From Acaryochloris sp. CCMEE 5410 (GTDB lineage: Bacteria; Cyanobacteriota; Cyanobacteriia; Thermosynechococcales; Thermosynechococcaceae), in the NCBI RefSeq assembly GCF_000238775.2, contig NZ_AFEJ02000002.1, positions 868,001 through 932,000 on the forward strand: a DNA stretch of 64,000 nucleotides, in the 5' to 3' direction. Within the stretch, counting starts at the first letter, position 1. Every line of letters starts with the position of its first letter. Of this stretch, positions 1 to 64,000 are shown one piece after another. The notes below the pieces were generated by a model. The model was not told where the DNA came from. It ran no database searches and saw only the letters and a list, made by a program, of their open reading frames with translations. The position numbers were made by a program, and so were the translations under genes.

Positions 1-122
1 TGAATCAGTATTTCACCTAACTTTTGTCCAGTCTGCTTTTGGATTTGGAGGGCTTGTTGTAATTGGAAGTCACTAATAAGTCCTTTTTGAATCAGGACTT
101 TACCAATACGGACTAGATACAT
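1..122 (-). CDS. Partial protein with GspE/PilB N-terminal (MshEN-like) domain
   Basis: Leftward reading frame entering from the window edge; 40 residues are visible from an ATG at 122. It opens MYLVRIGKVLIQKGLISDFQ and continues with LQQALQIQKQTGQKLGEILI. This is the signature 'LG.xLI.KGLIs..QL..AL..Q..tGxkLGEiLI' of the N-terminal domain of type II secretion/type IV pilus ATPases, which binds c-di-GMP in some proteins and also occurs as a stand-alone module in cyanobacteria. The rest lies outside the window, so the full domain set is unknown. The start may be false: the reading frame just upstream (163-384) could be the N-terminal half of the same protein, separated by a stop and a one-base frame change. 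Confidence 0.5.
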   Translation of the reverse strand, partial: MYLVRIGKVLIQKGLISDFQLQQALQIQKQTGQKLGEILI

Positions 123-162
123 TTGTAACAAATGATATGTGATGGATGGGAGTAAATGGTAG

Positions 163-384
163 CTAGAGAGAATGGTATAGCCAACTTCTCTCATTGTTTT
201 CAACTTGAGGAATGTCAAGTATCTTGTACCAGTAGCTACACCTTAACTGGGCATCCAGCAAAATGAGATCCGAATTGATACGGAGGTATAAATAGATTTT
301 TCGAAAGCTCAGGAAATTAGGAATATAAGCCGGTTCGTAAGGAGTGTATAAGGTAAAAGTCTTATTCAGCAAAGGGTAAACCAT
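163..384 (-). CDS. Hypothetical 73-aa protein, possibly N-terminal part of a broken gene
   Basis: 73 residues rich in Tyr, Leu and aromatic residues (opens MVYPLLNKTFTLYTPYEP), no recognised catalytic motif. It stops at a TAG (163-165). Reading on past that TAG in the same frame gives LPFTPIHHISF, and the MshEN-like frame starts 41 bases further in another frame. I infer that 163-384 and 1-122 may be one coding sequence broken by a stop plus a one-base shift; the alternative is two small genes. Codon use looks like real coding sequence, but no family could be assigned. Confidence 0.4.
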   Translation of the reverse strand: MVYPLLNKTFTLYTPYEPAYIPNFLSFRKIYLYLRINSDLILLDAQLRCSYWYKILDIPQVENNERSWLYHSL

Positions 385-504
385 AAGTTAAAGTTGCCAA
401 AAACAAAAAACCTTCACCGTAAAAATACTGTAAGTTTTATGCTTTTTTAGTTGGATTCTGAAACCTCAAACCCTGAAATAATTAAGAAAATATTAATACA
501 GGTA

Positions 505-1100
505 CTTAACGACTCTGCACTGAAAGTACAGAGGTTATTTATGGACTTTAAGTCCGATTCTTCTCAGGACTAAAGTCCTGATTCACTCCAGCATGAACAT
601 ATCTACATCGTTATTTGACACGGGACGGTGATGCTCCAAATATTCTTCTACCATCCGTTCACTGATGTTACCCGTACTCCAGGCTCCATAACCTATGGCC
701 CACAAATGCTTCCCCCAATATCGCTTCTCCAATTCTCGATACTCTTGCTGAAGACGTCTTGATATGCGACCTTTCAACCGCTTGACGATGTCACTAATCG
801 ATTTCGATGGTGGATATTCAATCAGCATATGAACATGATCTTTACTGACCACACCTTTTAATATGCGGATATCCTCTGCATCATATATCTGGATGAGTAA
901 TTCTCGGCATCGTTCTTGCACTTCCCCTTTGAGCACTTGATAGCGATACTTGGTGACCCACACGATATGAACTGTTAAACGGGTGACGGTATGATTCCCT
1001 CGACGATTCTCGACCATAGACTTCTGGATGCTGCTTCTCTATCCTGCTTTAGAGGTGGGTAGCAACTAAAGTCTCGCACTGAAAGTGCGTAGTTTTGGAC
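505..1100 (-). mobile_element. IS200-type insertion sequence (single TnpA), limits approximate
   Basis: A Y1 transposase gene is flanked by short imperfect palindromes rather than inverted terminal repeats, as expected for IS200/IS605. The side downstream of the gene has CTCTGCACTGAAAGTACAGAG (about 513-533) plus a GGACTTTAAGTCC palindrome and AGGACTAAAGTCCT; the other side has CGCACTGAAAGTGCG (about 1074-1088). The shared GCACTGAAAGT core in both hairpins fits the subterminal structures recognised by TnpA. No target duplication is expected for this family. Exact ends cannot be set without an empty site. Confidence 0.65.
583..1017 (-). CDS. tnpA: IS200/IS605-family transposase TnpA (Y1 HUH)
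   Basis: A 144-aa single-strand transposase that acts as a dimer, nicking and joining one DNA strand at hairpin ends. The HUH metal-binding motif is visible as DHVHML at residues 60-65, and the catalytic tyrosine is in MVEEYLEHH (Tyr126). Length and layout match the Transposase_17 (Y1_Tnp) family, including the N-terminal HIVWVTKYRYQVL block. No TnpB accompanies it, so this is the IS200 arrangement. The frame is intact, so the copy may be active. Start ATG at 1017 is the first Met in the frame; the family often starts near here. Confidence 0.9.
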   Translation of the reverse strand: MVENRRGNHTVTRLTVHIVWVTKYRYQVLKGEVQERCRELLIQIYDAEDIRILKGVVSKDHVHMLIEYPPSKSISDIVKRLKGRISRRLQQEYRELEKRYWGKHLWAIGYGAWSTGNISERMVEEYLEHHRPVSNNDVDMFMLE

Positions 1101-1104
1101 TAGC

Positions 1105-1347
1105 GTGTTTAGGATAATTAAAGCTCTAACAGCCAAGACACTGAAGATGCTTAAATTGTTGTCGTTTATAGGAACTGTTGAGGCTGTTGTACGACTCGCA
1201 GGATATCTTGATCATCGCTACGATACACTGATTAACGTTCAATTATTCTGGAATGAATGGGCGAAACCTTTTGGATGCATTAACCTTCTTCTCAATTTGC
1301 TGTTTTTATGCAGAGCTTCAGTGATTCTTCATGGTGCGATGACATGA
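1105..1347 (+). pseudogene. Probable C-terminal remnant of an IS4-type transposase
   Basis: An 80-aa frame beginning at a GTG immediately next to the IS200 end. Its segment VEAVVRLAGYLDHRYD followed by FWNEWAKP resembles the conserved C-terminus of Tn5/IS4-like transposases (pattern 'V..va.LGG.lgR..D..Pg...LWrGw..l'). Nothing upstream supplies the DDE core, so it would be a relic. The match is from memory of the family pattern and is modest; it could also be a meaningless frame. Confidence 0.3.
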
Positions 1348-1390
1348 GCTATTGATTGAGTCTGTCTTTGCCCTATTTTTGATACAAAAA

Positions 1391-1422
1391 CACTCGCGCA
1401 AACCAACCGAAGTGCGCGAGTG
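1391..1422. other. GC-rich hairpin in intergenic DNA
   Basis: Arms CACTCGCGCA and TGCGCGAGTG with a 12-base spacer form a perfect 10-bp stem. No T-run follows on either strand, so a classical Rho-independent terminator is doubtful. A second stem, TATCCCCTG/CAGGGGATA, lies at 1579-1609. No gene is visible between 1348 and 2030 apart from these. Confidence 0.5.
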
Positions 1423-1578
1423 ACAATCAACGTTCTAACCAATTTAGATAAGCTAATCTCAGTATTCCCACTCCTAGAAAAAAGAAAACTTTTTCTTTAG
1501 ATATGCAACTTTAGCTTGCAAGGCCATGTTGCTAGGATCTGTGTCGATAGCGGCTTTAAAGGGTTTTTGATATAAAAA

Positions 1579-1609
1579 TATCCCCTGCCGCACTCAGAGA
1601 CAGGGGATA
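1579..1609. other. Hairpin, possible terminator relic
   Basis: Nine-bp perfect stem TATCCCCTG ... CAGGGGATA with a 13-base loop. An A-rich stretch (ataaaaata) lies on the left, so on the minus strand a U-rich tail follows; it could end a leftward transcript, but no gene is seen to its right until 2.6 kb. Confidence 0.35.
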
Positions 1610-2037
1610 GTTCCCTTATTAACGAAATCAGGTTCGGTCTAATTCCAAAATCGAACCTGAAGCCATAGGATGAATTATGGCTTGATTAGATTATGCCCAT
1701 AGATCGGTAAAAGATGGCTATATCAGAAAAATACTCACATTTTGTGTAGAAAATTAAACAAAAAAGGGGAGTAAGGCTTAGATAGTAGTGAATAGCAACC
1801 TGTGTCTTATGCTTGGATCTTAGTTCGGTGACAATTATGAATCTTCTTCGAATGCTGTTTTGATCCTCAATTTGAAGGTAACGCCAAGCATTTTGTGATT
1901 AGGCTAGTCATAGTTATAACTCCTAGATAAAACAGCTAGACTATCCAGATTAAGGAATAAGACAAACTAATTGTTTCATGCTGTTGTGGATAGGGTTAGA
2001 TTTTGTTCAAAATTCTATAATCGTTGGGAAGCTTGGG

Positions 2038-2158
2038 GGGAGCATGTCACCTTTGCAGATGCAAAAATTTAGAATTAAAAATTTGATGTCTGAAAGCAAG
2101 GCTAGCAAGGATTTCTGAGATGAGTATAAATACTAGCTTGCAAAGGTGACATGCTCCC
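2038..2158. mobile_element. 121-bp MITE with ISKra4-type terminal repeats
   Basis: Bounded by the 20-bp terminal inverted repeats GGGAGCATGTCACCTTTGCA and TGCAAAGGTGACATGCTCCC. Flanked by an 8-bp direct repeat AGCTTGGG (2030-2037 and 2159-2166), a target-site duplication. The interior has no transposase. The same termini bound the 1,145-bp element at 15862-17006, and an almost identical 122-bp copy lies inverted at 59314-59435. The element is therefore a non-autonomous derivative mobilised in trans. A weak 76-aa frame across it (2047-2277, minus) is not supported as a gene. Confidence 0.9.
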
Positions 2159-2630
2159 AGCTTGGGGACATTAACCTTTCCGCACATGATGGCTGAGAAG
2201 CTGATACCCAGTGGAAAGAGCTGATTGTTAAAAAGTTGAAGGTATTGTTCTTGACAAGTACCCAACAATAATTTCAAGGGTGTTGGACAGAAAGGGAGCT
2301 ACCACTCTTGAATACATCAATCCTTACAAGGATGATTCTGTCTAACGATTTCTTACTGTAATTGACTTAATTCTGGCTAATTGGAATTAGCCTGAGAATA
2401 AGTGAGAGATTGAGCCACACGGTGTTTGTTTTAAATAGAATGGTAGTCATTCTCGACAAAGAGGAGCATGAAGATTGAATTCTGTTGCTTGAGGATCAGC
2501 CCTACCAATATAGAGCATGCAGATTCTATTGAATAGCCAAACTTGCTTAAAGTAAGGTTGCCAAACATATGACCCTGTATTGTAGAGGGTTTAAGGTGAG
2601 TTGCAGAACGCTATGAGTCTACTTAATTAA

Positions 2631-3021
2631 TGGAGCTGACGGGAGTCGAACCCGTGTCCGCCCTAGCTATTAGCTCCCCATTCATTCACAGGCTTAGCTT
2701 TTCTAATCCTCAAAGCGGGAATCGCCACTTATCCCGGACGATGGGATGCTCAGTTGTAAGTCTTTACCATTAGAGACAACAGAGAAACCCTAGTGGTGCA
2801 TCCGTTGGGGGTTATCCATAGAAATTAACGGAGTCAATCTACAGATGCTCAAACCAAGTTAGGTTTTTTTAGGCAACAGCAGTAGCCGTGCGCTGACGAG
2901 CGAAAGATACGATGTTGTTCGCATGTACGATGTTTTGAGTCTTTTATTTGCGAGAGATGACTCACTCTCGGCCTGAATCATGAGGCTACGTTTGCTAAAA
3001 CGTCGAAACCGTTACAGCCCC
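2631..3021 (-). ncRNA. ssrA: Transfer-messenger RNA (tmRNA, one-piece)
   Basis: The RNA reads leftward. Its 5' end GGGGCTGTAACGGTTTCGACG (3021 downward) and its 3' end (GGTTCGACTCCCGTCAGCTCC then A at 2631) form the tRNA-Ala-like acceptor and T-arm. CCA is not encoded. The tag reading frame begins at the resume codon GCG (2922-2920) and encodes ANNIVSFARQRTATAVA followed by TAA (2871-2869), matching the cyanobacterial ANNIV... tag pattern. It rescues stalled ribosomes with SmpB and marks the product for proteolysis. Length, about 391 nt, is normal for a one-piece tmRNA. Confidence 0.97.
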
Positions 3022-3060
3022 AGGTTGTGGAATTACATTATAGTATCTTGACCACAGAGA

Positions 3061-3309
3061 TTACATCATTTCTTTTGTGGATAGTTGAATACCGTCAATG
3101 ATAGGGACCGGTAATTGTCGGGTTACTCTCGAGAAAATCCATTCTTCTAGAGATTCTACTAAGTCATGCCGGCATTGCTCTAGGGTGTCTGCACGGGCAG
3201 AAACCTTCTCGAACCCAGGTATTTCTCCATAGGTTGTGCCATCGGCAGCAGCAGTATATGTCGCTCGGGACATAACGGCTCGAATATAGTTAGACAATAT
3301 GGATTCCAC
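3061..3309 (-). CDS. HicB-family antitoxin-like protein (orphan)
   Basis: 82 aa with the HicB partial RNase-H-like fold pattern: YIRAVMSRATYTAAADGTTYGEIPGF, then a helix with ADTLEQCRHDLVESLEEW and the tail PVPIIDGIQL. HicB proteins neutralise HicA mRNA interferases. No HicA (about 60-80 aa with a GSH motif) is visible on either side: the tmRNA lies 40 bp downstream and a rhodanese gene diverges upstream. It is therefore an orphan of the short cyanobacterial UPF0150 type and may be a free-standing regulator rather than half of a toxin-antitoxin pair. Confidence 0.8.
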   Translation of the reverse strand: MESILSNYIRAVMSRATYTAAADGTTYGEIPGFEKVSARADTLEQCRHDLVESLEEWIFSRVTRQLPVPIIDGIQLSTKEMM

Positions 3310-3409
3310 GTTCTGCTAAGCGTATGACAGAATAGGTCATACATAAATGAATAAATTGTGACAATCACTTTTTGCAAGTCACTACTCTTTAGTTATTGCC
3401 TTATCAACG

Positions 3410-3766
3410 ATGTATTCACAAGATTTTTCTAGTATTCCCGAAATTGATGTAGAGACGCTAGCAGCTCAATTGAACGATGATGCAACTCGCATTCAACTCC
3501 TAGATGTTAGAGAACCTCAGGAAGTTGCGATCGCAAGTCTGAATTCATTCCAAAATATTCCTCTCAGTGAGTTTGCGGAGTGGTCAACTACCATTGGCCA
3601 ACAGCTCGATCAGCATCAGGAAACCTGGGTAATGTGCCATCATGGCATGAGATCGGCTCAGGTTTGTGTATGGTTAAGTCAAAATGGGTTTACTAACGTC
3701 AAGAATGTCAGTGGTGGCATTGATGCTTATTCAATGAAGGTAGACACCAGCATCCCACGCTATTAA
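3410..3766 (+). CDS. Single-domain rhodanese-like sulfurtransferase
   Basis: 118 aa forming one rhodanese domain: IQLLDVREPQEVAIASL (CDC25/rhodanese signature) near residues 28-44, the active-site loop VMCHHGMRS with the persulfide Cys at residue 76, and the terminal GGIDAYS motif. Such proteins carry sulfane sulfur for thiamine, molybdopterin or tRNA modification; the partner cannot be told. It is followed 29 bp later by hrcA in the same direction, so cotranscription is possible. No signal peptide, hence cytosolic. Confidence 0.88.
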   Translation: MYSQDFSSIPEIDVETLAAQLNDDATRIQLLDVREPQEVAIASLNSFQNIPLSEFAEWSTTIGQQLDQHQETWVMCHHGMRSAQVCVWLSQNGFTNVKNVSGGIDAYSMKVDTSIPRY

Positions 3767-3795
3767 AGTCTGAACGCACTTTTTACCCAAGTTCT

Positions 3796-4899
3796 ATGGA
3801 CCTTAGCCTTACTAACCGTCAACAACAAGTTTTGCGGGCAACCGTGGATCACTACATTGCTACGGCTGAACCGGTCGGGTCTAAAGCTTTAGCACGAGAA
3901 TATTCTTTGAGTATTAGTCCAGCGACCATTCGCAATGTGATGGGGAGGTTGGAGGAAGAAGGCTTGCTCTTTCAACCCCATACTTCAGCGGGTCGTGTTC
4001 CTTCAGACTTTGGCTATCGGCATTATGTGGATGAACTGGTGATGCCCTCAACCACATTGATGTCCCAGATTAAACATGCCCTCGATCAAAAGCTACGAAC
4101 TGACAGCTGGATTTTTGAAGTGCTGCTTCGCGATGCTGCTCAAATTCTCGCGACCTTGAGCGGCTGTGTGGCTTTGATCACCCTGCCCCAAGCCACGACC
4201 TCCACTATCCGCCATCTCCATCTCGTCCAGGTTGAGCCCCATCGGGTCATGTTGATTTTAGTGACCGATGCCTACGAGACTCAGTCCGTGATGATGGAGT
4301 TACCCCACTCGACCTGGGATGAAGTGGATCCAGACCGAATTGAACAGGAACTGCAGATTCTCTCTAATTTTTTGAACCACCATTTTGTGGGAAGTTCATT
4401 GCAAGACTTAGTTGCGCTGGATCCATGTGAACTGGATCGGGAATTTCAAAAATATACTGATTTCTTAAAAATATTGCTGACGGATCTGACACAACAGTGT
4501 AAATCCCTCAGTCCTAAAAATATCTTAGTGGGTGGTTTAGCAGAGGTTTTGCGACAGCCTGAATTCTCTGAATTACAGCAGGCTCAGACCTTAATTCACT
4601 TATTAGAAGATGGCCAAGATCTGCTTCGACCTCTTTTTAATGAGTTGATGGCTGATGAGATTAAACAAGGGGCTGATGTGGTACATCGGAGTACGAAAGT
4701 CAACGTTCGCATCGGCTCAGAAAATAGCCTTGAGTCTATTCAGGCCTACTCCCTGGTCTCTTCAACCTATCAAAAAGGCGAATTGCCGATGGGAAGTGTT
4801 GGCGTACTTGGACCCACTCGTATGGCCTATGAAAAAGTCATTGCTCTGGTAACAGTGACCGCCGATTATCTATCTACCTGTCTCACCCAGGTCGCTTAA
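3796..4899 (+). CDS. hrcA: Heat-inducible transcription repressor HrcA
   Basis: 367 aa. N-terminal winged helix with the family hallmark LTNRQQQVLRATVDHYIATAEPVGSKALA and SPATIRNVMGRLEEEGLLFQPHTSAGRVPSD (residues about 5-70). A GAF-like inserted domain follows, and the C-terminus carries the conserved GSENSLESIQAYSLVSSTY and GSVGVLGPTRMAYEKVI blocks. HrcA binds CIRCE operators upstream of groESL in cyanobacteria and is activated by GroEL. No CIRCE (TTAGCACTC-N9-GAGTGCTAA) is visible near this gene, so autoregulation here is not supported. A strong terminator follows at 4937. Confidence 0.97.
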   Translation: MDLSLTNRQQQVLRATVDHYIATAEPVGSKALAREYSLSISPATIRNVMGRLEEEGLLFQPHTSAGRVPSDFGYRHYVDELVMPSTTLMSQIKHALDQKLRTDSWIFEVLLRDAAQILATLSGCVALITLPQATTSTIRHLHLVQVEPHRVMLILVTDAYETQSVMMELPHSTWDEVDPDRIEQELQILSNFLNHHFVGSSLQDLVALDPCELDREFQKYTDFLKILLTDLTQQCKSLSPKNILVGGLAEVLRQPEFSELQQAQTLIHLLEDGQDLLRPLFNELMADEIKQGADVVHRSTKVNVRIGSENSLESIQAYSLVSSTYQKGELPMGSVGVLGPTRMAYEKVIALVTVTADYLSTCLTQVA

Positions 4900-4936
4900 A
4901 GATTATTTTATTTTTTAGAATAAATATGACCTTCTG

Positions 4937-4969
4937 AGAAAAAGTCAGGTGGCATCGCTGACTTTTTTT
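4937..4969 (+). terminator. Rho-independent terminator after hrcA
   Basis: Stem AAAAAGTCAG / CTGACTTTTT with a short GTGGCATCG loop and a terminal T7 run, 38 bp after the hrcA stop. Confidence 0.85.
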
Positions 4970-5101
4970 CGAAGATTTCTGACCTTTTCTGTCTGTTTAT
5001 TCTTACATTGCCTTGGCTATATTAGTGTGCATTGGGATTAGTATTTGGATTCAAGAGACGGTTATTTCCAAACTAGTTGGATCAAAAGTTGAGAGAAGTC
5101 T

Positions 5102-5260
5102 ATGTCTAGTACTACTGAAATGTTGACAAATCCAAACGATCTTTCGCAAGAATTGATCAAGCATTGGCTTACAGAATTGACCAGTTACACCCCCCAACAG
5201 GTCGATACAGCCATTGCCCAAATGGAACAACTACGCACACAGACTGCTCAACATAACTAA
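5102..5260 (+). CDS. Small 52-aa protein of unknown function
   Basis: Starts at ATG 5102 and encodes 52 residues ending at TAA 5258-5260. The sequence is acidic and Gln-rich (NPNDLSQELIKHWLTELTSY, then TPQQVDTAIAQMEQLRTQ) and likely helical. It sits alone between two clear terminators (4937-4969 and 5294-5322), which argues for an independently transcribed small gene. I do not recognise the family; cyanobacterial genomes carry many conserved proteins of this size. No signal peptide or membrane segment. Confidence 0.6.
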   Translation: MSSTTEMLTNPNDLSQELIKHWLTELTSYTPQQVDTAIAQMEQLRTQTAQHN

Positions 5261-5293
5261 CCTTTTATTCCAACCATAACCAACGCTCTTGAG

Positions 5294-5322
5294 GAGAGGG
5301 AAATATTTCCCTCTCTTTTTTT
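5294..5322 (+). terminator. Rho-independent terminator
   Basis: Perfect stem GAGAGGG / CCCTCTC extended by AAATATTT in the loop, followed by T7. It lies 33 bp after the 52-aa gene and isolates it from aroC. Confidence 0.88.
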
Positions 5323-5401
5323 GGCTATTTAACAAGGTCGAATGAGATAGTGAAGACAGGCAGCTTGCCCAGTATATGTTTAGCACGGTCAGATCAAGAG
5401 C

Positions 5402-6496
5402 ATGGGAAATACCTTTGGACATTTATTTCGAATTACAACCTTTGGTGAGTCCCATGGTGGCGGTGTTGGGGTCGTCATCGATGGCTGTCCACCTCAAATT
5501 GAAATTGCGGTAGAAGACATTCAGTTTGAGTTAGATCGGCGACGACCGGGGCAAAGTCGAATCACCACGCCCCGCAAAGAAACAGATACCTGCGAAATCG
5601 TTTCGGGCATGTTTCAGGGAAAAACATTAGGAACACCGATCACCATTTTGGTGCGGAATAAAGATACTCGCCCCCAAGACTATAGTGAGATGGCCCAGGT
5701 CTATCGGCCGTCCCATGCTGATGCCACCTATGATGCGAAATATGGCATTCGGAATTGGCAAGGAGGGGGTCGCTCATCTGCTCGGGAAACCATTGGCCGA
5801 GTCGCAGCTGGGGCGATTGCGAAAAAGATTCTTCAGCAAGCGGCTGGGGTGGAGGTGATCGGCTATGTCAAACGGATTAAAACCGTGGAAGCGGATGTTG
5901 ATCCGGATCAAGTGACCTTAGCTCAGGTAGAAGCTAATATGGTGCGCTGTCCCAACCCTGAAACCGCTGAGAAAATGATTGACCTAATTGATCAAACCCG
6001 ACGGGATGCTAATTCGATCGGAGGTGTGGTGGAATGCGTAGCTCGTCAGGTGCCGAAAGGATTAGGCGCTCCTGTCTTTGACAAGCTGGAGGCTGAACTA
6101 GCCAAAGCAGTGATGTCTTTGCCTGCCTGTAAAGGATTTGAGATTGGCTCAGGATTTGCGGGTACTCAGCTGACGGGGTTAGAACATAATGATGAGTTTT
6201 ATACCGATGAGACAGGTCGTATTCGCACCGTAACCAATCGGTCTGGTGGGATCCAAGGTGGTATTTCTAATGGTGAAAATATTGTGCTGCGGGCAGCATT
6301 TAAGCCAACCGCAACCATTGGCAAACCCCAAAAAACGGTCAATCAGGCGGGTGAAGCGACAACATTAGCGGCGAAAGGCCGCCATGATCCTTGCGTATTG
6401 CCGAGAGCTGTACCTATGGTGGAAGCGATGGTTGCTTTGGTGTTGTGTGATCATTTACTCCGGCATCATGCGCAATGCCAGGTGCTGACAGAGTAA
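5402..6496 (+). CDS. aroC: Chorismate synthase
   Basis: 364 aa, the usual length. It converts EPSP to chorismate with reduced FMN, the last shikimate step. Family signatures are clear: [17 protein letters not shown] near the N-terminus, the [14 protein letters not shown] and [24 protein letters not shown] blocks around residues 100-140, and the C-terminal [18 protein letters not shown]. Chorismate is the substrate of MenF encoded at 27317 in this window, linking it to phylloquinone synthesis. It is followed 21 bp later by a phosphatase gene, probably cotranscribed. Confidence 0.98.
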
Positions 6497-6517
6497 TCGT
6501 TAGGAACTCAAGCGATC

Positions 6518-7222
6518 ATGCGATTGCTGTTGATTCGCCATGCCGAGACTCGGGGAAATACCCAACATAGGATGTTAGGGCAGTTGGATGAGCTGCTGTC
6601 GCCTCATGGGGTTCTGCAAGCACAGCTCTTAGGGCAATTTTTATCCCAGCAAAGCTGGCGACCGACGCATCTTTACAGTAGTCCACTCCAACGGACAGTG
6701 ATTACGTTGGAGATGTTGGTGGCGGGTTACCCGGAGGGCGATGATTTCCCCCTAATTCAAACGGATGAGGCTCTACTGGAAATTGACAATGGCATTTTTC
6801 AGGGGCTGACTTGGCAAGAGGCCCAAGAGCAGCACCCTGAACTGTGTGAACAGTTGATGAATAGCCAGGAGGTAATTCCCATCCCAGGGGGGGAGACCTT
6901 GTCTGATTGTTGCGATCGCACTTACCGTTTCATCCACACCCTCTATCATACTCACCAATCTTCAGATCGAGTTTGGGTAGTAACCCATGGAGGAATCTTG
7001 CAATATCTGATTGCCGCTATCCTCGATACGCCCATGATTTGGGGCATCAATATCGGCAACACGGCTCTGTTCGAGTTCGAAGTTGCTTTGCCTCCTGCTT
7101 CTCAATCCAAACCAAATCCCCAGCTATGCCGCATTCATCGATTTAATGAATGTCCCCACTTAGCCAGAGATCAAAATAACTCCTCTGGAATGGGAAAATT
7201 TAGATGCATAGATGGGGAATAG
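6518..7222 (+). CDS. Histidine phosphatase (phosphoglycerate mutase-like)
   Basis: 234 aa. The phosphohistidine motif LLIRHAETRGN lies at residues 4-14 (catalytic His8), the substrate-phosphate residues in YSSPLQRTVITLEML, the acid residue in ALLEIDNGIFQGLTWQEAQ, and the second His in VVTHGGILQYLI. This is the branch-1 histidine phosphatase superfamily; substrates range from 3-phosphoglycerate to alpha-ribazole phosphate and cannot be chosen here. It follows aroC by 21 bp and converges on the leftward 7227-7514 gene with only 4 bp between stops. Confidence 0.9.
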   Translation: MRLLLIRHAETRGNTQHRMLGQLDELLSPHGVLQAQLLGQFLSQQSWRPTHLYSSPLQRTVITLEMLVAGYPEGDDFPLIQTDEALLEIDNGIFQGLTWQEAQEQHPELCEQLMNSQEVIPIPGGETLSDCCDRTYRFIHTLYHTHQSSDRVWVVTHGGILQYLIAAILDTPMIWGINIGNTALFEFEVALPPASQSKPNPQLCRIHRFNECPHLARDQNNSSGMGKFRCIDGE

Positions 7223-7226
7223 GGAA

Positions 7227-7514
7227 CTATCGAGTGGCAATATAGCCCGCAGCAATGGAGAGAAAAACGAGGGTACAGAATACCCAGAGGAAAAACAGCA
7301 CCCCTGAGGAAAACCGGGGGCCTTCAGGGGAGGACTGGGGTTGTGCTTCCTTTGGCTCAGATTTTGCCGCCGGAGATGGGGACTCTGCTTTGGTGGGTTC
7401 AGGAGTGGCTACCTCAGCCTGTTCAGGGGGAGCCGTTGCTGCCACTTGAGGTGTTTCGGCATTGGGTTCAGAGACAACTTGATTATTGGCAGTGGCTGTC
7501 TGTTCTTCGGTCAT
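7227..7514 (-). CDS. Pro/Ala/Glu-rich protein with one C-terminal membrane helix
   Basis: 95 aa from ATG 7514, preceded by AAAGGT as a plausible ribosome site; the longer open frame upstream overlaps the antenna gene and is not used. Residues 1-65 are low-complexity and rich in Ala, Pro, Glu and Thr; residues about 68-92 form a single transmembrane segment (SGVLFFLWVFCTLVFLSIAA) ending in a short YIATR tail. It lies downstream of the Pcb antenna gene in the same direction. No family is recognised; the topology suggests a tail-anchored thylakoid or plasma-membrane protein. Any link to the antenna rests on context only. Confidence 0.6.
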   Translation of the reverse strand: MTEEQTATANNQVVSEPNAETPQVAATAPPEQAEVATPEPTKAESPSPAAKSEPKEAQPQSSPEGPRFSSGVLFFLWVFCTLVFLSIAAGYIATR

Positions 7515-7608
7515 GACATTACCTTTGAGTGGTTCAGAAAATTTTTTATCTAAAAAGAATGGCGTTGAGACCCTAATCGCTTTGGTAAAGCAAGCCTTGC
7601 CGCTTTTA

Positions 7609-7645
7609 GGCAAGATGGCTACCTTATGGGGATAGCCATCCTGCC
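7609..7645 (-). terminator. Strong intergenic hairpin below the antenna gene
   Basis: On the transcribed strand GGCAGGATGGCTA pairs with TAGCCATCTTGCC across an 11-base loop, followed by TAAAAG. It lies 38 bp after the Pcb stop and may act as a terminator or attenuator/3' stabiliser separating the abundant antenna message from the 95-aa gene. Confidence 0.55.
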
Positions 7646-7683
7646 AAGTTACGAGAAAGATAGCTCTATCAATCTCTGAAATG

Positions 7684-8787
7684 CTATTCGCCAGCAGGCT
7701 GAGCTGCTTCTGTAGGCTGGGAAGATTCAACTTTGAAAGCCGCACCAAGAGCTTTAGGGAGATTTTCAAACTTGACGCCCATGGCTCTGAGGCTATGGAA
7801 TAGATGGCCCTGCAAGCAGTAGAAGCCAACATAGTAAGTCACATTGGATAGCCAAGCTCGGGAGCTATACACACCATCTCCTAACTCAACCGAGTCCTTG
7901 AAGTAAGGGGCAACGTTAAATTTCACTTCCAACGCAGCACCGTAAAACTCAACCGGATAGACAAAGGTATTGACCGCACAAAAATAGGCAGAAATAAATC
8001 CCATGATGGCAACACCGCCTAGGGATAAGCCAATCAGCCCATCAGCGCTATAGTTATCTCGTCGAGCACCTAGCTGTTGTTCCCAACTAAAGGGGGCGAC
8101 ATTAATATGCCAAATTCCGCCGAGCATGTCGAAGAGGCCAATTAAAATATGACCCGCGGCTAAATCCCCTAAATTATCGATAAAAAATGGATTAAATCCA
8201 GGCGTTGACCAACCATATTGGTAGATATGGGTAAAGTTCTCAGCCGTGGGGGTGACAGCATGAACCTCCCCAACGGTGGGGTCATAGATACCATGATTGA
8301 TCATCCAGCCTGCAAACAGGATTGAAGCGAATCCAATAAAAAGGAGGTGATTGCCTAAGATATATCCCAACTGTTTTGGATCATCCCAGTCAAAGGCAAA
8401 CCGTTTTGTATTTCCTCGGCCTCCTTTAGACAGGTCAGACGGCCCCACGGCAAGATGATAATAGCCACCAAATAGGAGAACTAAACTCGCAACCCAATGC
8501 ACAAAGGCAATGGCAAAGTAGGGGAATGTATCCGTAACCACTCCCCCTGGACCGACGCCTATCCCTTCAGCTGCCATATGAGGGATTAGCACTAATCCCT
8601 GCTCATACATAGCAACATCGGGGTCAAAGACCTGTAATTCCGATAGGGTATTGAGCCCCACCCAGAACATAATAATGGCCGCTTGGAGAATATGGGCAGC
8701 TAACCATCTCCCTGAAACAGAGGGTTCAATTAAGCGGCTATTCCCTGCATACCAGGGATAGTCTTGGTTTTCAATCGAGGATTCCAT
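7684..8787 (-). CDS. Pcb/IsiA-family chlorophyll-binding antenna protein
   Basis: 367 aa, related to the CP43 core antenna but lacking its large lumenal loop E. Six hydrophobic helices are evident, with conserved His ligands in contexts such as WLAAHILQAAIIMFW, IAFVHWVASLVLLFGGYYH, LGNHLLFIGFASILFAGW, LAAGHILIGLFDMLGGIWH and LQGHLFHSLRA. These bind chlorophyll (chlorophyll d in Acaryochloris, chlorophyll a in IsiA) around PSII or PSI. The C-terminus adds a short polar tail (ESSQPTEAAQPAGE). The sequence alone does not say whether this is a constitutive PcbA or iron-stress PcbC/IsiA copy. A TPR gene lies 68 bp upstream and a one-TM protein downstream, same strand. Confidence 0.93.
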   Translation of the reverse strand: MESSIENQDYPWYAGNSRLIEPSVSGRWLAAHILQAAIIMFWVGLNTLSELQVFDPDVAMYEQGLVLIPHMAAEGIGVGPGGVVTDTFPYFAIAFVHWVASLVLLFGGYYHLAVGPSDLSKGGRGNTKRFAFDWDDPKQLGYILGNHLLFIGFASILFAGWMINHGIYDPTVGEVHAVTPTAENFTHIYQYGWSTPGFNPFFIDNLGDLAAGHILIGLFDMLGGIWHINVAPFSWEQQLGARRDNYSADGLIGLSLGGVAIMGFISAYFCAVNTFVYPVEFYGAALEVKFNVAPYFKDSVELGDGVYSSRAWLSNVTYYVGFYCLQGHLFHSLRAMGVKFENLPKALGAAFKVESSQPTEAAQPAGE

Positions 8788-8855
8788 AATGGTGTTCCAA
8801 TATATAAATAAAAGAAAAAGGACAAAACGAGGGTTTTGAATATCGCTGCGCTGTA

Positions 8856-9542
8856 TCAGTACGGAACAAGAGCGATTTGTGACTCTTGTTGTGAAGGGAT
8901 AAAACCAGGCGCTTGTGGTCGCGAGTGATCGCGACGGTTTAGTTTTTTCAGGACAACATGACGATATTGCTGGGCCGCAACATCGTTGGGGTCGATCGCT
9001 AAAGATTTTTGGAAAGAGGCTAATGCTTCTTCATACCGTTCCAGCTTGATCAAGGTATCGCCCCGATTATTCCAGGCGAGAACCTGTCCACTAAATCCCC
9101 ATTGCTGATCACCAATTAAAGCCATGTCACAGGAATCTAAGGCTTCGGGATATCGACCTAAGACAGTGAGAAGACCGCATCGGTTGGCCAAACCCAGGGA
9201 GTAATCGGGCTTCAGCAACAAGGCATTTTCAAAAGAAATCAAAGCTTTCGTATATTGACGAAAATCGAATAGCTTTTGGCCATGGTTGATCCAAGCTGCG
9301 GCTACATGGGGATTGATCTTCAAGGCTTGTTCACAAGCTGCTAAGGCATCTTGGCCTTGAAGATGTTCACATTGCTTGAACCAATATAGAAATTCTGCTT
9401 TGTCCGAGGTCGATGATGGTTCACCTTGAGGATGAGATGAGTGACTATCGGCACTGGGAAGCGCCATCGCTGCCGATGAACCATTCAAGAAAATGGCACC
9501 TGCTAGAAAAATGGTGATTAATCTGAGAGCAATGCGTTTCAT
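8856..9542 (-). CDS. Secreted/lumenal TPR-repeat protein
   Basis: 228 aa from ATG 9542, chosen because AAAGGTGGAG sits just upstream; an earlier ATG at 9563 is less likely. The signal peptide is MKRIALRLITIFLAGAIFLN, with probable cleavage after AMA-LP. About four TPR units follow (AAWINHGQKLFDFRQYTKALISFENALLLKPD, LANRCGLLTVLGRYPEALDSCDMAL, AWNNRGDTLIKLERYEEALASFQKSLAIDPN). TPR proteins act as assembly scaffolds. Position directly upstream of the antenna gene in the same direction suggests, but does not prove, a role in antenna or photosystem assembly. Confidence 0.8.
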   Translation of the reverse strand: MKRIALRLITIFLAGAIFLNGSSAAMALPSADSHSSHPQGEPSSTSDKAEFLYWFKQCEHLQGQDALAACEQALKINPHVAAAWINHGQKLFDFRQYTKALISFENALLLKPDYSLGLANRCGLLTVLGRYPEALDSCDMALIGDQQWGFSGQVLAWNNRGDTLIKLERYEEALASFQKSLAIDPNDVAAQQYRHVVLKKLNRRDHSRPQAPGFIPSQQESQIALVPY

Positions 9543-9988
9543 ATCTCCACCTTTCATGGGCACTGAATCCTGCAGACTTTGCTAGATTCTCGTTCTAGTC
9601 AGTCAAGGGTAGGATTCAGTTTTGCAGCAATAGTCTGATGCTGGGGCGGCGTGCAATAACCACGGCCTAGCCCTGAAAAAAAATAGGGAACTGAGTACTT
9701 ACAGCTCCCCTTGCCATGTCTCTGAGAGGAGAACATTTTTTAGAGCGATCAATGATTGCCAGAATAGTTTTATTGAAAGTAAGTGTCAATAATCTAGATG
9801 TGCAGCTGTAATAAAACTCAATAATATTAGAGCTGATAGATAGCTTGGCAGCAGATTTATGCAGTAAAACTAACTATTCACAATGGATTTTGAACTTTTT
9901 GTCGATAGATGCGATTTTGATCTGTTGGCAAGCTTGTGTAATTATTGAGATATACTATCAATAAAAATTGTACAGAGGATTATCACCG

Positions 9989-10603
9989 ATGATTCGCAAT
10001 AGTCTCAAGCGTTTGCTGATCAGCGCTGTAGGTGTGTGCTTAGGTTTGTTGATGATGACTAATTCCGCATGGGCTACCACCTACTCCTTCAAGAGTGCTG
10101 GCAATATTGGAGATGAGGGAGTGATCTCTGGCAAGGTTTCCTATGACAAAGATACTGTGGTCAATGCCTTAAATAGTGGCAAAGATTTGGAAGGGTTAAT
10201 GGGCAGCTTAACCATCAATGATTTGGGTAAGGATGCAAGATTTTCTTTTGAATATATTTCTCCCCATACGGGGGTAAAGCATACAGAAGAGACCATCTGT
10301 AATCGGAATATTTATGATTTGGATAATGGTCAAGACGGAAATTATTCAATTGGCGGCCAGGATGGTCCTTTCTTTAGCTTTGACAGTGGCGGCAACTTGT
10401 ATTTGGTAGACTTCAAGTCCTGTGTTGGCGAAGAAGGTGGACTAGCCAGCTCAATTTCCAAGAGAGATCCCAAAATTGCTTATAGTGAGCTGGATGTGCA
10501 GTTTAGTCAATATAAGTTGGCTGAATTCGACTATATCGGCAACAAGCCCCCTAGATTTATCCAGAAAAATATAAAAATTAAGTTCGACAGAGAAATTGCT
10601 TAA
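9989..10603 (+). CDS. Secreted hypothetical protein
   Basis: 204 aa from ATG 9989, preceded by AGAGGA at a suitable distance. The N-terminal signal peptide is clear: MIRNSLKRLLISAVGVCLGL then LMMTNSAWA-TT. The mature part is beta-rich and acidic, with two Cys (ETICNRN and FKSCVGEE) that could form a disulfide, as expected for a periplasmic protein. No family is recognised. The 400 bp upstream (9564-9967) holds only its promoter region. The ISAs1 element begins 173 bp downstream. Confidence 0.7.
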   Translation: MIRNSLKRLLISAVGVCLGLLMMTNSAWATTYSFKSAGNIGDEGVISGKVSYDKDTVVNALNSGKDLEGLMGSLTINDLGKDARFSFEYISPHTGVKHTEETICNRNIYDLDNGQDGNYSIGGQDGPFFSFDSGGNLYLVDFKSCVGEEGGLASSISKRDPKIAYSELDVQFSQYKLAEFDYIGNKPPRFIQKNIKIKFDREIA

Positions 10604-10776
10604 CCCATGTTCCATTCCTGGTCCAAGCAATTCCCCTTGGGCTGGAAAACAAACTGGTACGAGTCCGACATTTATCCATCGCACCCTCATTTCTGAAAAT
10701 TCTCAGTTGCCTGGACTTAACCAATGGCGGATTAGGTGGGCTTGATAGTCTAAAACGCTTTAAATAGGTGCCCTAG

Positions 10777-11942
10777 CAGGGTTGTTTTACGTTCCTCCTA
10801 GAAAAAATAGGATGGTTCTACTGACCAACAGTAGAGAGACCGATGAGCCATCTAATCGATACTTTGAAGCAAGTCCCGGATTTCCGCAGTGCCCATGGCC
10901 GTATTCATCCGTTATGGCTGCTGTTGCTATTGATGGTGATGGGCATGCTTGCTGGATATCAAGGGTACCGTCCGTTAGAAACCTTTGTGAGCGATTATCG
11001 CCAGCCTTTAAGTGAGCTATTGGGGCTTGAGAGCCTCGAAGTTCCGTCTCACTGTACCTTTCGTCGAGTGATGAAGGGTCTTGACTTCCAAGCGTTGAGC
11101 CACCAATTTGAAGCATGGATGCTCTCGAAAGCCCAGACTCACTCTCCCGATAATTATGCAGCCTCCATTGATGGCAAACGGATTCGTCAGGGGCTGACAG
11201 ATGCCAAGGGGAAGCAGCGTTTTGTAGGGTTGGTGAGTTTATTTGCGGTGGAAGCAGGCACCACCCTCAAGCTCGAAGCCCTCACTCAGGAGGATAATAG
11301 CGAAATCAAAGTCGTCCAGGCTTTGTTGGAAACCCTTCAACTCGATGGCTTGCTGATTACCATGGATGCCTTACACGCCCAAAAAACACTTGAGAAGATT
11401 GTGGCCTCGGGTAACGACTATCTTGTGGCGGTCAAATCCAATCAGGGAAGACTTTACGACCACCTCCAGACTTACTTTGAGTGTCTTAAACCCATGGCTG
11501 AGCACATCCACTCCGCCCAAAGTAGAGGACGAGATGAACATCGGTGTATACAGGTTTATGAGCCTGTCGGCATAGCCCTACAAGAATGGACAGCAATTCG
11601 CTCTGTGCTTTGTGTCCAACGATGGGGCACAAAGCAAAGGAAAGGAGTATCACAACACGGCCTATTACATCAGTTCAGCTGCCACCTCACCCCATCATTG
11701 GCAATCTCTGGTCCGAGAACATTGGGGCATTGAAAATCGGTTGCATTGGCCGAAGGATGTTGTTTTTGGCGAAGATGATTATCGACTCGAAGATGAACAA
11801 GCACTGCTCAATTGGTCAGTGCTTAGAACTATTGGGATTAATATCCTGCGGCTAAACGACTATCAATCCCTCAAAACCGCGATGACTAAGCTTGCTAATC
11901 GGGTCGATATTATTTTTTCGCTGCTAACTTAAAACAGCCCTG
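10777..11942 (+). mobile_element. ISAs1-family element, copy 1 (1,166 bp)
   Basis: Ends are CAGGGTTGTTTTA and TAAAACAGCCCTG (imperfect inverted repeats beginning CAGGG, as in ISAs1). It is bounded by a perfect 10-bp target duplication GGTGCCCTAG at 10767-10776 and 11943-11952. It lies between the secreted-protein gene and a membrane-protein gene and interrupts no recognisable coding sequence. A near-identical copy sits at 56096-57259. Confidence 0.95.
10843..11932 (+). pseudogene. ISAs1 transposase, frameshifted (copy 1)
   Basis: DDE transposase of the ISAs1 family: N-terminal domain with FRSAHGRIHPLWLLLLLMVMG, catalytic Asp in YAASIDGKRIRQG, second Asp in LITMDALHAQKT, and Glu in REHWGIENRLHWPKDV. 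The frame from ATG 10843 runs to QRWGT and then shifts at about 11631, where GGGGCAC is followed by ten bases (AAAGCAAAGG) against nine in copy 2 (TCGCAAAGG). The catalytic Glu and C-terminus continue in another frame to 11932. Unless recoding occurs, the protein is inactive. Confidence 0.88.
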
Positions 11943-12093
11943 GGTGCCCTAGGCTTAAGCCATTGATTCTCCTCTAAAGGAAAGGGCTACTTACCCTAGA
12001 TTAAAATGTGCTTTTACCAACAAATTGAGTTTCAATCAGAATAGATATATTTTCTGCTGAATGTTCCTCAGTTCGCTCTATAGGGTGTAATGC

Positions 12094-12465
12094 ATGCACT
12101 TTCTTTTTGAAATTCCTGATCCGCCATACTTTTTGATTGGCATTGCTGCCCTCTGCGGATTTGCTTGTGGCAAAGCGTTTGAAGTGTCAATCAAACGCAA
12201 AACAAAAGAATGGTCGGAGGGATTATCTGAAAAGCCACTCAGGAATGTTAATGAACCCAGGTTATTTGTACCTTACCTAGGGATTTGTATTTGTAGCTGG
12301 ATTTTTGTGGGTTCATCCTTAACGACTTTTGCTGTTACCTGGGCTGTTGGATTTACCATGTCTACTTTTGTGGTGCTATCCAGTGGGCTATTGGTGTGGT
12401 ATCAGCTGGGAATACTTCTAAGAACTTTAGAGGAAGGCGGTTCAGAAGCCTTAGAAATTAAATAA
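12094..12465 (+). CDS. Hypothetical membrane protein
   Basis: 123 aa with an N-terminal hydrophobic segment (PPYFLIGIAALCGFACGKAF), a charged stretch (SIKRKTKEWSEGLSEKPLRN), then two further hydrophobic segments (FVPYLGICICSWIFVGSSL and FAVTWAVGFTMSTFVVLSSG). Three membrane helices are likely, with a short acidic tail. No known family is recognised. It converges on fur, with a shared terminator-like hairpin between the two. Confidence 0.6.
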   Translation: MHFLFEIPDPPYFLIGIAALCGFACGKAFEVSIKRKTKEWSEGLSEKPLRNVNEPRLFVPYLGICICSWIFVGSSLTTFAVTWAVGFTMSTFVVLSSGLLVWYQLGILLRTLEEGGSEALEIK

Positions 12466-12480
12466 TTGGGTTCAGGCAAG

Positions 12481-12500
12481 AGGGGTAGATCGCTACCCCT
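12481..12500. terminator. Bidirectional hairpin between converging genes
   Basis: AGGGGTAG ATCG CTACCCCT forms an 8-bp stem, followed by TTGCAATTTT on the plus strand. The right arm overlaps the fur stop codon (12493-12495), so it would serve mainly the rightward transcript. Confidence 0.55.
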
Positions 12501-12936
12501 TTGCAATTTTGCAAGTTGGGCAAATGGCATGAATCGTCAATTGACAGTCTAGGAGATGAAATCCAGATTGCTTCGCTTTACTTTTCCCCACTTTGAGGAT
12601 GGAATCGCTTTTAAACTCAATCGTCTGATTACATTTGACGCATATCAGGTGATGGTGATGATTCGGGTAGGGTTGATTTAGCTCATAGTGCTTATGCCCT
12701 TCAGCGAATTCCAGCTCTCGGAGTATTCCCATATGGGACATAAGCTTAGTGTTTCTATAAATGGTGGAAAGGCTGATGGGGTTACCTTGTTGCATTAACA
12801 GCTCGTAGAGATCTTCGGCGCTGAGATGTTGCCCTTTCTCCAATTCTTGGAAGGCCGTCAATATGATTTCCCGCTGAGGAGTCAGTCGCCAACCTTGCTC
12901 ATTTAATTCGGCTTTGAGTGAGCTAGAAGTATACAT
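12493..12936 (-). CDS. fur: Fur-family ferric uptake regulator
   Basis: 147 aa from ATG 12936 (AGGA six bases upstream). The winged helix spans SLKAELNEQGWRLTPQRE to LSTIYRNTKLMSHMG; the metal sites are EGHKHYELNQ, the HHHHLICVKC cluster and the C-terminal CPTC pair. The start and domain spacing match cyanobacterial FurA more than Zur or PerR, but paralogues are hard to separate by eye. With Fe2+ it represses iron-uptake and iron-stress genes. It is divergent from psbE and the psbF-psbY fusion, and a Fur-box-like palindrome lies in the shared 425-bp region. Confidence 0.88.
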   Translation of the reverse strand: MYTSSSLKAELNEQGWRLTPQREIILTAFQELEKGQHLSAEDLYELLMQQGNPISLSTIYRNTKLMSHMGILRELEFAEGHKHYELNQPYPNHHHHLICVKCNQTIEFKSDSILKVGKSKAKQSGFHLLDCQLTIHAICPTCKIAKG

Positions 12937-13324
12937 GTACCGTCCTGACAAGATATTTTCCTATGGGCCTGAGGGGATAGATGCCTGTATATAAGGGCAG
13001 CGGCTAGTGATAGCTGAGGTTGTGATGTTGTTTCCACAAAATCATTCCAAGTTAAAGAGCTGTGTCCAGGCTTAACAGTAGATAAAGGACAACACACTAG
13101 GCTGAGGTTTAGGGCGTTCAGTCTGTCTCCAAATTTACAACAATTCTCAATAAAAATTAAAATCATTGCTCATGAAAGGGCAAAAAATGGGCTGGTGATG
13201 ACGATTGGCTCCTCGCTTCCAAGGGCTGGATTTGCGCCGTTATAGCTTTTACTTATCAAATCTCTAAATGAGAACAGAAATCATCTCTTGCATTATTGAA
13301 AATTAGTTGCAATAATAAGCCTGT

Positions 13325-13339
13325 GAATAAGAATTATTC
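13325..13339 (+). promoter_or_regulatory. Fur-box-like palindrome upstream of psbE
   Basis: GAATAAGAATTATTC is a near-perfect inverted repeat (GAATAA/TTATTC) resembling the AT-rich Fur consensus GATAATGATAATCATTATC. It lies 22 bp before the psbE ATG, where a bound repressor would block transcription or elongation. A second AT-rich palindromic stretch (TTGCATTATTG...TTGCAATAATAA, about 13288-13320) lies just upstream. The assignment is inferred from sequence similarity and the adjacent fur gene. Confidence 0.5.
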
Positions 13340-13361
13340 TCAACTAAGTTAGGAGATGCTT

Positions 13362-13634
13362 ATGGCCGGTGTAACAGGTGAGCGCCCGTTTGGTGAGATT
13401 ATCACCGATTTTTCTTTCTGGAAGCTCCACGTTATTAATATTCCAGCTATTTTTATATCGGGATGGCTCTTTGTCAGTTCTGGGCTAGCATACGATGTTT
13501 TTGGAACTCCCCACCCTAATGAGTATTTTTCTCAGTCTGAGTCTCAAATTCAAATTGTGACGGATCGGTATGCCGGTAAACAGCAAATCGATGATTTTCG
13601 CAATCTTAGTCCAAGTCTTGATACCAACAATTAG
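13362..13634 (+). CDS. psbE: Cytochrome b559 alpha subunit (divergent copy)
   Basis: 90 aa from ATG 13362 (AGGAG seven bases upstream; the in-frame ATG at 13356 is too close). The single helix carries the heme-ligand His in [19 protein letters not shown], followed by the conserved lumenal motif [16 protein letters not shown]. It differs from typical PsbE in the segment before the helix ([13 protein letters not shown] instead of ..RYWVIHSITIP) and has a longer tail. PSII cytochrome b559 needs one PsbE and one PsbF. The usual psbE-F-L-J operon is not kept: no psbL or psbJ follows. It is likely an alternative or stress-specific copy. Confidence 0.92.
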
Positions 13635-13646
13635 GAGGCATTCGAT

Positions 13647-13946
13647 ATGACGGCAAGAACTCAGCTCCAGCGACCGCCCCAAAGGAAATATCCTATCTAT
13701 ACGGTGCGCTGGTTGGCGGTCCACACATTGGGCGTTCCTTTGGTGTGGTTCCTCGGTGCAATTGCATCTATGCAGTTTATTAACCGAATGGATGCCTATG
13801 AAGCTGTTACCCCAACGATGATTGCTGGAATTGATCTGCGGCTAGCCTTGGTACTGGCTCCCATCTTGTTCTCGGTTGTTTGGAACATAATCTTCTTTGG
13901 AGGTCCGACGTTGCAAGAACTCCAAGAAGTCTTACAACGCGAATAA
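13647..13946 (+). CDS. psbF: PsbF-PsbY fusion protein
   Basis: 99 aa, starting 12 bp after psbE behind an AGGAGG site. Residues 1-47 are PsbF, cytochrome b559 beta: [17 protein letters not shown] with the heme-ligand His, then [14 protein letters not shown], where normal PsbF (about 44 aa) ends. The frame continues without a stop through a linker ([14 protein letters not shown]) into a second helix, [18 protein letters not shown], and a tail [11 protein letters not shown]. That half matches PsbY (pattern 'MDwRv.vv.aPll.a..Wa...G....ql..vl.re'). PsbY sits next to cytochrome b559 in PSII, so the fusion is structurally plausible. No ribosome site precedes the PsbY half. Confidence 0.85.
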
Positions 13947-13969
13947 GGTTGGCAAAACGACGCTAGCTT

Positions 13970-14005
13970 GACACTCTCTTGAGGCAGAAGGGGGTGTCTT
14001 TTTTT
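13970..14005 (+). terminator. Terminator after the psbF-psbY fusion gene
   Basis: GACACTCTC pairs imperfectly with GGGGTGTC and is followed by TTTTTTT, 24 bp after the stop codon. Confidence 0.65.
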
Positions 14006-14047
14006 GCTTCTGTTGGTAGGTATGAACAAAATTTTAGGTGCAATATT

Positions 14048-14152
14048 ATGAAACCGATCTTTTCAAACCAAGTTGTCTTTTTAACTCGATTGGTATGGAT
14101 TAGTTTGGGATTGACCATCAGCCTGTTGGTGGAAGTCGTTGGCAAATCCTGA
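14048..14152 (+). CDS. 34-aa single-helix membrane peptide
   Basis: ATG 14048 to TGA 14150-14152, with AGGTG about nine bases upstream. The peptide begins MKPIFSNQVVFLTRLVWISL and continues GLTISLLVEVVGKS: one hydrophobic helix with short charged ends, the size of low-molecular-mass photosystem subunits. It does not match PsbI, J, L, M, T, X or PsaM as I know them. It lies beyond the terminator of the psbE/psbF-Y unit in the same direction, so it may have its own promoter. Coding status is uncertain. Confidence 0.4.
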   Translation: MKPIFSNQVVFLTRLVWISLGLTISLLVEVVGKS

Positions 14153-14382
14153 TATACTGCCAACGGCTGAGGGCTTAACATTTCAGATTGAGCTACAACT
14201 CTCTCTACCAAGGAATTTTAAGCTCATCTAAAAAGTAAACTTTCAACTCGTTCGGAGTATAGCGATATTACACCTATTAATTATTGGAAGTTAATTGTTT
14301 GAGGGGGGCTCCAACTCCTAACTGGTTCAAGTCTGTCAGGATTTAATATCGGTGGTGATTCCACCCCATTTAAGTCTGTGAG

Positions 14383-15579
14383 TTACCCTTTATCAGCCTT
14401 GAGTACCAGATCTTTAACTTTGACTGCTGTTTCTTCAGGCTTACCGGATAGGGGAAACACTAAAATGCCTTTTATTTTAGGATCCTCGACGAGTCCTTGT
14501 AACCGGTGGAGCTGGTTGTCAGTAATGGCAATACCGACGTGGGCGTGAGCGTACTCTAATTCCTTGGCAAAATTAGCCTCGTTATAGGCTTGGACAAAGA
14601 CCCGGTCCACGTCCCAGTTCTTCCAATCCGCAGCAAAATAGCGTTTGGACCAGTAAGGATTATGGTGACACAGATCGAAACTCACCTTGGGGTTTGCTTT
14701 TTTCATTTCCTTGATCATGCGCTGGGAAAATTTTGTGAGGCTGGCGGTTCGGTCCACCTTGCCTGGGAGTTCAGCGTGATACCCCAAATAGTCATCCCAC
14801 TGCACCGCATCGATGGTGGGATATTTCTGCACAAACTCCACCGTAATGTCTGTGAATAGGTCTGCGACTTTCGGGTTGTCCACATCCAGGACATAATGCT
14901 CAATACCGCTATAGGTTTTATCGACGCCAGGGACCAGCCACTTTTCAGCCACAGCCCGTTTATAAACGGGGCTGTTTTTATCAATTTTGATGCCTTTTTC
15001 AAAGTAGGCATGCACTTGCATATCCTGCTTATGGGCTTCGTCGATGAGCCAGTCCAGCCATTGATCTTGAAATAGATTTGGGCAGCTAGGAAAACCCAAC
15101 TGTTGGGCCATTACTTCGCTTTTATACATGGTGCAGGCATTGCCCCACACCCCATGCAAGATGGTGTTGAACCCTTGGGCGCGATAATATCGAACCCGTT
15201 CTCGAATGGTTTCTTCAGATGCGTTATTGGTGACTTGATATCGACTGAGATAAATTCCCCGCATCTTCTTCTGAGTCCAAGCCTTGGGAAATTCGATTTC
15301 CTTGGGCACCTCAACTTCGACCACTTCTGGCGTCGGCAGGGGTTCGACTGGTTTAATAGGGACAACACTGGGAGCCGGAGAAGGCGATGATGGATTGAGA
15401 GTAATTGGCTGGTTTAAAACGGGAATGGTAACCGTTGTATCTTTGGGGAAATATCGGCTTAGCTGTCGATTCTCTGCTTGGCTAAACCACCACCCTCCAA
15501 CCCCTAAAACCAACAAGATCACGGAGAAAGGAATACTGCCACAGCCACAGCCCGGCTTTTTTTTCTTCTTTTTTGCCAT
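14383..15579 (-). CDS. Membrane-anchored GHL10/DUF187-type glycosidase-like protein
   Basis: 398 aa. The N-terminus is very basic (MAKKKKKK) followed by Cys-Gly repeats and one transmembrane anchor (PFSVILLVLGVGGWWF), then a Pro/Val/Glu-rich linker (about 60-95). The catalytic TIM-barrel domain begins MRGIYLSRYQVTNNA and contains GFNTILHGVWGNACT, the acidic strand VDAVQWDDYLGYH (as IDAVQWDDYLGYH) and VSFDLCHHNPYW. This is the hypothetical glycoside hydrolase 10-like family (YddW, COG1649), often linked to cell-wall glycans. It is likely on the periplasmic side. Substrate is unknown. Confidence 0.78.
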   Translation of the reverse strand: MAKKKKKKPGCGCGSIPFSVILLVLGVGGWWFSQAENRQLSRYFPKDTTVTIPVLNQPITLNPSSPSPAPSVVPIKPVEPLPTPEVVEVEVPKEIEFPKAWTQKKMRGIYLSRYQVTNNASEETIRERVRYYRAQGFNTILHGVWGNACTMYKSEVMAQQLGFPSCPNLFQDQWLDWLIDEAHKQDMQVHAYFEKGIKIDKNSPVYKRAVAEKWLVPGVDKTYSGIEHYVLDVDNPKVADLFTDITVEFVQKYPTIDAVQWDDYLGYHAELPGKVDRTASLTKFSQRMIKEMKKANPKVSFDLCHHNPYWSKRYFAADWKNWDVDRVFVQAYNEANFAKELEYAHAHVGIAITDNQLHRLQGLVEDPKIKGILVFPLSGKPEETAVKVKDLVLKADKG

Positions 15580-15861
15580 CGAAGTATGAGTTGAACCTTA
15601 CTAGTTATTTTTGAAGATAATCGTAAAAGTCTTCTTTAAAAACGAGGACTTCTTTGGGGCGCTTATGTTTGAAAAGCTTGAAACTGGGTGTAATCAGCGC
15701 AAAGCCAAATTGAAAGGATACACATTCAATTCCAGTCATAATGGCTGACTTGTCCATCGACTGAATCCATTGGCTTAACTTCTCCATGGACAGTCGTTTT
15801 AGCAGACTACGATTTTGGAAAATTGGATTTGCAGGTCGGAATAGAAGAATGCGATCGCAAA

Positions 15862-17006
15862 GGGAGCATGTCACCTTTGCATTCCAATTAAGCCATTGAG
15901 GTAAGCACACCGATGTGCCAGCACTTGCGGGACATTACTTTCATTCCACTGCGCCCCTGAAATTTTGACTCTGCGACTAATCTGCTTGATAGCAGATTCA
16001 ACAGCCCCAGACCCAATAGAGCAGATTTGCTCACTCTGGTAATAGTCATAATTGACGATCCGATGCCGATGTTTGCGAACATAGTTGCAAAAGACTTGGG
16101 CCTGCTTTTTCTTCAATGACTCAAATAGAGCCAAGGTTCATCAACCTTCCCCTGCCATAAGAGCTGCTCAGCCTGGTGCAGACGTTTGAGGGACCCACCG
16201 ACCTTATGAAGATTTTCCACCAGATGGTACCAGTCCAGAATCTCTCGCCGTTGCTCAGGTATGCTCAGCTGACGAATGATATTCCAAATGCCATCATGAC
16301 CATCCCCTAAACAAGTCAGTGGAGAGGCTAACGGTTGCTGGTGAGTCCAGTCAATGAGCCGGGCATTATTGTGATAATCCGCGATGAGTCCCACATGCGT
16401 TGCCAGGGTTTTATAGTCTTTCCACTGACAAGGGTGTCCTAAAGGGGTGCGGATGCGCACTTTGCCACCATCTACACTCACTTCGGTTAAAGCTTCATGA
16501 GCCTGGGGGGTAGGAAACCGTTGTTGATGCACCAATCGCTGCTGGGTTTTGGCTGGTACCTGAATCCCAGTTAAATAAGCCACATCTTTAGCAGTTTGAG
16601 CATAGGAGACATTGGCACTGATGCGCAAGCAACAATTCTCTAAATGAGGACTGATTTGACGATAGGGGGAAACGGCTAGATGCTGTGCCTGTTGAGTTGT
16701 AATGCTTAGAACGCCCAAGGTGCTTTTCAGGCGTCGGTTGCGGCCTGCTGCTGTGCCAGTAGCTGTGCGGATAAAAATGACCGAGTTCGGGACTGACATG
16801 GGTCTGAATTTGCTGACGCACCGTCATCTCAATACCTTCTAGCGTCTTCAGGTTCTCTGGATCGCTTTCTTCGTACAGTAATTGGGCTATCGCATCAAGA
16901 TGGACTTTGAGTTGAGCTGCTTTTTCGGAGTTCATTGATGAAGACTTCTGGGCAACACTTGTATCCTGAACGATTTCAAAACAATCTGCAAAGGTGACAT
17001 GCTCCC
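15862..17006 (-). mobile_element. ISKra4-type insertion sequence (1,145 bp)
   Basis: Perfect 20-bp terminal inverted repeats GGGAGCATGTCACCTTTGCA and TGCAAAGGTGACATGCTCCC. A 9-bp target duplication GATCGCAAA lies at 15853-15861 and 17007-17015, inside a HIP1 octamer GCGATCGC of the host gene. The transposase reads leftward. The two small elements at 2038-2158 and 59314-59435 share these termini and are its non-autonomous relatives. Confidence 0.93.
15871..16935 (-). pseudogene. ISKra4-family transposase in three frames
   Basis: Starts at ATG 16935 (MNSEKAAQLKVHLDAIAQLL). After HVSPELG the family sequence continues in another frame (FIRTATGTAAGRNRRLKSTLG) across a T5 run near 16772-16776. The middle segment holds LTEVSVDGGKVRIRTP, a catalytic-type Asp, and CLGDGHDGIWNII. 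A second shift near 16125-16135 leads into ALFESLKKKQAQVFCNYV and the C-terminal block CSIGSGAVESAIKQISRRVK. ISKra4 members sometimes use one recoding event; needing two suggests this copy is decayed, although its ends and target duplication are pristine. Confidence 0.8.
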
Positions 17007-17397
17007 GATCGCAAAGATGATTGGGAGCTTGATAACAAATATTCAACCCAAGCACACCAAAGTGATCCCTAATTTCAGAGGAGTCAGAAAGCATAGATGT
17101 TTTTGGTGTACACTTCAAGACTCGTCGAACTTGCTTAGGAGTCATTCCTATCTTGACTGGCCCAACACTCTCATAGGGTTTGATTCGGAAATTCATCAAC
17201 CGTGAACCCAAAATCTAGCTCTTAGACGTTCTTTCTCAGTATTCCCCAGAGTTCTAAACGCAATTTCTTTGAAATGCTTTCGAATCCAAATCATTTATAT
17301 TCAGAAATTACCTTCGTAAAGAAACACCAATGCTTCAGTCGGTTCTACAAAATTCATTGGACAATGTAAGCTAATCAGTTGCTTCAGGTCTGAAATC

Positions 17398-18036
17398 ATG
17401 CAACTTTCCAGCCACTCCACTGCTCCACAAACTGACGTCAACCACCGTATTTTAGAAGCTGCCCAGCGGTTATTTGCCCGTCAAGGATTTGAAAAAACGA
17501 CGACACGTCAACTAGCAGAAGCTGCTGAGATTGCTGAGGGCACCCTATTTCGGCATTTCGAGAACAAAAAAGCCATTTTGGTCGCAGTGGTCACCCAAGG
17601 CTGGAGTGAAATGCTGACAGACCTACTCACTCATTTAAGTGAGATGGGTAGCTATCGATCCATTGCCAAACTGATGCGTGAGCGTATGTTAACGCTTCCC
17701 AAACAGGCCGACCTGATGCGGGTTTGTTTTATGGAAGCCCAGTTTCATCCTGAACTCCGAGATCGAATTCAAGCTGAAATTATTTCTAAAATGACCAGCG
17801 TGGTGGAAGCCTTTATTCAAACGGGGATTGAGCGAGGAACCTATCGTGACCTCAACCCCCAGGTTGTTGCCCGTGTGTTCCTAGGGATGTTCATGATCGC
17901 TGGATTTAGCCAGGATACGCTGATGGATGAAGACCCTTCTCCAGGGTTTCAGCGAGAAATGGCCGAGACCTTAGCAGATATATTCTTAAATGGAATTCTG
18001 ACGCAACCTGCCATACAAAAGCAGCCAGAGATCTGA
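17398..18036 (+). CDS. TetR/AcrR-family transcriptional regulator
   Basis: 212 aa. The N-terminal helix-turn-helix is classic: RILEAAQRLFARQGFEKTTTRQLAEAAEIAEGTLFRHFENKKAIL (residues about 17-62). The C-terminal domain is helical and ligand-binding, with MRVCFMEAQFHPELRDRI and VARVFLGMFMIAGF. The ligand and targets are unknown. No transporter or enzyme is adjacent that would suggest one; psaK converges on it with 59 bp between stops. Confidence 0.92.
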   Translation: MQLSSHSTAPQTDVNHRILEAAQRLFARQGFEKTTTRQLAEAAEIAEGTLFRHFENKKAILVAVVTQGWSEMLTDLLTHLSEMGSYRSIAKLMRERMLTLPKQADLMRVCFMEAQFHPELRDRIQAEIISKMTSVVEAFIQTGIERGTYRDLNPQVVARVFLGMFMIAGFSQDTLMDEDPSPGFQREMAETLADIFLNGILTQPAIQKQPEI

Positions 18037-18095
18037 GACCCTGACTGCTTGACCGAATCTAGTTGAGGTAACCCCTAGGCTTTGGATCTAGAGCG

Positions 18096-18356
18096 TTAAA
18101 GAACACCCAAATAGGTGAGTCCTAGAATCGCTCCAGCACCTAAGACATGACCAAACACTTGGGTCCCCAACACAGCATTGAAGCTAAACCCACCAAACAA
18201 GTTGGATGCTGGCATGCTTGGGCCAACATTGGGATATTGAATGCTGTACTTTGCGATCGCAATTGCCAAAATATTGGCTGCAATCATTACAACACCTACT
18301 GCTGGGGTCCAATTAACCGCGCGGACGGCAACCGTAAGAAAAGTTGGTGTGAACAA
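18096..18356 (-). CDS. psaK: Photosystem I subunit X (PsaK)
   Basis: 86 aa with two transmembrane helices (WTPAVGVVMIAANILAIAI and LGTQVFGHVLGAGAILGLTYLGVL) flanking a short loop with the PsaK block KYSIQYPNVGPSMPA. PsaK binds antenna chlorophyll at the PSI periphery and is the contact for mobile antenna under changing light. It stands alone, transcribed leftward, with a 450-bp region (18357-18808) upstream that must hold its promoter and that of glgA. Paralogues PsaK1/PsaK2 exist in cyanobacteria; which one this is cannot be decided. Confidence 0.92.
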   Translation of the reverse strand: MFTPTFLTVAVRAVNWTPAVGVVMIAANILAIAIAKYSIQYPNVGPSMPASNLFGGFSFNAVLGTQVFGHVLGAGAILGLTYLGVL

Positions 18357-18808
18357 TTTGTATGCTCCTTAACCCTAAAAATAATAATATTCAGTCTGAA
18401 CTGAATGTTGATAAGTGCAATAAGAGTGCCTTGTAGAACGATACTGTATCAAAGGTGCATCGTGAATCTTTGTATGAAGATTTACTAAAGCTCTTGTCAA
18501 TAATCTTTATGGGCTACGTCAATAAAGTTCATGTTGAGAGGGCAAGGGGACAACTATTGTGGTATTTGCAGTAATGGTTCGAAGGGATGTTCTTCTCTCA
18601 ACCCGCCCCCAACGTACAAGCTGTAAAGCATTAATGTTGTTGAGATAGGGCAGGATTAGAGACCACTCCTCCAGCTTATATTTACCCAATAGGTAGAAAG
18701 GAAGTTTGCGATTCCTGCTGATTTAAGAGCCATATAAATATATACTTTTGTAAATTAAGCTTTTATTTATATTTTCTCTAAAAAGATTTATTCAATCAAG
18801 GAGTGACT

Positions 18809-20281
18809 GTGTACATTGTCCAGATTGCCTCTGAATGTGCCCCAGTAATCAAGGCCGGTGGGCTCGGAGATGTCGTCTATGGTCTGAGTAGAGAACTTGA
18901 AGTCCGGGGCCATTGCGTTGAACTCATCTTGCCAATGTACGACTGCATGCGCTACGACCATGTTTGGGGTCTGCATGAAGCCTATCGAGACTTGTCAGTG
19001 CCTTGGTATGGCGGAGCTGTTCATTGCAACGTCTTTTGTGGTTGGGTTCATGGCCAACTATGCTTCTTTATCCAACCCAACTCTGGCGATAATTTCTTCA
19101 ATCGGGGGCATTACTACGGGGCGACCGATGACCATATGCGCTTCGCCTTCTTCAGTAAAGCAGCCCTAGAGTTTTTGCTCCGATCCAATAAACGCCCCGA
19201 TATTATTCACTGCCATGATTGGCAGACAGGACTGGTGCCTGTCTTGCTCTACGAGATGTATCAATATCATGGCATGGGTCGCCAGCGTGTGGTTTACACC
19301 ATCCATAACTTTAAGCATCAAGGCATCGCTGGAGCCAATGTTTTGTGGGCAACGGGGCTCAATCGAGAATCCCATTACTTCAACTACGATCGCCTGTTAG
19401 ACAATTTCAATCCCTTTGCCCTCAATCTGATGAAAGGTGGGATTGTTTACGCCAACTATGTGAATACCGTATCCCCTCACCATGCCTGGGAGGCGCGCTA
19501 CGAAACGGTGGGCTATGGGTTAGGACATACCCTAGAAATCCATCAGGGTAAATTTGGCGGTATCCTCAACGGCATTGATTACAATGTCTGGAACCCTGAA
19601 AAAGATGACTATATTCCTCATCCCTATTCCATCAATGATTTAAGTGGTAAAGCCCTGAATAAAAAGGCGCTACGGGAGCGATTATTGCTTAGAGATGTCA
19701 ATCGGCCTCTAATTGCCTTTATTGGCCGATTGGACGAGCAGAAAGGGATGCATTTGGTGCACCATGCCATTTACCATGCCCTCAATAAAAATGCCCAATT
19801 TGTTCTCTTGGGTTCTGCTACTGAGCCTGGAATTAATACTTGGTTCTGGCATGAGAAGCATTTCCTTAACTCCAACCCAGACTGCCATCTCGAACTCGGA
19901 TTTAACGAAGAACTGGCCCATCTGATTTATGCTGGGGCAGATATGATTGTGGTGCCCAGTAACTATGAACCCTGTGGCTTAACGCAGGTGATTGGCCTCC
20001 AGTACGGTACCGTCCCCATTGTGCGTGGGGTGGGTGGTCTAGTAAATACCGTCTTTGATCGCGATTTCGATCCAGAAAAGACGCCTGACGAACGCAATGG
20101 TTATGTCTTTTATCAGACCGATAACCAAGCCTTAGAGTCAGCCATGAACCGAGCGATGGGGCTATGGACGGATTATCCTAAAGAGTTTCAAAAGTTGGTG
20201 ATGCAGGGGATGGCCTATGACTATTCCTGGAATCATCCTGGAGAGCAGTATCAAGGCGTCTATGAAATGGTTCGTTGTTAA
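18809..20281 (+). CDS. glgA: Glycogen (starch) synthase
   Basis: 490 aa from GTG 18809, chosen because AAGGAG ends five bases upstream and MYIVQIASECAPVIKAGGLG is the usual cyanobacterial N-terminus; the GTG at 18803 overlaps the ribosome site. A GT5 enzyme that transfers glucose from ADP-glucose to alpha-1,4-glucan. Motifs: KAGGLGDV (ADP-glucose binding), HCHDWQTGLVP, FIGRLDEQKG, and the C-terminal SNYEPCGLTQVIGLQYGTVPI. Length and motifs resemble the GlgA2-type cyanobacterial isoform. uvrC follows 104 bp downstream. Confidence 0.96.
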   Translation: MYIVQIASECAPVIKAGGLGDVVYGLSRELEVRGHCVELILPMYDCMRYDHVWGLHEAYRDLSVPWYGGAVHCNVFCGWVHGQLCFFIQPNSGDNFFNRGHYYGATDDHMRFAFFSKAALEFLLRSNKRPDIIHCHDWQTGLVPVLLYEMYQYHGMGRQRVVYTIHNFKHQGIAGANVLWATGLNRESHYFNYDRLLDNFNPFALNLMKGGIVYANYVNTVSPHHAWEARYETVGYGLGHTLEIHQGKFGGILNGIDYNVWNPEKDDYIPHPYSINDLSGKALNKKALRERLLLRDVNRPLIAFIGRLDEQKGMHLVHHAIYHALNKNAQFVLLGSATEPGINTWFWHEKHFLNSNPDCHLELGFNEELAHLIYAGADMIVVPSNYEPCGLTQVIGLQYGTVPIVRGVGGLVNTVFDRDFDPEKTPDERNGYVFYQTDNQALESAMNRAMGLWTDYPKEFQKLVMQGMAYDYSWNHPGEQYQGVYEMVRC

Positions 20282-20385
20282 CTGCTAAGTAGCATCAGTT
20301 GCCGTGCTCAACTCCTAATCTCATGAGATGAGGATAAGCTTTACGATTTATATGTGAATCGCTTTATGGACAGTGACGCATAATC

Positions 20386-22266
20386 GTGACCGATGCCGTT
20401 TCGACCACCACCCTGCTTAAAGATCGTGATCGTCTAGAAGCCAGACTGAAGGAGATCCCACCCGAGCCGGGTGTGTATTTTATGCGAGATGCTAATGATG
20501 ACATCTTGTATATTGGCAAGTCCAAAAAACTCAGAAATCGCGTCCGCTCCTATTTTCGACAAATTCAAGACCACCCACCTCGAATTGAGCTGATGGTTCA
20601 TCAGGTGGCGGATATCGAGTTTATTGTTACGGATACCGAAGCAGAGGCGTTGGCCCTAGAAGCCAACCTGATCAAACAGCATCAGCCTCACTTTAATGTT
20701 TTACTTAAAGACGATAAAAAGTATCCCTATCTCTGTGTCACTTGGTCCCAAACTTACCCTCGCATCTTTATTACTCGCAAACGGCGGTTAGGGAAAGCTC
20801 AAGATAAATACTACGGTCCTTATGTTGACGTATGGCAGCTTCGTCAAACCCTGCGGTTGGTCAAGCGCCTTTTTCCCTTACGACAGCGACGGAAACCCCT
20901 ATTCAAAGATCGTCCCTGCCTCAATTATGAAATTGGCCGCTGCCCTGGCGTTTGCCAATCTTTGATTACGCCAGAAGCCTATCGCCAGATTCTGCAAAAA
21001 GTCGTGATGATTTTCCAGGGGCGCACCAGCGAGCTGATCAACACCTTGTCACAGCAAATGGAGCAGGCCGCTGAAGATCTGAATTTTGAGCTAGCCGCTC
21101 GACTGCGAGATCAAATTAAAGGATTACAGGGATTGGGGGTTGACCAAAAAGTTGCCTTACCCGATGACACTGTATCGCGAGATGCGATCGCCCTCGCTGC
21201 TGACGATCAAATTGCCTGTGTTCAACTCTTCCAGATTCGGTCCGGGCGTTTAGTGGGCCGGTTGGGATTTATGGCGGATGCTCAATCGGGTTCCCTCGGC
21301 ATGATTCTGCAGCATGTACTGGAAGCCCATTACGGTAGCGCTGAACCAGTAGAATTGCCTTTGGAAATTTTGGTGCAAACTGAGTTACCAGAAACGGAAT
21401 TACTCGCCAGCTATCTCAGCCAGCGAAAGGAACGCAAGGTCAGCATTACCTGTCCCCAACGGCAGATCAAAGCTGAACTGATCGAAATGGTCGAGCGCAA
21501 TGCTCAATATGAGTTAGCCCGAACCCAAAAGAGCCGAGATCGCACCCTTAATGCCCTCCAAGACCTAGCCGAACTTCTAGATCTGCCCGAGCTACCTCAC
21601 CGGATTGAATGCTATGACATCTCCCATATCCAAGGGTCAGATGCCGTTGCATCTCAAGTGGTCTTTATCGATGGGTTACCCGCTAAGCAACATTATCGAC
21701 GCTACAAAATTCGCAACCCCAACGTTAAAGCCGGCCACTCGGACGATTTTGCCAGTCTAGCGGAAGTCCTACATCGACGTTTTCGTCAGTACCATGAATC
21801 TCCAGAGCAGCCGCGTCAAGGCACCTCTGACTGGCCTGACCTAGTGGTTATTGATGGGGGCAAAGGGCAATTATCAGCGGTTTTAGAGTCGTTGGCGAAA
21901 ATTGAAGTCGTTGAAGATCTACAGATTATCAGTCTGGCTAAGCAACGGGAGGAGATTTTTCAGCCTGGAGAAAGCCAGCCTTTGCCCACGGATCCTGAAC
22001 AACCTGGCGTTCAACTTATTCGCCGATTACGGGATGAGGCCCATCGCTTTGCCATCAGTTTTCATCGCAAGAAGCGATTAGAGCGAATGCGGCGCTCGCG
22101 GCTAGATGATATCCCAGGGCTTGGCCACCACCGCCAAAAGGAACTACTCGCGGCTTTTCGGTCCATTGACTATATTCGGGAAGCTAGCCCAGAGCAATTA
22201 AAAGCCGTCCCGACCATTGGCCCTCAACTTGCTCAGAAAATCTATGATTATTTCCATCCCGCTTAA
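20386..22266 (+). CDS. uvrC: UvrABC excinuclease subunit C
   Basis: 626 aa from GTG 20386. The N-terminal GIY-YIG nuclease domain ([33 protein letters not shown]) makes the 3' incision. The Cys-rich [13 protein letters not shown] follows, then a UVR helical pair ([24 protein letters not shown]) that binds UvrB, the RNase-H-like 5' nuclease ([27 protein letters not shown]), and C-terminal helix-hairpin-helix motifs ([27 protein letters not shown]). All domains are intact. It acts in nucleotide excision repair of UV damage. Confidence 0.98.
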
Positions 22267-22437
22267 AAAAGATGACGTTAGTTTATCTTTTAATAAAAAC
22301 AATAAAGGATTTTTATGGGATATTTTCCCCGAGAATGCTATTGATGCATCTCTCAAATCAGGGAATTGTTTTCGAGTATTTTGCTTTTACAAAAAATCAA
22401 TCTCCCCATCCGTGAAGTAAAAAAAGTCTTTTTTATC

Positions 22438-22512
22438 TGATCCCCGATAGTTCATCTCAATAGTTCCCTAATAGTATTCCCTCTCAGGGATAGTTTTAGC
22501 CATCGGGGATCA
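22438..22512. other. Large imperfect hairpin TGATCCCCGAT / ATCGGGGATCA
   Basis: An 11-bp perfect stem separated by 53 bases that include AGTTCCCTAATAGTATTCCCTC. A T-run precedes the left arm (AGTCTTTTTTATC). It lies 170 bp after uvrC and 175 bp before the zinc-ribbon gene. It could be a processed uvrC 3' end, a small RNA or a small mobile relic. Confidence 0.4.
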
Positions 22513-22686
22513 AATCTAAAAATTCATTAAAAAACACCATCACCCTTAAGAAGTCGGTGCTATAAAAGAGGGGATCACGGGCTAGAGAACACCAACAAGC
22601 TTAGGATTTAAACACATTTATTTAATCTTTTTTTTAGCTTCTGTAACTGGGTCACTCACTTCTCTCTTCAACAAAGGTATTTACTC

Positions 22687-22881
22687 ATGAGTCGTATAGA
22701 AAAGATTCGCTGTCCTAACTGTGGAAGCCAGCATGGAGAGCGCCACTATATTGATAATTTAATGCGCACCCAATGCGTAGAATGTGATTATTTAATGATC
22801 ACTGATGCCAAGACAGGTGAAGTTGTTGAAGCCTACGCACCTGGACTTTATATGCATCAACTCAGTAGCTGCTCATCCTAA
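22687..22881 (+). CDS. Small zinc-ribbon protein
   Basis: 64 aa. Two CxxC pairs (Cys9/Cys12 in RCPNCGS and Cys30/Cys33 in QCVECDY) make a rubredoxin-like zinc ribbon, followed by MITDAKTGEVVEAYAPGLYM. Cyanobacterial relatives are often labelled 'PriA-like', but this has no helicase part. It may bind nucleic acid or protein. It converges on nadK with six bases between the stops. Confidence 0.7.
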   Translation: MSRIEKIRCPNCGSQHGERHYIDNLMRTQCVECDYLMITDAKTGEVVEAYAPGLYMHQLSSCSS

Positions 22882-22887
22882 CAAAGC

Positions 22888-23805
22888 CTAAGGCAGCTCT
22901 ACTGATGTTGGCTTAGCGATGTGGGGTAACCCCCAACCCAGTTTCTCCCGCAGGATTTTAAAGAACTCTGGGGAGCCAAGCCGAATAAAGCGAGCTGAAT
23001 AGGGTGACTTAATTACACGTACGCGATCGCCGGGTGCAATATAGCATCCGGCGTTTCCGTCTACTTCCAGGACAAGCTGCTGTTGGTTGGCTGGAACCAC
23101 CTCTAGAGGCTCGGTATCAGCAAATACCAGCGCTCTGGATGCCAGGGAGTGGGGGCAAATCGGGATTAGCTGCATCACTGGAACGCCGGGAGCAATCACT
23201 GGACCTCCAGCAGCCAACGCATAGGCCGTAGATCCTGTGGGGGTTGACACCAGCAGGCCATCTGAAGCAATATCAACCACTGCATGCTCGCCGACGGCTA
23301 TTTCAAAGTGGCACATCCCGGCTAGGGGTTCTTTATGGAGCAACATCTCATTGAGAGATAAGGCTTCCCAGAGCACTTTGCCATCTGTGATCACCTGTAC
23401 CGTCAGAGTCGCTCGCTCTTCGACGGAAAATTGATCTTGCAGCAACAGATCCAGAACTTCATCTAATTGATTGACATAGGTTTCCGTCAGGAACCCCATA
23501 TGCCCCGTGTTCACCGTCAGCATCGGCACATTACAAGGAGCCAACTGTCTGCAGGCAGATAAAACCGTTCCATCTCCACCTAAAACGATGGCAAATTTGA
23601 CATCCTGATCAAAGCCAGTAGGGACCAACTCATCAATCGTCGTGAAGCAAACGGGATGTTCAGGGCGTGAATATCCAAGTATGCCGCCAACCCCTGTCGC
23701 CAAACAGACTTGCCAACCACAAGCATAGAGCTTGTCTCTGAGTTCAGTCGCAATTCGGCAAGCGAACGGCTTGAGTTCGTTATAGATAATGCCAGCTTTC
23801 GGCAC
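22888..23805 (-). CDS. nadK: NAD kinase
   Basis: 305 aa from GTG 23805 ([13 protein letters not shown] is the usual cyanobacterial start; a TTG two codons earlier is possible). It phosphorylates NAD+ to NADP+ using ATP or polyphosphate. The GGDGT catalytic motif appears as [14 protein letters not shown], and the NE/D and [17 protein letters not shown] substrate loops are intact, as is [12 protein letters not shown]. The gene is followed upstream, on the same strand, by ycf39 with about 20 bp between, so the two are probably cotranscribed (ycf39 first). Confidence 0.96.
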
Positions 23806-23825
23806 GCTCAAGGTTCAACCTATCG

Positions 23826-24806
23826 TTAGGAACTGGGAGTTTTGAAAGGGCTCCGTTTGCGAGATTGTTTCTGGTTCTTCTCGTATTCGAGCTGCTTCAG
23901 TTTCTTGAGAATCCGATCAAAATATTCTTGCATATAGGCTTCCAGAGTAGAAATCTCAGATTCATCTACTCCAAATACCTTACAGGTCTCTGTCATCGGG
24001 ACGGTGATCGGCGCTTGAGACGTAATCACTTCACTAAACGCTAAGCGATCAGCAATGTTCCAGCTCCATTGGAAGAAACGAGCAATTTTTTGCCCACTCC
24101 GTAATAAGCCAATCGGCATCCGTGTCACTTTGGCGGGTTGATTGGCAATATTCTCGCAAAGGGCCACAATTTGTTCAGGGGACCAATCTTTGGGGCCAGC
24201 TAAATCAAAGGTTTTGTTCTCGGTTTCAGAATGGGAAAGTGCATTCACCGCAAACTTGGCGATATCTTGCGTATCCATGTATGCCGTTGAGGTGGCTTCA
24301 TTCATCACCCAAACGGACTGATCCTCAAGGATGGGAATGGCATACTGTCCAATTAGTCCCTGGAAGAAACCGCAGGGCCGCAGAATCGTGTAGTTTAGGC
24401 CAGATTCTTTGATAAACAGTTCGGTGCAGTTCTTAATGTCCATCAAGGGCACCTTTGGATAATTCTCCGCACCCAAAATAGAGAAGAACACAAATCGCTG
24501 GATGCCAGCAGCTTTAGCGGCCTGAATCAGGGCCACCTTACCATCCCAATCCACTTCTCGAATGCCGATGGAATCTGTGGCCCGAACCGTTGCAGCGTCA
24601 ATAACGGCGGTGTTGCCTTCCATCGCCAATTTGAGGGTTTCTGGATCCCGTAAATCCCCTTTAATCAAGGAAGCACCCCATTCCCTTAGAAACGTGGCGG
24701 CGCGAGGTGCGCGCACTAAACAAGTGACCTCATGTCCCTCATCTAAGGCCCGACGGGCAATTTGCCTGCCAAGTGTTCCAGTAGCACCGACAATTAATAG
24801 ATTCAT
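23826..24806 (-). CDS. ycf39: Ycf39-type NAD(P)-binding PSII assembly factor
   Basis: 326 aa atypical short-chain dehydrogenase fold. The Rossmann motif GATGTLGRQIARRAL lies at residues 7-21; KGDLRDPETL, VIDAATVRATD and FVFFSILGAENYPKVPLMDIKNCTE follow the Ycf39/HCF244 pattern. The catalytic YxxxK of oxidoreductases is absent, fitting an assembly chaperone. Ycf39 with HliPs helps insert chlorophyll into newly made D1. The C-terminus is basic (KKLKQLEYEKNQKQSRKRSP), somewhat longer than usual. It precedes nadK. Confidence 0.88.
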   Translation of the reverse strand: MNLLIVGATGTLGRQIARRALDEGHEVTCLVRAPRAATFLREWGASLIKGDLRDPETLKLAMEGNTAVIDAATVRATDSIGIREVDWDGKVALIQAAKAAGIQRFVFFSILGAENYPKVPLMDIKNCTELFIKESGLNYTILRPCGFFQGLIGQYAIPILEDQSVWVMNEATSTAYMDTQDIAKFAVNALSHSETENKTFDLAGPKDWSPEQIVALCENIANQPAKVTRMPIGLLRSGQKIARFFQWSWNIADRLAFSEVITSQAPITVPMTETCKVFGVDESEISTLEAYMQEYFDRILKKLKQLEYEKNQKQSRKRSPFKTPSS

Positions 24807-24895
24807 GAGGTCTTAAATTACAAATCTTAACTTTTGTAATATTTTATCAGAAAGTTGAGGGTTGTATGGGTGAAGTCAAGAGATTTCTCTACTCA

Positions 24896-25882
24896 CTAAC
24901 GGGATTTTCCGAGCAGATTTGAGCGGGGATCATATTGCCGCAGGTTTGAGAGTTGCTCATATAACTCCTTTTCGGCGGTGCTCAGATCAGGGGGAGGGAT
25001 GATTTGAATCTTAACCACCAGATCGCTGGCACTCCCCTTAGCGCTTGGCCATCCCTTTCCTCGCAGACGCAGGGATTGTCCGGATTTGATACCGGCAGGA
25101 ATATTCATACTGACTTCCCCAGTTGGGGTTGGAATATTAACCTTGGCTCCTAAGACCGCTTCATCCGGGGCAATAGGGAGAGTGCATAAAACATTTTCCT
25201 TGTCAAACTTAAAAAAGGGGTGGGCGTCTAGTTTGACTTTGAGGTAAAGATCCCCTCTGGATTGATTGAGGGGGTTCACTTGTCCTTTTCCTTTAACTCT
25301 TATGCGACTATCAGGTTTGGCACCGGGGGGAATCCGGACGGTGATGGTCTCAGTGCCGCCAATGGTCAGTCGTTTTTCTACGCCTTTGAGGGCTTCTGAA
25401 AAGGTCAATTTTAATTCTGCTTCGGCATCTGCAGAAATACCGGGTGTGTTGAAGCCTGAAAAATCTTGGAACCCGCCAAACCCTGGGGCGCTAGATGTTC
25501 CTCCGCGGTAGGAAGTGCTTTGGGATCTGGTCGAGGCGTTTCCCGCTCCAAACCCACCGGAAAATCGCCCTAATAGTTCATTGATAAAGTCGTCAAAACT
25601 GCCATATTGCCCAAAATCAAAATCGAAGCCACTCCCTTGTCCACCGGCTTGATTCCAATATTGGCCAAACTGATCATATTTGCGCCGTTTATCTGGATCC
25701 GATAGTACCTCGTAGGCTTCGCTGATTTCTTTGAATTTGGCCTCGGCAGTTTTATTGCCCGGATTCATATCTGGGTGGTACTTTCGAGCTAGCTTACGAA
25801 AAACCCGCTTTATTTCTGCTTCACTAGAAGACTTACTCACCCCAAGAATTTGGTAGTAGTCTTTGTAATCCGCAGCAGGCAT
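24896..25882 (-). CDS. DnaJ-class co-chaperone (type II, CbpA-like)
   Basis: 328 aa from ATG 25882 (AAGGAG eight bases upstream; the longer frame start at 25912 lacks one). J-domain residues about 5-70 with the HPD motif in ARKYHPDMNPG; then a Gly/Phe/Ser-rich linker (FGQYWNQAGGQGSGFDFDFGQYG); then the two-part substrate-binding domain (LKLTFSEALKGVEKRLTI, VRIPPGAKPDSRIRVKGKG). The CxxCxGxG zinc fingers are missing, which makes it type II rather than canonical DnaJ. It stimulates DnaK. Confidence 0.92.
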   Translation of the reverse strand: MPAADYKDYYQILGVSKSSSEAEIKRVFRKLARKYHPDMNPGNKTAEAKFKEISEAYEVLSDPDKRRKYDQFGQYWNQAGGQGSGFDFDFGQYGSFDDFINELLGRFSGGFGAGNASTRSQSTSYRGGTSSAPGFGGFQDFSGFNTPGISADAEAELKLTFSEALKGVEKRLTIGGTETITVRIPPGAKPDSRIRVKGKGQVNPLNQSRGDLYLKVKLDAHPFFKFDKENVLCTLPIAPDEAVLGAKVNIPTPTGEVSMNIPAGIKSGQSLRLRGKGWPSAKGSASDLVVKIQIIPPPDLSTAEKELYEQLSNLRQYDPRSNLLGKSR

Positions 25883-26198
25883 TAGCGTTACTCCTTGGGT
25901 CAAGCAAGACAAAAAATACTGGAGACCAACCGATGGGTGTTAAGCCATGGGTTCCCTTGTCAGGTAAGAACGCAGCCTGGGGGTAAGGCTTAGGCCTTGT
26001 ATTTATCGAGTGATAAAAGCGTCAAAACACCTGAGATAAAAGGGTTGGCGTAGCTTTAGCCTAGCAAGTTTGTGGCATTCATAGGTTCGGTTTTTGCTAA
26101 AGCAGGGTGAGACATAACCGTACCCTTTTCCTCAGCCTGAATGGCAAAGGGTGACTTAAGTGAGGGCCAGCCCCCCTCAAGGGTAGAACGGTACTATA
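25883..26198. other. Intergenic region, no gene seen
   Basis: A 316-bp stretch between the dnaJ-like and menA genes, both leftward. It contains a run CCCCCCTCAAGGG near the menA 3' end and GC-rich patches, but no convincing reading frame, RNA gene or terminator with a T-tail. Confidence 0.4.
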
Positions 26199-27089
26199 TT
26201 AAGCCAGCAAACCAATTCCTAATAACAAACCACTCACAAAATGTAGGCCTACAGCAATAAATTTGCAGTCTTTGACCTGGTCTGGCTGATCGTGATATCG
26301 CCACACATGGCGACAGAGATGGATGGCGAGGGGGAGACTGACCCAGCTCAACACCACTCCATTGCTAAATAGATTGAACCCCATAAAGATCAAAATCAGA
26401 CCAAAAATTCCCCCGCAGATCCAAGGCAATAACCGAGCGCCCCGAGCGGTGCCGAGACGAGCAATGGGGGACCGTTTTCCGGCCGATAAATCATCGGCGA
26501 CTTGGTGAAAATGGGAGCAGAATAGAATCAAACTAGTGGTGAGGCCGATAATGATCGCGGCAGGTAAGGGGCGAATCGACCAGGTTTGGGTTTGACTATA
26601 GTAGGCTGCGGAAACGGCAAGGGGACCAAAGGTAACAAAACAAATCAGTTCTCCTAGACCTTGATATCCCAAGCGGAACGGTGGGCCTTGGTAGGTGTAG
26701 CCCAGAAAACAACTCAAGAGGATGAGGGCCAATACCGTAATGTCCTGCTGCCACCAAGCGATCGCAACTAATCCCAGACAGCCTAATCCCAGGAAACCAT
26801 TGGCTAGCCAAAAGATCAGGGACTGATTGCCTGTTAAGTTAACCAAGGAATGGGCCTTGTTTACGTCAATCCCGGTGTCGGCATCAAAAACATCATTGGT
26901 GAGATTAAGCCAGGCAATAATCAGGATGGCGGCGCTGAGGAAGGTCCAGAAGATGGGGGCGTTTAAGTGCTGTTGTTCTGACCATGCGATCGCAGATCCC
27001 ACCCAAATTGGTATCACAGCCACACTATACATAGGGGGCTTTAGGGCAGCGAACCACAGTTTACGAGTTGGTAGGGTTTGGGTGGTCAT
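26199..27089 (-). CDS. menA: 1,4-dihydroxy-2-naphthoate phytyltransferase
   Basis: 296 aa UbiA-family integral membrane prenyltransferase with about eight hydrophobic segments. The first Asp-rich motif is LTNDVFDADTGIDVNKAHS and the second is HFHQVADDLSAGKRSPIARLG. It attaches the phytyl chain to DHNA, giving demethylphylloquinone, the precursor of the PSI A1 cofactor. It is divergent from menF (227 bp apart), so menA, menF and menD form a phylloquinone locus. Confidence 0.95.
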   Translation of the reverse strand: MTTQTLPTRKLWFAALKPPMYSVAVIPIWVGSAIAWSEQQHLNAPIFWTFLSAAILIIAWLNLTNDVFDADTGIDVNKAHSLVNLTGNQSLIFWLANGFLGLGCLGLVAIAWWQQDITVLALILLSCFLGYTYQGPPFRLGYQGLGELICFVTFGPLAVSAAYYSQTQTWSIRPLPAAIIIGLTTSLILFCSHFHQVADDLSAGKRSPIARLGTARGARLLPWICGGIFGLILIFMGFNLFSNGVVLSWVSLPLAIHLCRHVWRYHDQPDQVKDCKFIAVGLHFVSGLLLGIGLLA

Positions 27090-27316
27090 AGAAAAATTGC
27101 AATGGCCTTCATTAAGTTTAGGGTACAGGATTGGCTCTTTCTAAGCATTTGTGAACAAGGGGGCGGTGAACCACACGGGTTGCCCCTTTCAATGGTTAGA
27201 TGGAATATTAGGTACGAAGTCTGGCCCGACCTAGTGGTCATGCTATAGCCAGATTGTGTCCTTTACCTTGGAGGTAACCTGCATTCCCGGCGGCCCACCT
27301 TGCTATCCTCGAGTTC

Positions 27317-28729
27317 ATGACAGTAACTTCCTCTTCTGCCAATTTATTTCAGGACCGCAGGTCACTCCACGAGTTTCTCGCTTCCTGTCGTACTATCGCC
27401 CTTGAGAAGGAACATGCCCAAGTTGTTAGTCTTTCTTTGGAACTCCCCAAGTTAGACCCACTGGCTGCTCTGGATTTACTGCAACAGGCAGATCATCCTT
27501 ATTTTTATTGGGAAAAGCAGTCGCAACGGACTGCGATCGCAGCAACGGAACCATTACTCCATCTACAAATCGACGGAACGCAGCGATTTACCCAGGCTCA
27601 ACACTTTATCTGTACTTCTTTGGTGGATACCGTTTCTGCGGGTGCCCTCCACCTTCCCTTTGCAGGGCCTCATTTTTTCTGCAGTTTTACCTTCTTTGAT
27701 CACACCCATCAAGAACAGGCGTTTTTCCCTGCAGCTTCCGTTTTCCTCCCCCGCTGGCAAGTGGCTTGTGTTCAAGACCAAGCCGTACTGGTGGCTAATG
27801 CAGTTATTGATACAGACACTGCCTTAGAGCCCTTGGCCCGGAGCATCTGGGAACGATGGCAGCTATTACAAACGCCTCGCCGCTGTCCTTCACCCCGATC
27901 TCAAGCATCCCAATTCTATCCCCAGTTAACGAATGCAGACGCTTTTACAACAGCAGTCGTCGATACATTAGGACTTATTAAGGCTAACAAACTGCAAAAG
28001 CTGGTCTTAGCTCATACCTTAGATGTCAAAACACCTCAGCCGCTGGATTTATGTCATGCCTTGGGGACTCTTCGGGAACGCTATCCAGAATGTTATGTCT
28101 TTGCCGTTAGTAATGGCCAAGGCCAGAGCTTTATTGGCGCCAGTCCTGAGCGGCTGATTGAATTACATGATCACCACCTGGTGACGGATGCATTGGCCGG
28201 ATCAGCCCCTCGGGGGCTTTCCCATGAGGATGACCAGGCCTTAGGTCATCAACTGCTCAGCAGTAAAAAAGATGGCCATGAACATCGCGTTGTCCTAGAC
28301 TTCATTCGCGATAGCCTCTGGGAACTGGGGATTACCCCCCAAGTGACTTCTCTGCCCCATCTGCTCCAGCTCCCTAATATTCAACATTTACGCACCCTGA
28401 TCACAGCTGAAGTCCCTCAACATCTGCATCTACTGGAAATTTTGGCAGCCTTACATCCAACCCCTGCTGTAGCAGGAATGTCACGAGAAGTCGCTCAACA
28501 GCAAATTCACAAACAAGAAACCTTTGAACGTCATCTCTATGCAGCTCCTTTAGGATGGATTGATTATCAGGGGAATGGTGAATTTACAGTCGGCATTCGG
28601 TCCGCATTGATCAACGGCTCCCAAGCCCGGCTCTATGCTGGGGCAGGGATTGTAGCTGGCTCTGACCCCCAACGAGAACTGGCCGAAATTCAGCTCAAAC
28701 TCCATACGCTACTCGATGCACTGTTATAG
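27317..28729 (+). CDS. menF: Isochorismate synthase
   Basis: 470 aa. The chorismate-binding fold has the signature LQKLVLAHTLDV, SFIGASPERLIELHDHHLVTDALAGSAPRG, LLSSKKDGHEHRVVLDFI, LHPTPAVAGMSREVA and the terminal ARLYAGAGIVAGSDPQRELAEIQLK. It converts chorismate to isochorismate, the first committed step to phylloquinone. Length and the menD gene 92 bp downstream favour MenF over salicylate-type enzymes (EntC, PchA). Confidence 0.95.
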   Translation: MTVTSSSANLFQDRRSLHEFLASCRTIALEKEHAQVVSLSLELPKLDPLAALDLLQQADHPYFYWEKQSQRTAIAATEPLLHLQIDGTQRFTQAQHFICTSLVDTVSAGALHLPFAGPHFFCSFTFFDHTHQEQAFFPAASVFLPRWQVACVQDQAVLVANAVIDTDTALEPLARSIWERWQLLQTPRRCPSPRSQASQFYPQLTNADAFTTAVVDTLGLIKANKLQKLVLAHTLDVKTPQPLDLCHALGTLRERYPECYVFAVSNGQGQSFIGASPERLIELHDHHLVTDALAGSAPRGLSHEDDQALGHQLLSSKKDGHEHRVVLDFIRDSLWELGITPQVTSLPHLLQLPNIQHLRTLITAEVPQHLHLLEILAALHPTPAVAGMSREVAQQQIHKQETFERHLYAAPLGWIDYQGNGEFTVGIRSALINGSQARLYAGAGIVAGSDPQRELAEIQLKLHTLLDALL

Positions 28730-28821
28730 GAAGATAAGCTGTTATCAGTATCAGAAGCGGCTGCAGTCCTCTGCTTTCAACCCAACAACCTCTTCAGATC
28801 AAATCAACTGTATATGATGCG

Positions 28822-30588
28822 ATGACGATGACCCTAGATTTTCGCAATGTCAATATGTTGTGGTCATCGATTATTGCAGAAACCCTGAGCCGATTAGGGT
28901 TAACAACTGCCATCATTTGTCCAGGGTCCCGCTCCGGTCCTCTAGCCGTCGCCTTTGCCCAGCATCCTGACATTGAAGCCATTCCAATTTTAGATGAGCG
29001 TTCGGCCGCCTTTTTTGGATTAGGCATCGCTCGCCGTAAGGGTTTACCTGTTGTGTTAGTGTGCACCTCCGGGACCGCAGGGGCCAATTTCTACCCAGCC
29101 GTCATTGAAGCTGAAGCCAGCGGAGTCCCCTTACTTTTACTCACGGCAGATCGACCACCAGAATTGCGACACTGCCAGGCGGGCCAAGCCATTGATCAAG
29201 TCAAGCTCTATGGACATTATCCACGGTGGCAGGTTGAGTTAGCTTTACCCAGTACTCGTCCAGAGATGCTGGCCTATTTACGCCAAACCTGTGTTTACGC
29301 CTGGGAACAATCACAAAGACCAGTTCCTGGCCCGGTCCATCTCAATATTCCGTTCCGCGATCCGCTCGCACCTATCTCCGAAGTAGAAACGGAGCGCCTA
29401 GCGACGACGTTCGATATCGATCAATTCTTTGCTGCTGTTCACCCTTTACCCTCGGTCCAGATCTCCCTCGACCTTCAGACCACCAACGTCTATTTGGATC
29501 AGTGGATGAGTTGCGATCGTGGACTCATTATTGCAGGACCTGCACAACCCGATACCCCAGAACACTATTGTTTAGCCATCGCTCAACTCGCCCAAATACT
29601 GGGTTGGCCGGTACTTGCAGAAGGGCTTTCTCCCCTGCGCAATTGGGCAGATCGAAATTCTTATCTGATTTCAACCTACGACCTGATACTGCGCAATCCG
29701 ACCATTGCGAGTCAGTTACAGCCTGAGCAGGTCATTAGCATCGGAGCCTTGCCAACCAGTAAAGTCTTGAGAATGTGGCTGACCCAGAGGCGTCCTCAAA
29801 CTTGGGTGGTAGACGTCTCTAATCACAATATGGATCCATTGCATGGTCTCTCTATTCCAGTACGCATCTCCGTGGAAGGATTGATCGCATCTATCCCCGC
29901 AGCTAAGAAGGAACACTGTCAGCCGCTTACAGCGTATGCAAAGTCATGGTTAAATGCCGATCATTCTGTGCGAACCCTGATCAATCGGGCAATGCAAAAA
30001 CAGTCAGAACTTATCGAAAGTAAAATCGCCTGGTTACTTTCTCAAATCTTGCCACCTCGCACCCCACTATTTATTGCCAATAGCATGCCGGTACGCGATA
30101 TCGAATATTTTTGGCAGCCAGGAACCCTGCATATTCAGCCTTACTTCAATCGAGGGGCAAACGGCATTGATGGCACCCTCTCTACGGCCTTGGGGATGTC
30201 CCATCGTCAACAAAGTAGCGTCCTGTTGACGGGGGACTTAGCGCTGCTCCATGACACCAACGGATTTTTGTTGCAGTATTATTGGCAAGGCCATTTGACA
30301 ATTATTGTTGTTAACAATGGCGGAGGCGGTATTTTTCAAATGCTGCCGATCTCAGCCTTTGACCCCCCATTTGAGCGATTTTTCCGCACTCCACAACAGG
30401 TTCAGCTGAAACATCTAGCAGCAACCTATCAGGTCAAGTGGACACTTATTCAGTCCTGGGCACACTTGCGACAAGCCTTAAACCCTTTACCAGAAAGCGG
30501 TTTACATATATTGGAAATCTCTTGCGATTGCCAGAATGATACCCAATGGAGGAGAATATTTTTTAAGGAATGCGTGAAAAGTCTCTAA
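28822..30588 (+). CDS. menD: SEPHCHC synthase (MenD)
   Basis: 588 aa thiamine-diphosphate enzyme that adds 2-oxoglutarate to isochorismate. N-terminal Pyr domain: IICPGSRSGPLAVAF and DERSAAFFGLGIARRKGLPVVLVCTSGTA. The central domain is transhydrogenase-like, and the C-terminal PP domain contains GDLALLHDTNGFLLQ...IIVVNNGGGGIF, the ThDP-Mg binding block. The start ATG 28822 is one of two nearby (next 28828). Probably cotranscribed with menF. Confidence 0.97.
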   Translation: MTMTLDFRNVNMLWSSIIAETLSRLGLTTAIICPGSRSGPLAVAFAQHPDIEAIPILDERSAAFFGLGIARRKGLPVVLVCTSGTAGANFYPAVIEAEASGVPLLLLTADRPPELRHCQAGQAIDQVKLYGHYPRWQVELALPSTRPEMLAYLRQTCVYAWEQSQRPVPGPVHLNIPFRDPLAPISEVETERLATTFDIDQFFAAVHPLPSVQISLDLQTTNVYLDQWMSCDRGLIIAGPAQPDTPEHYCLAIAQLAQILGWPVLAEGLSPLRNWADRNSYLISTYDLILRNPTIASQLQPEQVISIGALPTSKVLRMWLTQRRPQTWVVDVSNHNMDPLHGLSIPVRISVEGLIASIPAAKKEHCQPLTAYAKSWLNADHSVRTLINRAMQKQSELIESKIAWLLSQILPPRTPLFIANSMPVRDIEYFWQPGTLHIQPYFNRGANGIDGTLSTALGMSHRQQSSVLLTGDLALLHDTNGFLLQYYWQGHLTIIVVNNGGGGIFQMLPISAFDPPFERFFRTPQQVQLKHLAATYQVKWTLIQSWAHLRQALNPLPESGLHILEISCDCQNDTQWRRIFFKECVKSL

Positions 30589-30996
30589 ATGCTAGGAATT
30601 TCTCTAAAAGTTCCATCATTTTGGATCATAACTTGCACTAGATTCTGTCCATCTCTCATGAACTATTTTTTAGCTTATAAGATGAAAGACATTCAAAATT
30701 AGCCAGTTATTTAGCCTCTAAAGCTTAATGAGGTCATTACTCCAATAGACTAACGCTAACAGGGGGAAGTTGGGGGATTGAGTCACATCAACAATCCAAA
30801 AGAGTCCTAATTCGAAACAGAGAATTCTCCCTGCCAGAAATATGGATTAATTGGGGAACACTAGGTCAGTATGGATGAGCTACAGGCAATAGATTCTCAG
30901 AAGGACATTCTCTAAGTTGAGTATTTAATTCAACTTAAAGTGTGATTTCATCCAAGATCTTTTGGTTGTCAATGATCTTGTTGCAGAACCATTAAA
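30589..30996. promoter_or_regulatory. 408-bp leader region of the taxis operon
   Basis: No reading frame of note between menD and the PatA-domain gene. The region is AT-rich near 30650-30720 and must contain the promoter for the six-gene operon. I see no clear terminator for menD. Confidence 0.4.
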
Positions 30997-32178
30997 ATGC
31001 AGACTTTAGAACAAACTCAGCAATTTTCTTTTCAGTCCCAAGAACTTCCAACTAAATTGCTGGACCCCTCGCTGATTAATAGTGACGGACATTGGAAGAT
31101 ACAGTTCTCTCGCTTAGCGAACCGGAAAGAGAATACCTTTGGTTACCTGGGTATTACGGATGTGGGGACCATTAGCTACTCCGGCTATCGTCCTTGGAGT
31201 AGTCGTGAACTTCTACAAGCCGCCAAGCGCTACATTTTACAGACCCGCCAGGAATCCCTTAAGCCTCATGTTGCCCGTTGGCAGGCTGCCCTCAAGGACC
31301 AAACGATCACTGCAAAAGCCATTTACGAGCATATGCTGCAGCTGGGGATTATGCCTGAACAGGTTCAGCAAGCCTTGAGATTGAAGATGCTCAACGACTT
31401 TGATGCATTTCTAACCCTCGGAGGGGGAGAAGCGTCTTTCATCCCCAGTGCGCAACTGCGGGATATCATTCCGGTCCCAGGCATCCCCATCGCTGAACTG
31501 TTAGACGAATCCCAGAAACGTCTCGTCTTATGGCAACAGTTGCGACCGATTATCCCTTCGATGAATATGTTGCCGGTGCTAGATCCTCAGATTCTTGACG
31601 CGGCTAATTTACCGCAATCCCAGCGACAGTGGATCGAAAAAATCGTTCAGCACCAGCGCCCTTTGAACAAGATTGCTATTGGTCTAGCGAAAGATCCTTT
31701 AGAAGTTGCGCGTCTCTTTGCAAAATGGGTGCGGGCAGAATTGCTGCATTTAGAGCCCCTGCAAAAGACTCAATCGACTAAAGTCATGATTATCGATGAC
31801 TCCCCTCTAGTCCTCAAGCAATTTCATAGTCTGGTGGGAGCGCTGGGTTATCAAGTGGAAGTTTGTCAGCAAGCTGAAACTGCCCTAGAACAAATTACTC
31901 AAGTGAAACCTGGCATCGTTTTTATTGATATTAATATGCCCGGAATTACGGGCTTTGAATTGGTAAAGGAAATTCGGCAACAGCCCAGTTTAGCGGCAAT
32001 TCCGCTAGTCATATTAACGGGAGAACAGAAGCTATCTAACAAATGGCGGGCCCAATGGAGTGGTTGCGAGTTTCTCAACAAACCCCTTGCAGCAACAGAG
32101 ATTAACCAATTTCAACTGCAATTGCAGGAGTTGATCCATGCGTTGGTGTTTGGTCCATCGATGATCACGGGTGCTTAG
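30997..32178 (+). CDS. PatA-domain response regulator (PilG/PixG-like)
   Basis: 393 aa. Residues 1-250 form the cyanobacterial PATAN-type domain (HWKIQFSRLANRKENTFGYLGI..., YILQTRQESLKPHVARWQAAL). The receiver domain at about 262-385 has the acidic pocket KVMIIDDSPLVL, the phospho-acceptor Asp in IVFIDINMPGITGFE, Thr in LVILTGEQ and Lys in FLNKPLA. It heads an operon laid out as pixG-H-I-J1-J2-L in Synechocystis, where it is thought to steer type IV pili. Members of this family contact PilB/PilC or motor proteins. Confidence 0.88.
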   Translation: MQTLEQTQQFSFQSQELPTKLLDPSLINSDGHWKIQFSRLANRKENTFGYLGITDVGTISYSGYRPWSSRELLQAAKRYILQTRQESLKPHVARWQAALKDQTITAKAIYEHMLQLGIMPEQVQQALRLKMLNDFDAFLTLGGGEASFIPSAQLRDIIPVPGIPIAELLDESQKRLVLWQQLRPIIPSMNMLPVLDPQILDAANLPQSQRQWIEKIVQHQRPLNKIAIGLAKDPLEVARLFAKWVRAELLHLEPLQKTQSTKVMIIDDSPLVLKQFHSLVGALGYQVEVCQQAETALEQITQVKPGIVFIDINMPGITGFELVKEIRQQPSLAAIPLVILTGEQKLSNKWRAQWSGCEFLNKPLAATEINQFQLQLQELIHALVFGPSMITGA

Positions 32179-32236
32179 GAATACACCTCTTTATCTAGAG
32201 TGTTATTAGCAGAGCAAGTTTTTTGGAGTTAGGAAG

Positions 32237-32599
32237 ATGCGCTTATTAGTTATTGATGACAGTTCAGTAGATCGATTGGCTTTGGTCACAATGTTGCAAA
32301 ACCTAGGCCATGAAGTCGATGAATGTGATGGAACTGAGAATGCCCTCCATCAAATTGAGGCGGGAAACTACAACCTCGTTTTTCTAGATGTTGTGATGCC
32401 TGGCCAGGACGGCTACAAATTTCTACGCTCTCTTCGGCTGAACCCCCCAACTGCTGACCAATATGTGGTGTTCTGCTCCAGTAAGAAAACGCCCTTAGAA
32501 GTGAACTATGGCATTAAACGGGCTGGGGCCAATGATTATCTCACCAAGCCTGTCACCAACGAAACGATCGAAGAAATCTTACAGCGCGTTAGCTCGTAA
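32237..32599 (+). CDS. CheY-like response regulator (PilH/PixH-like)
   Basis: 120 aa, a single receiver domain: acidic pair LLVIDDSSVDRLAL, phospho-acceptor Asp51 in LVFLDVVMPGQDGYKFL, Ser in VVFCSSKKT and Lys in YLTKPVTNE. It is preceded by GTTAGGAAG as ribosome site. In Pil/Pix systems the second regulator modulates pilus retraction or serves as a phosphate sink. 58 bp after the PatA-domain gene and 11 bp before cheW, so clearly one operon. Confidence 0.93.
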   Translation: MRLLVIDDSSVDRLALVTMLQNLGHEVDECDGTENALHQIEAGNYNLVFLDVVMPGQDGYKFLRSLRLNPPTADQYVVFCSSKKTPLEVNYGIKRAGANDYLTKPVTNETIEEILQRVSS

Positions 32600-32610
32600 T
32601 GGAGGTATAG

Positions 32611-33081
32611 ATGTCAGCTGCTGCGACAACCAAACCCATCGTCTACTCCTCTGCCTCCATTAAAGAAAGGTATATCCTCACCCAGGTTGGGGCATGGGTT
32701 CTGGTTTTCCCCGCCCGCTGGGCCGCTGAAATTTTTAGAGTTCAAAGATCCCGAATTCTAGATCTGCCTTTTTATCAATCCCCCTTGGTTGGTGTTACCC
32801 ATCACAACAGTCAAATTATTCCCTTAACTTCAGCCCATCAGGTATTGAAGACCCAAGAAAACACCCTGCGAGAAACCGTCACCGTACTTCAGCTAAGTCA
32901 TGAAGCAGGAAGGTTAGCCAATATGGGCATCATTGTTGATAAGGTTCTTGGCAGCACCAGCAAAGAACAACTCCCTCCAGCCGTTCTTACCACTCAAGCA
33001 CTCCACCCACCGGACACGGATTCCCAGGTTCTATTCCAGCCTGATTGGTTTCCTTCAGACTTGTGGCACCCTCAAGGATAA
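32611..33081 (+). CDS. CheW-like coupling protein (PilI/PixI-like)
   Basis: 156 aa. A divergent CheW domain: GAWVLVFPARWAAEIFRVQRSRILDLPFYQSPLVGVTHHNSQIIPL, with the typical 'vp...i..v' strand pattern and the GIIVDKVLGS segment near the C-terminus. It bridges receptors to the CheA-like kinase. Preceded by GGAGGT nine bases before the ATG. The position between the PilH-like regulator and the receptor genes supports the role. Confidence 0.82.
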   Translation: MSAAATTKPIVYSSASIKERYILTQVGAWVLVFPARWAAEIFRVQRSRILDLPFYQSPLVGVTHHNSQIIPLTSAHQVLKTQENTLRETVTVLQLSHEAGRLANMGIIVDKVLGSTSKEQLPPAVLTTQALHPPDTDSQVLFQPDWFPSDLWHPQG

Positions 33082-33183
33082 GGTGCGCTTCTTCGTCCAA
33101 GATTTTTCCCCTGTGAACGCCTAAAAGATAGATTGTGCTGTCTTATTGGATGGCCTTTCCCGTACTGTAATCAGTTTGCGCTT

Positions 33184-35778
33184 ATGAACTCTGATCAACT
33201 TCAGCCCAACCCCTCGGATCAAGCCTTCTCGATCCAATATTCTTCTCCTCTACACCACGCTAAACAGTTTGTCAGGAAGAACTTGGTGGCAACCCTTGCC
33301 ATTTCTGTTGCTACTAACCTAATAGTGGCAGCAGGCTGTGGGGTGAGTATCTGGAATAGTTCACGTAACCTAGAACAGATTTCAGAACGTGAACTGCAGC
33401 TGCAAAAGAACACTGGAGATATTACCTATCTCGATGAAGTGCTGACCATGTCGGCTCGAATGGCTGCCAGTACGGGAGATTTAGCATGGCTCCAACGCTA
33501 CGAGAATCATGTGCCTTTATTGGATCAAGCCATTGCTCAAACTTTAAAGAATGTGACCGAGGACATTCGGGCTGATGCGAGTAAAACGGATGCAGCCAAC
33601 AAACGGCTGATTGAAATAGAAGATCAGGCGTTTGGACTGGTCAAGGCCAACAAAGCGGAAGATGCACAAAAGCTACTGGCAGGGGAAGAATATGAGCTAC
33701 TGAAAGCCCAGTATGCTGAAGGCAATCGACAGGTTATTAAGCGCATTGAGATCTTTATCAATCAACAGCTAGAGGCCTATCAAAACCAACTTAAGAATTC
33801 CATTAACTTTGCCGGTTTGGTGGCTTTCCCTATCCTGTTGGCTAGCTGGATTTTGGTTTTAGCTGCTGTCCGTGATTACGTTCGCGATAAGCAAGCCACC
33901 CAGGACAAGATTAACCAATCTCAGCTGGATCAATTGGTCTTGAATAGCCAGCTCCAAGAAGAGATCGATACTCGGAAACGGCAGGAAGAAGAGACTCGCC
34001 AGGATAATGACCAATTGCAAGGAGACATTATCGAGCTACTGGACGTGGTTGCCAATGTAGAAGAAGGAGACTTTACCACCCAAGCTACGGTGAACGATCG
34101 AGCGACGGGCTTAATTGCAGATACCCTCAACCGGTTGATTGAAGAACTCGGCAGTATTCTCAAGCAGGTCTCGGCTACTTCCCGTCAAGTTTCGGCAAGC
34201 AGTATCCGCCAAAAAGATATTTCCGAAATTGTGGCCCGGAACACCGATCAGCAATCACAAGAAGTTATGCAGGTCTTGGGCTTGATTAATGACGTTCGCT
34301 CCTTTGCTACCAACGCCGCTCAGCAATTGGCAACCACCAACCAATCTTTGGTGACCCTCAATACTGCTGTGGCCCAAGGTCAAGTTGAGATTGGTTCGCT
34401 GGGGGAAGAAATTGATGTGCTGCAACAGGGTAGCGATCGCATCGTGCAGCAGATGAAAACCCTAGGGGAATTTGTGGGTCTAACGGATCAATTTGTGCAG
34501 GACCAAGGGGATATTGCTGAACAAACCCAGATGTTGGCTTTGAATGCAGCATTGGTAGCCGCAAGAGCCTCTGAACAATCCGATCCGAAGCGATTTGCCC
34601 AAGTGGCACAAGAATTTGAATCGATTGCGAACCAGGTCAGTCAACTCGCTCAACAAACCAACGATGGCCTCGGGTCTCTAGAACAACGGAGCGCTCAGAT
34701 TCACCGGGTTGTAGCCGATGTAGACGCCGATGTGCAACGACTAGGCGGCGTGGTGGATGACTTTACCCAAGGGGTTCGACATACCCAATCCGTGTTCCAA
34801 AAGGTACAAGATGTGACGGGGCAAGCGGTCGCATCTGGTGAGGCCGTCGCCAAAACCAGTGAAGAGATTGTTCACACATCGGAACAAACGGCGATGACCA
34901 TGGAGGCCATTGCCCAACTCTCGAACCAAATTGCAAGTCAGTCGGATGATGCGCAACAGTTAGCGGATACCATGAATCAGCTTTCTGATGACTTGTTAGA
35001 GAAAGTCAAAGTCTTCACTCTGCCCGAAGAAGACGAATTCACCCTGCTCCAAACGACTCCTGTCGAACAGCCTGAGGCATTCACTGCTGATTCACAATCT
35101 GAAGATTTAAATCCCATTGTGGAATCAGAAGAAATCGCCTCGCCATTGGAATATGAAGAATTAAGCCCTATGGCAGAATCGGAAGAATTCACGTCTGAAG
35201 CACAATTCGAAGAATTCACATCTGCATTGGAATCCGAAGAAGTTACGACTGCTGAACAATTCGGAGAATCCATTCCTACTGAAGACTTGGAAGAATCCAC
35301 TCCTGTATTGGCATCAGAGGAATCTGTACCGGTTGCGCAAACCGAGAAACTCGAAGCGGTTGAAGCATCCATTCCTGCTGCAGAATCCGAGGCATTGTTC
35401 CCTTCTATGGAATGTGCAGACTTGACGCCTACGGCAGAATCCGACGCATCTGTTCCTGTTGAACAATCTGAAGATCTCACTCCTCTGATGGACTCTGAAG
35501 CAGTCATGCCAACGGCAGAGTCCGAGGAATCCTTGTCTGCTGAGTCCTCTGACGAATTCACTCTTGCTGAGCAATCTGAGGGATTAACTTCAAATCCGGA
35601 CTCCGTAGAAACCATTGCTGTTGAGCCATCCGACGAGTTAATTTCTGCTGAAGAATCCGAGGAACCCACTCCTGCTGCAGAATCTGAAGAATCCACGCTT
35701 GCGGAACACTCCGAAGACGCTGTTGCTGCTGAAGAATCTGAGGAATCCGCTTCATCTGAGTCAGCACTTGCTGTCTAG
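33184..35778 (+). CDS. PilJ-like methyl-accepting protein with long acidic tail
   Basis: 864 aa from ATG 33184 (MNSDQLQPNP); the TTG at 33133 is unlikely. Helix 1 (about 33-55) and helix 2 (about 206-228) bracket a PilJ-type sensor region (LQLQKNTGDITYLDEVLTMS). HAMP-like and signalling coiled coils follow (about 290-610), with the hairpin tip MLALNAALVAARASE; the canonical Glu before AAR is Val. From about residue 620 to the end is a 240-aa Glu/Ser/Ala/Pro repeat tail, absent from ordinary receptors. No GAF/bilin domain is present, unlike Synechocystis PixJ1. It is followed 49 bp later by a paralogue. Confidence 0.9.
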   Translation: MNSDQLQPNPSDQAFSIQYSSPLHHAKQFVRKNLVATLAISVATNLIVAAGCGVSIWNSSRNLEQISERELQLQKNTGDITYLDEVLTMSARMAASTGDLAWLQRYENHVPLLDQAIAQTLKNVTEDIRADASKTDAANKRLIEIEDQAFGLVKANKAEDAQKLLAGEEYELLKAQYAEGNRQVIKRIEIFINQQLEAYQNQLKNSINFAGLVAFPILLASWILVLAAVRDYVRDKQATQDKINQSQLDQLVLNSQLQEEIDTRKRQEEETRQDNDQLQGDIIELLDVVANVEEGDFTTQATVNDRATGLIADTLNRLIEELGSILKQVSATSRQVSASSIRQKDISEIVARNTDQQSQEVMQVLGLINDVRSFATNAAQQLATTNQSLVTLNTAVAQGQVEIGSLGEEIDVLQQGSDRIVQQMKTLGEFVGLTDQFVQDQGDIAEQTQMLALNAALVAARASEQSDPKRFAQVAQEFESIANQVSQLAQQTNDGLGSLEQRSAQIHRVVADVDADVQRLGGVVDDFTQGVRHTQSVFQKVQDVTGQAVASGEAVAKTSEEIVHTSEQTAMTMEAIAQLSNQIASQSDDAQQLADTMNQLSDDLLEKVKVFTLPEEDEFTLLQTTPVEQPEAFTADSQSEDLNPIVESEEIASPLEYEELSPMAESEEFTSEAQFEEFTSALESEEVTTAEQFGESIPTEDLEESTPVLASEESVPVAQTEKLEAVEASIPAAESEALFPSMECADLTPTAESDASVPVEQSEDLTPLMDSEAVMPTAESEESLSAESSDEFTLAEQSEGLTSNPDSVETIAVEPSDELISAEESEEPTPAAESEESTLAEHSEDAVAAEESEESASSESALAV
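35080..35776 (+). repeat. Acidic ESEE-type repeat tail of the receptor
   Basis: About 24 imperfect units of eight to eleven residues, centred on ESEE/QSEE/PSDE with Pro-Thr-Ala spacers (for example EESEEPTPAAESEESTLAEH). At DNA level the units share GAATC(T/C)GA(A/G)GAA blocks. Such arrays expand and contract by slippage, so length may vary among strains. The tail would be strongly negative and disordered in the cytoplasm. Confidence 0.85.
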
Positions 35779-35827
35779 ATTCACACCATTCATTTCAAAT
35801 TATTTGGTCCACTGACACTAGGTACAC

Positions 35828-37795
35828 ATGATGACTACTGGCCCATCCCTTTCTCCCCTATCTGAAGATGCTCCTATCGAGCAGGTTGAGTCTTCAGCCG
35901 TTTTCATAGAGGAAAATGAACAGGGCTCTTGGCTCCAGCGAATCCAACAACGTTTGCAGAATCACTTAGTCGGCACGATCTCAGCCTCTGTTTTAGTGAG
36001 TTTGGCTCTTACGGGCACCTCTGCTTGGAATATCCGACAGATTAAACAGGGACTAGAAACCACGATTGCCAAAGAATTCCAGCTACAGGAATTGAGTGGT
36101 TCTATTGTGCATCTAGACGAAGTGCTGACCATGTCGGCGCGAATGGGGGCCAGTACAGGCAATACGCGCTGGGAAGATCGATACAACGAATATGTGCCCA
36201 AGCTCGATGCCGCCATTGGTAGCCTTTTGGACCAGGTGCCCGTTGACGAGCAATCTAATCCTGAGCAAACCGATGAGGCGAACAAAAAACTTGTGGCCTA
36301 TGAGGTGCAGGCCTTTGAGTTAGTAAGAGAGAATAAAGCCCCCGAGGCGCTGGCCTTACTGCTGGGTCCTGAATATGAAGCTCAGAAGAAAATCTATAAT
36401 GATGGGATTCAGGGGACTCTACAAACGGTAACGGACAATGTTCAGACCCAGTTGAGCAGTTATCAGCAGCGATTGACTTGGTCATTTACCTTTGCCCTCG
36501 TAAGTTTGGCCGTGTCAGCTCTAACTTGGTACATCGTCTTTCTAGCGGTTCAGGGGTATATCCGAGAACGGAAGCGATCCCAAGTCAAATTAGAGTCATC
36601 CCGAGTCGATTTACAGGCCCTTAACCAACAACTAGAAGCCCAGCTCAAACAGCAGTCGGCTCAAGAGCAGGAAATTATTGCAGAGAGTGAGCTATTCCAA
36701 GAAGATGTGGGCCATATTTTGGATGTGGTCTCTGCGATTGAGTATGGGGATTTGACCATTGAAGCGCAGGTCAATGACCGAGCAACGGGTTTGATCTCAG
36801 ATACCCTCAATCGTTTGATTGAATCCTTGCACCGAATTATGTCCGTGGTCTCGACCACCGCCAGCGAGATTGCGAATAACACCGAGCAGCTAGAGACATT
36901 GGCGGTTGAGACCAATGAGCGGGCCGCCAGCCAAACCCAGTCGGTTACGGATGTGCGATCGCTGATGGAAAACGTCAACACCCTGACCACCAACTCCCGG
37001 GAACAGGCCACCACCACAGAGAACGCGCTGGAGCTGGCTAAAGCAGCCGTTGAAACCGGTCAACAAGAAATGAACGCCATGGTCCAGGGTATCTCAACCT
37101 TGGAAGAAGGCACCGAGCAAATCGTCAAACGAACCCAGCTTCTGAATGAATTTGTGGATTTGGCCGCTCAATTCTCGAAAGACCAAAAGCGGGTGGCTTC
37201 TCTGACTCGCGTCTTGGCCCTCAACGCATCTATGCTGTCCACCCGGGCCTTAAAAGAAAAAGACCCGACCCAATTTGCCAGTATTGCTAAAGAATTTGAG
37301 ACCCTCTCTCGCCAAGTGAATGATTTGGCGGCTGAAACGAACCAGACCTTAGCTCAGCTGCAGCAACGAACGGATCAGATTCAGACCGTAACATCGGGTT
37401 TGACCCAGGATGTCAGCGACATCAACCAGTTGGTTAACAAGTTCACGGATGAGGTGGGTAAATCACGACAAGCCTTTACCAATATGCAGGCCGCTACCGA
37501 CCAGGTGGCCTTGGCGGGTCAGCAGGTCCGTCAAGCCAACGATGACATCTTTGAGGCGGTGCAAAGTACCCTGATCGCTACTCAAACCATTGCTCGTGAA
37601 GCGGAAGATACTGCTTCTCAAGCCAACATTACCCAGGAACAAGCGGCTGCCATGGGTGAGTTAGCCCATAACCTCGCCAATATGGTGGAATTCTTCCAAT
37701 TGCGGACGATGAGCGAAGATGACCTGTCTCCGCTGATGGCTGATCCTGAATTGAAATCAGCCAATATTCCCCTAGCGGTTGCCGCTGAGTCTTAA
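35828..37795 (+). CDS. Second PilJ-like methyl-accepting protein
   Basis: 655 aa, paralogous to the preceding gene: same sensor block (LQELSGSIVHLDEVLTMSARMGASTGN), helix 1 at about 47-66 and helix 2 at about 219-241 (FTFALVSLAVSALTWYIVFLAV), then the shared VNDRATGLISDTLNRLIE segment and signalling coils. The hairpin tip reads VLALNASMLSTRALKE, so several residues that normally contact CheA/CheW (E-A-A-R-A-G) are changed. No acidic tail and no GAF domain. It probably arose by tandem duplication; it occupies the PixJ2 position. Confidence 0.88.
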   Translation: MMTTGPSLSPLSEDAPIEQVESSAVFIEENEQGSWLQRIQQRLQNHLVGTISASVLVSLALTGTSAWNIRQIKQGLETTIAKEFQLQELSGSIVHLDEVLTMSARMGASTGNTRWEDRYNEYVPKLDAAIGSLLDQVPVDEQSNPEQTDEANKKLVAYEVQAFELVRENKAPEALALLLGPEYEAQKKIYNDGIQGTLQTVTDNVQTQLSSYQQRLTWSFTFALVSLAVSALTWYIVFLAVQGYIRERKRSQVKLESSRVDLQALNQQLEAQLKQQSAQEQEIIAESELFQEDVGHILDVVSAIEYGDLTIEAQVNDRATGLISDTLNRLIESLHRIMSVVSTTASEIANNTEQLETLAVETNERAASQTQSVTDVRSLMENVNTLTTNSREQATTTENALELAKAAVETGQQEMNAMVQGISTLEEGTEQIVKRTQLLNEFVDLAAQFSKDQKRVASLTRVLALNASMLSTRALKEKDPTQFASIAKEFETLSRQVNDLAAETNQTLAQLQQRTDQIQTVTSGLTQDVSDINQLVNKFTDEVGKSRQAFTNMQAATDQVALAGQQVRQANDDIFEAVQSTLIATQTIAREAEDTASQANITQEQAAAMGELAHNLANMVEFFQLRTMSEDDLSPLMADPELKSANIPLAVAAES

Positions 37796-37856
37796 CAGGG
37801 GCATTGGATTTACCGAACCACTGCCACAGAAAACGTATCTTTTTCGTCCTACTGAG

Positions 37857-40800
37857 ATGACTGACTCCGACTTCGCCTATTCGTCCCCCCACAATCCTGC
37901 GATCAACGATCCTGAAGCTGAACTGCAGAAAGAACTGCAGGCCATGTTCGAGATTGATAGTCAAGAGCATCTGCGGACCTATTTTCAGCTGTCTCAACAC
38001 CTCAATCCCAGATCTTGGGTGGCAGATATCCAGAATATCTACCGGGCCATTCATACCATTAAGGGAAGTGCGGTTACGGTGGGGGCCGATGCGGTTCTCC
38101 ATGCCGCCATGGTTTTAGAAGATCTTTTATCCGATTTGCGTTATCTAGAAGAAGCGCCTCCCCTAGAAGATGGGGCCTTACATCGCATGCTTCTAGAAGC
38201 GGGGGAACTGCTGGGTAGCTGTTTGCAACTCTCAGGCCCTGAAGCTCAATCTGCGGTTACGCCCACGGTCAACCGCATCAAAACCCTACATGAGCAGATT
38301 CAGCTCAACTATCTGCCTAACTGGGATGAGTTGACCCAAGTTCATCAAGAATTTGCTGAGCAAGGTTTCGATCTGGTCATTTTAGAACTAGAAATGGCCG
38401 TCAACCAACTGGACACTCCTCAGGTGCCCTCGTCAACCCTGGCTAAGGCGCAGCAAATGTTAGGCCAGCTGCAACAAATTGGTGAGGACCTCCAGCTCGC
38501 CGAGGATTGGTCCAAGCTGTTGGATAGTGCATCTCAGCTCCAGCAGTTTCCATTGGCGGATGTATGGCAACAGCAATGGCCTCAGTACTTTGATTTACTC
38601 AAACATTGCGCCAAACAAAGCGGCCAGCTAACCTCTGAACAACAGGAGCAGTTTGAATCGCTGATTGCAGCCCTGCCAGAAGAGCCAGTTTCAGTCCCCT
38701 CGCCCGTTCACGAACCTGAGGCAGTCTCTCCCATTGCCGATGCCACCTTTGATGACTTCGATGCAGACATCGACCTGGATGCAGATATCGACCTCGATGC
38801 AGATATCGATCTAAGTTTCGATGAAATGGACTTCGATCTGGCCGCAATGGCCCCTGCCGACCCCACCTTCTCCAGTGCCGTTGCTGCAGATCAACCCGAA
38901 TCAGCCAAGCTGGATGACGAGGCCGATCTGGATGACATGGCTGATTTGTCCGATGAATTCCTGGCTGCAGCAGATGCCATGGACTTCGATGACCTCATCG
39001 ATCTAGATTTAGGCACTGACGATCTACCAGACCTACCCGTTGATGTTGCAGAGTCGGTTGAGTCATCCTCTCAGCCCGGTCTATTCCCCAGTTCTCAGCC
39101 CAGTTCCAAACCGTCTACTGCAGCCCCAGCCCCCAGCCCAGCAAAACGGGAAATCAAAATCCCGGTCCCCTTAAGCCGCCTTAATCAATCCTCTCAACAA
39201 GTGGTTGAGACCCTGCTGACTGCTCGGTCTGCCTTTAATGAGTCTTCGACTCTGCAGTCCCAACTCACCCAACTGACGGCCCTCACCCAAGAGAGTGCTG
39301 AATATATTTCTAGACTTCGACAGCTTCAGGATGACTATGCCTTGTTGCGGGATATCAGCGACGTGCAGGATTCGGACAGTGGCGTCTCCATGGAACGCTA
39401 CCGCCAGGGTTACACCACCATCAATCGTCTTTTAGAAAATATTTTACGGATGGCTGAGCTGGGGGCAGAACTAGAAGGCACCACCCAGCACACCGTCAAC
39501 AATTTAGGCCAGCTCAGTCGCAATATCACCCAGCTCAAAGATGGTATTGAAACCAGTCGCCTGGTGCCCTTTAGCAATCTCACGCTTCGGGCCCGAGCCA
39601 TTCTGCGAGATTTGACCAATCGTTATGATAAACCCGCCCATTTAGAAATAGAAGGTGAACAAGTTGAACTGGATGCCGGTATTATCCAGCAATTGGAACC
39701 GGCCTTGCTCCATCTCCTCAGGAATGCCTACGATCATGGCATTGAGACGATGGATGAGCGCTTGGAGCGAGGGAAGCCGGTGCAAGCCACCATTCAACTG
39801 GCCTTGGAACGGCGTGGTAATTTATATCGGCTATTGCTACAAGACGATGGCAAAGGGATTGATGCCCAAAAAGTCAGTCAGATTGCCCAAGAGCGAGGTT
39901 TTCCCCTCACTCAAACCAACACATCAGCGGATCTGATCGCCGTTCTCTGCCAGCCAGGATTTAGTTCCCGTAGCTCCGTCAGTGAAGTCTCCGGCCGAGG
40001 GGTCGGCATGGATGTGGTTGCCAACCAAATTACCAATATTGGGGGTCGGTTACTGCTCGACACCCGGTTGGGACAAGGCACCACCTTTATCATTGAAATT
40101 CCAGCACCACAGCTATTGGTTCCTTGTGTCCTGCTCAAAGTAGGAGAACGCAAGGTGGCGGTACCCACCGATGACATTCGAGAAACAGTCCTGGCTAGCG
40201 CAAATCAACTGCAGCCGCCAGCAGATAGTGACTTGAGTTGGCAGCTCTCTTTTCAAGATGGCTCTGGAACGGGCTTTGGGCTGGCAGCTTTTTGGCATGA
40301 ATCCACCCAAGTGTCCGATACGGCTATTTGTGTCCACATATCCCTACCAGACGGCAATGATGTTTGGTTAATTGCGGATGATTTGTTGGGTCAAGAAGAA
40401 CTGCTGATTCAGCCCCTGCCCCATCCCCTCGTCAGTCCGCCCGCCTTAATGGGCGTCAGTTTACAAGCGGATGGTCAGTTACTGAGTGTCTTAGATCCCC
40501 TGGAACTAGCTCAGTCTTTGGCGAAGCAACAACCCCAAACCAACGCAGCTCCAGAAGAGACTAAAGCTCCTATATCTGAAGATGTACAAACGATTTTGGT
40601 GGTGGATGATGCTGCCCTGATGCGTCGGCGATTGGAGAGTAGCCTGAATACCTATGGTTTTGCCACCTTTACCTGCAGCGATGGCCAAGAAGCCTGGCAA
40701 TGGCTGCAAGCGAATGGTGCTCCCGATATGATGATTACCGACGTGGAAATGCCCAATATGGATGGGTTTACGCTGATTGACCGCTGTCGGCAGTCCAATA

Positions 40801-40961
40801 TGGAAATGCCGATCCTAGTGGTATCTTCCCGGCTTTCTGAAGAGTGGGGTAAAGAGGCGGAACGTTTGGGTGCCAACGACTATTTGAATAAAGGGTTCTC
40901 GACTCCAGAGCTGATTAACTGCGTCAAAACCCACCTTAACAAGCAGCCAGCCGAATGTTGA
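37857..40961 (+). CDS. Hybrid CheA-like histidine kinase (PilL/PixL-like)
   Basis: 1,034 aa from ATG 37857 (MTDSDFAYSS), 61 bp after the receptor gene. The HPt domain has phospho-His66 in IYRAIHTIKGSAVTVGA. A long Asp/Pro-rich linker follows (about 275-440, with DADIDL repeats), then dimerisation helices, a HATPase domain with LLHLLRNAYDHGIETM (N box), DDGKGIDAQ (G1) and VSGRGVGMDVV (G2), a CheW-like domain, and a C-terminal receiver (ILVVDDAALMRRR; phospho-acceptor Asp in MMITDVEMPNMDG). It receives signals from the two receptors via the CheW protein and feeds the two regulators upstream in the operon. Confidence 0.95.
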   Translation: MTDSDFAYSSPHNPAINDPEAELQKELQAMFEIDSQEHLRTYFQLSQHLNPRSWVADIQNIYRAIHTIKGSAVTVGADAVLHAAMVLEDLLSDLRYLEEAPPLEDGALHRMLLEAGELLGSCLQLSGPEAQSAVTPTVNRIKTLHEQIQLNYLPNWDELTQVHQEFAEQGFDLVILELEMAVNQLDTPQVPSSTLAKAQQMLGQLQQIGEDLQLAEDWSKLLDSASQLQQFPLADVWQQQWPQYFDLLKHCAKQSGQLTSEQQEQFESLIAALPEEPVSVPSPVHEPEAVSPIADATFDDFDADIDLDADIDLDADIDLSFDEMDFDLAAMAPADPTFSSAVAADQPESAKLDDEADLDDMADLSDEFLAAADAMDFDDLIDLDLGTDDLPDLPVDVAESVESSSQPGLFPSSQPSSKPSTAAPAPSPAKREIKIPVPLSRLNQSSQQVVETLLTARSAFNESSTLQSQLTQLTALTQESAEYISRLRQLQDDYALLRDISDVQDSDSGVSMERYRQGYTTINRLLENILRMAELGAELEGTTQHTVNNLGQLSRNITQLKDGIETSRLVPFSNLTLRARAILRDLTNRYDKPAHLEIEGEQVELDAGIIQQLEPALLHLLRNAYDHGIETMDERLERGKPVQATIQLALERRGNLYRLLLQDDGKGIDAQKVSQIAQERGFPLTQTNTSADLIAVLCQPGFSSRSSVSEVSGRGVGMDVVANQITNIGGRLLLDTRLGQGTTFIIEIPAPQLLVPCVLLKVGERKVAVPTDDIRETVLASANQLQPPADSDLSWQLSFQDGSGTGFGLAAFWHESTQVSDTAICVHISLPDGNDVWLIADDLLGQEELLIQPLPHPLVSPPALMGVSLQADGQLLSVLDPLELAQSLAKQQPQTNAAPEETKAPISEDVQTILVVDDAALMRRRLESSLNTYGFATFTCSDGQEAWQWLQANGAPDMMITDVEMPNMDGFTLIDRCRQSNMEMPILVVSSRLSEEWGKEAERLGANDYLNKGFSTPELINCVKTHLNKQPAEC
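38760..38813 (+). repeat. Three tandem 18-bp repeats in the kinase linker
   Basis: Units at 38760, 38778 and 38796, each GATGCAGAYATCGAYCTN, encode DADIDL three times and keep the frame. Confidence 0.9.
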
Positions 40962-41697
40962 CCAACAGGTCATGGAGATCGGCCCAAGCAGAAGGACTAT
41001 CTGGAAGCATACTAGATTGACTGGCGTTTTCTAGCTTTTGTAAGAGACGGCGATACTCTCCTTCAAAGAACACCTGATCTCCCTCTTTAATGACTGCCCG
41101 TTCTGGACCAGATGTTTTTTGGGCGATTAAATCGGGGATGTAGGTTAATTGAAACTTTTCATTCAAGTGTCTGAGATTAGCCTCAATTTCGCCCGTCTGC
41201 ATCAGGTGAATTCCCGTAAGCAAGACTCGAAAGACATACAGCAATGGTTTGACCCGAGCTGGAGATTCTTTGGTGAAGAGCCGCCATTGGGTCTGGGCAA
41301 ATCCCACATAGTGATAACTATGATGTCGCGTGATGCATCGGGTTGCGATCGCTTTCAATGCATCATGCTCAGGAGACGTCGCCACAATCAGCGGTGAGTA
41401 GAGCTGCTCCAGCACATAGCCATTACGCTTCAGCAGCAACCCCATAAATTTCTTGACATCATGGGTCACCAGATCTAGCTCAATGCCCTCCTGATCGGCA
41501 GAAATTTCCCGAGTCTCTGGTCCCGTCTGTAGTCCAATCACTTCCTTTAGGGGCAGGATATGAACCCCTCGCAAGTCATAGTCAGAATCAGCAGAGGGAA
41601 ACCCATACAAGTGAGCACCACTAATGGTGGCAAAGAGCAGGGGATAAGGCTGCTTGGCTACAACATCTTTGAGCTGAGGCGGTAAGTTAAAGGTCAT
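40936..41697 (-). CDS. RlaP/YcgL-type predicted nucleotidyltransferase
   Basis: 253 aa, DNA polymerase beta-like fold (COG3541/PF10127). The nucleotidyltransferase motif is ISGAHLYGFPSADSDYDLRGVHI, residues about 25-45, with the two metal Asp in SDYD and the third acid in IELDLVTHDVKKF. Distinctive blocks LLLKRNGYVLEQLYSPLIV and HHYVGFAQTQ follow. The substrate is unknown; some relatives sit with RNA-repair ligases, none of which is near. Its 3' end overlaps the kinase gene by 26 bp, convergent. A paralogue lies at 43216-44118. Confidence 0.82.
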   Translation of the reverse strand: MTFNLPPQLKDVVAKQPYPLLFATISGAHLYGFPSADSDYDLRGVHILPLKEVIGLQTGPETREISADQEGIELDLVTHDVKKFMGLLLKRNGYVLEQLYSPLIVATSPEHDALKAIATRCITRHHSYHYVGFAQTQWRLFTKESPARVKPLLYVFRVLLTGIHLMQTGEIEANLRHLNEKFQLTYIPDLIAQKTSGPERAVIKEGDQVFFEGEYRRLLQKLENASQSSMLPDSPSAWADLHDLLVNIRLAAC

Positions 41698-41757
41698 GGG
41701 ATTTGGCTGCGGCTGGGTAAAAAAGCCGAGATTGGCTTCTGGCAGGTAGTTTGCCCA

Positions 41758-42006
41758 CTATACTGCTACTACCCTAGGTTCTGATTCAGGGGCTATGGGT
41801 GCAAAATGTAAAACCATCATTTGAGAGTCTTGAAGGGCAATAGATTCATAAGTTCGACCTTCTTGATCGCTGAACTCAACCTCAAAAGCATCGCCCTCAG
41901 CAAGTATTTCCACGACCGTACCGACTTGGCCACGGTAGAGTTGATACTCAGGCAGGTCATTGGTTAGCGCTACAACATCAAGCAAGTTGAGTTCCTGTGT
42001 AGTCAT
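41758..42006 (-). CDS. DUF4926-type small protein
   Basis: 82 aa: NLLDVVALTNDLPEYQLYRGQVGTVVEIL, then AFEVEFSDQEGRTYESIALQDSQMMVL. This beta-barrel pattern ('d.V.l..dlp...l..GqvGtVve.....a.eVEF.d..G.t') is DUF4926, a small SH3-like protein common in cyanobacteria, often near toxin-antitoxin or nucleotidyltransferase genes. Function unknown. It precedes the nucleotidyltransferase at 40936-41697 by 60 bp in the same direction, so the two may be cotranscribed. Confidence 0.75.
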   Translation of the reverse strand: MTTQELNLLDVVALTNDLPEYQLYRGQVGTVVEILAEGDAFEVEFSDQEGRTYESIALQDSQMMVLHFAPIAPESEPRVVAV

Positions 42007-42231
42007 GGGCTACATCTCCCCACATTACAGTGGATAGCAGGTTCCAGTTATGAGCCGTAACTTGTTTGAGTTAAGCTCGATAAACCAACCACTCTGTCAA
42101 CAAGTGTAAGCTATACGATTTGCGTGCTAAACGTCTTGATCTGCTATGAAGTAATGCTTTCTGATATCCATCAGACTGTCGCATGAATAGTGAGACGGAT
42201 TTTCTGGAACTCCCCTATTGTTTTTAGAGCT

Positions 42232-42840
42232 ATGAGTTTACGGATAATTGGATTGCTCTGTTTAGGGGGTGTAGGGATTGCCGGAGCATCTTGGTGGAAT
42301 ACTGACAAAATAATGAATCCCGTCAATGAGGAAGTTGTTATATCGATTGATCGAATCAACTCCTTAGCATTTACACCGACTCAAGAAGTTTCAGAGAGAA
42401 AGTATAATGCGCGGCTTTATTTAGAAAATAGCCGAAAATTATTGTTAACTTGTGAGGATATTAAATTTCTTGGCATTCAGTGGGAAATATCAAACAGAAA
42501 CATCGCAAAGTCGTGGAATTTACTAGCCAATACAGATTACACCTGTGACTCTTGGGATAATACGACAGTCGTAAGTTTTGTGGCTCCACCATTCAATCCC
42601 CATACAAAGTATTTTTTTCATGTATCAAAAAGCAATAAAGCTGAGATGCGAACCAGTATCAAAGGTCGTGCTGGTATTCAACATAAAGATGGAATAGGCA
42701 CACATTATCTATTTATGGACAAAGCATTTTCAGAATTATTGGGAGCAGGATTGCTCTTCATCAGCCTTATTTGTTTCGCGATAGATTTCTGGAAAGTTTG
42801 TCACTCTTGGGTATTGTCAAACCAGTCCATACAGCGGTAA
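42232..42840 (+). CDS. Hypothetical membrane protein
   Basis: 202 aa from ATG 42232 (a GTG at 42190 is possible). The N-terminal hydrophobic segment LRIIGLLCLGGVGIAGASWW is a signal or anchor; a second helix near the C-terminus (LLGAGLLFISLICFAIDFW) precedes a short cytoplasmic tail. Between them lies an about 140-aa extracytoplasmic region with two Cys (LLTCEDI, YTCDSWD) that could pair. No family recognised. Its stop abuts the convergent DUF6717-type gene (one base apart). The base composition is more AT-rich than its neighbours, hinting at later acquisition. Confidence 0.6.
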   Translation: MSLRIIGLLCLGGVGIAGASWWNTDKIMNPVNEEVVISIDRINSLAFTPTQEVSERKYNARLYLENSRKLLLTCEDIKFLGIQWEISNRNIAKSWNLLANTDYTCDSWDNTTVVSFVAPPFNPHTKYFFHVSKSNKAEMRTSIKGRAGIQHKDGIGTHYLFMDKAFSELLGAGLLFISLICFAIDFWKVCHSWVLSNQSIQR

Positions 42841-42841
42841 G

Positions 42842-43198
42842 TCAAAGGTCATGGGACTTGACCTCAGCCTGGCAAAAGAGCTGCTGGGGTGCAGATTCAA
42901 AGTATTTGAACAGGGCGGGACAGAGCCACCCTTCCATTTCCTCCGCCGACCAACGATACCAATGGCCACCAAATTCTGGCCGCAGCCAGTCTAGCTGAGC
43001 TTGATACCCCGGAAAAGGGGTTTGAGCAAAGATCAGCTTAAATCCTTGCTCAGCTTTAGGAATATCGACCACCAACCGATCGATCATTTGGGGAATACCG
43101 CTGACAAAGGGTTCCTGCACTAATCCCGCTAGCGGATCGTCAAATACCCACATCTCTTCATATCGATAAGGGGCAATTACCATAATTGAATTTGCCAT
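42842..43198 (-). CDS. DUF6717-type protein
   Basis: 118 aa: SIMVIAPYRYEEMWVFDDPLAGLVQEPFVSGIPQMIDRLV, then FKLIFAQTPFPGYQAQLDWLRPEFGGHWYRW and MEGWLCPALFKYFESAP. This sequence pattern matches what I know as DUF6717, widespread and uncharacterised. No catalytic motif is evident. It lies 17 bp downstream of the second nucleotidyltransferase gene in the same direction and is likely cotranscribed with it. Confidence 0.65.
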   Translation of the reverse strand: MANSIMVIAPYRYEEMWVFDDPLAGLVQEPFVSGIPQMIDRLVVDIPKAEQGFKLIFAQTPFPGYQAQLDWLRPEFGGHWYRWSAEEMEGWLCPALFKYFESAPQQLFCQAEVKSHDL

Positions 43199-43215
43199 TG
43201 CTGGATCTCCTTGTC

Positions 43216-44118
43216 TTACACCATGCTTTGTCGTGCTTCGATCAAAAAAGCATTGGCTTGTTCATAGTTAGGCCGTTCTGGCAGTTGGGTTTGAGCAAAG
43301 GCTTGCTCGAACTGCCGATGGAGTTGCAGCCGCCACTGATCCACCTGGGGCCAAGTCCAGTGCTCGTATTTTATCCCTAGCAGACGCTCACGATAGTCAC
43401 GCATATCGACGGGGACAAACCCTTCCTTAAGCACGGTAATCCCAGATAAGAGCAGCCGAATCAGATGCATCGCATGTTTCCAGCGGATATGGCCTTTGGA
43501 CCGTAAATCCTGCTCCATTTTTTTGAACTGGGAGAGGGCATAGCCGTTGTAGGTTTGATAGACCAACCGGGATAAAAACATCGTGCGCTGGTCTAGAAGC
43601 ATTTGTGCCAGAGGCGTTGCCGTTTCAATCAGCGGTGAATAGAGACATTCCAAAACATTGGGGTTGGCCTTAAGGGCTAACAAGAGAAACTTCTGCAGTT
43701 CCCAATAGCATTCTTGAGCCGGTTTATCTTCAATTTGCTCGGGAATTCCGTACAGAGACCAATGCAAGGGGGCAGGGGGGAGGTAGATACCTCTGCGATC
43801 GCAATCTGAATACTCGTCATCCAAACCATAAGCTCGCGACCCGACCACACAGCGATAAATCACGTAATCTTGCAGGTTGTAGTCTGCCAAAAAGTCAGGG
43901 AACCCTTGTGTCTGATACTGTTTACGCAGGCTAAACTGGTGCCGCTGTAAATGTAATTGGCGACCATCGGGCAATTCAATTTCATAGGAATGGGAATTAT
44001 CCGTGGGGGCTTTGACAATTTTGCCAACGGCGCCCGCGAGACAGACCCCTGCCTCAGTATTAACATCGACTCGGCTGACCACTTGGGTACCCACCGGCAC
44101 AATCAAATGGGGTTGCAT
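43216..44118 (-). CDS. RlaP-type nucleotidyltransferase with N-terminal barrel
   Basis: 300 aa. Residues 1-70 form a small beta domain resembling DUF4926 (IVPVGTQVVSRVDVNTEAGVCLAGAVGKIVKAP), followed by the nucleotidyltransferase core: CVVGSRAYGLDDEYSDCDRRGIYLPP with metal Asp in SDCD, the block KANPNVLECLYSPLIET, and YNGYALSQFKKM. The third acid position reads CYWELQKF (Glu instead of Asp). It is a distant paralogue of 40936-41697; here the barrel is fused, whereas there a separate DUF4926 gene lies beside it. Possible substrate: RNA or nucleotide; not determined. Confidence 0.8.
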   Translation of the reverse strand: MQPHLIVPVGTQVVSRVDVNTEAGVCLAGAVGKIVKAPTDNSHSYEIELPDGRQLHLQRHQFSLRKQYQTQGFPDFLADYNLQDYVIYRCVVGSRAYGLDDEYSDCDRRGIYLPPAPLHWSLYGIPEQIEDKPAQECYWELQKFLLLALKANPNVLECLYSPLIETATPLAQMLLDQRTMFLSRLVYQTYNGYALSQFKKMEQDLRSKGHIRWKHAMHLIRLLLSGITVLKEGFVPVDMRDYRERLLGIKYEHWTWPQVDQWRLQLHRQFEQAFAQTQLPERPNYEQANAFLIEARQSMV

Positions 44119-44236
44119 GGCCTTGTGTGACTAAATGGTATGGCTGCTCACCATCAATGAAAATGAGCAGAACTAATTGTAGTATACATAATACAAAACG
44201 GCTAGTCTTTTAGGTATTCAACCTTCCATTGAAACC

Positions 44237-45454
44237 TTAGGTCGTATATTCAGCATTGATTTTGACGTAGTCATAGCTCAAATCGCATCCCCAAGCTTTG
44301 CCCATCCCATCTCCATCTCCAACACTAACCTGAATAATCACCGGATCTTGATGGAGATATTGGCTAGCCGCCTCACGATCAAACCCTTGGGGTGCGCCCT
44401 GATGCATCAGGACAAAATCACCCAACTGAATATGGAGTTGGGTCGCATCGAAATCTACCCCTGCCCGACCTGCCGCCATCGCGATCCGGCCCCAATTGGG
44501 GTCACGACCAAACACTGCCGATTTCACCAACATCGACCCGGCAATTGTTTTGGCTATTTTCTGGGCTTCTGCTTCATCGGTAGTGCCTTGGACCTGTACT
44601 TCAATCAGACAGGTCGCTCCTTCCCCATCTCGGGCAACTTTTTGTGCCAACTGCTTACAAACTTCCGTCACCAGAGCTTCCACTTGATCCGCTTCAGGAC
44701 CGGGACCCTGAATGGCTGGAGCGGCAGATTGGCCATTCGCCAATGCCAACAGCATATCGTTGGTACTGGTATCCCCATCCACCGTCACTTGATTAAAACT
44801 GCGATTGGCAGCTCGCCCAATCATTTGTTGCCAGAGCGTTGGTTCCACCTGGGCATCACAGGTGACAAACACTAACAAGGTCGCCATGTCAGGATGAATC
44901 ATGCCCGAGCCTTTGGCAATCCCGCCGACTCGAACTGGCTGACCGCTAATGTGAGTTTCTAAAGCAACGGTTTTGGGCACTAAATCAGTGGTCATAATCG
45001 CCTGGGCTGCTTGATCAGACCCTTCAGCAGAAAGCTGCTCTACCAGTTGGGGCATTGCTGCTTCTACCTTATCGATGGGGAGTTGTTCGCCAATGACCCC
45101 AGTCGAAGCAATCAGAATGGCGTCCGGAGTCAGTCCCAAGATTTGAGCTGCGCTCTTTGCTTGTGAGATCGCAATGGCGTCTCCCTGGGGGCCTGTTCCC
45201 GCATTTGCCTGGCCAGAATTGCACAAAATTGCCTGAATCTCGGTCGGACCAGTTTGGATCCGGTCCTGGCTATAGGTCACACAGGCAGCTTTGACCCGAT
45301 TGGTCGTAAAGACCCCAGCCCCATGAGCTTTGACATCAGACACAATCAGAGCCAAATCTTTTGCCCCTGAAGGCTTTAAGCCTGCTGCTATCCCTGCTGC
45401 ACGGTATCCCTGGGGAGCGGTCACCCCGCCTGGAACGGTCTGCCAATCTGCCAT
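44237..45454 (-). CDS. argJ: Bifunctional glutamate N-acetyltransferase / ornithine acetyltransferase
   Basis: 405 aa, the usual length. It catalyses the acetyl transfer steps of the cyclic arginine pathway. Autocleavage occurs before the nucleophile Thr192 in MIHPDMATLLVFVTCDA. Other signatures: GAGVFTTNRVKAA, GIAKGSGMIHPDMATLL, VDGDTSTNDMLLALANG and the end SYDYVKINAEYTT. Long intergenic DNA on its 5' side separates it from a divergent methyltransferase. Confidence 0.97.
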   Translation of the reverse strand: MADWQTVPGGVTAPQGYRAAGIAAGLKPSGAKDLALIVSDVKAHGAGVFTTNRVKAACVTYSQDRIQTGPTEIQAILCNSGQANAGTGPQGDAIAISQAKSAAQILGLTPDAILIASTGVIGEQLPIDKVEAAMPQLVEQLSAEGSDQAAQAIMTTDLVPKTVALETHISGQPVRVGGIAKGSGMIHPDMATLLVFVTCDAQVEPTLWQQMIGRAANRSFNQVTVDGDTSTNDMLLALANGQSAAPAIQGPGPEADQVEALVTEVCKQLAQKVARDGEGATCLIEVQVQGTTDEAEAQKIAKTIAGSMLVKSAVFGRDPNWGRIAMAAGRAGVDFDATQLHIQLGDFVLMHQGAPQGFDREAASQYLHQDPVIIQVSVGDGDGMGKAWGCDLSYDYVKINAEYTT

Positions 45455-45668
45455 TACTTTTCCTTACCCCCATTAGGGACTGCATCAGCAAGCGTCATCA
45501 ACGGGCCTGCGTCGCCCTATTCTAATGGGCATCAAGGGTGGGTTTCAAGCTAGCATCAGCTCAACCCAAGTGGTTCTAGCGCACAGGCTTTGACTCAATT
45601 TCGGGGGCGTTGTTTGTCATAATGAGGCTATTCCTGTTCATTATTTATATAAAAATCACTTTTAAAAA

Positions 45669-46592
45669 ATGACTGCTGCTTCCCCCCAAGCACCCCGACT
45701 TGCGTCTCGCGTCGTCAATGGTCTCTTAGCTATCAAGCCGCTGGCTAACTTTGCTAAGTTCCAAGCCCGGAAAATGATGATTGAACGGGCAGAGTCAATC
45801 GGAGTCCCCTGGCGAAAACGAGCCTCGTCCCTGATGGATCGAGGATTAGAGGTGTGGGAAGCAGAGCGACAAGCCATTCAAACCCCCGATTTGGACTATC
45901 CAGACTATTATGTGGTTTCCTTTCATGCTTACGAGTCAGGAAATCTGAGTTGGGAAGCGGCGACAGAAGTGGAAGTCGCGTCTTATGCTGCCCATGCTCG
46001 GATTTGGCCTGAGTCGGGTGCCCAGGGGGATAGCCGCTTACGCCAGAGTTATCACACAGTGATGCAGGAGAAAATCTCGACAGCTCCTAAAGATATTTTG
46101 GATATGGGCTGTAGCGTTGGGCTGAGTACCTTGGCGCTGCAAGAGACCTATCCAGAGGCGAGGTTAACGGGGTTGGATCTGTCTCCGTATTTTTTGGCGA
46201 TCGCAAACCACAATACCCCCGCCAACGACTCTCTCCAGTGGATACACCGCGCCGCAGAAGAGACGGGCTTACCGGATAACAGTTTTGACTTAGTCTCTAT
46301 TTGCCTGGTCTGTCACGAGTTACCCCGCACAGCCATCCGCAATATCTTTGCCGAAGCCCATCGCCTACTGCGGCCCCAAGGACATTTAGCTGTAATGGAT
46401 ATGAACCCCAACTCCGATGTCCACCGCAAGTTGCCCCCCTATGTGCTGACGCTCCTTAAGAGTACCGAGCCTTATCTAGACGACTACTTCACCTTTGATA
46501 TTCAGCAAGCTTTTGTCGAGGCCGGTTTCCGACGGCCCTCCCTGACCTGCAACAGCCCTCGTCACCGCACCCTGATTGCCCAGGTGAAATAA
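45669..46592 (+). CDS. Class I SAM-dependent methyltransferase
   Basis: 307 aa. The SAM-binding motif I is ILDMGCSVGLSTLALQETYPEARLTGLDLSPYFLAIA (residues about 143-179), with post-motifs FDLVSICLVCHELPRTAIRNIF and LLRPQGHLAVMDMNP. The N-terminal 130 residues are a cyanobacterial extension with basic helices (LANFAKFQARKMMIERAESIG). Substrate unknown; a UbiE-like motif order suggests a small molecule such as a quinone or lipid, which is inference. A terminator follows at 46623. Confidence 0.88.
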   Translation: MTAASPQAPRLASRVVNGLLAIKPLANFAKFQARKMMIERAESIGVPWRKRASSLMDRGLEVWEAERQAIQTPDLDYPDYYVVSFHAYESGNLSWEAATEVEVASYAAHARIWPESGAQGDSRLRQSYHTVMQEKISTAPKDILDMGCSVGLSTLALQETYPEARLTGLDLSPYFLAIANHNTPANDSLQWIHRAAEETGLPDNSFDLVSICLVCHELPRTAIRNIFAEAHRLLRPQGHLAVMDMNPNSDVHRKLPPYVLTLLKSTEPYLDDYFTFDIQQAFVEAGFRRPSLTCNSPRHRTLIAQVK

Positions 46593-46622
46593 TTAATTTT
46601 CTGTTTATTTCTAATCCAGCAC

Positions 46623-46658
46623 GCTAGCTTCTGCATTCCCAGGCAGAAGCTAGCTTTT
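46623..46658 (+). terminator. Rho-independent terminator after the methyltransferase
   Basis: Perfect 12-bp stem GCTAGCTTCTGC / GCAGAAGCTAGC, eight-base loop, then TTTT. Confidence 0.9.
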
Positions 46659-47051
46659 CGACGTTAAATAATGCAGTAGAGCCATTTCATCTCGAATCAG
46701 GTGAAAATCACGATTATTTAGCACAAATTATTTATTTGGTTTTTGTATACTCATAAATTAAATTAAATTTTTTCGTTAATTATCAATAGATATTTTAGCT
46801 ATTTATAAAGTACTATTTCACGATTCACTCATTTAACTGAATTTACTGAAATAAATGCAGAGATGACTATTAAGAACCTGTATTCCTAATTTTATATATA
46901 AATCAATTGATATTTCTATTCATAGCTAATGCAAAGCTTCTATTTAAAATTAAAAAACTTCAATGAATTTCAATCATCTTAACTTTTATTGCGACTTGAA
47001 TAAAGTCATAATCCTGGGCTGAAAAGTAATGGTTGCAGTCCAGTACTCCTT
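46659..47051. other. AT-rich intergenic region, no gene seen
   Basis: 393 bp, strongly AT-rich (stretches such as AATTAAATTTTTTCG and TTTTATATATAAATC). It must contain the promoter of the haemagglutinin-like gene. No reading frame or RNA gene is supported. Confidence 0.4.
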
Positions 47052-50036
47052 TTGAATTGTGAACCTGACTTGAGGCCCAATTTTGTTTGTTTGAGAAAGC
47101 ATCAATCCTGGACAGCCCTACCTATCGCTAAAATCCGATATCTCATAGGTGGAATGCTGCCCCTATGCTTATTTAACCCTCACCCTCTCCAGGCCCAGAT
47201 CATTCCCGACCAAACCCTACCAATTAATTCCCAGGTCACGGCCAATGGCAACAATATTGTGATTGAAGGTGGAACAACTGCAGGAAACAATCTCTTTCAT
47301 AGCTTTGAGTCATTTTCTCTAACAAATTCTAATCAAGCGATATTCAATTCTGCTTCTGCCATCGACAACATCATTAGTCGAATTACTGGGAAATCTATAT
47401 CCAATATTGATGGCGTTATCAAAGTAAATAGCAATGCTAACTTACTCTTTCTAAATCCCAATGGCATTATTTTTGGTCCCAATTCCAGCCTGGATATGGG
47501 CGGCTCCTTCCTTGCTAGTACGGCAGTTGGAGTCCAGTTCCAAGACGGTAGTGTCCTGAACACAACCAATTCACAATCGCCACCCCTCTTAACGATTTCC
47601 AGGCCAACTGGGCTCCAGTTTAATGGAACTCAATCTGGACAGATTATGGTGCAGGGCACATTAGCTGTACCCCCTAGTCAAACCCTAGCCCTAGTGGGCC
47701 GTAATGTTGAGTTCAATAGCGGCACAGCCATCGCAGAATCTGGACGGCTTGAAGTGGGTAGCGTCCGTCAAGGCTCAGTCACCCTTTCTCCCTCTAAGAT
47801 TGGATGGCATCTGAGGTACAACCAAGTTCAGGCATTTAGTGATATTCAGCTGCTGTCAGAATCGGCCCTATTAAATCCCAATGTGGTTAGCAATCCTTTT
47901 GGAGGGATTCAAATTCAAGGCCGTCACATCCGCCTCAGCCAATCTGAAGTTCGAGCCCAAATGTTGGCCGATCAGCCTGGTGCAGATATCAATGTCCAGG
48001 CAAGTCAATCCTTAGAGATTGGCGGTGAAGTAGATAGCTTCTTTCCGTTCAGCTCTTGGATTGCCAATGTGGTTGAAACAAATGCAAACGGTAATGGTGG
48101 CAGTATAAAGATAAACGTTCCCAAAGTATCTTTACTCGATGGTGGACGTATTCAAACCCTGAGTTTGGGGAATGGCTCAGCTGGAAATGTTCAGGTTAAA
48201 GCTGATACTTTGTCTTTGAATGGGGGAGCATCCCCCATCATGAATACTAGACGAGAGCTAGGAGACAGCCTAAATAGTCAAATTTCAAGCTCTAATTTCA
48301 GTAATGGAGTTGGCGGGAATGTCACAATTACAGCCCATTCCCTTTCATTAACTAACGGTGGTCGGATAGGAACTCTAGTTGGTCCTTCAGCCTCAAGCCA
48401 AGGTGGCAATGTAGATGTCACCATCTCAAAGTCAATTTTTGGCAAAGAAGTTAACCCATTTCAAAGAGACTCTGGTAGCGGCATCACAACGTTTACTTTT
48501 GGTAACGGAAATGCCGGACAGATTAACGTATCTACTCAGCAGCTATCTCTTCGGGCTGGGGGACAAATTAGTTCACGTAGCTTAAATTTTCCGTTTGGGA
48601 ATCAAGGTTTTTCTCCTGGAACTGGCAACGCAGGCAATGTTGATGTTCAGGCTAATCAATCGATCCATCTTCAGGGGGCATCCAGATTATCTCCAGACAT
48701 CATTAGCTTTTTAGGAAGTATTAATAATGGCACTGGAAAAGGGAGTGATGTTTCTGTTACTACCCCGCAATTGACCGTAGCAGAAGGCGCCAGTGTATCT
48801 TCAGCTGTCTTTTCTTTTGCGGCTAGTGCTGGTGTGCTGCCACCAGGAGTGGGAAAGGGGGCAGGAGGTAACTTAACTATTAATGCTGCAAACTCGATAA
48901 CAGTCATTGGCATTAATTCTTCCCCGTTCAATCCCTCACCCAGCATATTAGGAACCTTTACTCTCGGCCAGGGCAATGCAGGTGATACCACCATTAATAC
49001 CCGAAGATTAGCTGTCTTAGATGGAGGGCAAGTCAATACTGGAACCCTGGCTAGTGGTAACGCTGGCAGGTTATTTATCAACGCTTCAGAATCAGTGTTG
49101 GTCAAGGGAAGAGCCTCAAATGATCTTCCAGCTCAAATTGCATCAAATACCTTGGTTCTAAATGAAGCCACTCGCAACGTTTTCTTTCTCCCCTCTCAGC
49201 CAACTGGCAATACAGGAGAGGTTACCATTCAAGCGAGGCAAATTACCCTCACCGATGGGGGGCGTATTGGTGTGCAGCATATTGGTAGCGGTAATGCGGG
49301 TGAGTTGAGCATCCAAGCGGATTCCCTTTTCTTAAATAAGCAAGGAGCAATTATCGCAGAGACCGCTTCTGGCGAAGGTGGCAACTTAGATCTTATGGTC
49401 AAGGACATCTTGCGGTTACGGAACAATAGCCTTATTTCCACAGAATCCGAAGGACTCGGGAATGGTGGCAATATTAATATCAACACTCAATTCCTGATTG
49501 CCTCTCCCTTCGAAAACAGCGATATTATTGCCAACGCCTTTGATGGAGATGGTGGGAATATCACCATCAGCACTCAAGGTATTTTCGGTTTTGCGTCTCG
49601 CGACACAGTCACCCCATTCAGCGATATTACAGCCAGCTCTCAACAAGGCATTAATGGTGTTATCAAAATCAATAGCCCCGAAGTAGATCCCAGCCAGAGC
49701 CTAGTGGAGCTACCTGCTGTCGTTCCACCACTAGAAAACATTGCCCAAGGCTGCCGACCTGGACAAACATTGGGTGGTAGTTCTTTTACCCATATTGGTC
49801 GCGGAGGACTTCCTTCTGGGCCAGGTCGATACTTAACCCCCCATACAGTATGGCAAGATCTCAGACCGAACCATTCAGCTCATCTGAGTCCTGTTCACGA
49901 TCATGCAAAAAATTCTGCCATGGTTAAATCCCCCATCCAGATTGTTGAAGCAAAAGGATGGACTCAGGATGCGCAAGGTCGTATCCATTTAACTGCCCAA
50001 ACGACTTCCAGCAGAACGCATGGAACAGGCTGCTAG
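47052..50036 (+). CDS. Large secreted filamentous-haemagglutinin-type protein (TpsA-like)
   Basis: 994 aa. An extended signal region ends PLCLFNPHPLQAQ; the two-partner-secretion domain follows (about 50-200) with QTLPINSQVTANGNNIVIEGG, LFHSFESFSL, and the hallmark LFLNPNGIIFGPNSSLDMGGSFLAS. The remainder is a beta-helix built of repeats such as 'GNGSAGNVQVKADTLSLNGG' and 'LTDGGRIG'. It would be exported by a TpsB porin, not encoded nearby, and act outside the cell. The start is uncertain: TTG 47052 keeps the whole signal region in frame. The stop overlaps that of the convergent peptidase gene by four bases. Confidence 0.9.
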   Translation: MNCEPDLRPNFVCLRKHQSWTALPIAKIRYLIGGMLPLCLFNPHPLQAQIIPDQTLPINSQVTANGNNIVIEGGTTAGNNLFHSFESFSLTNSNQAIFNSASAIDNIISRITGKSISNIDGVIKVNSNANLLFLNPNGIIFGPNSSLDMGGSFLASTAVGVQFQDGSVLNTTNSQSPPLLTISRPTGLQFNGTQSGQIMVQGTLAVPPSQTLALVGRNVEFNSGTAIAESGRLEVGSVRQGSVTLSPSKIGWHLRYNQVQAFSDIQLLSESALLNPNVVSNPFGGIQIQGRHIRLSQSEVRAQMLADQPGADINVQASQSLEIGGEVDSFFPFSSWIANVVETNANGNGGSIKINVPKVSLLDGGRIQTLSLGNGSAGNVQVKADTLSLNGGASPIMNTRRELGDSLNSQISSSNFSNGVGGNVTITAHSLSLTNGGRIGTLVGPSASSQGGNVDVTISKSIFGKEVNPFQRDSGSGITTFTFGNGNAGQINVSTQQLSLRAGGQISSRSLNFPFGNQGFSPGTGNAGNVDVQANQSIHLQGASRLSPDIISFLGSINNGTGKGSDVSVTTPQLTVAEGASVSSAVFSFAASAGVLPPGVGKGAGGNLTINAANSITVIGINSSPFNPSPSILGTFTLGQGNAGDTTINTRRLAVLDGGQVNTGTLASGNAGRLFINASESVLVKGRASNDLPAQIASNTLVLNEATRNVFFLPSQPTGNTGEVTIQARQITLTDGGRIGVQHIGSGNAGELSIQADSLFLNKQGAIIAETASGEGGNLDLMVKDILRLRNNSLISTESEGLGNGGNININTQFLIASPFENSDIIANAFDGDGGNITISTQGIFGFASRDTVTPFSDITASSQQGINGVIKINSPEVDPSQSLVELPAVVPPLENIAQGCRPGQTLGGSSFTHIGRGGLPSGPGRYLTPHTVWQDLRPNHSAHLSPVHDHAKNSAMVKSPIQIVEAKGWTQDAQGRIHLTAQTTSSRTHGTGC

Positions 50037-50968
50037 GTTAATTGAAAATGGGATTCGCCCCCATGTTCAATCCAGCCATAAATCATGCCCGAGGTGGAGT
50101 GGCCAGCACCGCATCTGCCTTCTGCATCAATAACGATCACGCCCCCCAAACCTTTGACCTTAGACACTAAATACGCCATGCCAGCCTCAGCAGCCTGAGC
50201 AGCAGTCAGAGATTGGAAGAGAATATGGTCTGAAATCGTTTTGGCAAGCACAGTCCGCATAAACTGCTCTCCATATCCCGTTGCCGAAACTGCGCAGGTC
50301 TCATTGTCTGCAAATACGCCAGCACCAATAATCGGCGAGTCTCCCACACGCCCCCACCGTTTATTAACAATGCCCCCCGTTGAGGTGGCCGCCGCTAAAT
50401 TGCCTTCCAAATCAAAGGCTGTCGCACCTACGGTTCCAAACTTGCGTTGGGGTTCCTGCTCAATATCTTCATGATCCAGCACCATCTTGCCCGCCTTTTT
50501 GGCTTCTTGGAACTGTTTAACTCGGGCTTCGATAACAAAGTAATCATCGGGTAAACATTCCACTCCCCATAATTCTGCAAACTCCATGGCACCATGCCCC
50601 ACCAACATCACATGCTCGCTTTTTTTGAGTACTAGGCGGGCAAGGGAAATTGGGTTTTTGATATTTTTAATGCCTGTGATCGCACCAGCAGCCAAATCTT
50701 GACCATTCATAATGGCCGCGTCCATCTCTACTTCGCCATACTCATTGAGGACGGATCCGCGTCCAGCGTTGTACAGCGGATCATCTTCTAACAAGCTGAC
50801 ACAATGCTCTACCACATTTAGAGCAGGCTCCCCTTGCTGCAGCTTTTGGCGCCCCTGTTCTAAGATGCCATTGATACTTTGGGCAAAGTCCTCTTCACTG
50901 CCCTCGGCTTGAATATGTTGTAGGGCACCAGCGCCCCCATGAATCATTAGGGAGTAGTTAGAAGACAT
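50033..50968 (-). CDS. Isoaspartyl peptidase / L-asparaginase (Ntn hydrolase)
   Basis: 311 aa plant-type asparaginase. It is made as a precursor that cleaves itself before the nucleophile Thr179 in KFGTVGATAF. Other family blocks: MIHGGAGAL at the N-terminus, NAGRGSVLNEYGEVEMDAAIMNG, NLAAATSTGGIVNKRWGRVGDSPIIGAG and SATGYGEQFMRT. It removes isoaspartyl residues from damaged peptides and hydrolyses asparagine; in cyanobacteria related enzymes also degrade cyanophycin dipeptides (beta-Asp-Arg). Confidence 0.95.
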   Translation of the reverse strand: MSSNYSLMIHGGAGALQHIQAEGSEEDFAQSINGILEQGRQKLQQGEPALNVVEHCVSLLEDDPLYNAGRGSVLNEYGEVEMDAAIMNGQDLAAGAITGIKNIKNPISLARLVLKKSEHVMLVGHGAMEFAELWGVECLPDDYFVIEARVKQFQEAKKAGKMVLDHEDIEQEPQRKFGTVGATAFDLEGNLAAATSTGGIVNKRWGRVGDSPIIGAGVFADNETCAVSATGYGEQFMRTVLAKTISDHILFQSLTAAQAAEAGMAYLVSKVKGLGGVIVIDAEGRCGAGHSTSGMIYGWIEHGGESHFQLT

Positions 50969-51129
50969 GATGGGGGAGAACGGGAGACTAAAAGGTCATT
51001 ACTTGATCCTCTTCGCAAGATCGCCACAAGGATAATCCTCCCTTGGGATCCATAGACAGAATCTGTTGCCAAGCTTGAATCCTATTCTCGCAACAAATGG
51101 CTGGTCTAGACTAGATTTATCTCGACCAC

Positions 51130-52224
51130 TCAAAGTCGCTGCTTTAGCTGTTCTCTCAAGCGATTTTGCTGTTCTGGTGTGCCTGCAAGCAGGATGACCA
51201 GTTTACCAATCAAGATGCTGCCCCAATTCACAATTACAATCCCTTGCTGAGTATGGGAGTTGTACTCAATATCCGTTAAATCGACCTGTTGTAAAGAGCG
51301 GGCTGATGTGATGAAGGTTTCACTGGTCCAGCTCGTAATATTGAGTTTCCGAGCAATTCCCGTGGGATAAGAAGCCCCATTAAACCGAGGATTACATTCA
51401 ATGGCTAAATAGCGAGGTCCTCCTTCGTTCTCAGCCACAGCAACATCAAAGGCAAAAATATCCTTCATGCCTTGTTGTGCCATCCATTGGGCCATGGGTT
51501 CAACCACATCCCAGGGCTGATGATGAGTGGGATAACGATTCCCACTATGGGCACAACCATCTAAAATTTGCTCGGAGGCAGCCAAGGGTTCTACCCCTTC
51601 AGGGGTCACTTGGTATTGCAAATTTAAAAAACTGATGGCTTGAACCTCTTCTTGAATCTGGAAGGGCATATAGTCTGGTAGCCCTTGTAAAGCCGATAGG
51701 AGATGCGGCTCATCGTCACACCGCACTATCCCCACGCCGTCGACGGAAATAGAGGGCTTGAGATAACAGGGATAAGGAATATCCGCGTTCAGGTCAATGG
51801 CTGACTTGTCATCAAAACACAAGGTTTGGGGCACGGTAACCCCCAAGGTATGGGCCAAGTCCATAAAGTTGTTCTTGGAATTCACATAATCCACCACCCC
51901 ATACCAGTTTTGATCTAACTGTCGGCATTGTTCGGCGTAGGAACTTTCATGATTAACCGCATCACCAAAGTAAAAAACAGATCGCTCTAGTTCAGGATTC
52001 TCGGCAATTCGACTGAGGGAAACGTCCCAAACCACTTGATGAGTGTGATGGAGGCCAATGCGATGATAGTGCTCTGTGATTGCCCGCCATTCTGATTTCA
52101 GTTCTGGGTGCAGCTGAATGACATCATCAGGTTCCGTCAACCCCAGCACCCGCCCGGAATACAGATAGTTGCCCTGTACCTGCTCATGGGTGCAGTTCAT
52201 AATGTCATGATTGAAAATTTTCAT
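51130..52224 (-). CDS. ATP-grasp ligase-like protein, paralogue 1
   Basis: 364 aa. It opens MKIFNHDIMNCTHEQVQGNY; an N-terminal domain of about 115 residues ends DYVNSKNNFMDLAH. An ATP-grasp-like domain follows: PYPCYLKPSISVDGVGIVRC (lysine and glycine loop), FQIQEEVQAISFLNLQYQV, then the metal-site strand YLAIECNPRFNGASYPTGIA, and WGSILIGKLVILLAG. Asn, Glu and Arg of 'ECNPRFNG' match ATP-grasp magnesium ligands. Such enzymes join a carboxylate to an amine or thiol. The substrate is unknown. A divergent paralogue starts 759 bp away. Confidence 0.78.
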   Translation of the reverse strand: MKIFNHDIMNCTHEQVQGNYLYSGRVLGLTEPDDVIQLHPELKSEWRAITEHYHRIGLHHTHQVVWDVSLSRIAENPELERSVFYFGDAVNHESSYAEQCRQLDQNWYGVVDYVNSKNNFMDLAHTLGVTVPQTLCFDDKSAIDLNADIPYPCYLKPSISVDGVGIVRCDDEPHLLSALQGLPDYMPFQIQEEVQAISFLNLQYQVTPEGVEPLAASEQILDGCAHSGNRYPTHHQPWDVVEPMAQWMAQQGMKDIFAFDVAVAENEGGPRYLAIECNPRFNGASYPTGIARKLNITSWTSETFITSARSLQQVDLTDIEYNSHTQQGIVIVNWGSILIGKLVILLAGTPEQQNRLREQLKQRL

Positions 52225-52983
52225 ACCGCATATTTCTCCGTTGGGTTCAGTGGGGATTAAGGTGCGATCGCACCCTCAATACGAACATTCTGAATGTCTT
52301 GAATTTGTCAAACGAAATTAAGGGCAAATAACAATTCATTGCACCAGCATTCAATCAGCCCATCAGAAATAACAAATTAAACGCTGTTCACTACTTTGGC
52401 TATTCAAAAAAACAAAACTCATGCGAAAAACGCATTAAGACCGACATTGATATTCATGAAGCGATCATATGCAATCTAATAAGACTCTGCCTGAATTGAT
52501 TAAACAATAGCACAGTTATTGCTTATTTAATTTATTCAAAGTTAATCATCTCTAAATAAACTAATTATTTCCAATGCTTTCAAGTGTTCTGATCGCACAA
52601 ATTATTCCCTTAAGTAAATATCTGAGATCTTCTAATAGCAAGAGTTCCAGAAATCTCTAAAGTACTAACAAACATAAGATAGAGGCGTTTGTCACTTTTG
52701 CGGCCAATGAGTAGCGCTAGATATTTTCCAGCTCAATATGCCATTTCTGCATCATCAAAGAATCCACGCATCGCCCTTAAATACTCAACCATTAAGCAGG
52801 TAACTTATTCGGATCAATCGAAATATAAATTTTAAGAAAAAGTTGTTAGAAATTTAACAAATTAGATTACTCTTCTCTAGGGCACTGATAAGCACCCTTA
52901 TCCTCCCATACCTAAATATTGAGCACAGAAAGATTCAAGTTGAAGTATCTTTCTAGGACTTGCTAGCCTTTCTAGAAAATGGA
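52225..52983. promoter_or_regulatory. Long AT-rich intergenic region between divergent ATP-grasp genes
   Basis: 759 bp with no convincing reading frame. It contains AT-rich tracts, several inverted-repeat stretches (e.g. AGTACTAACAA, AATTATTCCCTTAAG) and a HIP1-like GGTGCGATCGCACC at 52261-52274, which is a 14-bp perfect palindrome. It presumably holds two promoters. The unusual length suggests multiple regulatory inputs or a lost gene. Confidence 0.4.
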
Positions 52984-54138
52984 ATGAAAATATTTAATCA
53001 CGACATTCAGACCAGTACCTACGAAGCCGTTGGAGGCACTCACCTTTACTCAGGTAGAGTGCTCGGACTGTCTGAACAAGATGATATTGTCCAAATCCAT
53101 CCAGCCCTGAAATCCGAATGGGAGGCTATCTGTGCTCATTATCTACAGATTGGCTTGAGTCATTCCCAGAACGTGGTTTGGGATCTCGCTCTAGAGCATC
53201 TGCAACAGGAAGGCTATGAGCCTTCTGTCTATTTATTCGGGGATGCTGTCCATGCCAATAGTGCGCATGCCCAGCTCTTTCGGTCGATGGATGAATCCTG
53301 GTTTAAGGTGGTTGAGTTTATCAACTCCAAAAATAATTTTATGCACCTGGCTCAGGCCCTAAACATAGCGGTTCCCTCTACGGCCTGTTTTCATAGTGCT
53401 GAGGCGATTCCATCTCTAGATAGGTTAGCCTATCCTTGCTATTTCAAACCGTCTGTCTCTGACAGTGGCTTTGGTATTGTCCGTTGTACCAGCCCTAGAC
53501 AGCTATCCGCCACCCTGTTGGAATTGGGGAATCAGATTCCCTTTCAAGTGCAAGCAGAAGTTGCCACCTCAACCTTTATCAACCTTCAGTATCACATCAC
53601 AGACCATGGGGTAAGCCACCTATTAGCCTCCGAACAAATTCTGCATGGCTGCGTGCATGGTGGGAACCGCTATCCCACCCTCCACCAACCGTGGTCATTA
53701 TTTGATCCAATGGCCGAGTGGCTAGCTCAGCAAGGCATGAAAGGGGTGTTCGCCTTTGATGCGGCAGTGATACAAAATGGCTCAGCAGTGGAATATTTAG
53801 CCATCGAATGCAACCCGCGATTTAACGGGTCTTCCTATCCAACCTTGATTGCTGAAAAATTAGACATTCCCCAATGGAGCAGCGAAACGTTTGAAACTCA
53901 CCATCATTCCTTAGCAGATATTGATCTGAAGGGGTTAGAGTTCGAGCCTCAAACTGGGACCGGAATTATTTTAATCAACTGGGGAACGGTTCTGGTCGGT
54001 AAAATTAGTGTTCTGCTCGCAGGCACCATCGAACAGCAAGCTACCCTAAAGCAGCATCTGCAACAACGCCTAGTCGATCCAAAGCAGTTGTCCATCTCCA
54101 CAAAAGCCCTTGCGGATTGGGAACCTGCCCGAATTTAG
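52984..54138 (+). CDS. ATP-grasp ligase-like protein, paralogue 2
   Basis: 384 aa from ATG 52984 (MKIFNHDIQTSTYEAVGGTH), chosen by alignment with paralogue 1. Same layout: EFINSKNNFMHLAQ, the ATP-binding YPCYFKPSVSDSGFGIVRC, FQVQAEVATSTFINLQYHI, GVFAFDAAVIQNGSAVEYLAIECNPRFNGSSYPTLIA, then NWGTVLVGKISVLLAG. It carries about 20 extra C-terminal residues (LSISTKALADWEPARI). Both paralogues keep the core ligands, so both are probably active, perhaps on different substrates. Downstream, mobile DNA begins 15 bp past the stop. Confidence 0.78.
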   Translation: MKIFNHDIQTSTYEAVGGTHLYSGRVLGLSEQDDIVQIHPALKSEWEAICAHYLQIGLSHSQNVVWDLALEHLQQEGYEPSVYLFGDAVHANSAHAQLFRSMDESWFKVVEFINSKNNFMHLAQALNIAVPSTACFHSAEAIPSLDRLAYPCYFKPSVSDSGFGIVRCTSPRQLSATLLELGNQIPFQVQAEVATSTFINLQYHITDHGVSHLLASEQILHGCVHGGNRYPTLHQPWSLFDPMAEWLAQQGMKGVFAFDAAVIQNGSAVEYLAIECNPRFNGSSYPTLIAEKLDIPQWSSETFETHHHSLADIDLKGLEFEPQTGTGIILINWGTVLVGKISVLLAGTIEQQATLKQHLQQRLVDPKQLSISTKALADWEPARI

Positions 54139-54153
54139 GGTTTCTTGAGTTAC

Positions 54154-54260
54154 CAATAGACTTGTCCGAAAATTTACAGCCCATAGTGTGTCTGGTTTTG
54201 AGCATGGTTGCTCTGACAGCAGACACACTATGGGCTGTAAATTTTCGGACAAGTCTATTG
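54154..54260. mobile_element. 107-bp fold-back element (perfect 41-bp inverted repeats)
   Basis: Left arm 54154-54194 and right arm 54220-54260 are exact reverse complements, beginning CAATAGACTTGTCCGAAAAT, with a 25-base loop. The ends (AGACTTGTCCGAAA) resemble terminal repeats of IS5/IS982-type cyanobacterial elements. It is a palindromic MITE-like sequence inserted at the edge of an IS1 remnant. As RNA it would form one very long hairpin and could also terminate the ATP-grasp transcript. Confidence 0.75.
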
Positions 54261-54433
54261 ATGACGTCAGTCGAAACGGCCTGAACGTCTTGGTTGTGAA
54301 TCATTTGGGCTTTATGGCTCGCTGAACGAATCACACTCACACAAGTGTTGTAAGCCACACCTGTGATGCGGGATAGGCCTCTGAGGCTACTGCCTTCAGC
54401 ATGAGATTGAAGGATGGTCTGGATGGTTTCATA

Positions 54434-55573
54434 CCAAATCCGATTTATATAACTCCGATATAATGCATAATTAGAGAATGCCAAGAAAACTATATCTCGA
54501 ACCCCATTTTTAGCCTGACGAGCTGAAGTCTCATTACCGAGCCAGCCAAGACCCAGTAGAATCGCGCCGCTGGCATCTACTATGGCTCGTCAGTGAGCAA
54601 ACAACGCTAACTCAAGCAGCCCAAGTGGTCGGTCTCAACTACGATTACGCTCGAGAAATCGTCAGGGAGTATAACCACAATGGCGCCCATGGGTTACGCA
54701 ACCGACGCAAAGATAAGCGACCTCATCAATCTCGCAGTCTTCTGACTCAAGACCAATGTGCACAATTGTTGACTCGTCTACAAACCCCACCCGCCGACGG
54801 TGGTCTATGGAACGGCCCCAAAGTAGCCCAGGTCATCGCTCAGATGACAGGAGTCGATAAGGTTTGGCCCCAACGCGGTTGGGACTATCTCAAGCGATTG
54901 GAGCAGTCCCTGCAATGCCCACGTCCTCACCACCGTAAAGGTGAACCAGAGGCCCAAGCCGCTTTAAGAAACTGCCTGAGTACAAAGCAGAATTGGAGCG
55001 ACGCTACCCTAATGCTCAGGTCGAAGTTTGGTCCTTGGATGAACATCGTTTAGGCCTTAAACCCATTATTCGAAAGATTTGGGCGCCTGTGGGTCAGCGT
55101 CCAATTGCTGAGGTGGACCATCGCTATGAATGGACCTATCTGTATGGATTCGTTCATCCCGCAACTGGCAATACCGAATGGTTCATTCTGCCTCGGGTCA
55201 ATGGAGAATGGTTTAATCAAGCCCTACAAAGCTTTGCTCAGCAAGTTGGAGCGGGAAAGCACAAACAGATTCTTCTCGTTCTGGATGGAGCCGGATGGCA
55301 TACCTGTAAGAATCGGGTGGTGCCACCTGGCATTCATCTGAAGGTTTTACCCCCCTATTCTCCAGAACTACAGCCCGCTGAACGGTTGTGGCGGCTAGCG
55401 GATGAACCACTGGCCAATCGGTGTTTTGAGACCCTGGAAGACCTCGAAGATGTTCTCGAACAGCGCTGTCGAACTTTAATGACAATGCAATCAGACATTC
55501 AAGCTCTCACTCACTACCATTGGTGGCCAGCTTGACAGATAAGATATTTCGGGGGTTAATGAGTCGGATTTGG
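54434..55573 (+). mobile_element. IS630-family element (1,140 bp)
   Basis: Terminal repeats CCAAATCCGA and TCGGATTTGG, flanked by the TA dinucleotide (54432-54433 and 55574-55575), the IS630/Tc1 target duplication. It is inserted in an IS1 remnant. Confidence 0.85.
54478..55535 (+). pseudogene. IS630 transposase with amber stop and frameshift
   Basis: From ATG 54478 the frame reads MPRKLYLEPHF then TAG (54511-54513), then PDELKSHYRASQDPVESRRW and on through VSEQTTLTQAAQVVGLNYDYAR, so the stop is a nonsense mutation inside the helix-turn-helix domain. Near 54965 the frame shifts at GCTTTAAGAAA into KKLPEYKAELERRYPNAQVEVWSLDEHRLGLKP, which carries the first catalytic Asp (LDEHR); later come LLVLDGAGWHT and PYSPELQPAERLW with the remaining acids. 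The frameshift may be programmed in this family; the amber stop is not. The copy is likely inactive. Confidence 0.85.
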
Positions 55574-55815
55574 TATCAGAAGAAATCTGACGGCGATAAT
55601 AAAGGGTATCAAAGGTCTCACTGAAGGTTTGGTGACAGTGGGGGCAACGGTAACGTTGGCTGCCTTTACTGGTTTTACCGTGTTTGTGAGACTTAGGATG
55701 ACCACATAGAGGACATTGCATCAGAAGATAGGATAACTCAACTCCCTATAGGTTTAACAAACCCACACTTTTTTGATGCACGACCCTCACATTCACTCAA
55801 ACGCGAACGTTATAC

Positions 55816-55911
55816 TTCTAACCAGGGCATGCAGAGGGACGCTACGCAGCACCCGAACCTTCGGGCTCGATACGAGATTTCTCGTGCGCCCCTGATGCTG
55901 CCCCGTTAGGC
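55816..55911 (+). repeat. attC-like recombination site (integron type)
   Basis: A 96-bp imperfect palindrome ending in the core-site consensus GTTAGGC (GTTRRRY, 55905-55911) and starting TTCTAAC (near RYYYAAC). The inner arms CAGGGCATGCAGAGGGACGC and GCGCCCCTGATGCTGCCCC pair imperfectly; the loop has two small hairpins (CCCGAACCTTCGGG, ACGAGATTTCTCGT). The GNAT start codon lies four bases after the core site, the classic cassette arrangement. Confidence 0.7.
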
Positions 55912-56095
55912 GAACATGGCAGAGCATCTGATCCGACAGGCGGTCCCCGACGACATCTCGATCTTATGCGACCTCGATCAAATCGCACGCAGTAGTTCCG
56001 ACCGAAGGGACTTCATCCAAGATGCTGTGCAAAATAGTCGCGCTTGGGTCGTCGAGATTTGCGATCGCATTATCGGTTACGGAGTCATTTCCCAT

Positions 56096-57259
56096 CAGGG
56101 TTGTTTTACGTTACTCCTAGAAAAAATAGGATGGTTCTACTGACCAACAGTAGAGAGACCGATGAGCCATCTAATCGATACTTTGAAGCAAGTCCCGGAT
56201 TTCCGCAGTGCCCATGGCCGTATTCATCCGTTATGGCTGCTGTTGCTATTGATGGTGATGGGCATGCTTGCTGGATATCAAGGGTACCGTCCGTTAGAAA
56301 CCTTTGTGAGCGATTATCGCCAGCCTTTAAGTGAGCTATTGGGGCTTGAGAGCCTCGAAGTTCCGTCTCACTGTACCTTTCGTCGAGTGATGAAGGGGCT
56401 TGACTTCCAAGCGTTGAGCCACCAATTTGAAGCATGGATGCTCTCGAAAGCCCAGACTCACTCTCCCGATAATTATGCAGCCTCCATTGATGGCAAACGG
56501 ATTCGTCAGGGGCTGACAGATGCCAAGGGGAAGCAGCGTTTTGTAGGGTTGGTGAGTTTATTTGCGGTGGAAGCAGGCATCACCCTCAAGCTCGAAGCCC
56601 TCACTCAGGAGGATAATAGCGAAATCAAAGTCGTGCAGGCACTGTTGGAAACCCTTCAACTCGATGGCTTGCTGATTACCATGGATGCCTTACACGCCCA
56701 AAAAACACTTGAGAAGATTGTGGCCTCGGGTAACGACTATCTTGTGGCGGTCAAATCCAATCAGGGAAGACTTTACGACCACCTCCAGACTTACTTTGAG
56801 TGTCTTAAACCCATGGCTGAGCACATCCACTCCGCCCAAAGTAGAGGACGAGATGAACATCGGTGTATACAGGTTTATGAGCCTGTCGGCATAGCCTTAC
56901 AGGAATGGGAGGCAATTCGCTCTGTGCTTTGTGTCCAACGATGGGGCACTCGCAAAGGAAAGGAGTATCACAATACGGCCTATTACATCAGTTCAGCTGC
57001 CACCTCACCCCAGCATTGGCAATCTCTGGTCCGAGAACATTGGGGCATTGAAAATCGGTTGCATTGGCCGAAGGATGTTGTTTTGGCGAAGATGATTATC
57101 GACTCGAAGATGAACAAGCACTGCTCAATTGGTCAGTGCTTAGAACTATTGGGATTAATATCCTGCGGCTAAACGACTATCAATCCCTCAAAACCGCGAT
57201 GACTAAGCTGGCTAATCGGGTCGATATTATTTTTTCGCTGCTAACTTAAAACAGCCCTG
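56096..57259 (+). mobile_element. ISAs1-family element, copy 2 (1,164 bp)
   Basis: Ends CAGGGTTGTTTTA and TAAAACAGCCCTG with a perfect 10-bp target duplication CATTTCCCAT (56086-56095 and 57260-57269). It is inserted inside the GNAT gene. Nearly identical to copy 1 at 10777-11942, differing by a few substitutions and two single-base indels. Confidence 0.95.
56162..57249 (+). pseudogene. ISAs1 transposase, frameshifted (copy 2)
   Basis: Continuous frame from ATG 56162 through the point where copy 1 breaks (QRWGTRKGKEYHNTAYYISS) and through REHWGIENRLHWPKDVV. It then shifts because the T-run at 57081-57084 has four T's against five in copy 1, giving a false tail and a stop at 57172. The true C-terminus (GEDDYRLEDEQALLNWSVLR ... 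IIFSLLT) continues in another frame to 57249. The DDE acids are retained, but the last 55 residues are lost, so activity is doubtful. Confidence 0.88.
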
Positions 57260-57518
57260 CATTTCCCATAGATTCTTTGGCCGCTCTTTCATTGATCTCA
57301 TCTACATCGCAGAACCGCTGCGCTCATCCGGGTACGGACCCAAATTGTTAACCTTCCTTGAAGGCCAATCGCAATCGAACGATCTATTCACCTCGACCAA
57401 CACATCCAACTCGCACATGCAGCATGTCCTTGAGAAACTAGGTTACGAACGCTCAGGAGTCATCCATAATCTTGATCCAGGCGACCCAGAGATCGTGTAT
57501 GTCAAACGTTTGGTGCGC

Positions 57519-57550
57519 GCCTAACAAGGAAGTGCTCGAACGATTGGAGC
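57519..57550 (+). repeat. Half attC-like site downstream of the GNAT gene
   Basis: GCCTAAC (57519-57525, RYYYAAC core) overlaps the GNAT stop and is followed by AAGGAAGTGCTCGAACGATT, resembling an attC left arm. No matching right arm or GTTRRRY core is visible, so the site is truncated. Confidence 0.45.
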
Positions 57551-57603
57551 CACCCGATATCAGGGAAATTGTTACTTGTTCAGAGCGCTCTGTACTATTT
57601 GCT

Positions 57604-57816
57604 ATGACAGCTAAACTTGAACACACCGCCCATCTTATCAATCAATCTCAGGCAGGAGATCTTGAAGGAATAAAGAAACCCCTGAATAAAGAAAGGGAGT
57701 TCATCAACCTATCCGTTTCCTGGCAACTCAACCTTCCCAAGGCACAGCAATACAGTCAACAAATAGGTTATCCGATTGCCAAAGACCTTATTCTTCAGGG
57801 AAGTCTAATGGCTTAG
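57604..57816 (+). CDS. Short hypothetical protein (70 aa), doubtful
   Basis: ATG 57604 to TAG 57814-57816 encodes MTAKLEHTAHLINQSQAGDL and continues to IAKDLILQGSLMA. Helical, polar, no family. An extended frame upstream crosses the attC half-site, so the start is arbitrary. There is no clear ribosome site. It may be a remnant of another cassette. Confidence 0.3.
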   Translation: MTAKLEHTAHLINQSQAGDLEGIKKPLNKEREFINLSVSWQLNLPKAQQYSQQIGYPIAKDLILQGSLMA

Positions 57817-57840
57817 TCGCAGGTACTCCTGATCCATACC

Positions 57841-58014
57841 ATGCGATCAATAGCCAAACCAATCCAAAACATGCTGCAATACCTGAACTCACTCCTGAAG
57901 GAATCTGAACTTTTCAGGATTTTTTCTGCTGGCTATTTCGAAGATAGTGAATTCAACAAAGCACAGCAGTGCACCAATAACCCGCAGAACCTAAAGGAGA
58001 ATCAACCATGCTGA
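57841..58014 (+). CDS. Short hypothetical protein (57 aa), doubtful
   Basis: ATG 57841 to TGA 58012-58014; contains LQYLNSLLKESELFRIFSAG and a polar tail. Its end overlaps the next small frame by seven bases. Not recognised; supported only by being open. Confidence 0.2.
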   Translation: MRSIAKPIQNMLQYLNSLLKESELFRIFSAGYFEDSEFNKAQQCTNNPQNLKENQPC

Positions 58015-58103
58015 CATTCTTATTCATTCAAATCATGAGTACCTGGGCTATTTGTTTCGTCTTCGGATTTTATTTTGCCTTGGAAGCTGTTAATGCAGAC
58101 TAA
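58008..58103 (+). CDS. 31-aa single-helix membrane peptide
   Basis: ATG 58008 follows AAAGGAGAATCAACC, an excellent ribosome-binding site. The product, MLTFLFIQIMSTWAICFVFG and FYFALEAVNAD, is one hydrophobic helix with a short acidic end. The strong ribosome site makes translation plausible. No known family; type I toxin peptides and photosystem subunits have this size, but neither can be claimed. Confidence 0.45.
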   Translation: MLTFLFIQIMSTWAICFVFGFYFALEAVNAD

Positions 58104-58735
58104 GGCAGCCCTGCGCACCTCAATGAACCAATGAAGCAAGTTCTGATGTTAATTACAAGCAGCCTGAAAAATCTTAAATTGACAGGATACATTCTCAAAC
58201 GGTTCTTTCTAAAGCTCATTCACCCATCTTTGCCTCCAACAATATTGAAGATCCATAAACCACAAGTCTGATCTGTGAACTAATTCCATACCAGTGCCCA
58301 TTTGAACGAGAAATCTATTTCCAGAGCCATAAATTATTCCAGCTTGCCTTACTCGGCAAGTTCAACCCAGCTGAGGGTGAAGTAATTATGTTGAGATTCC
58401 AACTACTTTCCTATTTAGCCAATCAGTGTAGCAAGGATATTAATCGATACATCTACTAATCAGCCACGATCCCTGAATAGAATCAGTGTATAACACCATG
58501 AATCTAAATCTTTAGTGGCCCAAACAGGAATAAAGCATATTACCTTAAGATCTTGCAAAGGAAAAAATCAATTAAATACCTGATAACTAAAAACTGTATT
58601 TTAAAATACGTTCCTAATAAAAGATTTTGCTTTTTCTGGAGATATAGTAAATATTTTCTTGCCATATTTACATCTCGATATTGTTAGTTTAAGCTTGAAA
58701 ACATTATCCTCAGATAATCAGTTAGGACAAAAAAT
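58104..58735. other. 632-bp region with only very short frames
   Basis: Two more open frames (58131-58271, 46 aa; 58388-58459, 23 aa) start with ATG, the latter after GAGGGTGAAG. Neither has a recognisable product. The rest is AT-rich DNA leading to the next gene. Confidence 0.35.
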
Positions 58736-59248
58736 ATGGTTTATGTCGCACTGGAATGGGACCATAAAGTTGGACATCCACCTATTCAGTGGCTAGTGGT
58801 AGAGTGCTCTAGCCTTGGGGAAAAATTTGGTGGACCACAAGCCTTACCACCCAGAAGGGATGTGGCTTATTTTGTGGACGAAGAAACGGCCCAAGAAGAT
58901 GCTCGGATGTTTGCGGACTACAAAAATACGATCAACTCTGATGATCCGTCTCTCGTCAAGCGATATTCAGAGTTATTGCATAAACAAGCGAATCTTCACC
59001 GTCATGTCCCATTTGCCTGGGATCATGACATGTTTAAGGGGTTGATTCGCTGGGCAGTTCTCGAATGGGGAAAACCGGGTAGAGAAGATATGGCCTATTT
59101 TCTTGATCCAAAAATTGCCCAAGAAGATGCTAAGGCATTCAGCATTTTACGAGATAGAAGACTTTACTCTTCTGAAGAACAAATTCGTAAACTGTATGCA
59201 ACGACTCATAAAGTTGCCGAACGTACTATTCATCCTGTCCATAGCTAA
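58736..59248 (+). CDS. Hypothetical protein with two internal repeats
   Basis: 170 aa. The same roughly 50-residue module occurs twice: IQWLVVECSS...RRDVAYFVDEETAQEDARMFADY (about 19-64) and IRWAVLEWGKPGREDMAYFLDPKIAQEDAKAFSIL (about 103-137). Each gives a beta strand, then 'D.AYF.D...AQEDA..F'. No family is recognised and there is no signal peptide. It lies alone between the short-ORF region and a MITE 65 bp downstream. Confidence 0.6.
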   Translation: MVYVALEWDHKVGHPPIQWLVVECSSLGEKFGGPQALPPRRDVAYFVDEETAQEDARMFADYKNTINSDDPSLVKRYSELLHKQANLHRHVPFAWDHDMFKGLIRWAVLEWGKPGREDMAYFLDPKIAQEDAKAFSILRDRRLYSSEEQIRKLYATTHKVAERTIHPVHS

Positions 59249-59313
59249 CCAAAACCCTCTTTGGGCTGCCTTGAACTTCTAATCATTCAGACATGGCTGT
59301 GAGAGATCTACTT

Positions 59314-59435
59314 GGGAGCATGTCACTTTTGCAAGCTAGTATTTATACTCATCTCAGAAATCCTTGCTAGCCTTGCTTTCAGACACCAAATTTTTAATTC
59401 TAAATTTTGTGCATCTGCAAAGGTGACATGCTCCC
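59314..59435. mobile_element. 122-bp MITE, second copy, inverted
   Basis: Terminal repeats GGGAGCATGTCACTTTTGCA and TGCAAAGGTGACATGCTCCC; 9-bp target duplication GATCTACTT at 59305-59313 and 59436-59444. Compared with the copy at 2038-2158 read in reverse complement, it differs by one indel and two substitutions only. Confidence 0.92.
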
Positions 59436-59621
59436 GATCTACTTGAGCCATGAAATGACTTTTTTAAAGTTAGAGGCAGCCTCATTTTTTGAAGGCAATG
59501 GCTCTCAATAATATTGCGTCCAATATTGTTGAAAATTTGGTTTGCATTCTTTTATAAAAGACTATATTAATAGCCGGATTTTTATGCATCTATAGGTCAT
59601 GCCTCACTGTTCAAACGTCTT

Positions 59622-60688
59622 GGCACTGGTCTACTAACAGGGCACATACCTAAACCCTTTATTGGTGAGGAGTTCTAGTGTGCTCAACGGACGAGAACAA
59701 AATCCCATCTCCATTGCTGGTGTGGTCTGCTTACTGAGCCCCCAATGGGGTCTAACCCAGTTATGAATCAGGCGTTGTACATCTAGCACTCGCTGTAACC
59801 CCGACCGCTTCTTAGCGTAGAGATTCTGCCGTCTTCGATAAGCACTACATCGTCTCCTCAAGGCAGCATTGTGAGCCTCATTATGATTGGCATGGACCTC
59901 AGACCCTAGACTGATAGCGGTAAAGGGATGCTCTGCTTTCACCCACTCTACTCGCCGATTCCCCTGAGACCCTTTAACTTTCATCGCGACTTCTAACCCC
60001 TCTCGCCAAACCTTGCGATGCCCATAGTCAGGATGACACTCCTCACCATTGAGATAGACATTGGCGAGCTTCCAAAGTTCTTGTCCATAACGCCTCTCAC
60101 CATCGGTAAACCATCGAATCCCATCACAGGCTTTGACCCACTCCCAAGCTGAGTAAACGCCATTTGCAAAAGTTGTGCATCCTTGAGGCCAGCTTGTGCT
60201 GTCAACCAATAGCGGCTTTCGCGTTCAAGGAAATGGATGGTCCAGCCCTGGGATTGGCTGGGGGGGAAGATTTTTGCCTACACGCGTGTAAACTTCATCC
60301 CCTTCTACCGTCACATCAGAGGCTGCTGGTGCGGGAGGTGACCAGTTCTGTGCTTGGTCTGCTAGGCGTTTTCCCAACGCATAATGGTGGTATGAGATTT
60401 ACCGAAAGTTCGACCTGCAGCACGAATACCCATCCCTTCGGTGCGAGCTTTGATGGCATAGCTCACTACTGAACTAGCGGTGCGTAAGCGAGCCATTGGG
60501 GTACCCGTGCGTTCGTTGAAACGCCGATTGCAATCCTTACACTGATATCGCTGGACTAATGTCCCATCTTGCAGGCTATCAAAGCCGCGCTTTAGGATCT
60601 TCTCGCTTAGACAATATGGGCATTCCATTGATCTACATTAGGTTGCGTCGGAAGCATTATAGCTAGATCCTGCTAACAGACCAGTGCC
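59622..60688 (-). mobile_element. IS1-family element (1,067 bp)
   Basis: Inverted repeats GGCACTGGTCTACTAACAG and CTGCTAACAGACCAGTGCC; 8-bp target duplication AACGTCTT (59614-59621 and 60689-60696). It is inserted exactly at the 3' end of the LysR gene, removing that gene's native stop. Confidence 0.9.
59634..60628 (-). pseudogene. IS1-family transposase (InsA-InsB), multiply frameshifted
   Basis: InsA part from ATG 60628: MECPYCLSEKILKRGFDSLQ, YQCKDCNRRFNERTGTPMA (zinc finger), then GIRAAGRTFGKSHTTIMRWE (helix-turn-helix). The catalytic part begins DVTVEGDEVYTRVGKNLPP, shifts at a C7 run near 60270 (six would keep frame) into SQSQGWTIHFLERESRYWL, and shifts again near 60180 into AWEWVKACDGIRWFTDGERRYG, continuing with the H-N-E block HANHNEAHNAALRRRCSAYR and PHWGLSKQTTPAMEMG. 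One shift may be the programmed InsA-InsB event; two or more imply decay. Confidence 0.8.
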
Positions 60689-61570
60689 AACGTCTTTTTT
60701 CCCAACCAATAGCTCTAAGAAATTTTGGAGCACTGGATTTGCCGCATTCTGCCGCCAAGCGGCACCAAATTCAAGCTGAATTGGACAATCTTGTATGGGT
60801 CTACAAACGACGTTCGTCCCCACCAAAGTTTGCAAACGATCTGACACAAAGGTAATTCCTAAACCTGCAGCCACCAGACATAGGCGTGTTTGCAACGTAA
60901 TGGATTCTTGGATGACCTTGGGCTGGAAGCCTGCCATCTGACAGACTTGCAGAAACCCATCGTAAAGGATAGGCCCTTCCTTGCGAGGGTGAACGATAAG
61001 GGGTTCATTGGCAAACGCCTCTAGCGGGATGGCGTCTAAGTGAACGAAGGGATGCTGAGGCGGTAGTACTGCGACAAAACGTTCTGCCAAAATGACCTGC
61101 AACTGCAATCCTCGTTGATCGATGGGGGGATGCAAAAAAGCAACATCAATATTGTCCTGATTGAGGGCTGTTACTTGTGCTTCCGTTGCCAGTTCTCGCA
61201 GATCTAGATCGACCTCTGGATAACGCTGGACAAATTGCCGTAGCAGTTGCGGCAGGACTGTTTGGGTTGCGGTTTTAGTAAATCCAATCGATAATTGGCC
61301 AATTTCACCATCCCCTGTGCGTCTGGTCAGTAGAACTGCCTGGTCCCTTTGCAGTAGCAGTTGTCGGGCTTGGTGCAAAAAGGTTTGCCCTGCATGGGTC
61401 AGAGTTACCGTCCGCTTGGTCCTAGAGAAGAGCTGCACGCCCACGGCTTTTTCTAAGACCAAAATCTGTTTACTCAGAGCTGGCTGAGTAATGTCTAGGC
61501 GATCTGCCGCTCGTCCAAAGTGCAGCTCTTCGGCAAGGGTGATAAAAGATTGGAGTTGCCGAAACTCCAT
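60638..61570 (-). CDS. LysR-type regulator with IS-derived C-terminus
   Basis: 310 aa from ATG 61570 (MEFRQLQSFITLAEELHFGR). N-terminal winged helix: ADRLDITQPALSKQILVLEKAVGVQLFSR; then the effector-binding domain with IGQLSIGFTKTATQTVLPQLL and AGLGITFVSDRLQ. The frame enters the IS1 end after LVGKKDV and adds GTGLLAGSSYNASDAT. Without the IS the next codon would be TGA, so the native protein ended at KKDV; the regulator probably still works. It is divergent from the beta-propeller gene (118 bp), its likeliest target. Confidence 0.88.
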   Translation of the reverse strand: MEFRQLQSFITLAEELHFGRAADRLDITQPALSKQILVLEKAVGVQLFSRTKRTVTLTHAGQTFLHQARQLLLQRDQAVLLTRRTGDGEIGQLSIGFTKTATQTVLPQLLRQFVQRYPEVDLDLRELATEAQVTALNQDNIDVAFLHPPIDQRGLQLQVILAERFVAVLPPQHPFVHLDAIPLEAFANEPLIVHPRKEGPILYDGFLQVCQMAGFQPKVIQESITLQTRLCLVAAGLGITFVSDRLQTLVGTNVVCRPIQDCPIQLEFGAAWRQNAANPVLQNFLELLVGKKDVGTGLLAGSSYNASDAT

Positions 61571-61688
61571 AGAGCATACCAATTAATAACTTTTAGCTAT
61601 TAGTTTAATGCCAAAAATGAATTGGACAACCTTTTTTCTTCTCGATAGGCTGTCAAGGGAGAACCCTGAATTGCTCTGAAACGCAGAT

Positions 61689-63065
61689 ATGATCAGTCTT
61701 TTGAAATCTAAGGGGCTAAAGCGAGGGCTGCTAGCCGGACTAGGGATGCTCCTAGCACTGTTGATCTATGGCCTCCTCCAGCTGATTGAGCCAATTGGTA
61801 TCACCCCCATCTCTGCCAATGCAACAGTGCAATTTACGGGACAAGCCTTATTGGTGGCATCGGATGCCGATATGGTCGCCACCGCTTATGCCGACGCCCA
61901 ATTGGATCGGGTTGCGGGCATAGAGGATGCGTTGACGATTGTGGGACTGCCTCTGAATGCGAAACAACCTGCGATCGCATCGGTGCAAGTGTCCAATTCA
62001 GTGATGTCCTGGCCTCAGATAATCGCCGTTTCCCCGGATGGTCAGCGAGCTTATGTTGCCGAAGTGCGATCGCGTCCTGCTGACGGCATTCAATCCTTCG
62101 ATGATATTGACCAAATGCCTCCTGGGGAGAAGATTACCGTGGTTGACATAGCCGATCGTAGCCAACCGAAAGTACTTGAAACCGTCAAAGTCGGTCGCAA
62201 TCCTGAACACTTGAGTCTCAGTCCAAACGGGCGCTTTTTGGCTGTCAATTTAAATGAACCTGGCAAAGAATTGCTGATTGCCCAAATCAAGGCAGATGGA
62301 ACATTAGGTCATCGCACCTACTTCCCGGTGGAGACAGAAGGAACTCGTGAGGATAATCAGACCGCAATTTGGCATCCTTCCGGGCAATATTTAGCGATGA
62401 TTCAGGCAAAGAATCGACGGCTAGGGTTTTATCGAGTGCAAACCGCTAATGAAGAGATTAACCTCACTCCAGTGACTGACTCGCTTCCCCTCGGCAACCA
62501 TTTAAGTCACCCTCGTTTTACTGCCGATGGTCGTTTTGTTCTAGTCACAGATTTGAAATGGAGTCTACACACCATTCCAATTTTCAACCATTTGCTGAAC
62601 CCCAAAGGCGAATTAATTGCCGTTCAGTTTGAGCCTAACTTAGGAAAAGCGCCCCAGGTCGTTTCTAGGGTTGAAGTGGGTCTGAGTCCAGAGGGGTTTG
62701 CCCTCAATCCCGACAACTCTCTCATTGCCACGGTGAATATGCGGCGCACCTATTTACCCAATTTCCTACCCGCATGGCGAGGGAAACCCTACAGTTCCTT
62801 ATCATTGGTCCCGTTTGATCCAAGCACTGGCCAGCTCACCCAGGGTAAGGAGTATGGATTCGAAGGCCTCTTAGCCGAACAAGTCACATTCGACACCAGC
62901 GGCAATGCCTTAGCCGTAGTGATATACAACTACCGAGAACCCAGTCCTCAAACAGGGGCCATTGAATTTTGGGCTGTAAAAGCGGGCAAATCTCCAAAAT
63001 TAGAGCGCACGGGTTACAAACTGGAGGTTGTCCGCGGTGCCCACGATATCTTCTTAGTCCCCTGA
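61689..63065 (+). CDS. Exported beta-propeller protein (YVTN/lactonase-like)
   Basis: 458 aa. The N-terminus is basic, then a transmembrane signal anchor (LKRGLLAGLGMLLALLIYGLLQ). The rest is propeller blades with the repeated pattern 'sPdGq.ayVae' (IIAVSPDGQRAYVAEVRSRP), LSLSPNGRFLAVNLNEPG, AIWHPSGQYLAMIQ and FALNPDNSLIATVNM. Such proteins resemble 6-phosphogluconolactonase/YVTN surface proteins, but with no catalytic residues that I can assign. Divergent from a LysR regulator, which suggests it is an inducible gene. Confidence 0.8.
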   Translation: MISLLKSKGLKRGLLAGLGMLLALLIYGLLQLIEPIGITPISANATVQFTGQALLVASDADMVATAYADAQLDRVAGIEDALTIVGLPLNAKQPAIASVQVSNSVMSWPQIIAVSPDGQRAYVAEVRSRPADGIQSFDDIDQMPPGEKITVVDIADRSQPKVLETVKVGRNPEHLSLSPNGRFLAVNLNEPGKELLIAQIKADGTLGHRTYFPVETEGTREDNQTAIWHPSGQYLAMIQAKNRRLGFYRVQTANEEINLTPVTDSLPLGNHLSHPRFTADGRFVLVTDLKWSLHTIPIFNHLLNPKGELIAVQFEPNLGKAPQVVSRVEVGLSPEGFALNPDNSLIATVNMRRTYLPNFLPAWRGKPYSSLSLVPFDPSTGQLTQGKEYGFEGLLAEQVTFDTSGNALAVVIYNYREPSPQTGAIEFWAVKAGKSPKLERTGYKLEVVRGAHDIFLVP

Positions 63066-63202
63066 ACAACTTGTAGATGACTTCAGTGGCAATGCAGCGC
63101 AGCAGATAACTCTCAAGATAAAAACGTAGCCTTATTTCAAACTGTTCTACCCAGGTTCGTAGTGGGCCATCATAAAGGGGCTAAAGGGTTTTGGGCTAAC
63201 CT

Positions 63203-63463
63203 GTGAAAAATCTACTGATTCCCCTGTTTATTTTGGGATGTATTAGCCTACTGACAGGCTACTTCCAGTTTATTGTCGATGACAAAGGCAATATTCCTAT
63301 CAATCGTTTTCGACTGACGGGCTGTATCGGTGATGTCCTAGTGGGAATGGTTCTGGGAACCAGCGATTTATGCGCTCGCCAACTATCGGACAAGGCGAAA
63401 TCTGCTTTGTTGGTCTATGGAGGGATTGCTCTTTTTTTTCTGGGATTTCGACTGGGAACTTAA
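63203..63463 (+). CDS. Small hypothetical membrane protein
   Basis: 86 aa from GTG 63203 with three hydrophobic segments: LLIPLFILGCISLLTGYFQFIV, then CIGDVLVGMVLGTSDLCA, then ALLVYGGIALFFLGFRLG. No family recognised. Its stop is only three bases from that of the convergent WD40 gene. Confidence 0.55.
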   Translation: MKNLLIPLFILGCISLLTGYFQFIVDDKGNIPINRFRLTGCIGDVLVGMVLGTSDLCARQLSDKAKSALLVYGGIALFFLGFRLGT

Positions 63464-63466
63464 GCT

Positions 63467-64000
63467 CTAAAGCGGTGAGCAGAGGTGGCGATGTTGATGT
63501 CCCTGAGCATTATTTTTTAGAAAATTTGAGATCCAACGACAAGCATATTCCTCTTCCTTTATCTGTAGAAGTTTCGCCAAATTCCAGCGCATTAGGGTTT
63601 GGTCATCGCTCGCTGAAACTAAGGATTTCCCATCTGGACTAAACGCAACGCTACGGACTGCACGATCATGCCCGGTTAGCGTTCGCACCAAAGTGGCCGG
63701 TTTCGTTCTTGAAAGATCAACCTGCCAGAGTTTGACCGTGTTATCCATCGCCGCAGACGCTAACCATTTGCCATCTGGGCTAATGGCGACCTCCCGGACC
63801 GCAGATTGATGATCAGGCAGGGTTTGAATTAATTGACCTGAAGCGGTCCATAGCTTAATATCGCTATCTTCTGAGGCCGATACAAACCACTGGCTGTTAG
63901 GACTTATGGCCACACTTTGGACAGCCGCACGATGCTCAGACAGCGTTGTTTTTAAGGTGCCATCCTTTGCCCACAGTTTTAGAGTCTTGTCGAGAGAAGC
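63467..64000 (-). CDS. WD40-repeat protein, C-terminal part (runs off window)
   Basis: 178 residues visible, open to the right edge. Repeats follow the WD40 pattern: SLDKTLKLWAKDGTLKTTLSEHRAAVQSVAISPNSQWFVSASEDSDIKLWT, LPDHQSAVREVAISPDGKWLASAAMDNTVKLWQ, LTGHDRAVRSVAFSPDGKSLVSASDDQTLMRWN. The propeller is followed by LAKLLQIKEEEYACRWISNF, a tail typical of cyanobacterial WD40 proteins whose N-terminus carries an NTPase (NACHT/AAA) or caspase-like domain; that part is outside the window. Confidence 0.9.
   Translation of the reverse strand, partial: ASLDKTLKLWAKDGTLKTTLSEHRAAVQSVAISPNSQWFVSASEDSDIKLWTASGQLIQTLPDHQSAVREVAISPDGKWLASAAMDNTVKLWQVDLSRTKPATLVRTLTGHDRAVRSVAFSPDGKSLVSASDDQTLMRWNLAKLLQIKEEEYACRWISNFLKNNAQGHQHRHLCSPL

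Follow-up and report, generated by a model that had tools for sequence, protein, structure and literature searches.

A PsbF protein with an in-frame PsbY-like extension is part of a second cytochrome b559 in Acaryochloris

The psbF2Y gene of Acaryochloris encodes a PsbF that is joined in one frame to a PsbY-like domain, and the fusion is real, old and selected, and part of a second cytochrome b559 rather than of the main one. It occupies positions 13647-13946 on the plus strand of the window (the whole 64-kb stretch of DNA that was analysed, which lies on contig C2 of the 8.09-Mb genome G000), and the translation gives 99 residues in an uninterrupted frame with a single terminal stop. The first-pass annotation had placed the gene at these coordinates and had read PsbF as continuing in frame into a second helix, and both readings are borne out by the translation, by Pfam and NCBIfam, and by the recurrence of the open join in 12 genomes.

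The first half of the protein, residues 1-47 (13647-13787, plus strand), is a PsbF that has kept the heme-ligand His26. Taken alone it matches PF00283 with E 5.3e-12, the whole protein matches the same Pfam family at residues 13-37 (E 3.8e-11), and residues 14-47 pass the NCBIfam model TIGR01333 cyt_b559_beta with 65.1 bits against a cut-off of 61.15. A typical PsbF has about 40-45 residues, stops after the lumenal Arg and is encoded in psbE-F-L-J; this chain extends 52 residues further, and the protein is classed as a PsbF paralogue that carries an additional domain rather than as a typical PsbF. A linker of residues 48-61 (13788-13829, plus strand), that would be lumenal by analogy with the topology reported for Chlorella ohadii (PMC10416949), leads to the PsbY-like domain of residues 62-99 (13830-13943, plus strand). 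In this domain PF06298 is matched at residues 62-82, with E 0.0022 in the whole protein and 6.6e-4 in the second half alone, at 18.3-19.9 bits and under the cut-off of 24 bits, and NF009711 at residues 62-99 with E 2e-5, at 23.9 bits and under the cut-off of 48. A profile of the fused C-terminal halves, aligned with hhalign to eight canonical PsbY proteins, gave a probability of 97.0% (E 9.8e-11, 40 columns) and also matched PsbY chains in the PDB, e.g. 7n8o_R at 1.2e-5, and in four relatives the fused half passes the PF06298 cut-off (G088 29.5, G194 26.4, G092 25.6 and G364 24.2 bits). Each of the 12 fused proteins in the alignment has matches at E<=0.05 to PF00283 and to PF06298, as well as to the NCBIfam models of PsbF and PsbY, and since both domains are conserved in every one of them a chance similarity is excluded. 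Pfam gave only cytochrome b559 and PsbY for the 12 proteins at this threshold, which rules out that the C-terminal helix is another small subunit of photosystem II (PSII); NCBIfam gave PsbF models, PsbY and one stray match in one member. The profile comparisons thus establish, at the level of sequence, a homology of the second half to PsbY, as the first-pass annotation had claimed, and its counter-case of no similarity to PsbY profiles fails. Because the homology is shown, yet the window copy misses the curated scores and is not free-standing, we file it as a PsbY-like domain and not as a PsbY.

Separate translation of the PsbY part from an internal start is ruled out, because no start codon is conserved in the codon alignment of five Acaryochloris. 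The window copy has in-frame ATGs at codons 48 and 58; in the other four (loci L047, L049, L048 and L050) codon 48 is AGC, AGT, AGT and AGC, and codon 58 is GTA, ATT, GTG and GTC, where the GTG of L048 could in principle serve as a start. By eye, no Shine-Dalgarno-like run precedes either ATG in the window, and the earlier view that there is no internal ribosome site stands. Neither a stop nor a frameshift breaks the frame in the window or in 11 other full-length relatives, each from another genome, and this recurrence rules out sequencing error and read-through. The AlphaFold model of the fusion is weak (pLDDT 61.7), and among the matches listed for it by Foldseek/VIA there was no PSII chain, 7ymi_F included.

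Directly upstream lies psbE2, the gene of an alternative cytochrome b559 alpha subunit (13362-13634, plus strand; the listed open reading frame starts at 13356), which passes TIGR01332 with 117.3 bits against a cut-off of 93.95 and matches PF00284 at 1.7e-18. The unit is read as psbE2-psbF2Y, because an AGGAGG of Shine-Dalgarno type, read from the sequence, overlaps the psbE2 stop and precedes the start at 13647 (13633-13638, plus strand), a computed terminator-like hairpin with a T run stands 3' of psbF2Y (13970-13998, plus strand), and no psbL or psbJ reading frame was seen after the fusion when the list of the window's reading frames was gone through by eye. In L047 and L049 the fusion is followed by a gene, of the HupE/UreJ family in L047, whose start resembles a 57-residue frame at 13979-14152 of the window; that frame looks like a truncated remnant. 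The first-pass annotation had asked after a separate psbY and a second psbE-psbF, and the genome holds both: a free psbY at C1:2626370 (E 1.1e-15, 61.1 bits), and a canonical psbE-psbF pair at C1:3212507-3213006, followed by 38-residue frames which we take to be psbL and psbJ. The fusion locus is thus the second psbE-psbF locus of the genome, and since the canonical pair exists elsewhere, psbE2-psbF2Y is not the housekeeping operon. A renewed search of 14 genomes gave a free psbY above the Pfam cut-off in 11 (the misses G001, G004 and G092 are all drafts) and a canonical psbE in 12; the two misses, G004 and G005, have pieces of canonical psbF at contig ends.

The relationship between the two cytochromes was analysed in a tree of PsbE and residues 1-47 of PsbF, with the PsbY part left out, from 39 distinct rows that represent 92 loci; the canonical rows come from the vicinity of loci that had been retrieved, 10 of them from family f2. 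One branch separates 13 alternative from 26 canonical rows with support 100/99, and the tree thereby defines psbE2-psbF2Y as a second cytochrome b559 family that forms one clade. The heme ligands are kept in all 13 alternative rows (His26 of PsbF and His23 of PsbE2), and so are the arginines at PsbE 8 and PsbF 21. Arg18 of PsbE, which we take to lie near the heme, is present in 26/26 canonical rows and in 0/13 alternative ones, which have Ser (6), Gln (6) or Glu (1). All 13 alternative rows also have Phe19 instead of Tyr and Asn26 instead of Thr in PsbE, Ser33 instead of the canonical Ala (one canonical row has Thr), and Tyr18 and Trp34 in PsbF where the canonical protein has Phe. In Chlorella ohadii an N-terminal Arg of PsbY has been reported to form a lumenal salt bridge with PsbE Asp45 (PMC12789144). 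Asp45 is kept in 12/13 PsbE2 proteins, and an Arg stands at position 65 in 11/12 full-length fusions, and also in the truncated copy of locus L012; the sole exception for both is G009, with Ser45 in PsbE2 and Thr at 65 in the fusion, and this coincident loss gives weak support to the two residues as a salt bridge pair. The pooled pN/pS, over 10 pairs from five Acaryochloris and with synonymous sites near saturation, is 0.159 for PsbE2, 0.074 for the PsbF half, 0.205 for the linker and 0.146 for the PsbY half, values that indicate purifying selection on both halves of the fusion.

The occurrence of psbE2-psbF2Y is patchy across cyanobacteria. A survey of 388 genomes of the class, themselves a sample of a larger group, turned up the full fusion in 11 (G000, G003-G006, G009, G081, G088, G092, G194 and G364), which includes five of the seven genomes of its own genus (G000 and G003-G006), and a twelfth full copy is found at L011, in a metagenome-assembled genome deposited as 'Trichodesmium sp. 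MAG_R03'. The join is open in these 12 genomes, our own included, and 11 of them spread over six genus codes. Family f13 has a match in 4 of 63 genomes, family f20 in 2 of 6, and the order of G009 in 1 of 2. One of the f13 matches is a thirteenth genome, G175 (Leptolyngbya sp. Heron Island J, locus L012), where the match to the fusion ends near residue 75 and adjoins a frame that reads as a transposase. In a fourteenth, G002, only residues 48-99 are retained, adjoining fur; here (L058, 8003-8131) psbE2 and the PsbF half are gone and the PsbY half survives as an open frame. Spread by phages or plasmids is rejected, as no relative of the fusion was confirmed in viral contigs and none was matched in plasmids.

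Published structures and mutants suggest what the fusion could do. In Chlorella ohadii PSII, PsbY lies antiparallel to the helices of PsbE and PsbF, which run from the stroma to the lumen, and shields the heme (PMC10416949); Arabidopsis without PsbY is reported to have cytochrome b559 in the low-potential form only (PMC9214863). The C-terminus of PsbF and the N-terminus of PsbY are on the same side of the membrane, and therefore the fusion would need no extra membrane crossing and its predicted topology fits the published structures. The first-pass annotation had proposed that the covalent joint fixes both topology and stoichiometry of PsbY; the topology agrees with the Chlorella ohadii structure, while the stoichiometry would be fixed only in complexes that carry the alternative copy. 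The scheme that we lean towards, with somewhat better than even confidence in the whole of it, is that the product of psbF2Y is the beta subunit in a second cytochrome b559 of stress type, with one heme held by PsbE2 and the PsbF half through the conserved histidines. The PsbF helix would pass from the cytoplasm to the lumen and continue into the short lumenal linker, and the PsbY-like helix would return to the cytoplasm, packed beside PsbE2 and PsbF2 in the way that free PsbY is in ordinary PSII. The tether would turn a weakly bound and easily lost PsbY into a permanent 1:1 part, which would shield the heme and favour one redox form. The pair would be made once a Fur-family regulator releases the promoter, for which iron shortage is the likeliest trigger, and in the window a Pcb/IsiA antenna, a TPR protein and an exported protein would be made with it. 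That the fusion assembles into PSII, and that its tether fixes the redox form of the cytochrome, are probable consequences of this scheme rather than observations.

A case for iron can be made from the region upstream of psbE2. A fur-family gene (12493-12951, minus strand; PF01475, 2.5e-40) is divergent from psbE2, and a fur homologue adjoins the fusion in four other Acaryochloris and the remnant in G002. A membrane-like protein of 123 residues without known family (12094-12465) stands beside fur, in L047-L050 too. Upstream of psbE2 the five Acaryochloris have two stretches in common, one TATTGAAAATnAnTnTCAATA-like and one AAGAATTATTCTCAAT-like, and another conserved stretch, TTATTGACAA...TCAT, is found upstream of psbE2 in four f13 loci. 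With the first upstream stretch as seed, where a palindromic box of the type TATTGA-N9-TCAATA lies at 13296-13312, we searched the window for the pattern TTGANAATNANTNTCAA at <=2 mismatches and found six places in the 64 kb: 9773, 9945, 13134, 13296, 13327 and 37948. These include a second box-like site upstream of psbE2 (13327-13343), one nearer to fur in the stretch between fur and psbE2 (13134-13150), and two in the gap that separates the TPR gene from the gene of the exported protein (9773-9789 and 9945-9961). Two intergenic regions, 9564-9967 and 12952-13361, thus hold five of the six in a total of 814 nt. Counted on both strands there are 11 matches against a shuffled mean of 3.99, with none of 100 shuffles reaching 11, and in local dinucleotide shuffles, with a mean of 0.03 sites per region, the observed 2 and 3 sites were reached in 0 of 1000 each; the box at 13296, being the seed, is present by construction in this test. 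A genome-wide pattern, TATTGANANTNNNTNTCAATA at <=2 mismatches, drawn up after the window sites had been seen, gave 39 forward and 30 reverse matches; a reversed control gave 7 and 1. At <=1 mismatch there are 10 places in the genome, three of them in this cluster, the seed included, and three (C1:4047371, 4053755 and 4058610) in an island of iron-uptake and Pcb genes, with FecCD, three periplasmic binding proteins, a TonB receptor, an AraC-type regulator, two Pcb-type genes tested with Pfam, a class I aldolase and plastocyanin. This island was retrieved as L140 and L141 (G000:C1:4034000-4064000), and a third gene of Pcb/IsiA type was seen in it by eye. Some 36 nt separate the box at C1:4047371 from a downstream gene that passes the TIGR03041 cut-off, and one at C1:286313 stands about 240 nt ahead of a frame that by eye is Pcb-like; the remaining three places have by eye no iron-uptake or Pcb neighbour.

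Fur boxes would look like such shared palindromes, and from their sequence we infer that these are candidate Fur boxes, which would suggest iron-stress control of psbE2-psbF2Y. A generic 19-bp Fur consensus of E. coli type beat the shuffles at the 5% level in only one of 13 psbE2 upstream regions (L049). In A. marina MBIC11017 under three oxygen regimes, AM1_1129 was found at 20, 20 and 20 and the psbE gene AM1_1130 at 47, 21 and 33, and the canonical psbE AM1_2630, at 34,459, 11,070 and 17,313 (RPKM, upper-quartile), was among the most abundant transcripts (PMC5295598). AM1_1129 and AM1_1130 are presumably the orthologues of psbF2Y and psbE2, and that they are almost silent is a point against the stress-type explanation (PMC5295598). 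The signal may also be light rather than iron; far-red control is a live alternative, because a review reports that far-red light raises 'psbE2' (PMC5438491).

Among the neighbouring genes, an exported-looking protein without any Pfam or NCBIfam family (9989-10603, plus strand) has a weak, mostly beta AlphaFold model (pLDDT 67.1) with no usable match in Foldseek (best E 0.018, TM 0.12), and an exported-looking TPR protein (8856-9563, minus strand) has the same distribution. At 68 nt downstream of the TPR gene is a gene for a chlorophyll antenna of the Pcb/IsiA family (7684-8787, minus strand), with 359.9 bits for TIGR03041 against a cut-off of 335, and E 6e-146 to chain 1 of PDB 7ymi. Distant genomes also have the TPR and exported genes next to the fusion, at L011, L012/L057 (one genome), L054, L055 and L056; these genes have no match in the pieces L047-L050 from four other Acaryochloris, or in L051, L052 and L058, and the piece L053 ends at the fusion. 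The Pcb gene of the window has no match in any other fetched piece and is near the fusion only here. The grouping of genes is therefore partly the window's own. Frames that by eye look like an interrupted transposase, at 10843-11932 between the exported-protein gene and fur, split the cluster. FecCD genes (L055) and AraC-type regulators (L053 and L054) adjoin psbE2 or its cluster; no iron-uptake genes were found among the tested neighbours in L011, L051 and L056. At L056 there is a cation-efflux gene and an NAD(P)-binding protein with a weak match to lysine/ornithine monooxygenases (siderophore type), and L047 has a nickel superoxide dismutase in the vicinity of the fusion; close homologues of it occur in L049 and L050. 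A free PsbY-like peptide of about 40 residues (...DLRLLLVLSPIT.AIAW...) is found in the same loci as the fusion in six cases (L011 3430-3546, L051 8366-8494, L052 8012-8134, L054 8591-8731, L055 6420-6545 and L056 5190-5312), with weaker copies at L007 6353-6499 and L010 4348-4488, and none was matched in the window. It aligns to PsbY with an hhalign probability of 94.8% (E 5.5e-8), and with this extra peptide the number of PsbY-like segments that pass the Pfam cut-off in G088 is three.

A bolder reading, which we consider possible, although we would not call it probable, is that scattered cyanobacteria keep a dedicated iron-stress PSII, or PSII intermediate. It would have its own cytochrome b559 with the redox form locked by the tether, made of PsbE2 with altered surroundings of the heme and PsbF with a built-in PsbY shield, with the free PsbY-like peptide in several genomes and TPR and exported proteins as lumenal partners, and its chain would already stand, truly or by misassignment, in the model of the A. 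marina PSII-Pcb supercomplex. That model is PDB 7YMI according to a review (PMC12661325), and 7YMM has also been used as A. marina PSII (PMC12138183). Chain F of 7YMI/7YMM, named 'Photosystem II protein Y', has 99 residues, of which 97 are identical to the psbF2Y product (P0001), and chain E equals the canonical PsbE of the window's genome over residues 2 to 80 and differs from PsbE2. Queries with canonical PsbF and PsbY of this genome gave no further 7YMI chain among the matches listed. Either the fusion enters PSII together with canonical PsbE, or the sole annotated PsbF stands in the model where a canonical, unannotated one belongs, and we consider the second more likely. The only psbF named in the main text of the transcriptome paper is AM1_1129 (PMC5295598), which is probably chain F, and we suspect that the modellers took the one psbF that was annotated.

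If the deposited chains are taken at their word, the fused protein would be an ordinary constituent of A. marina PSII that pairs with canonical PsbE, and the near identity of chain F, together with the absence of a separate chain for canonical PsbF or PsbY among the matches listed, speaks for this. We think it unlikely, as chain E is the canonical subunit and not PsbE2, as the transcript of AM1_1129 stays at 20 in all conditions and that of canonical psbE is highly abundant (PMC5295598), and as canonical psbF adjoins canonical psbE in the window's genome. It could also be that PsbE2-PsbF2Y has left PSII altogether and works as a membrane b-type cytochrome with the TPR and exported proteins, e.g. 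reacting with quinol or superoxide. The lack of psbL and psbJ after the fusion in the window, the exported-looking partners that recur beside it, and a heme region that differs from the canonical one in every row (Arg18 of PsbE, 26/26 against 0/13) would agree with such a role, but the Asp45-Arg65 pair and the PsbF and PsbE cores remain PSII-like and the cluster in the window has a Pcb/IsiA antenna gene, and independence from PSII is distinctly improbable to us. Cleavage after insertion, giving a separate PsbF and PsbY, has a parallel in plants and algae, where a longer precursor contains copies of PsbY, and a cleaved product of about 5 kDa has been seen in plants (PMC4823308, PMC10416949); the linker varies in both length and sequence between clades, with no processing motif that by eye is shared, and we find it very unlikely that the fusion is cut. 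That the pair is a decaying duplicate without function, as the near-floor transcripts in MBIC11017 (PMC5295598), the transposase-like frames nearby, the truncation in Heron Island J and the lone PsbY half in G002 could hint, is hardly credible given a pN/pS of 0.07-0.16 in PsbE2 and both halves (synonymous sites near-saturated) and the conserved upstream stretches.

The fusion matters in several respects. The role of cytochrome b559 and PsbY in PSII is still debated (PMC12661325, PMC4823308), and the fusion, a natural protein in which PsbY is kept from leaving the cytochrome, offers a ready-made test case for that debate. Cyanobacteria have been stated to have only one psbY (PMC4823308), which the fusion goes against. 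The pairing of chain F raises a checkable doubt about a deposited PSII structure, i.e. a possible misassignment of paralogues, and PSII-type subunits are added to a suspected iron-stress response. We found no description of a PsbF-PsbY fusion in the titles and abstract openings of the open-licence literature searched.

Among known systems, the fusion resembles canonical PsbF (TIGR01333, in psbE-F-L-J) in the heme-ligand His, Arg21, the core sequence and the psbE upstream, and differs from it in the C-terminal PsbY-like domain, in Tyr18 and Trp34, in its separate clade, and in having neither psbL nor psbJ after it in the window. The fused domain shares with cyanobacterial PsbY (PF06298, NF009711) the Asp-x-Arg start and the Pro and Trp of the helix, but it is not free-standing and carries an FG(G/K)PT-like motif after the helix. 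Plant and green-algal PsbY precursors likewise hold PsbY within a longer chain, but they join PsbY copies to each other and not to PsbF (PMC4823308, PMC10416949). The 'long form' of PsbF (NF002717, NF002720) is, like the fusion, a PsbF of nearly 100 residues; its PsbF part is however C-terminal (profile positions 55-92 of 97) and its extra part N-terminal, the opposite of the fusion, which stays under both models with 55 against a cut-off of 153 and 46.9 against 127. An alternative cytochrome b559 has to our knowledge not been described as a member of the IsiA/Pcb iron-stress regulon, and what the psbE2-psbF2Y locus has in common with that regulon is a box of the same type as the one ahead of a Pcb/IsiA gene in the iron-uptake island.
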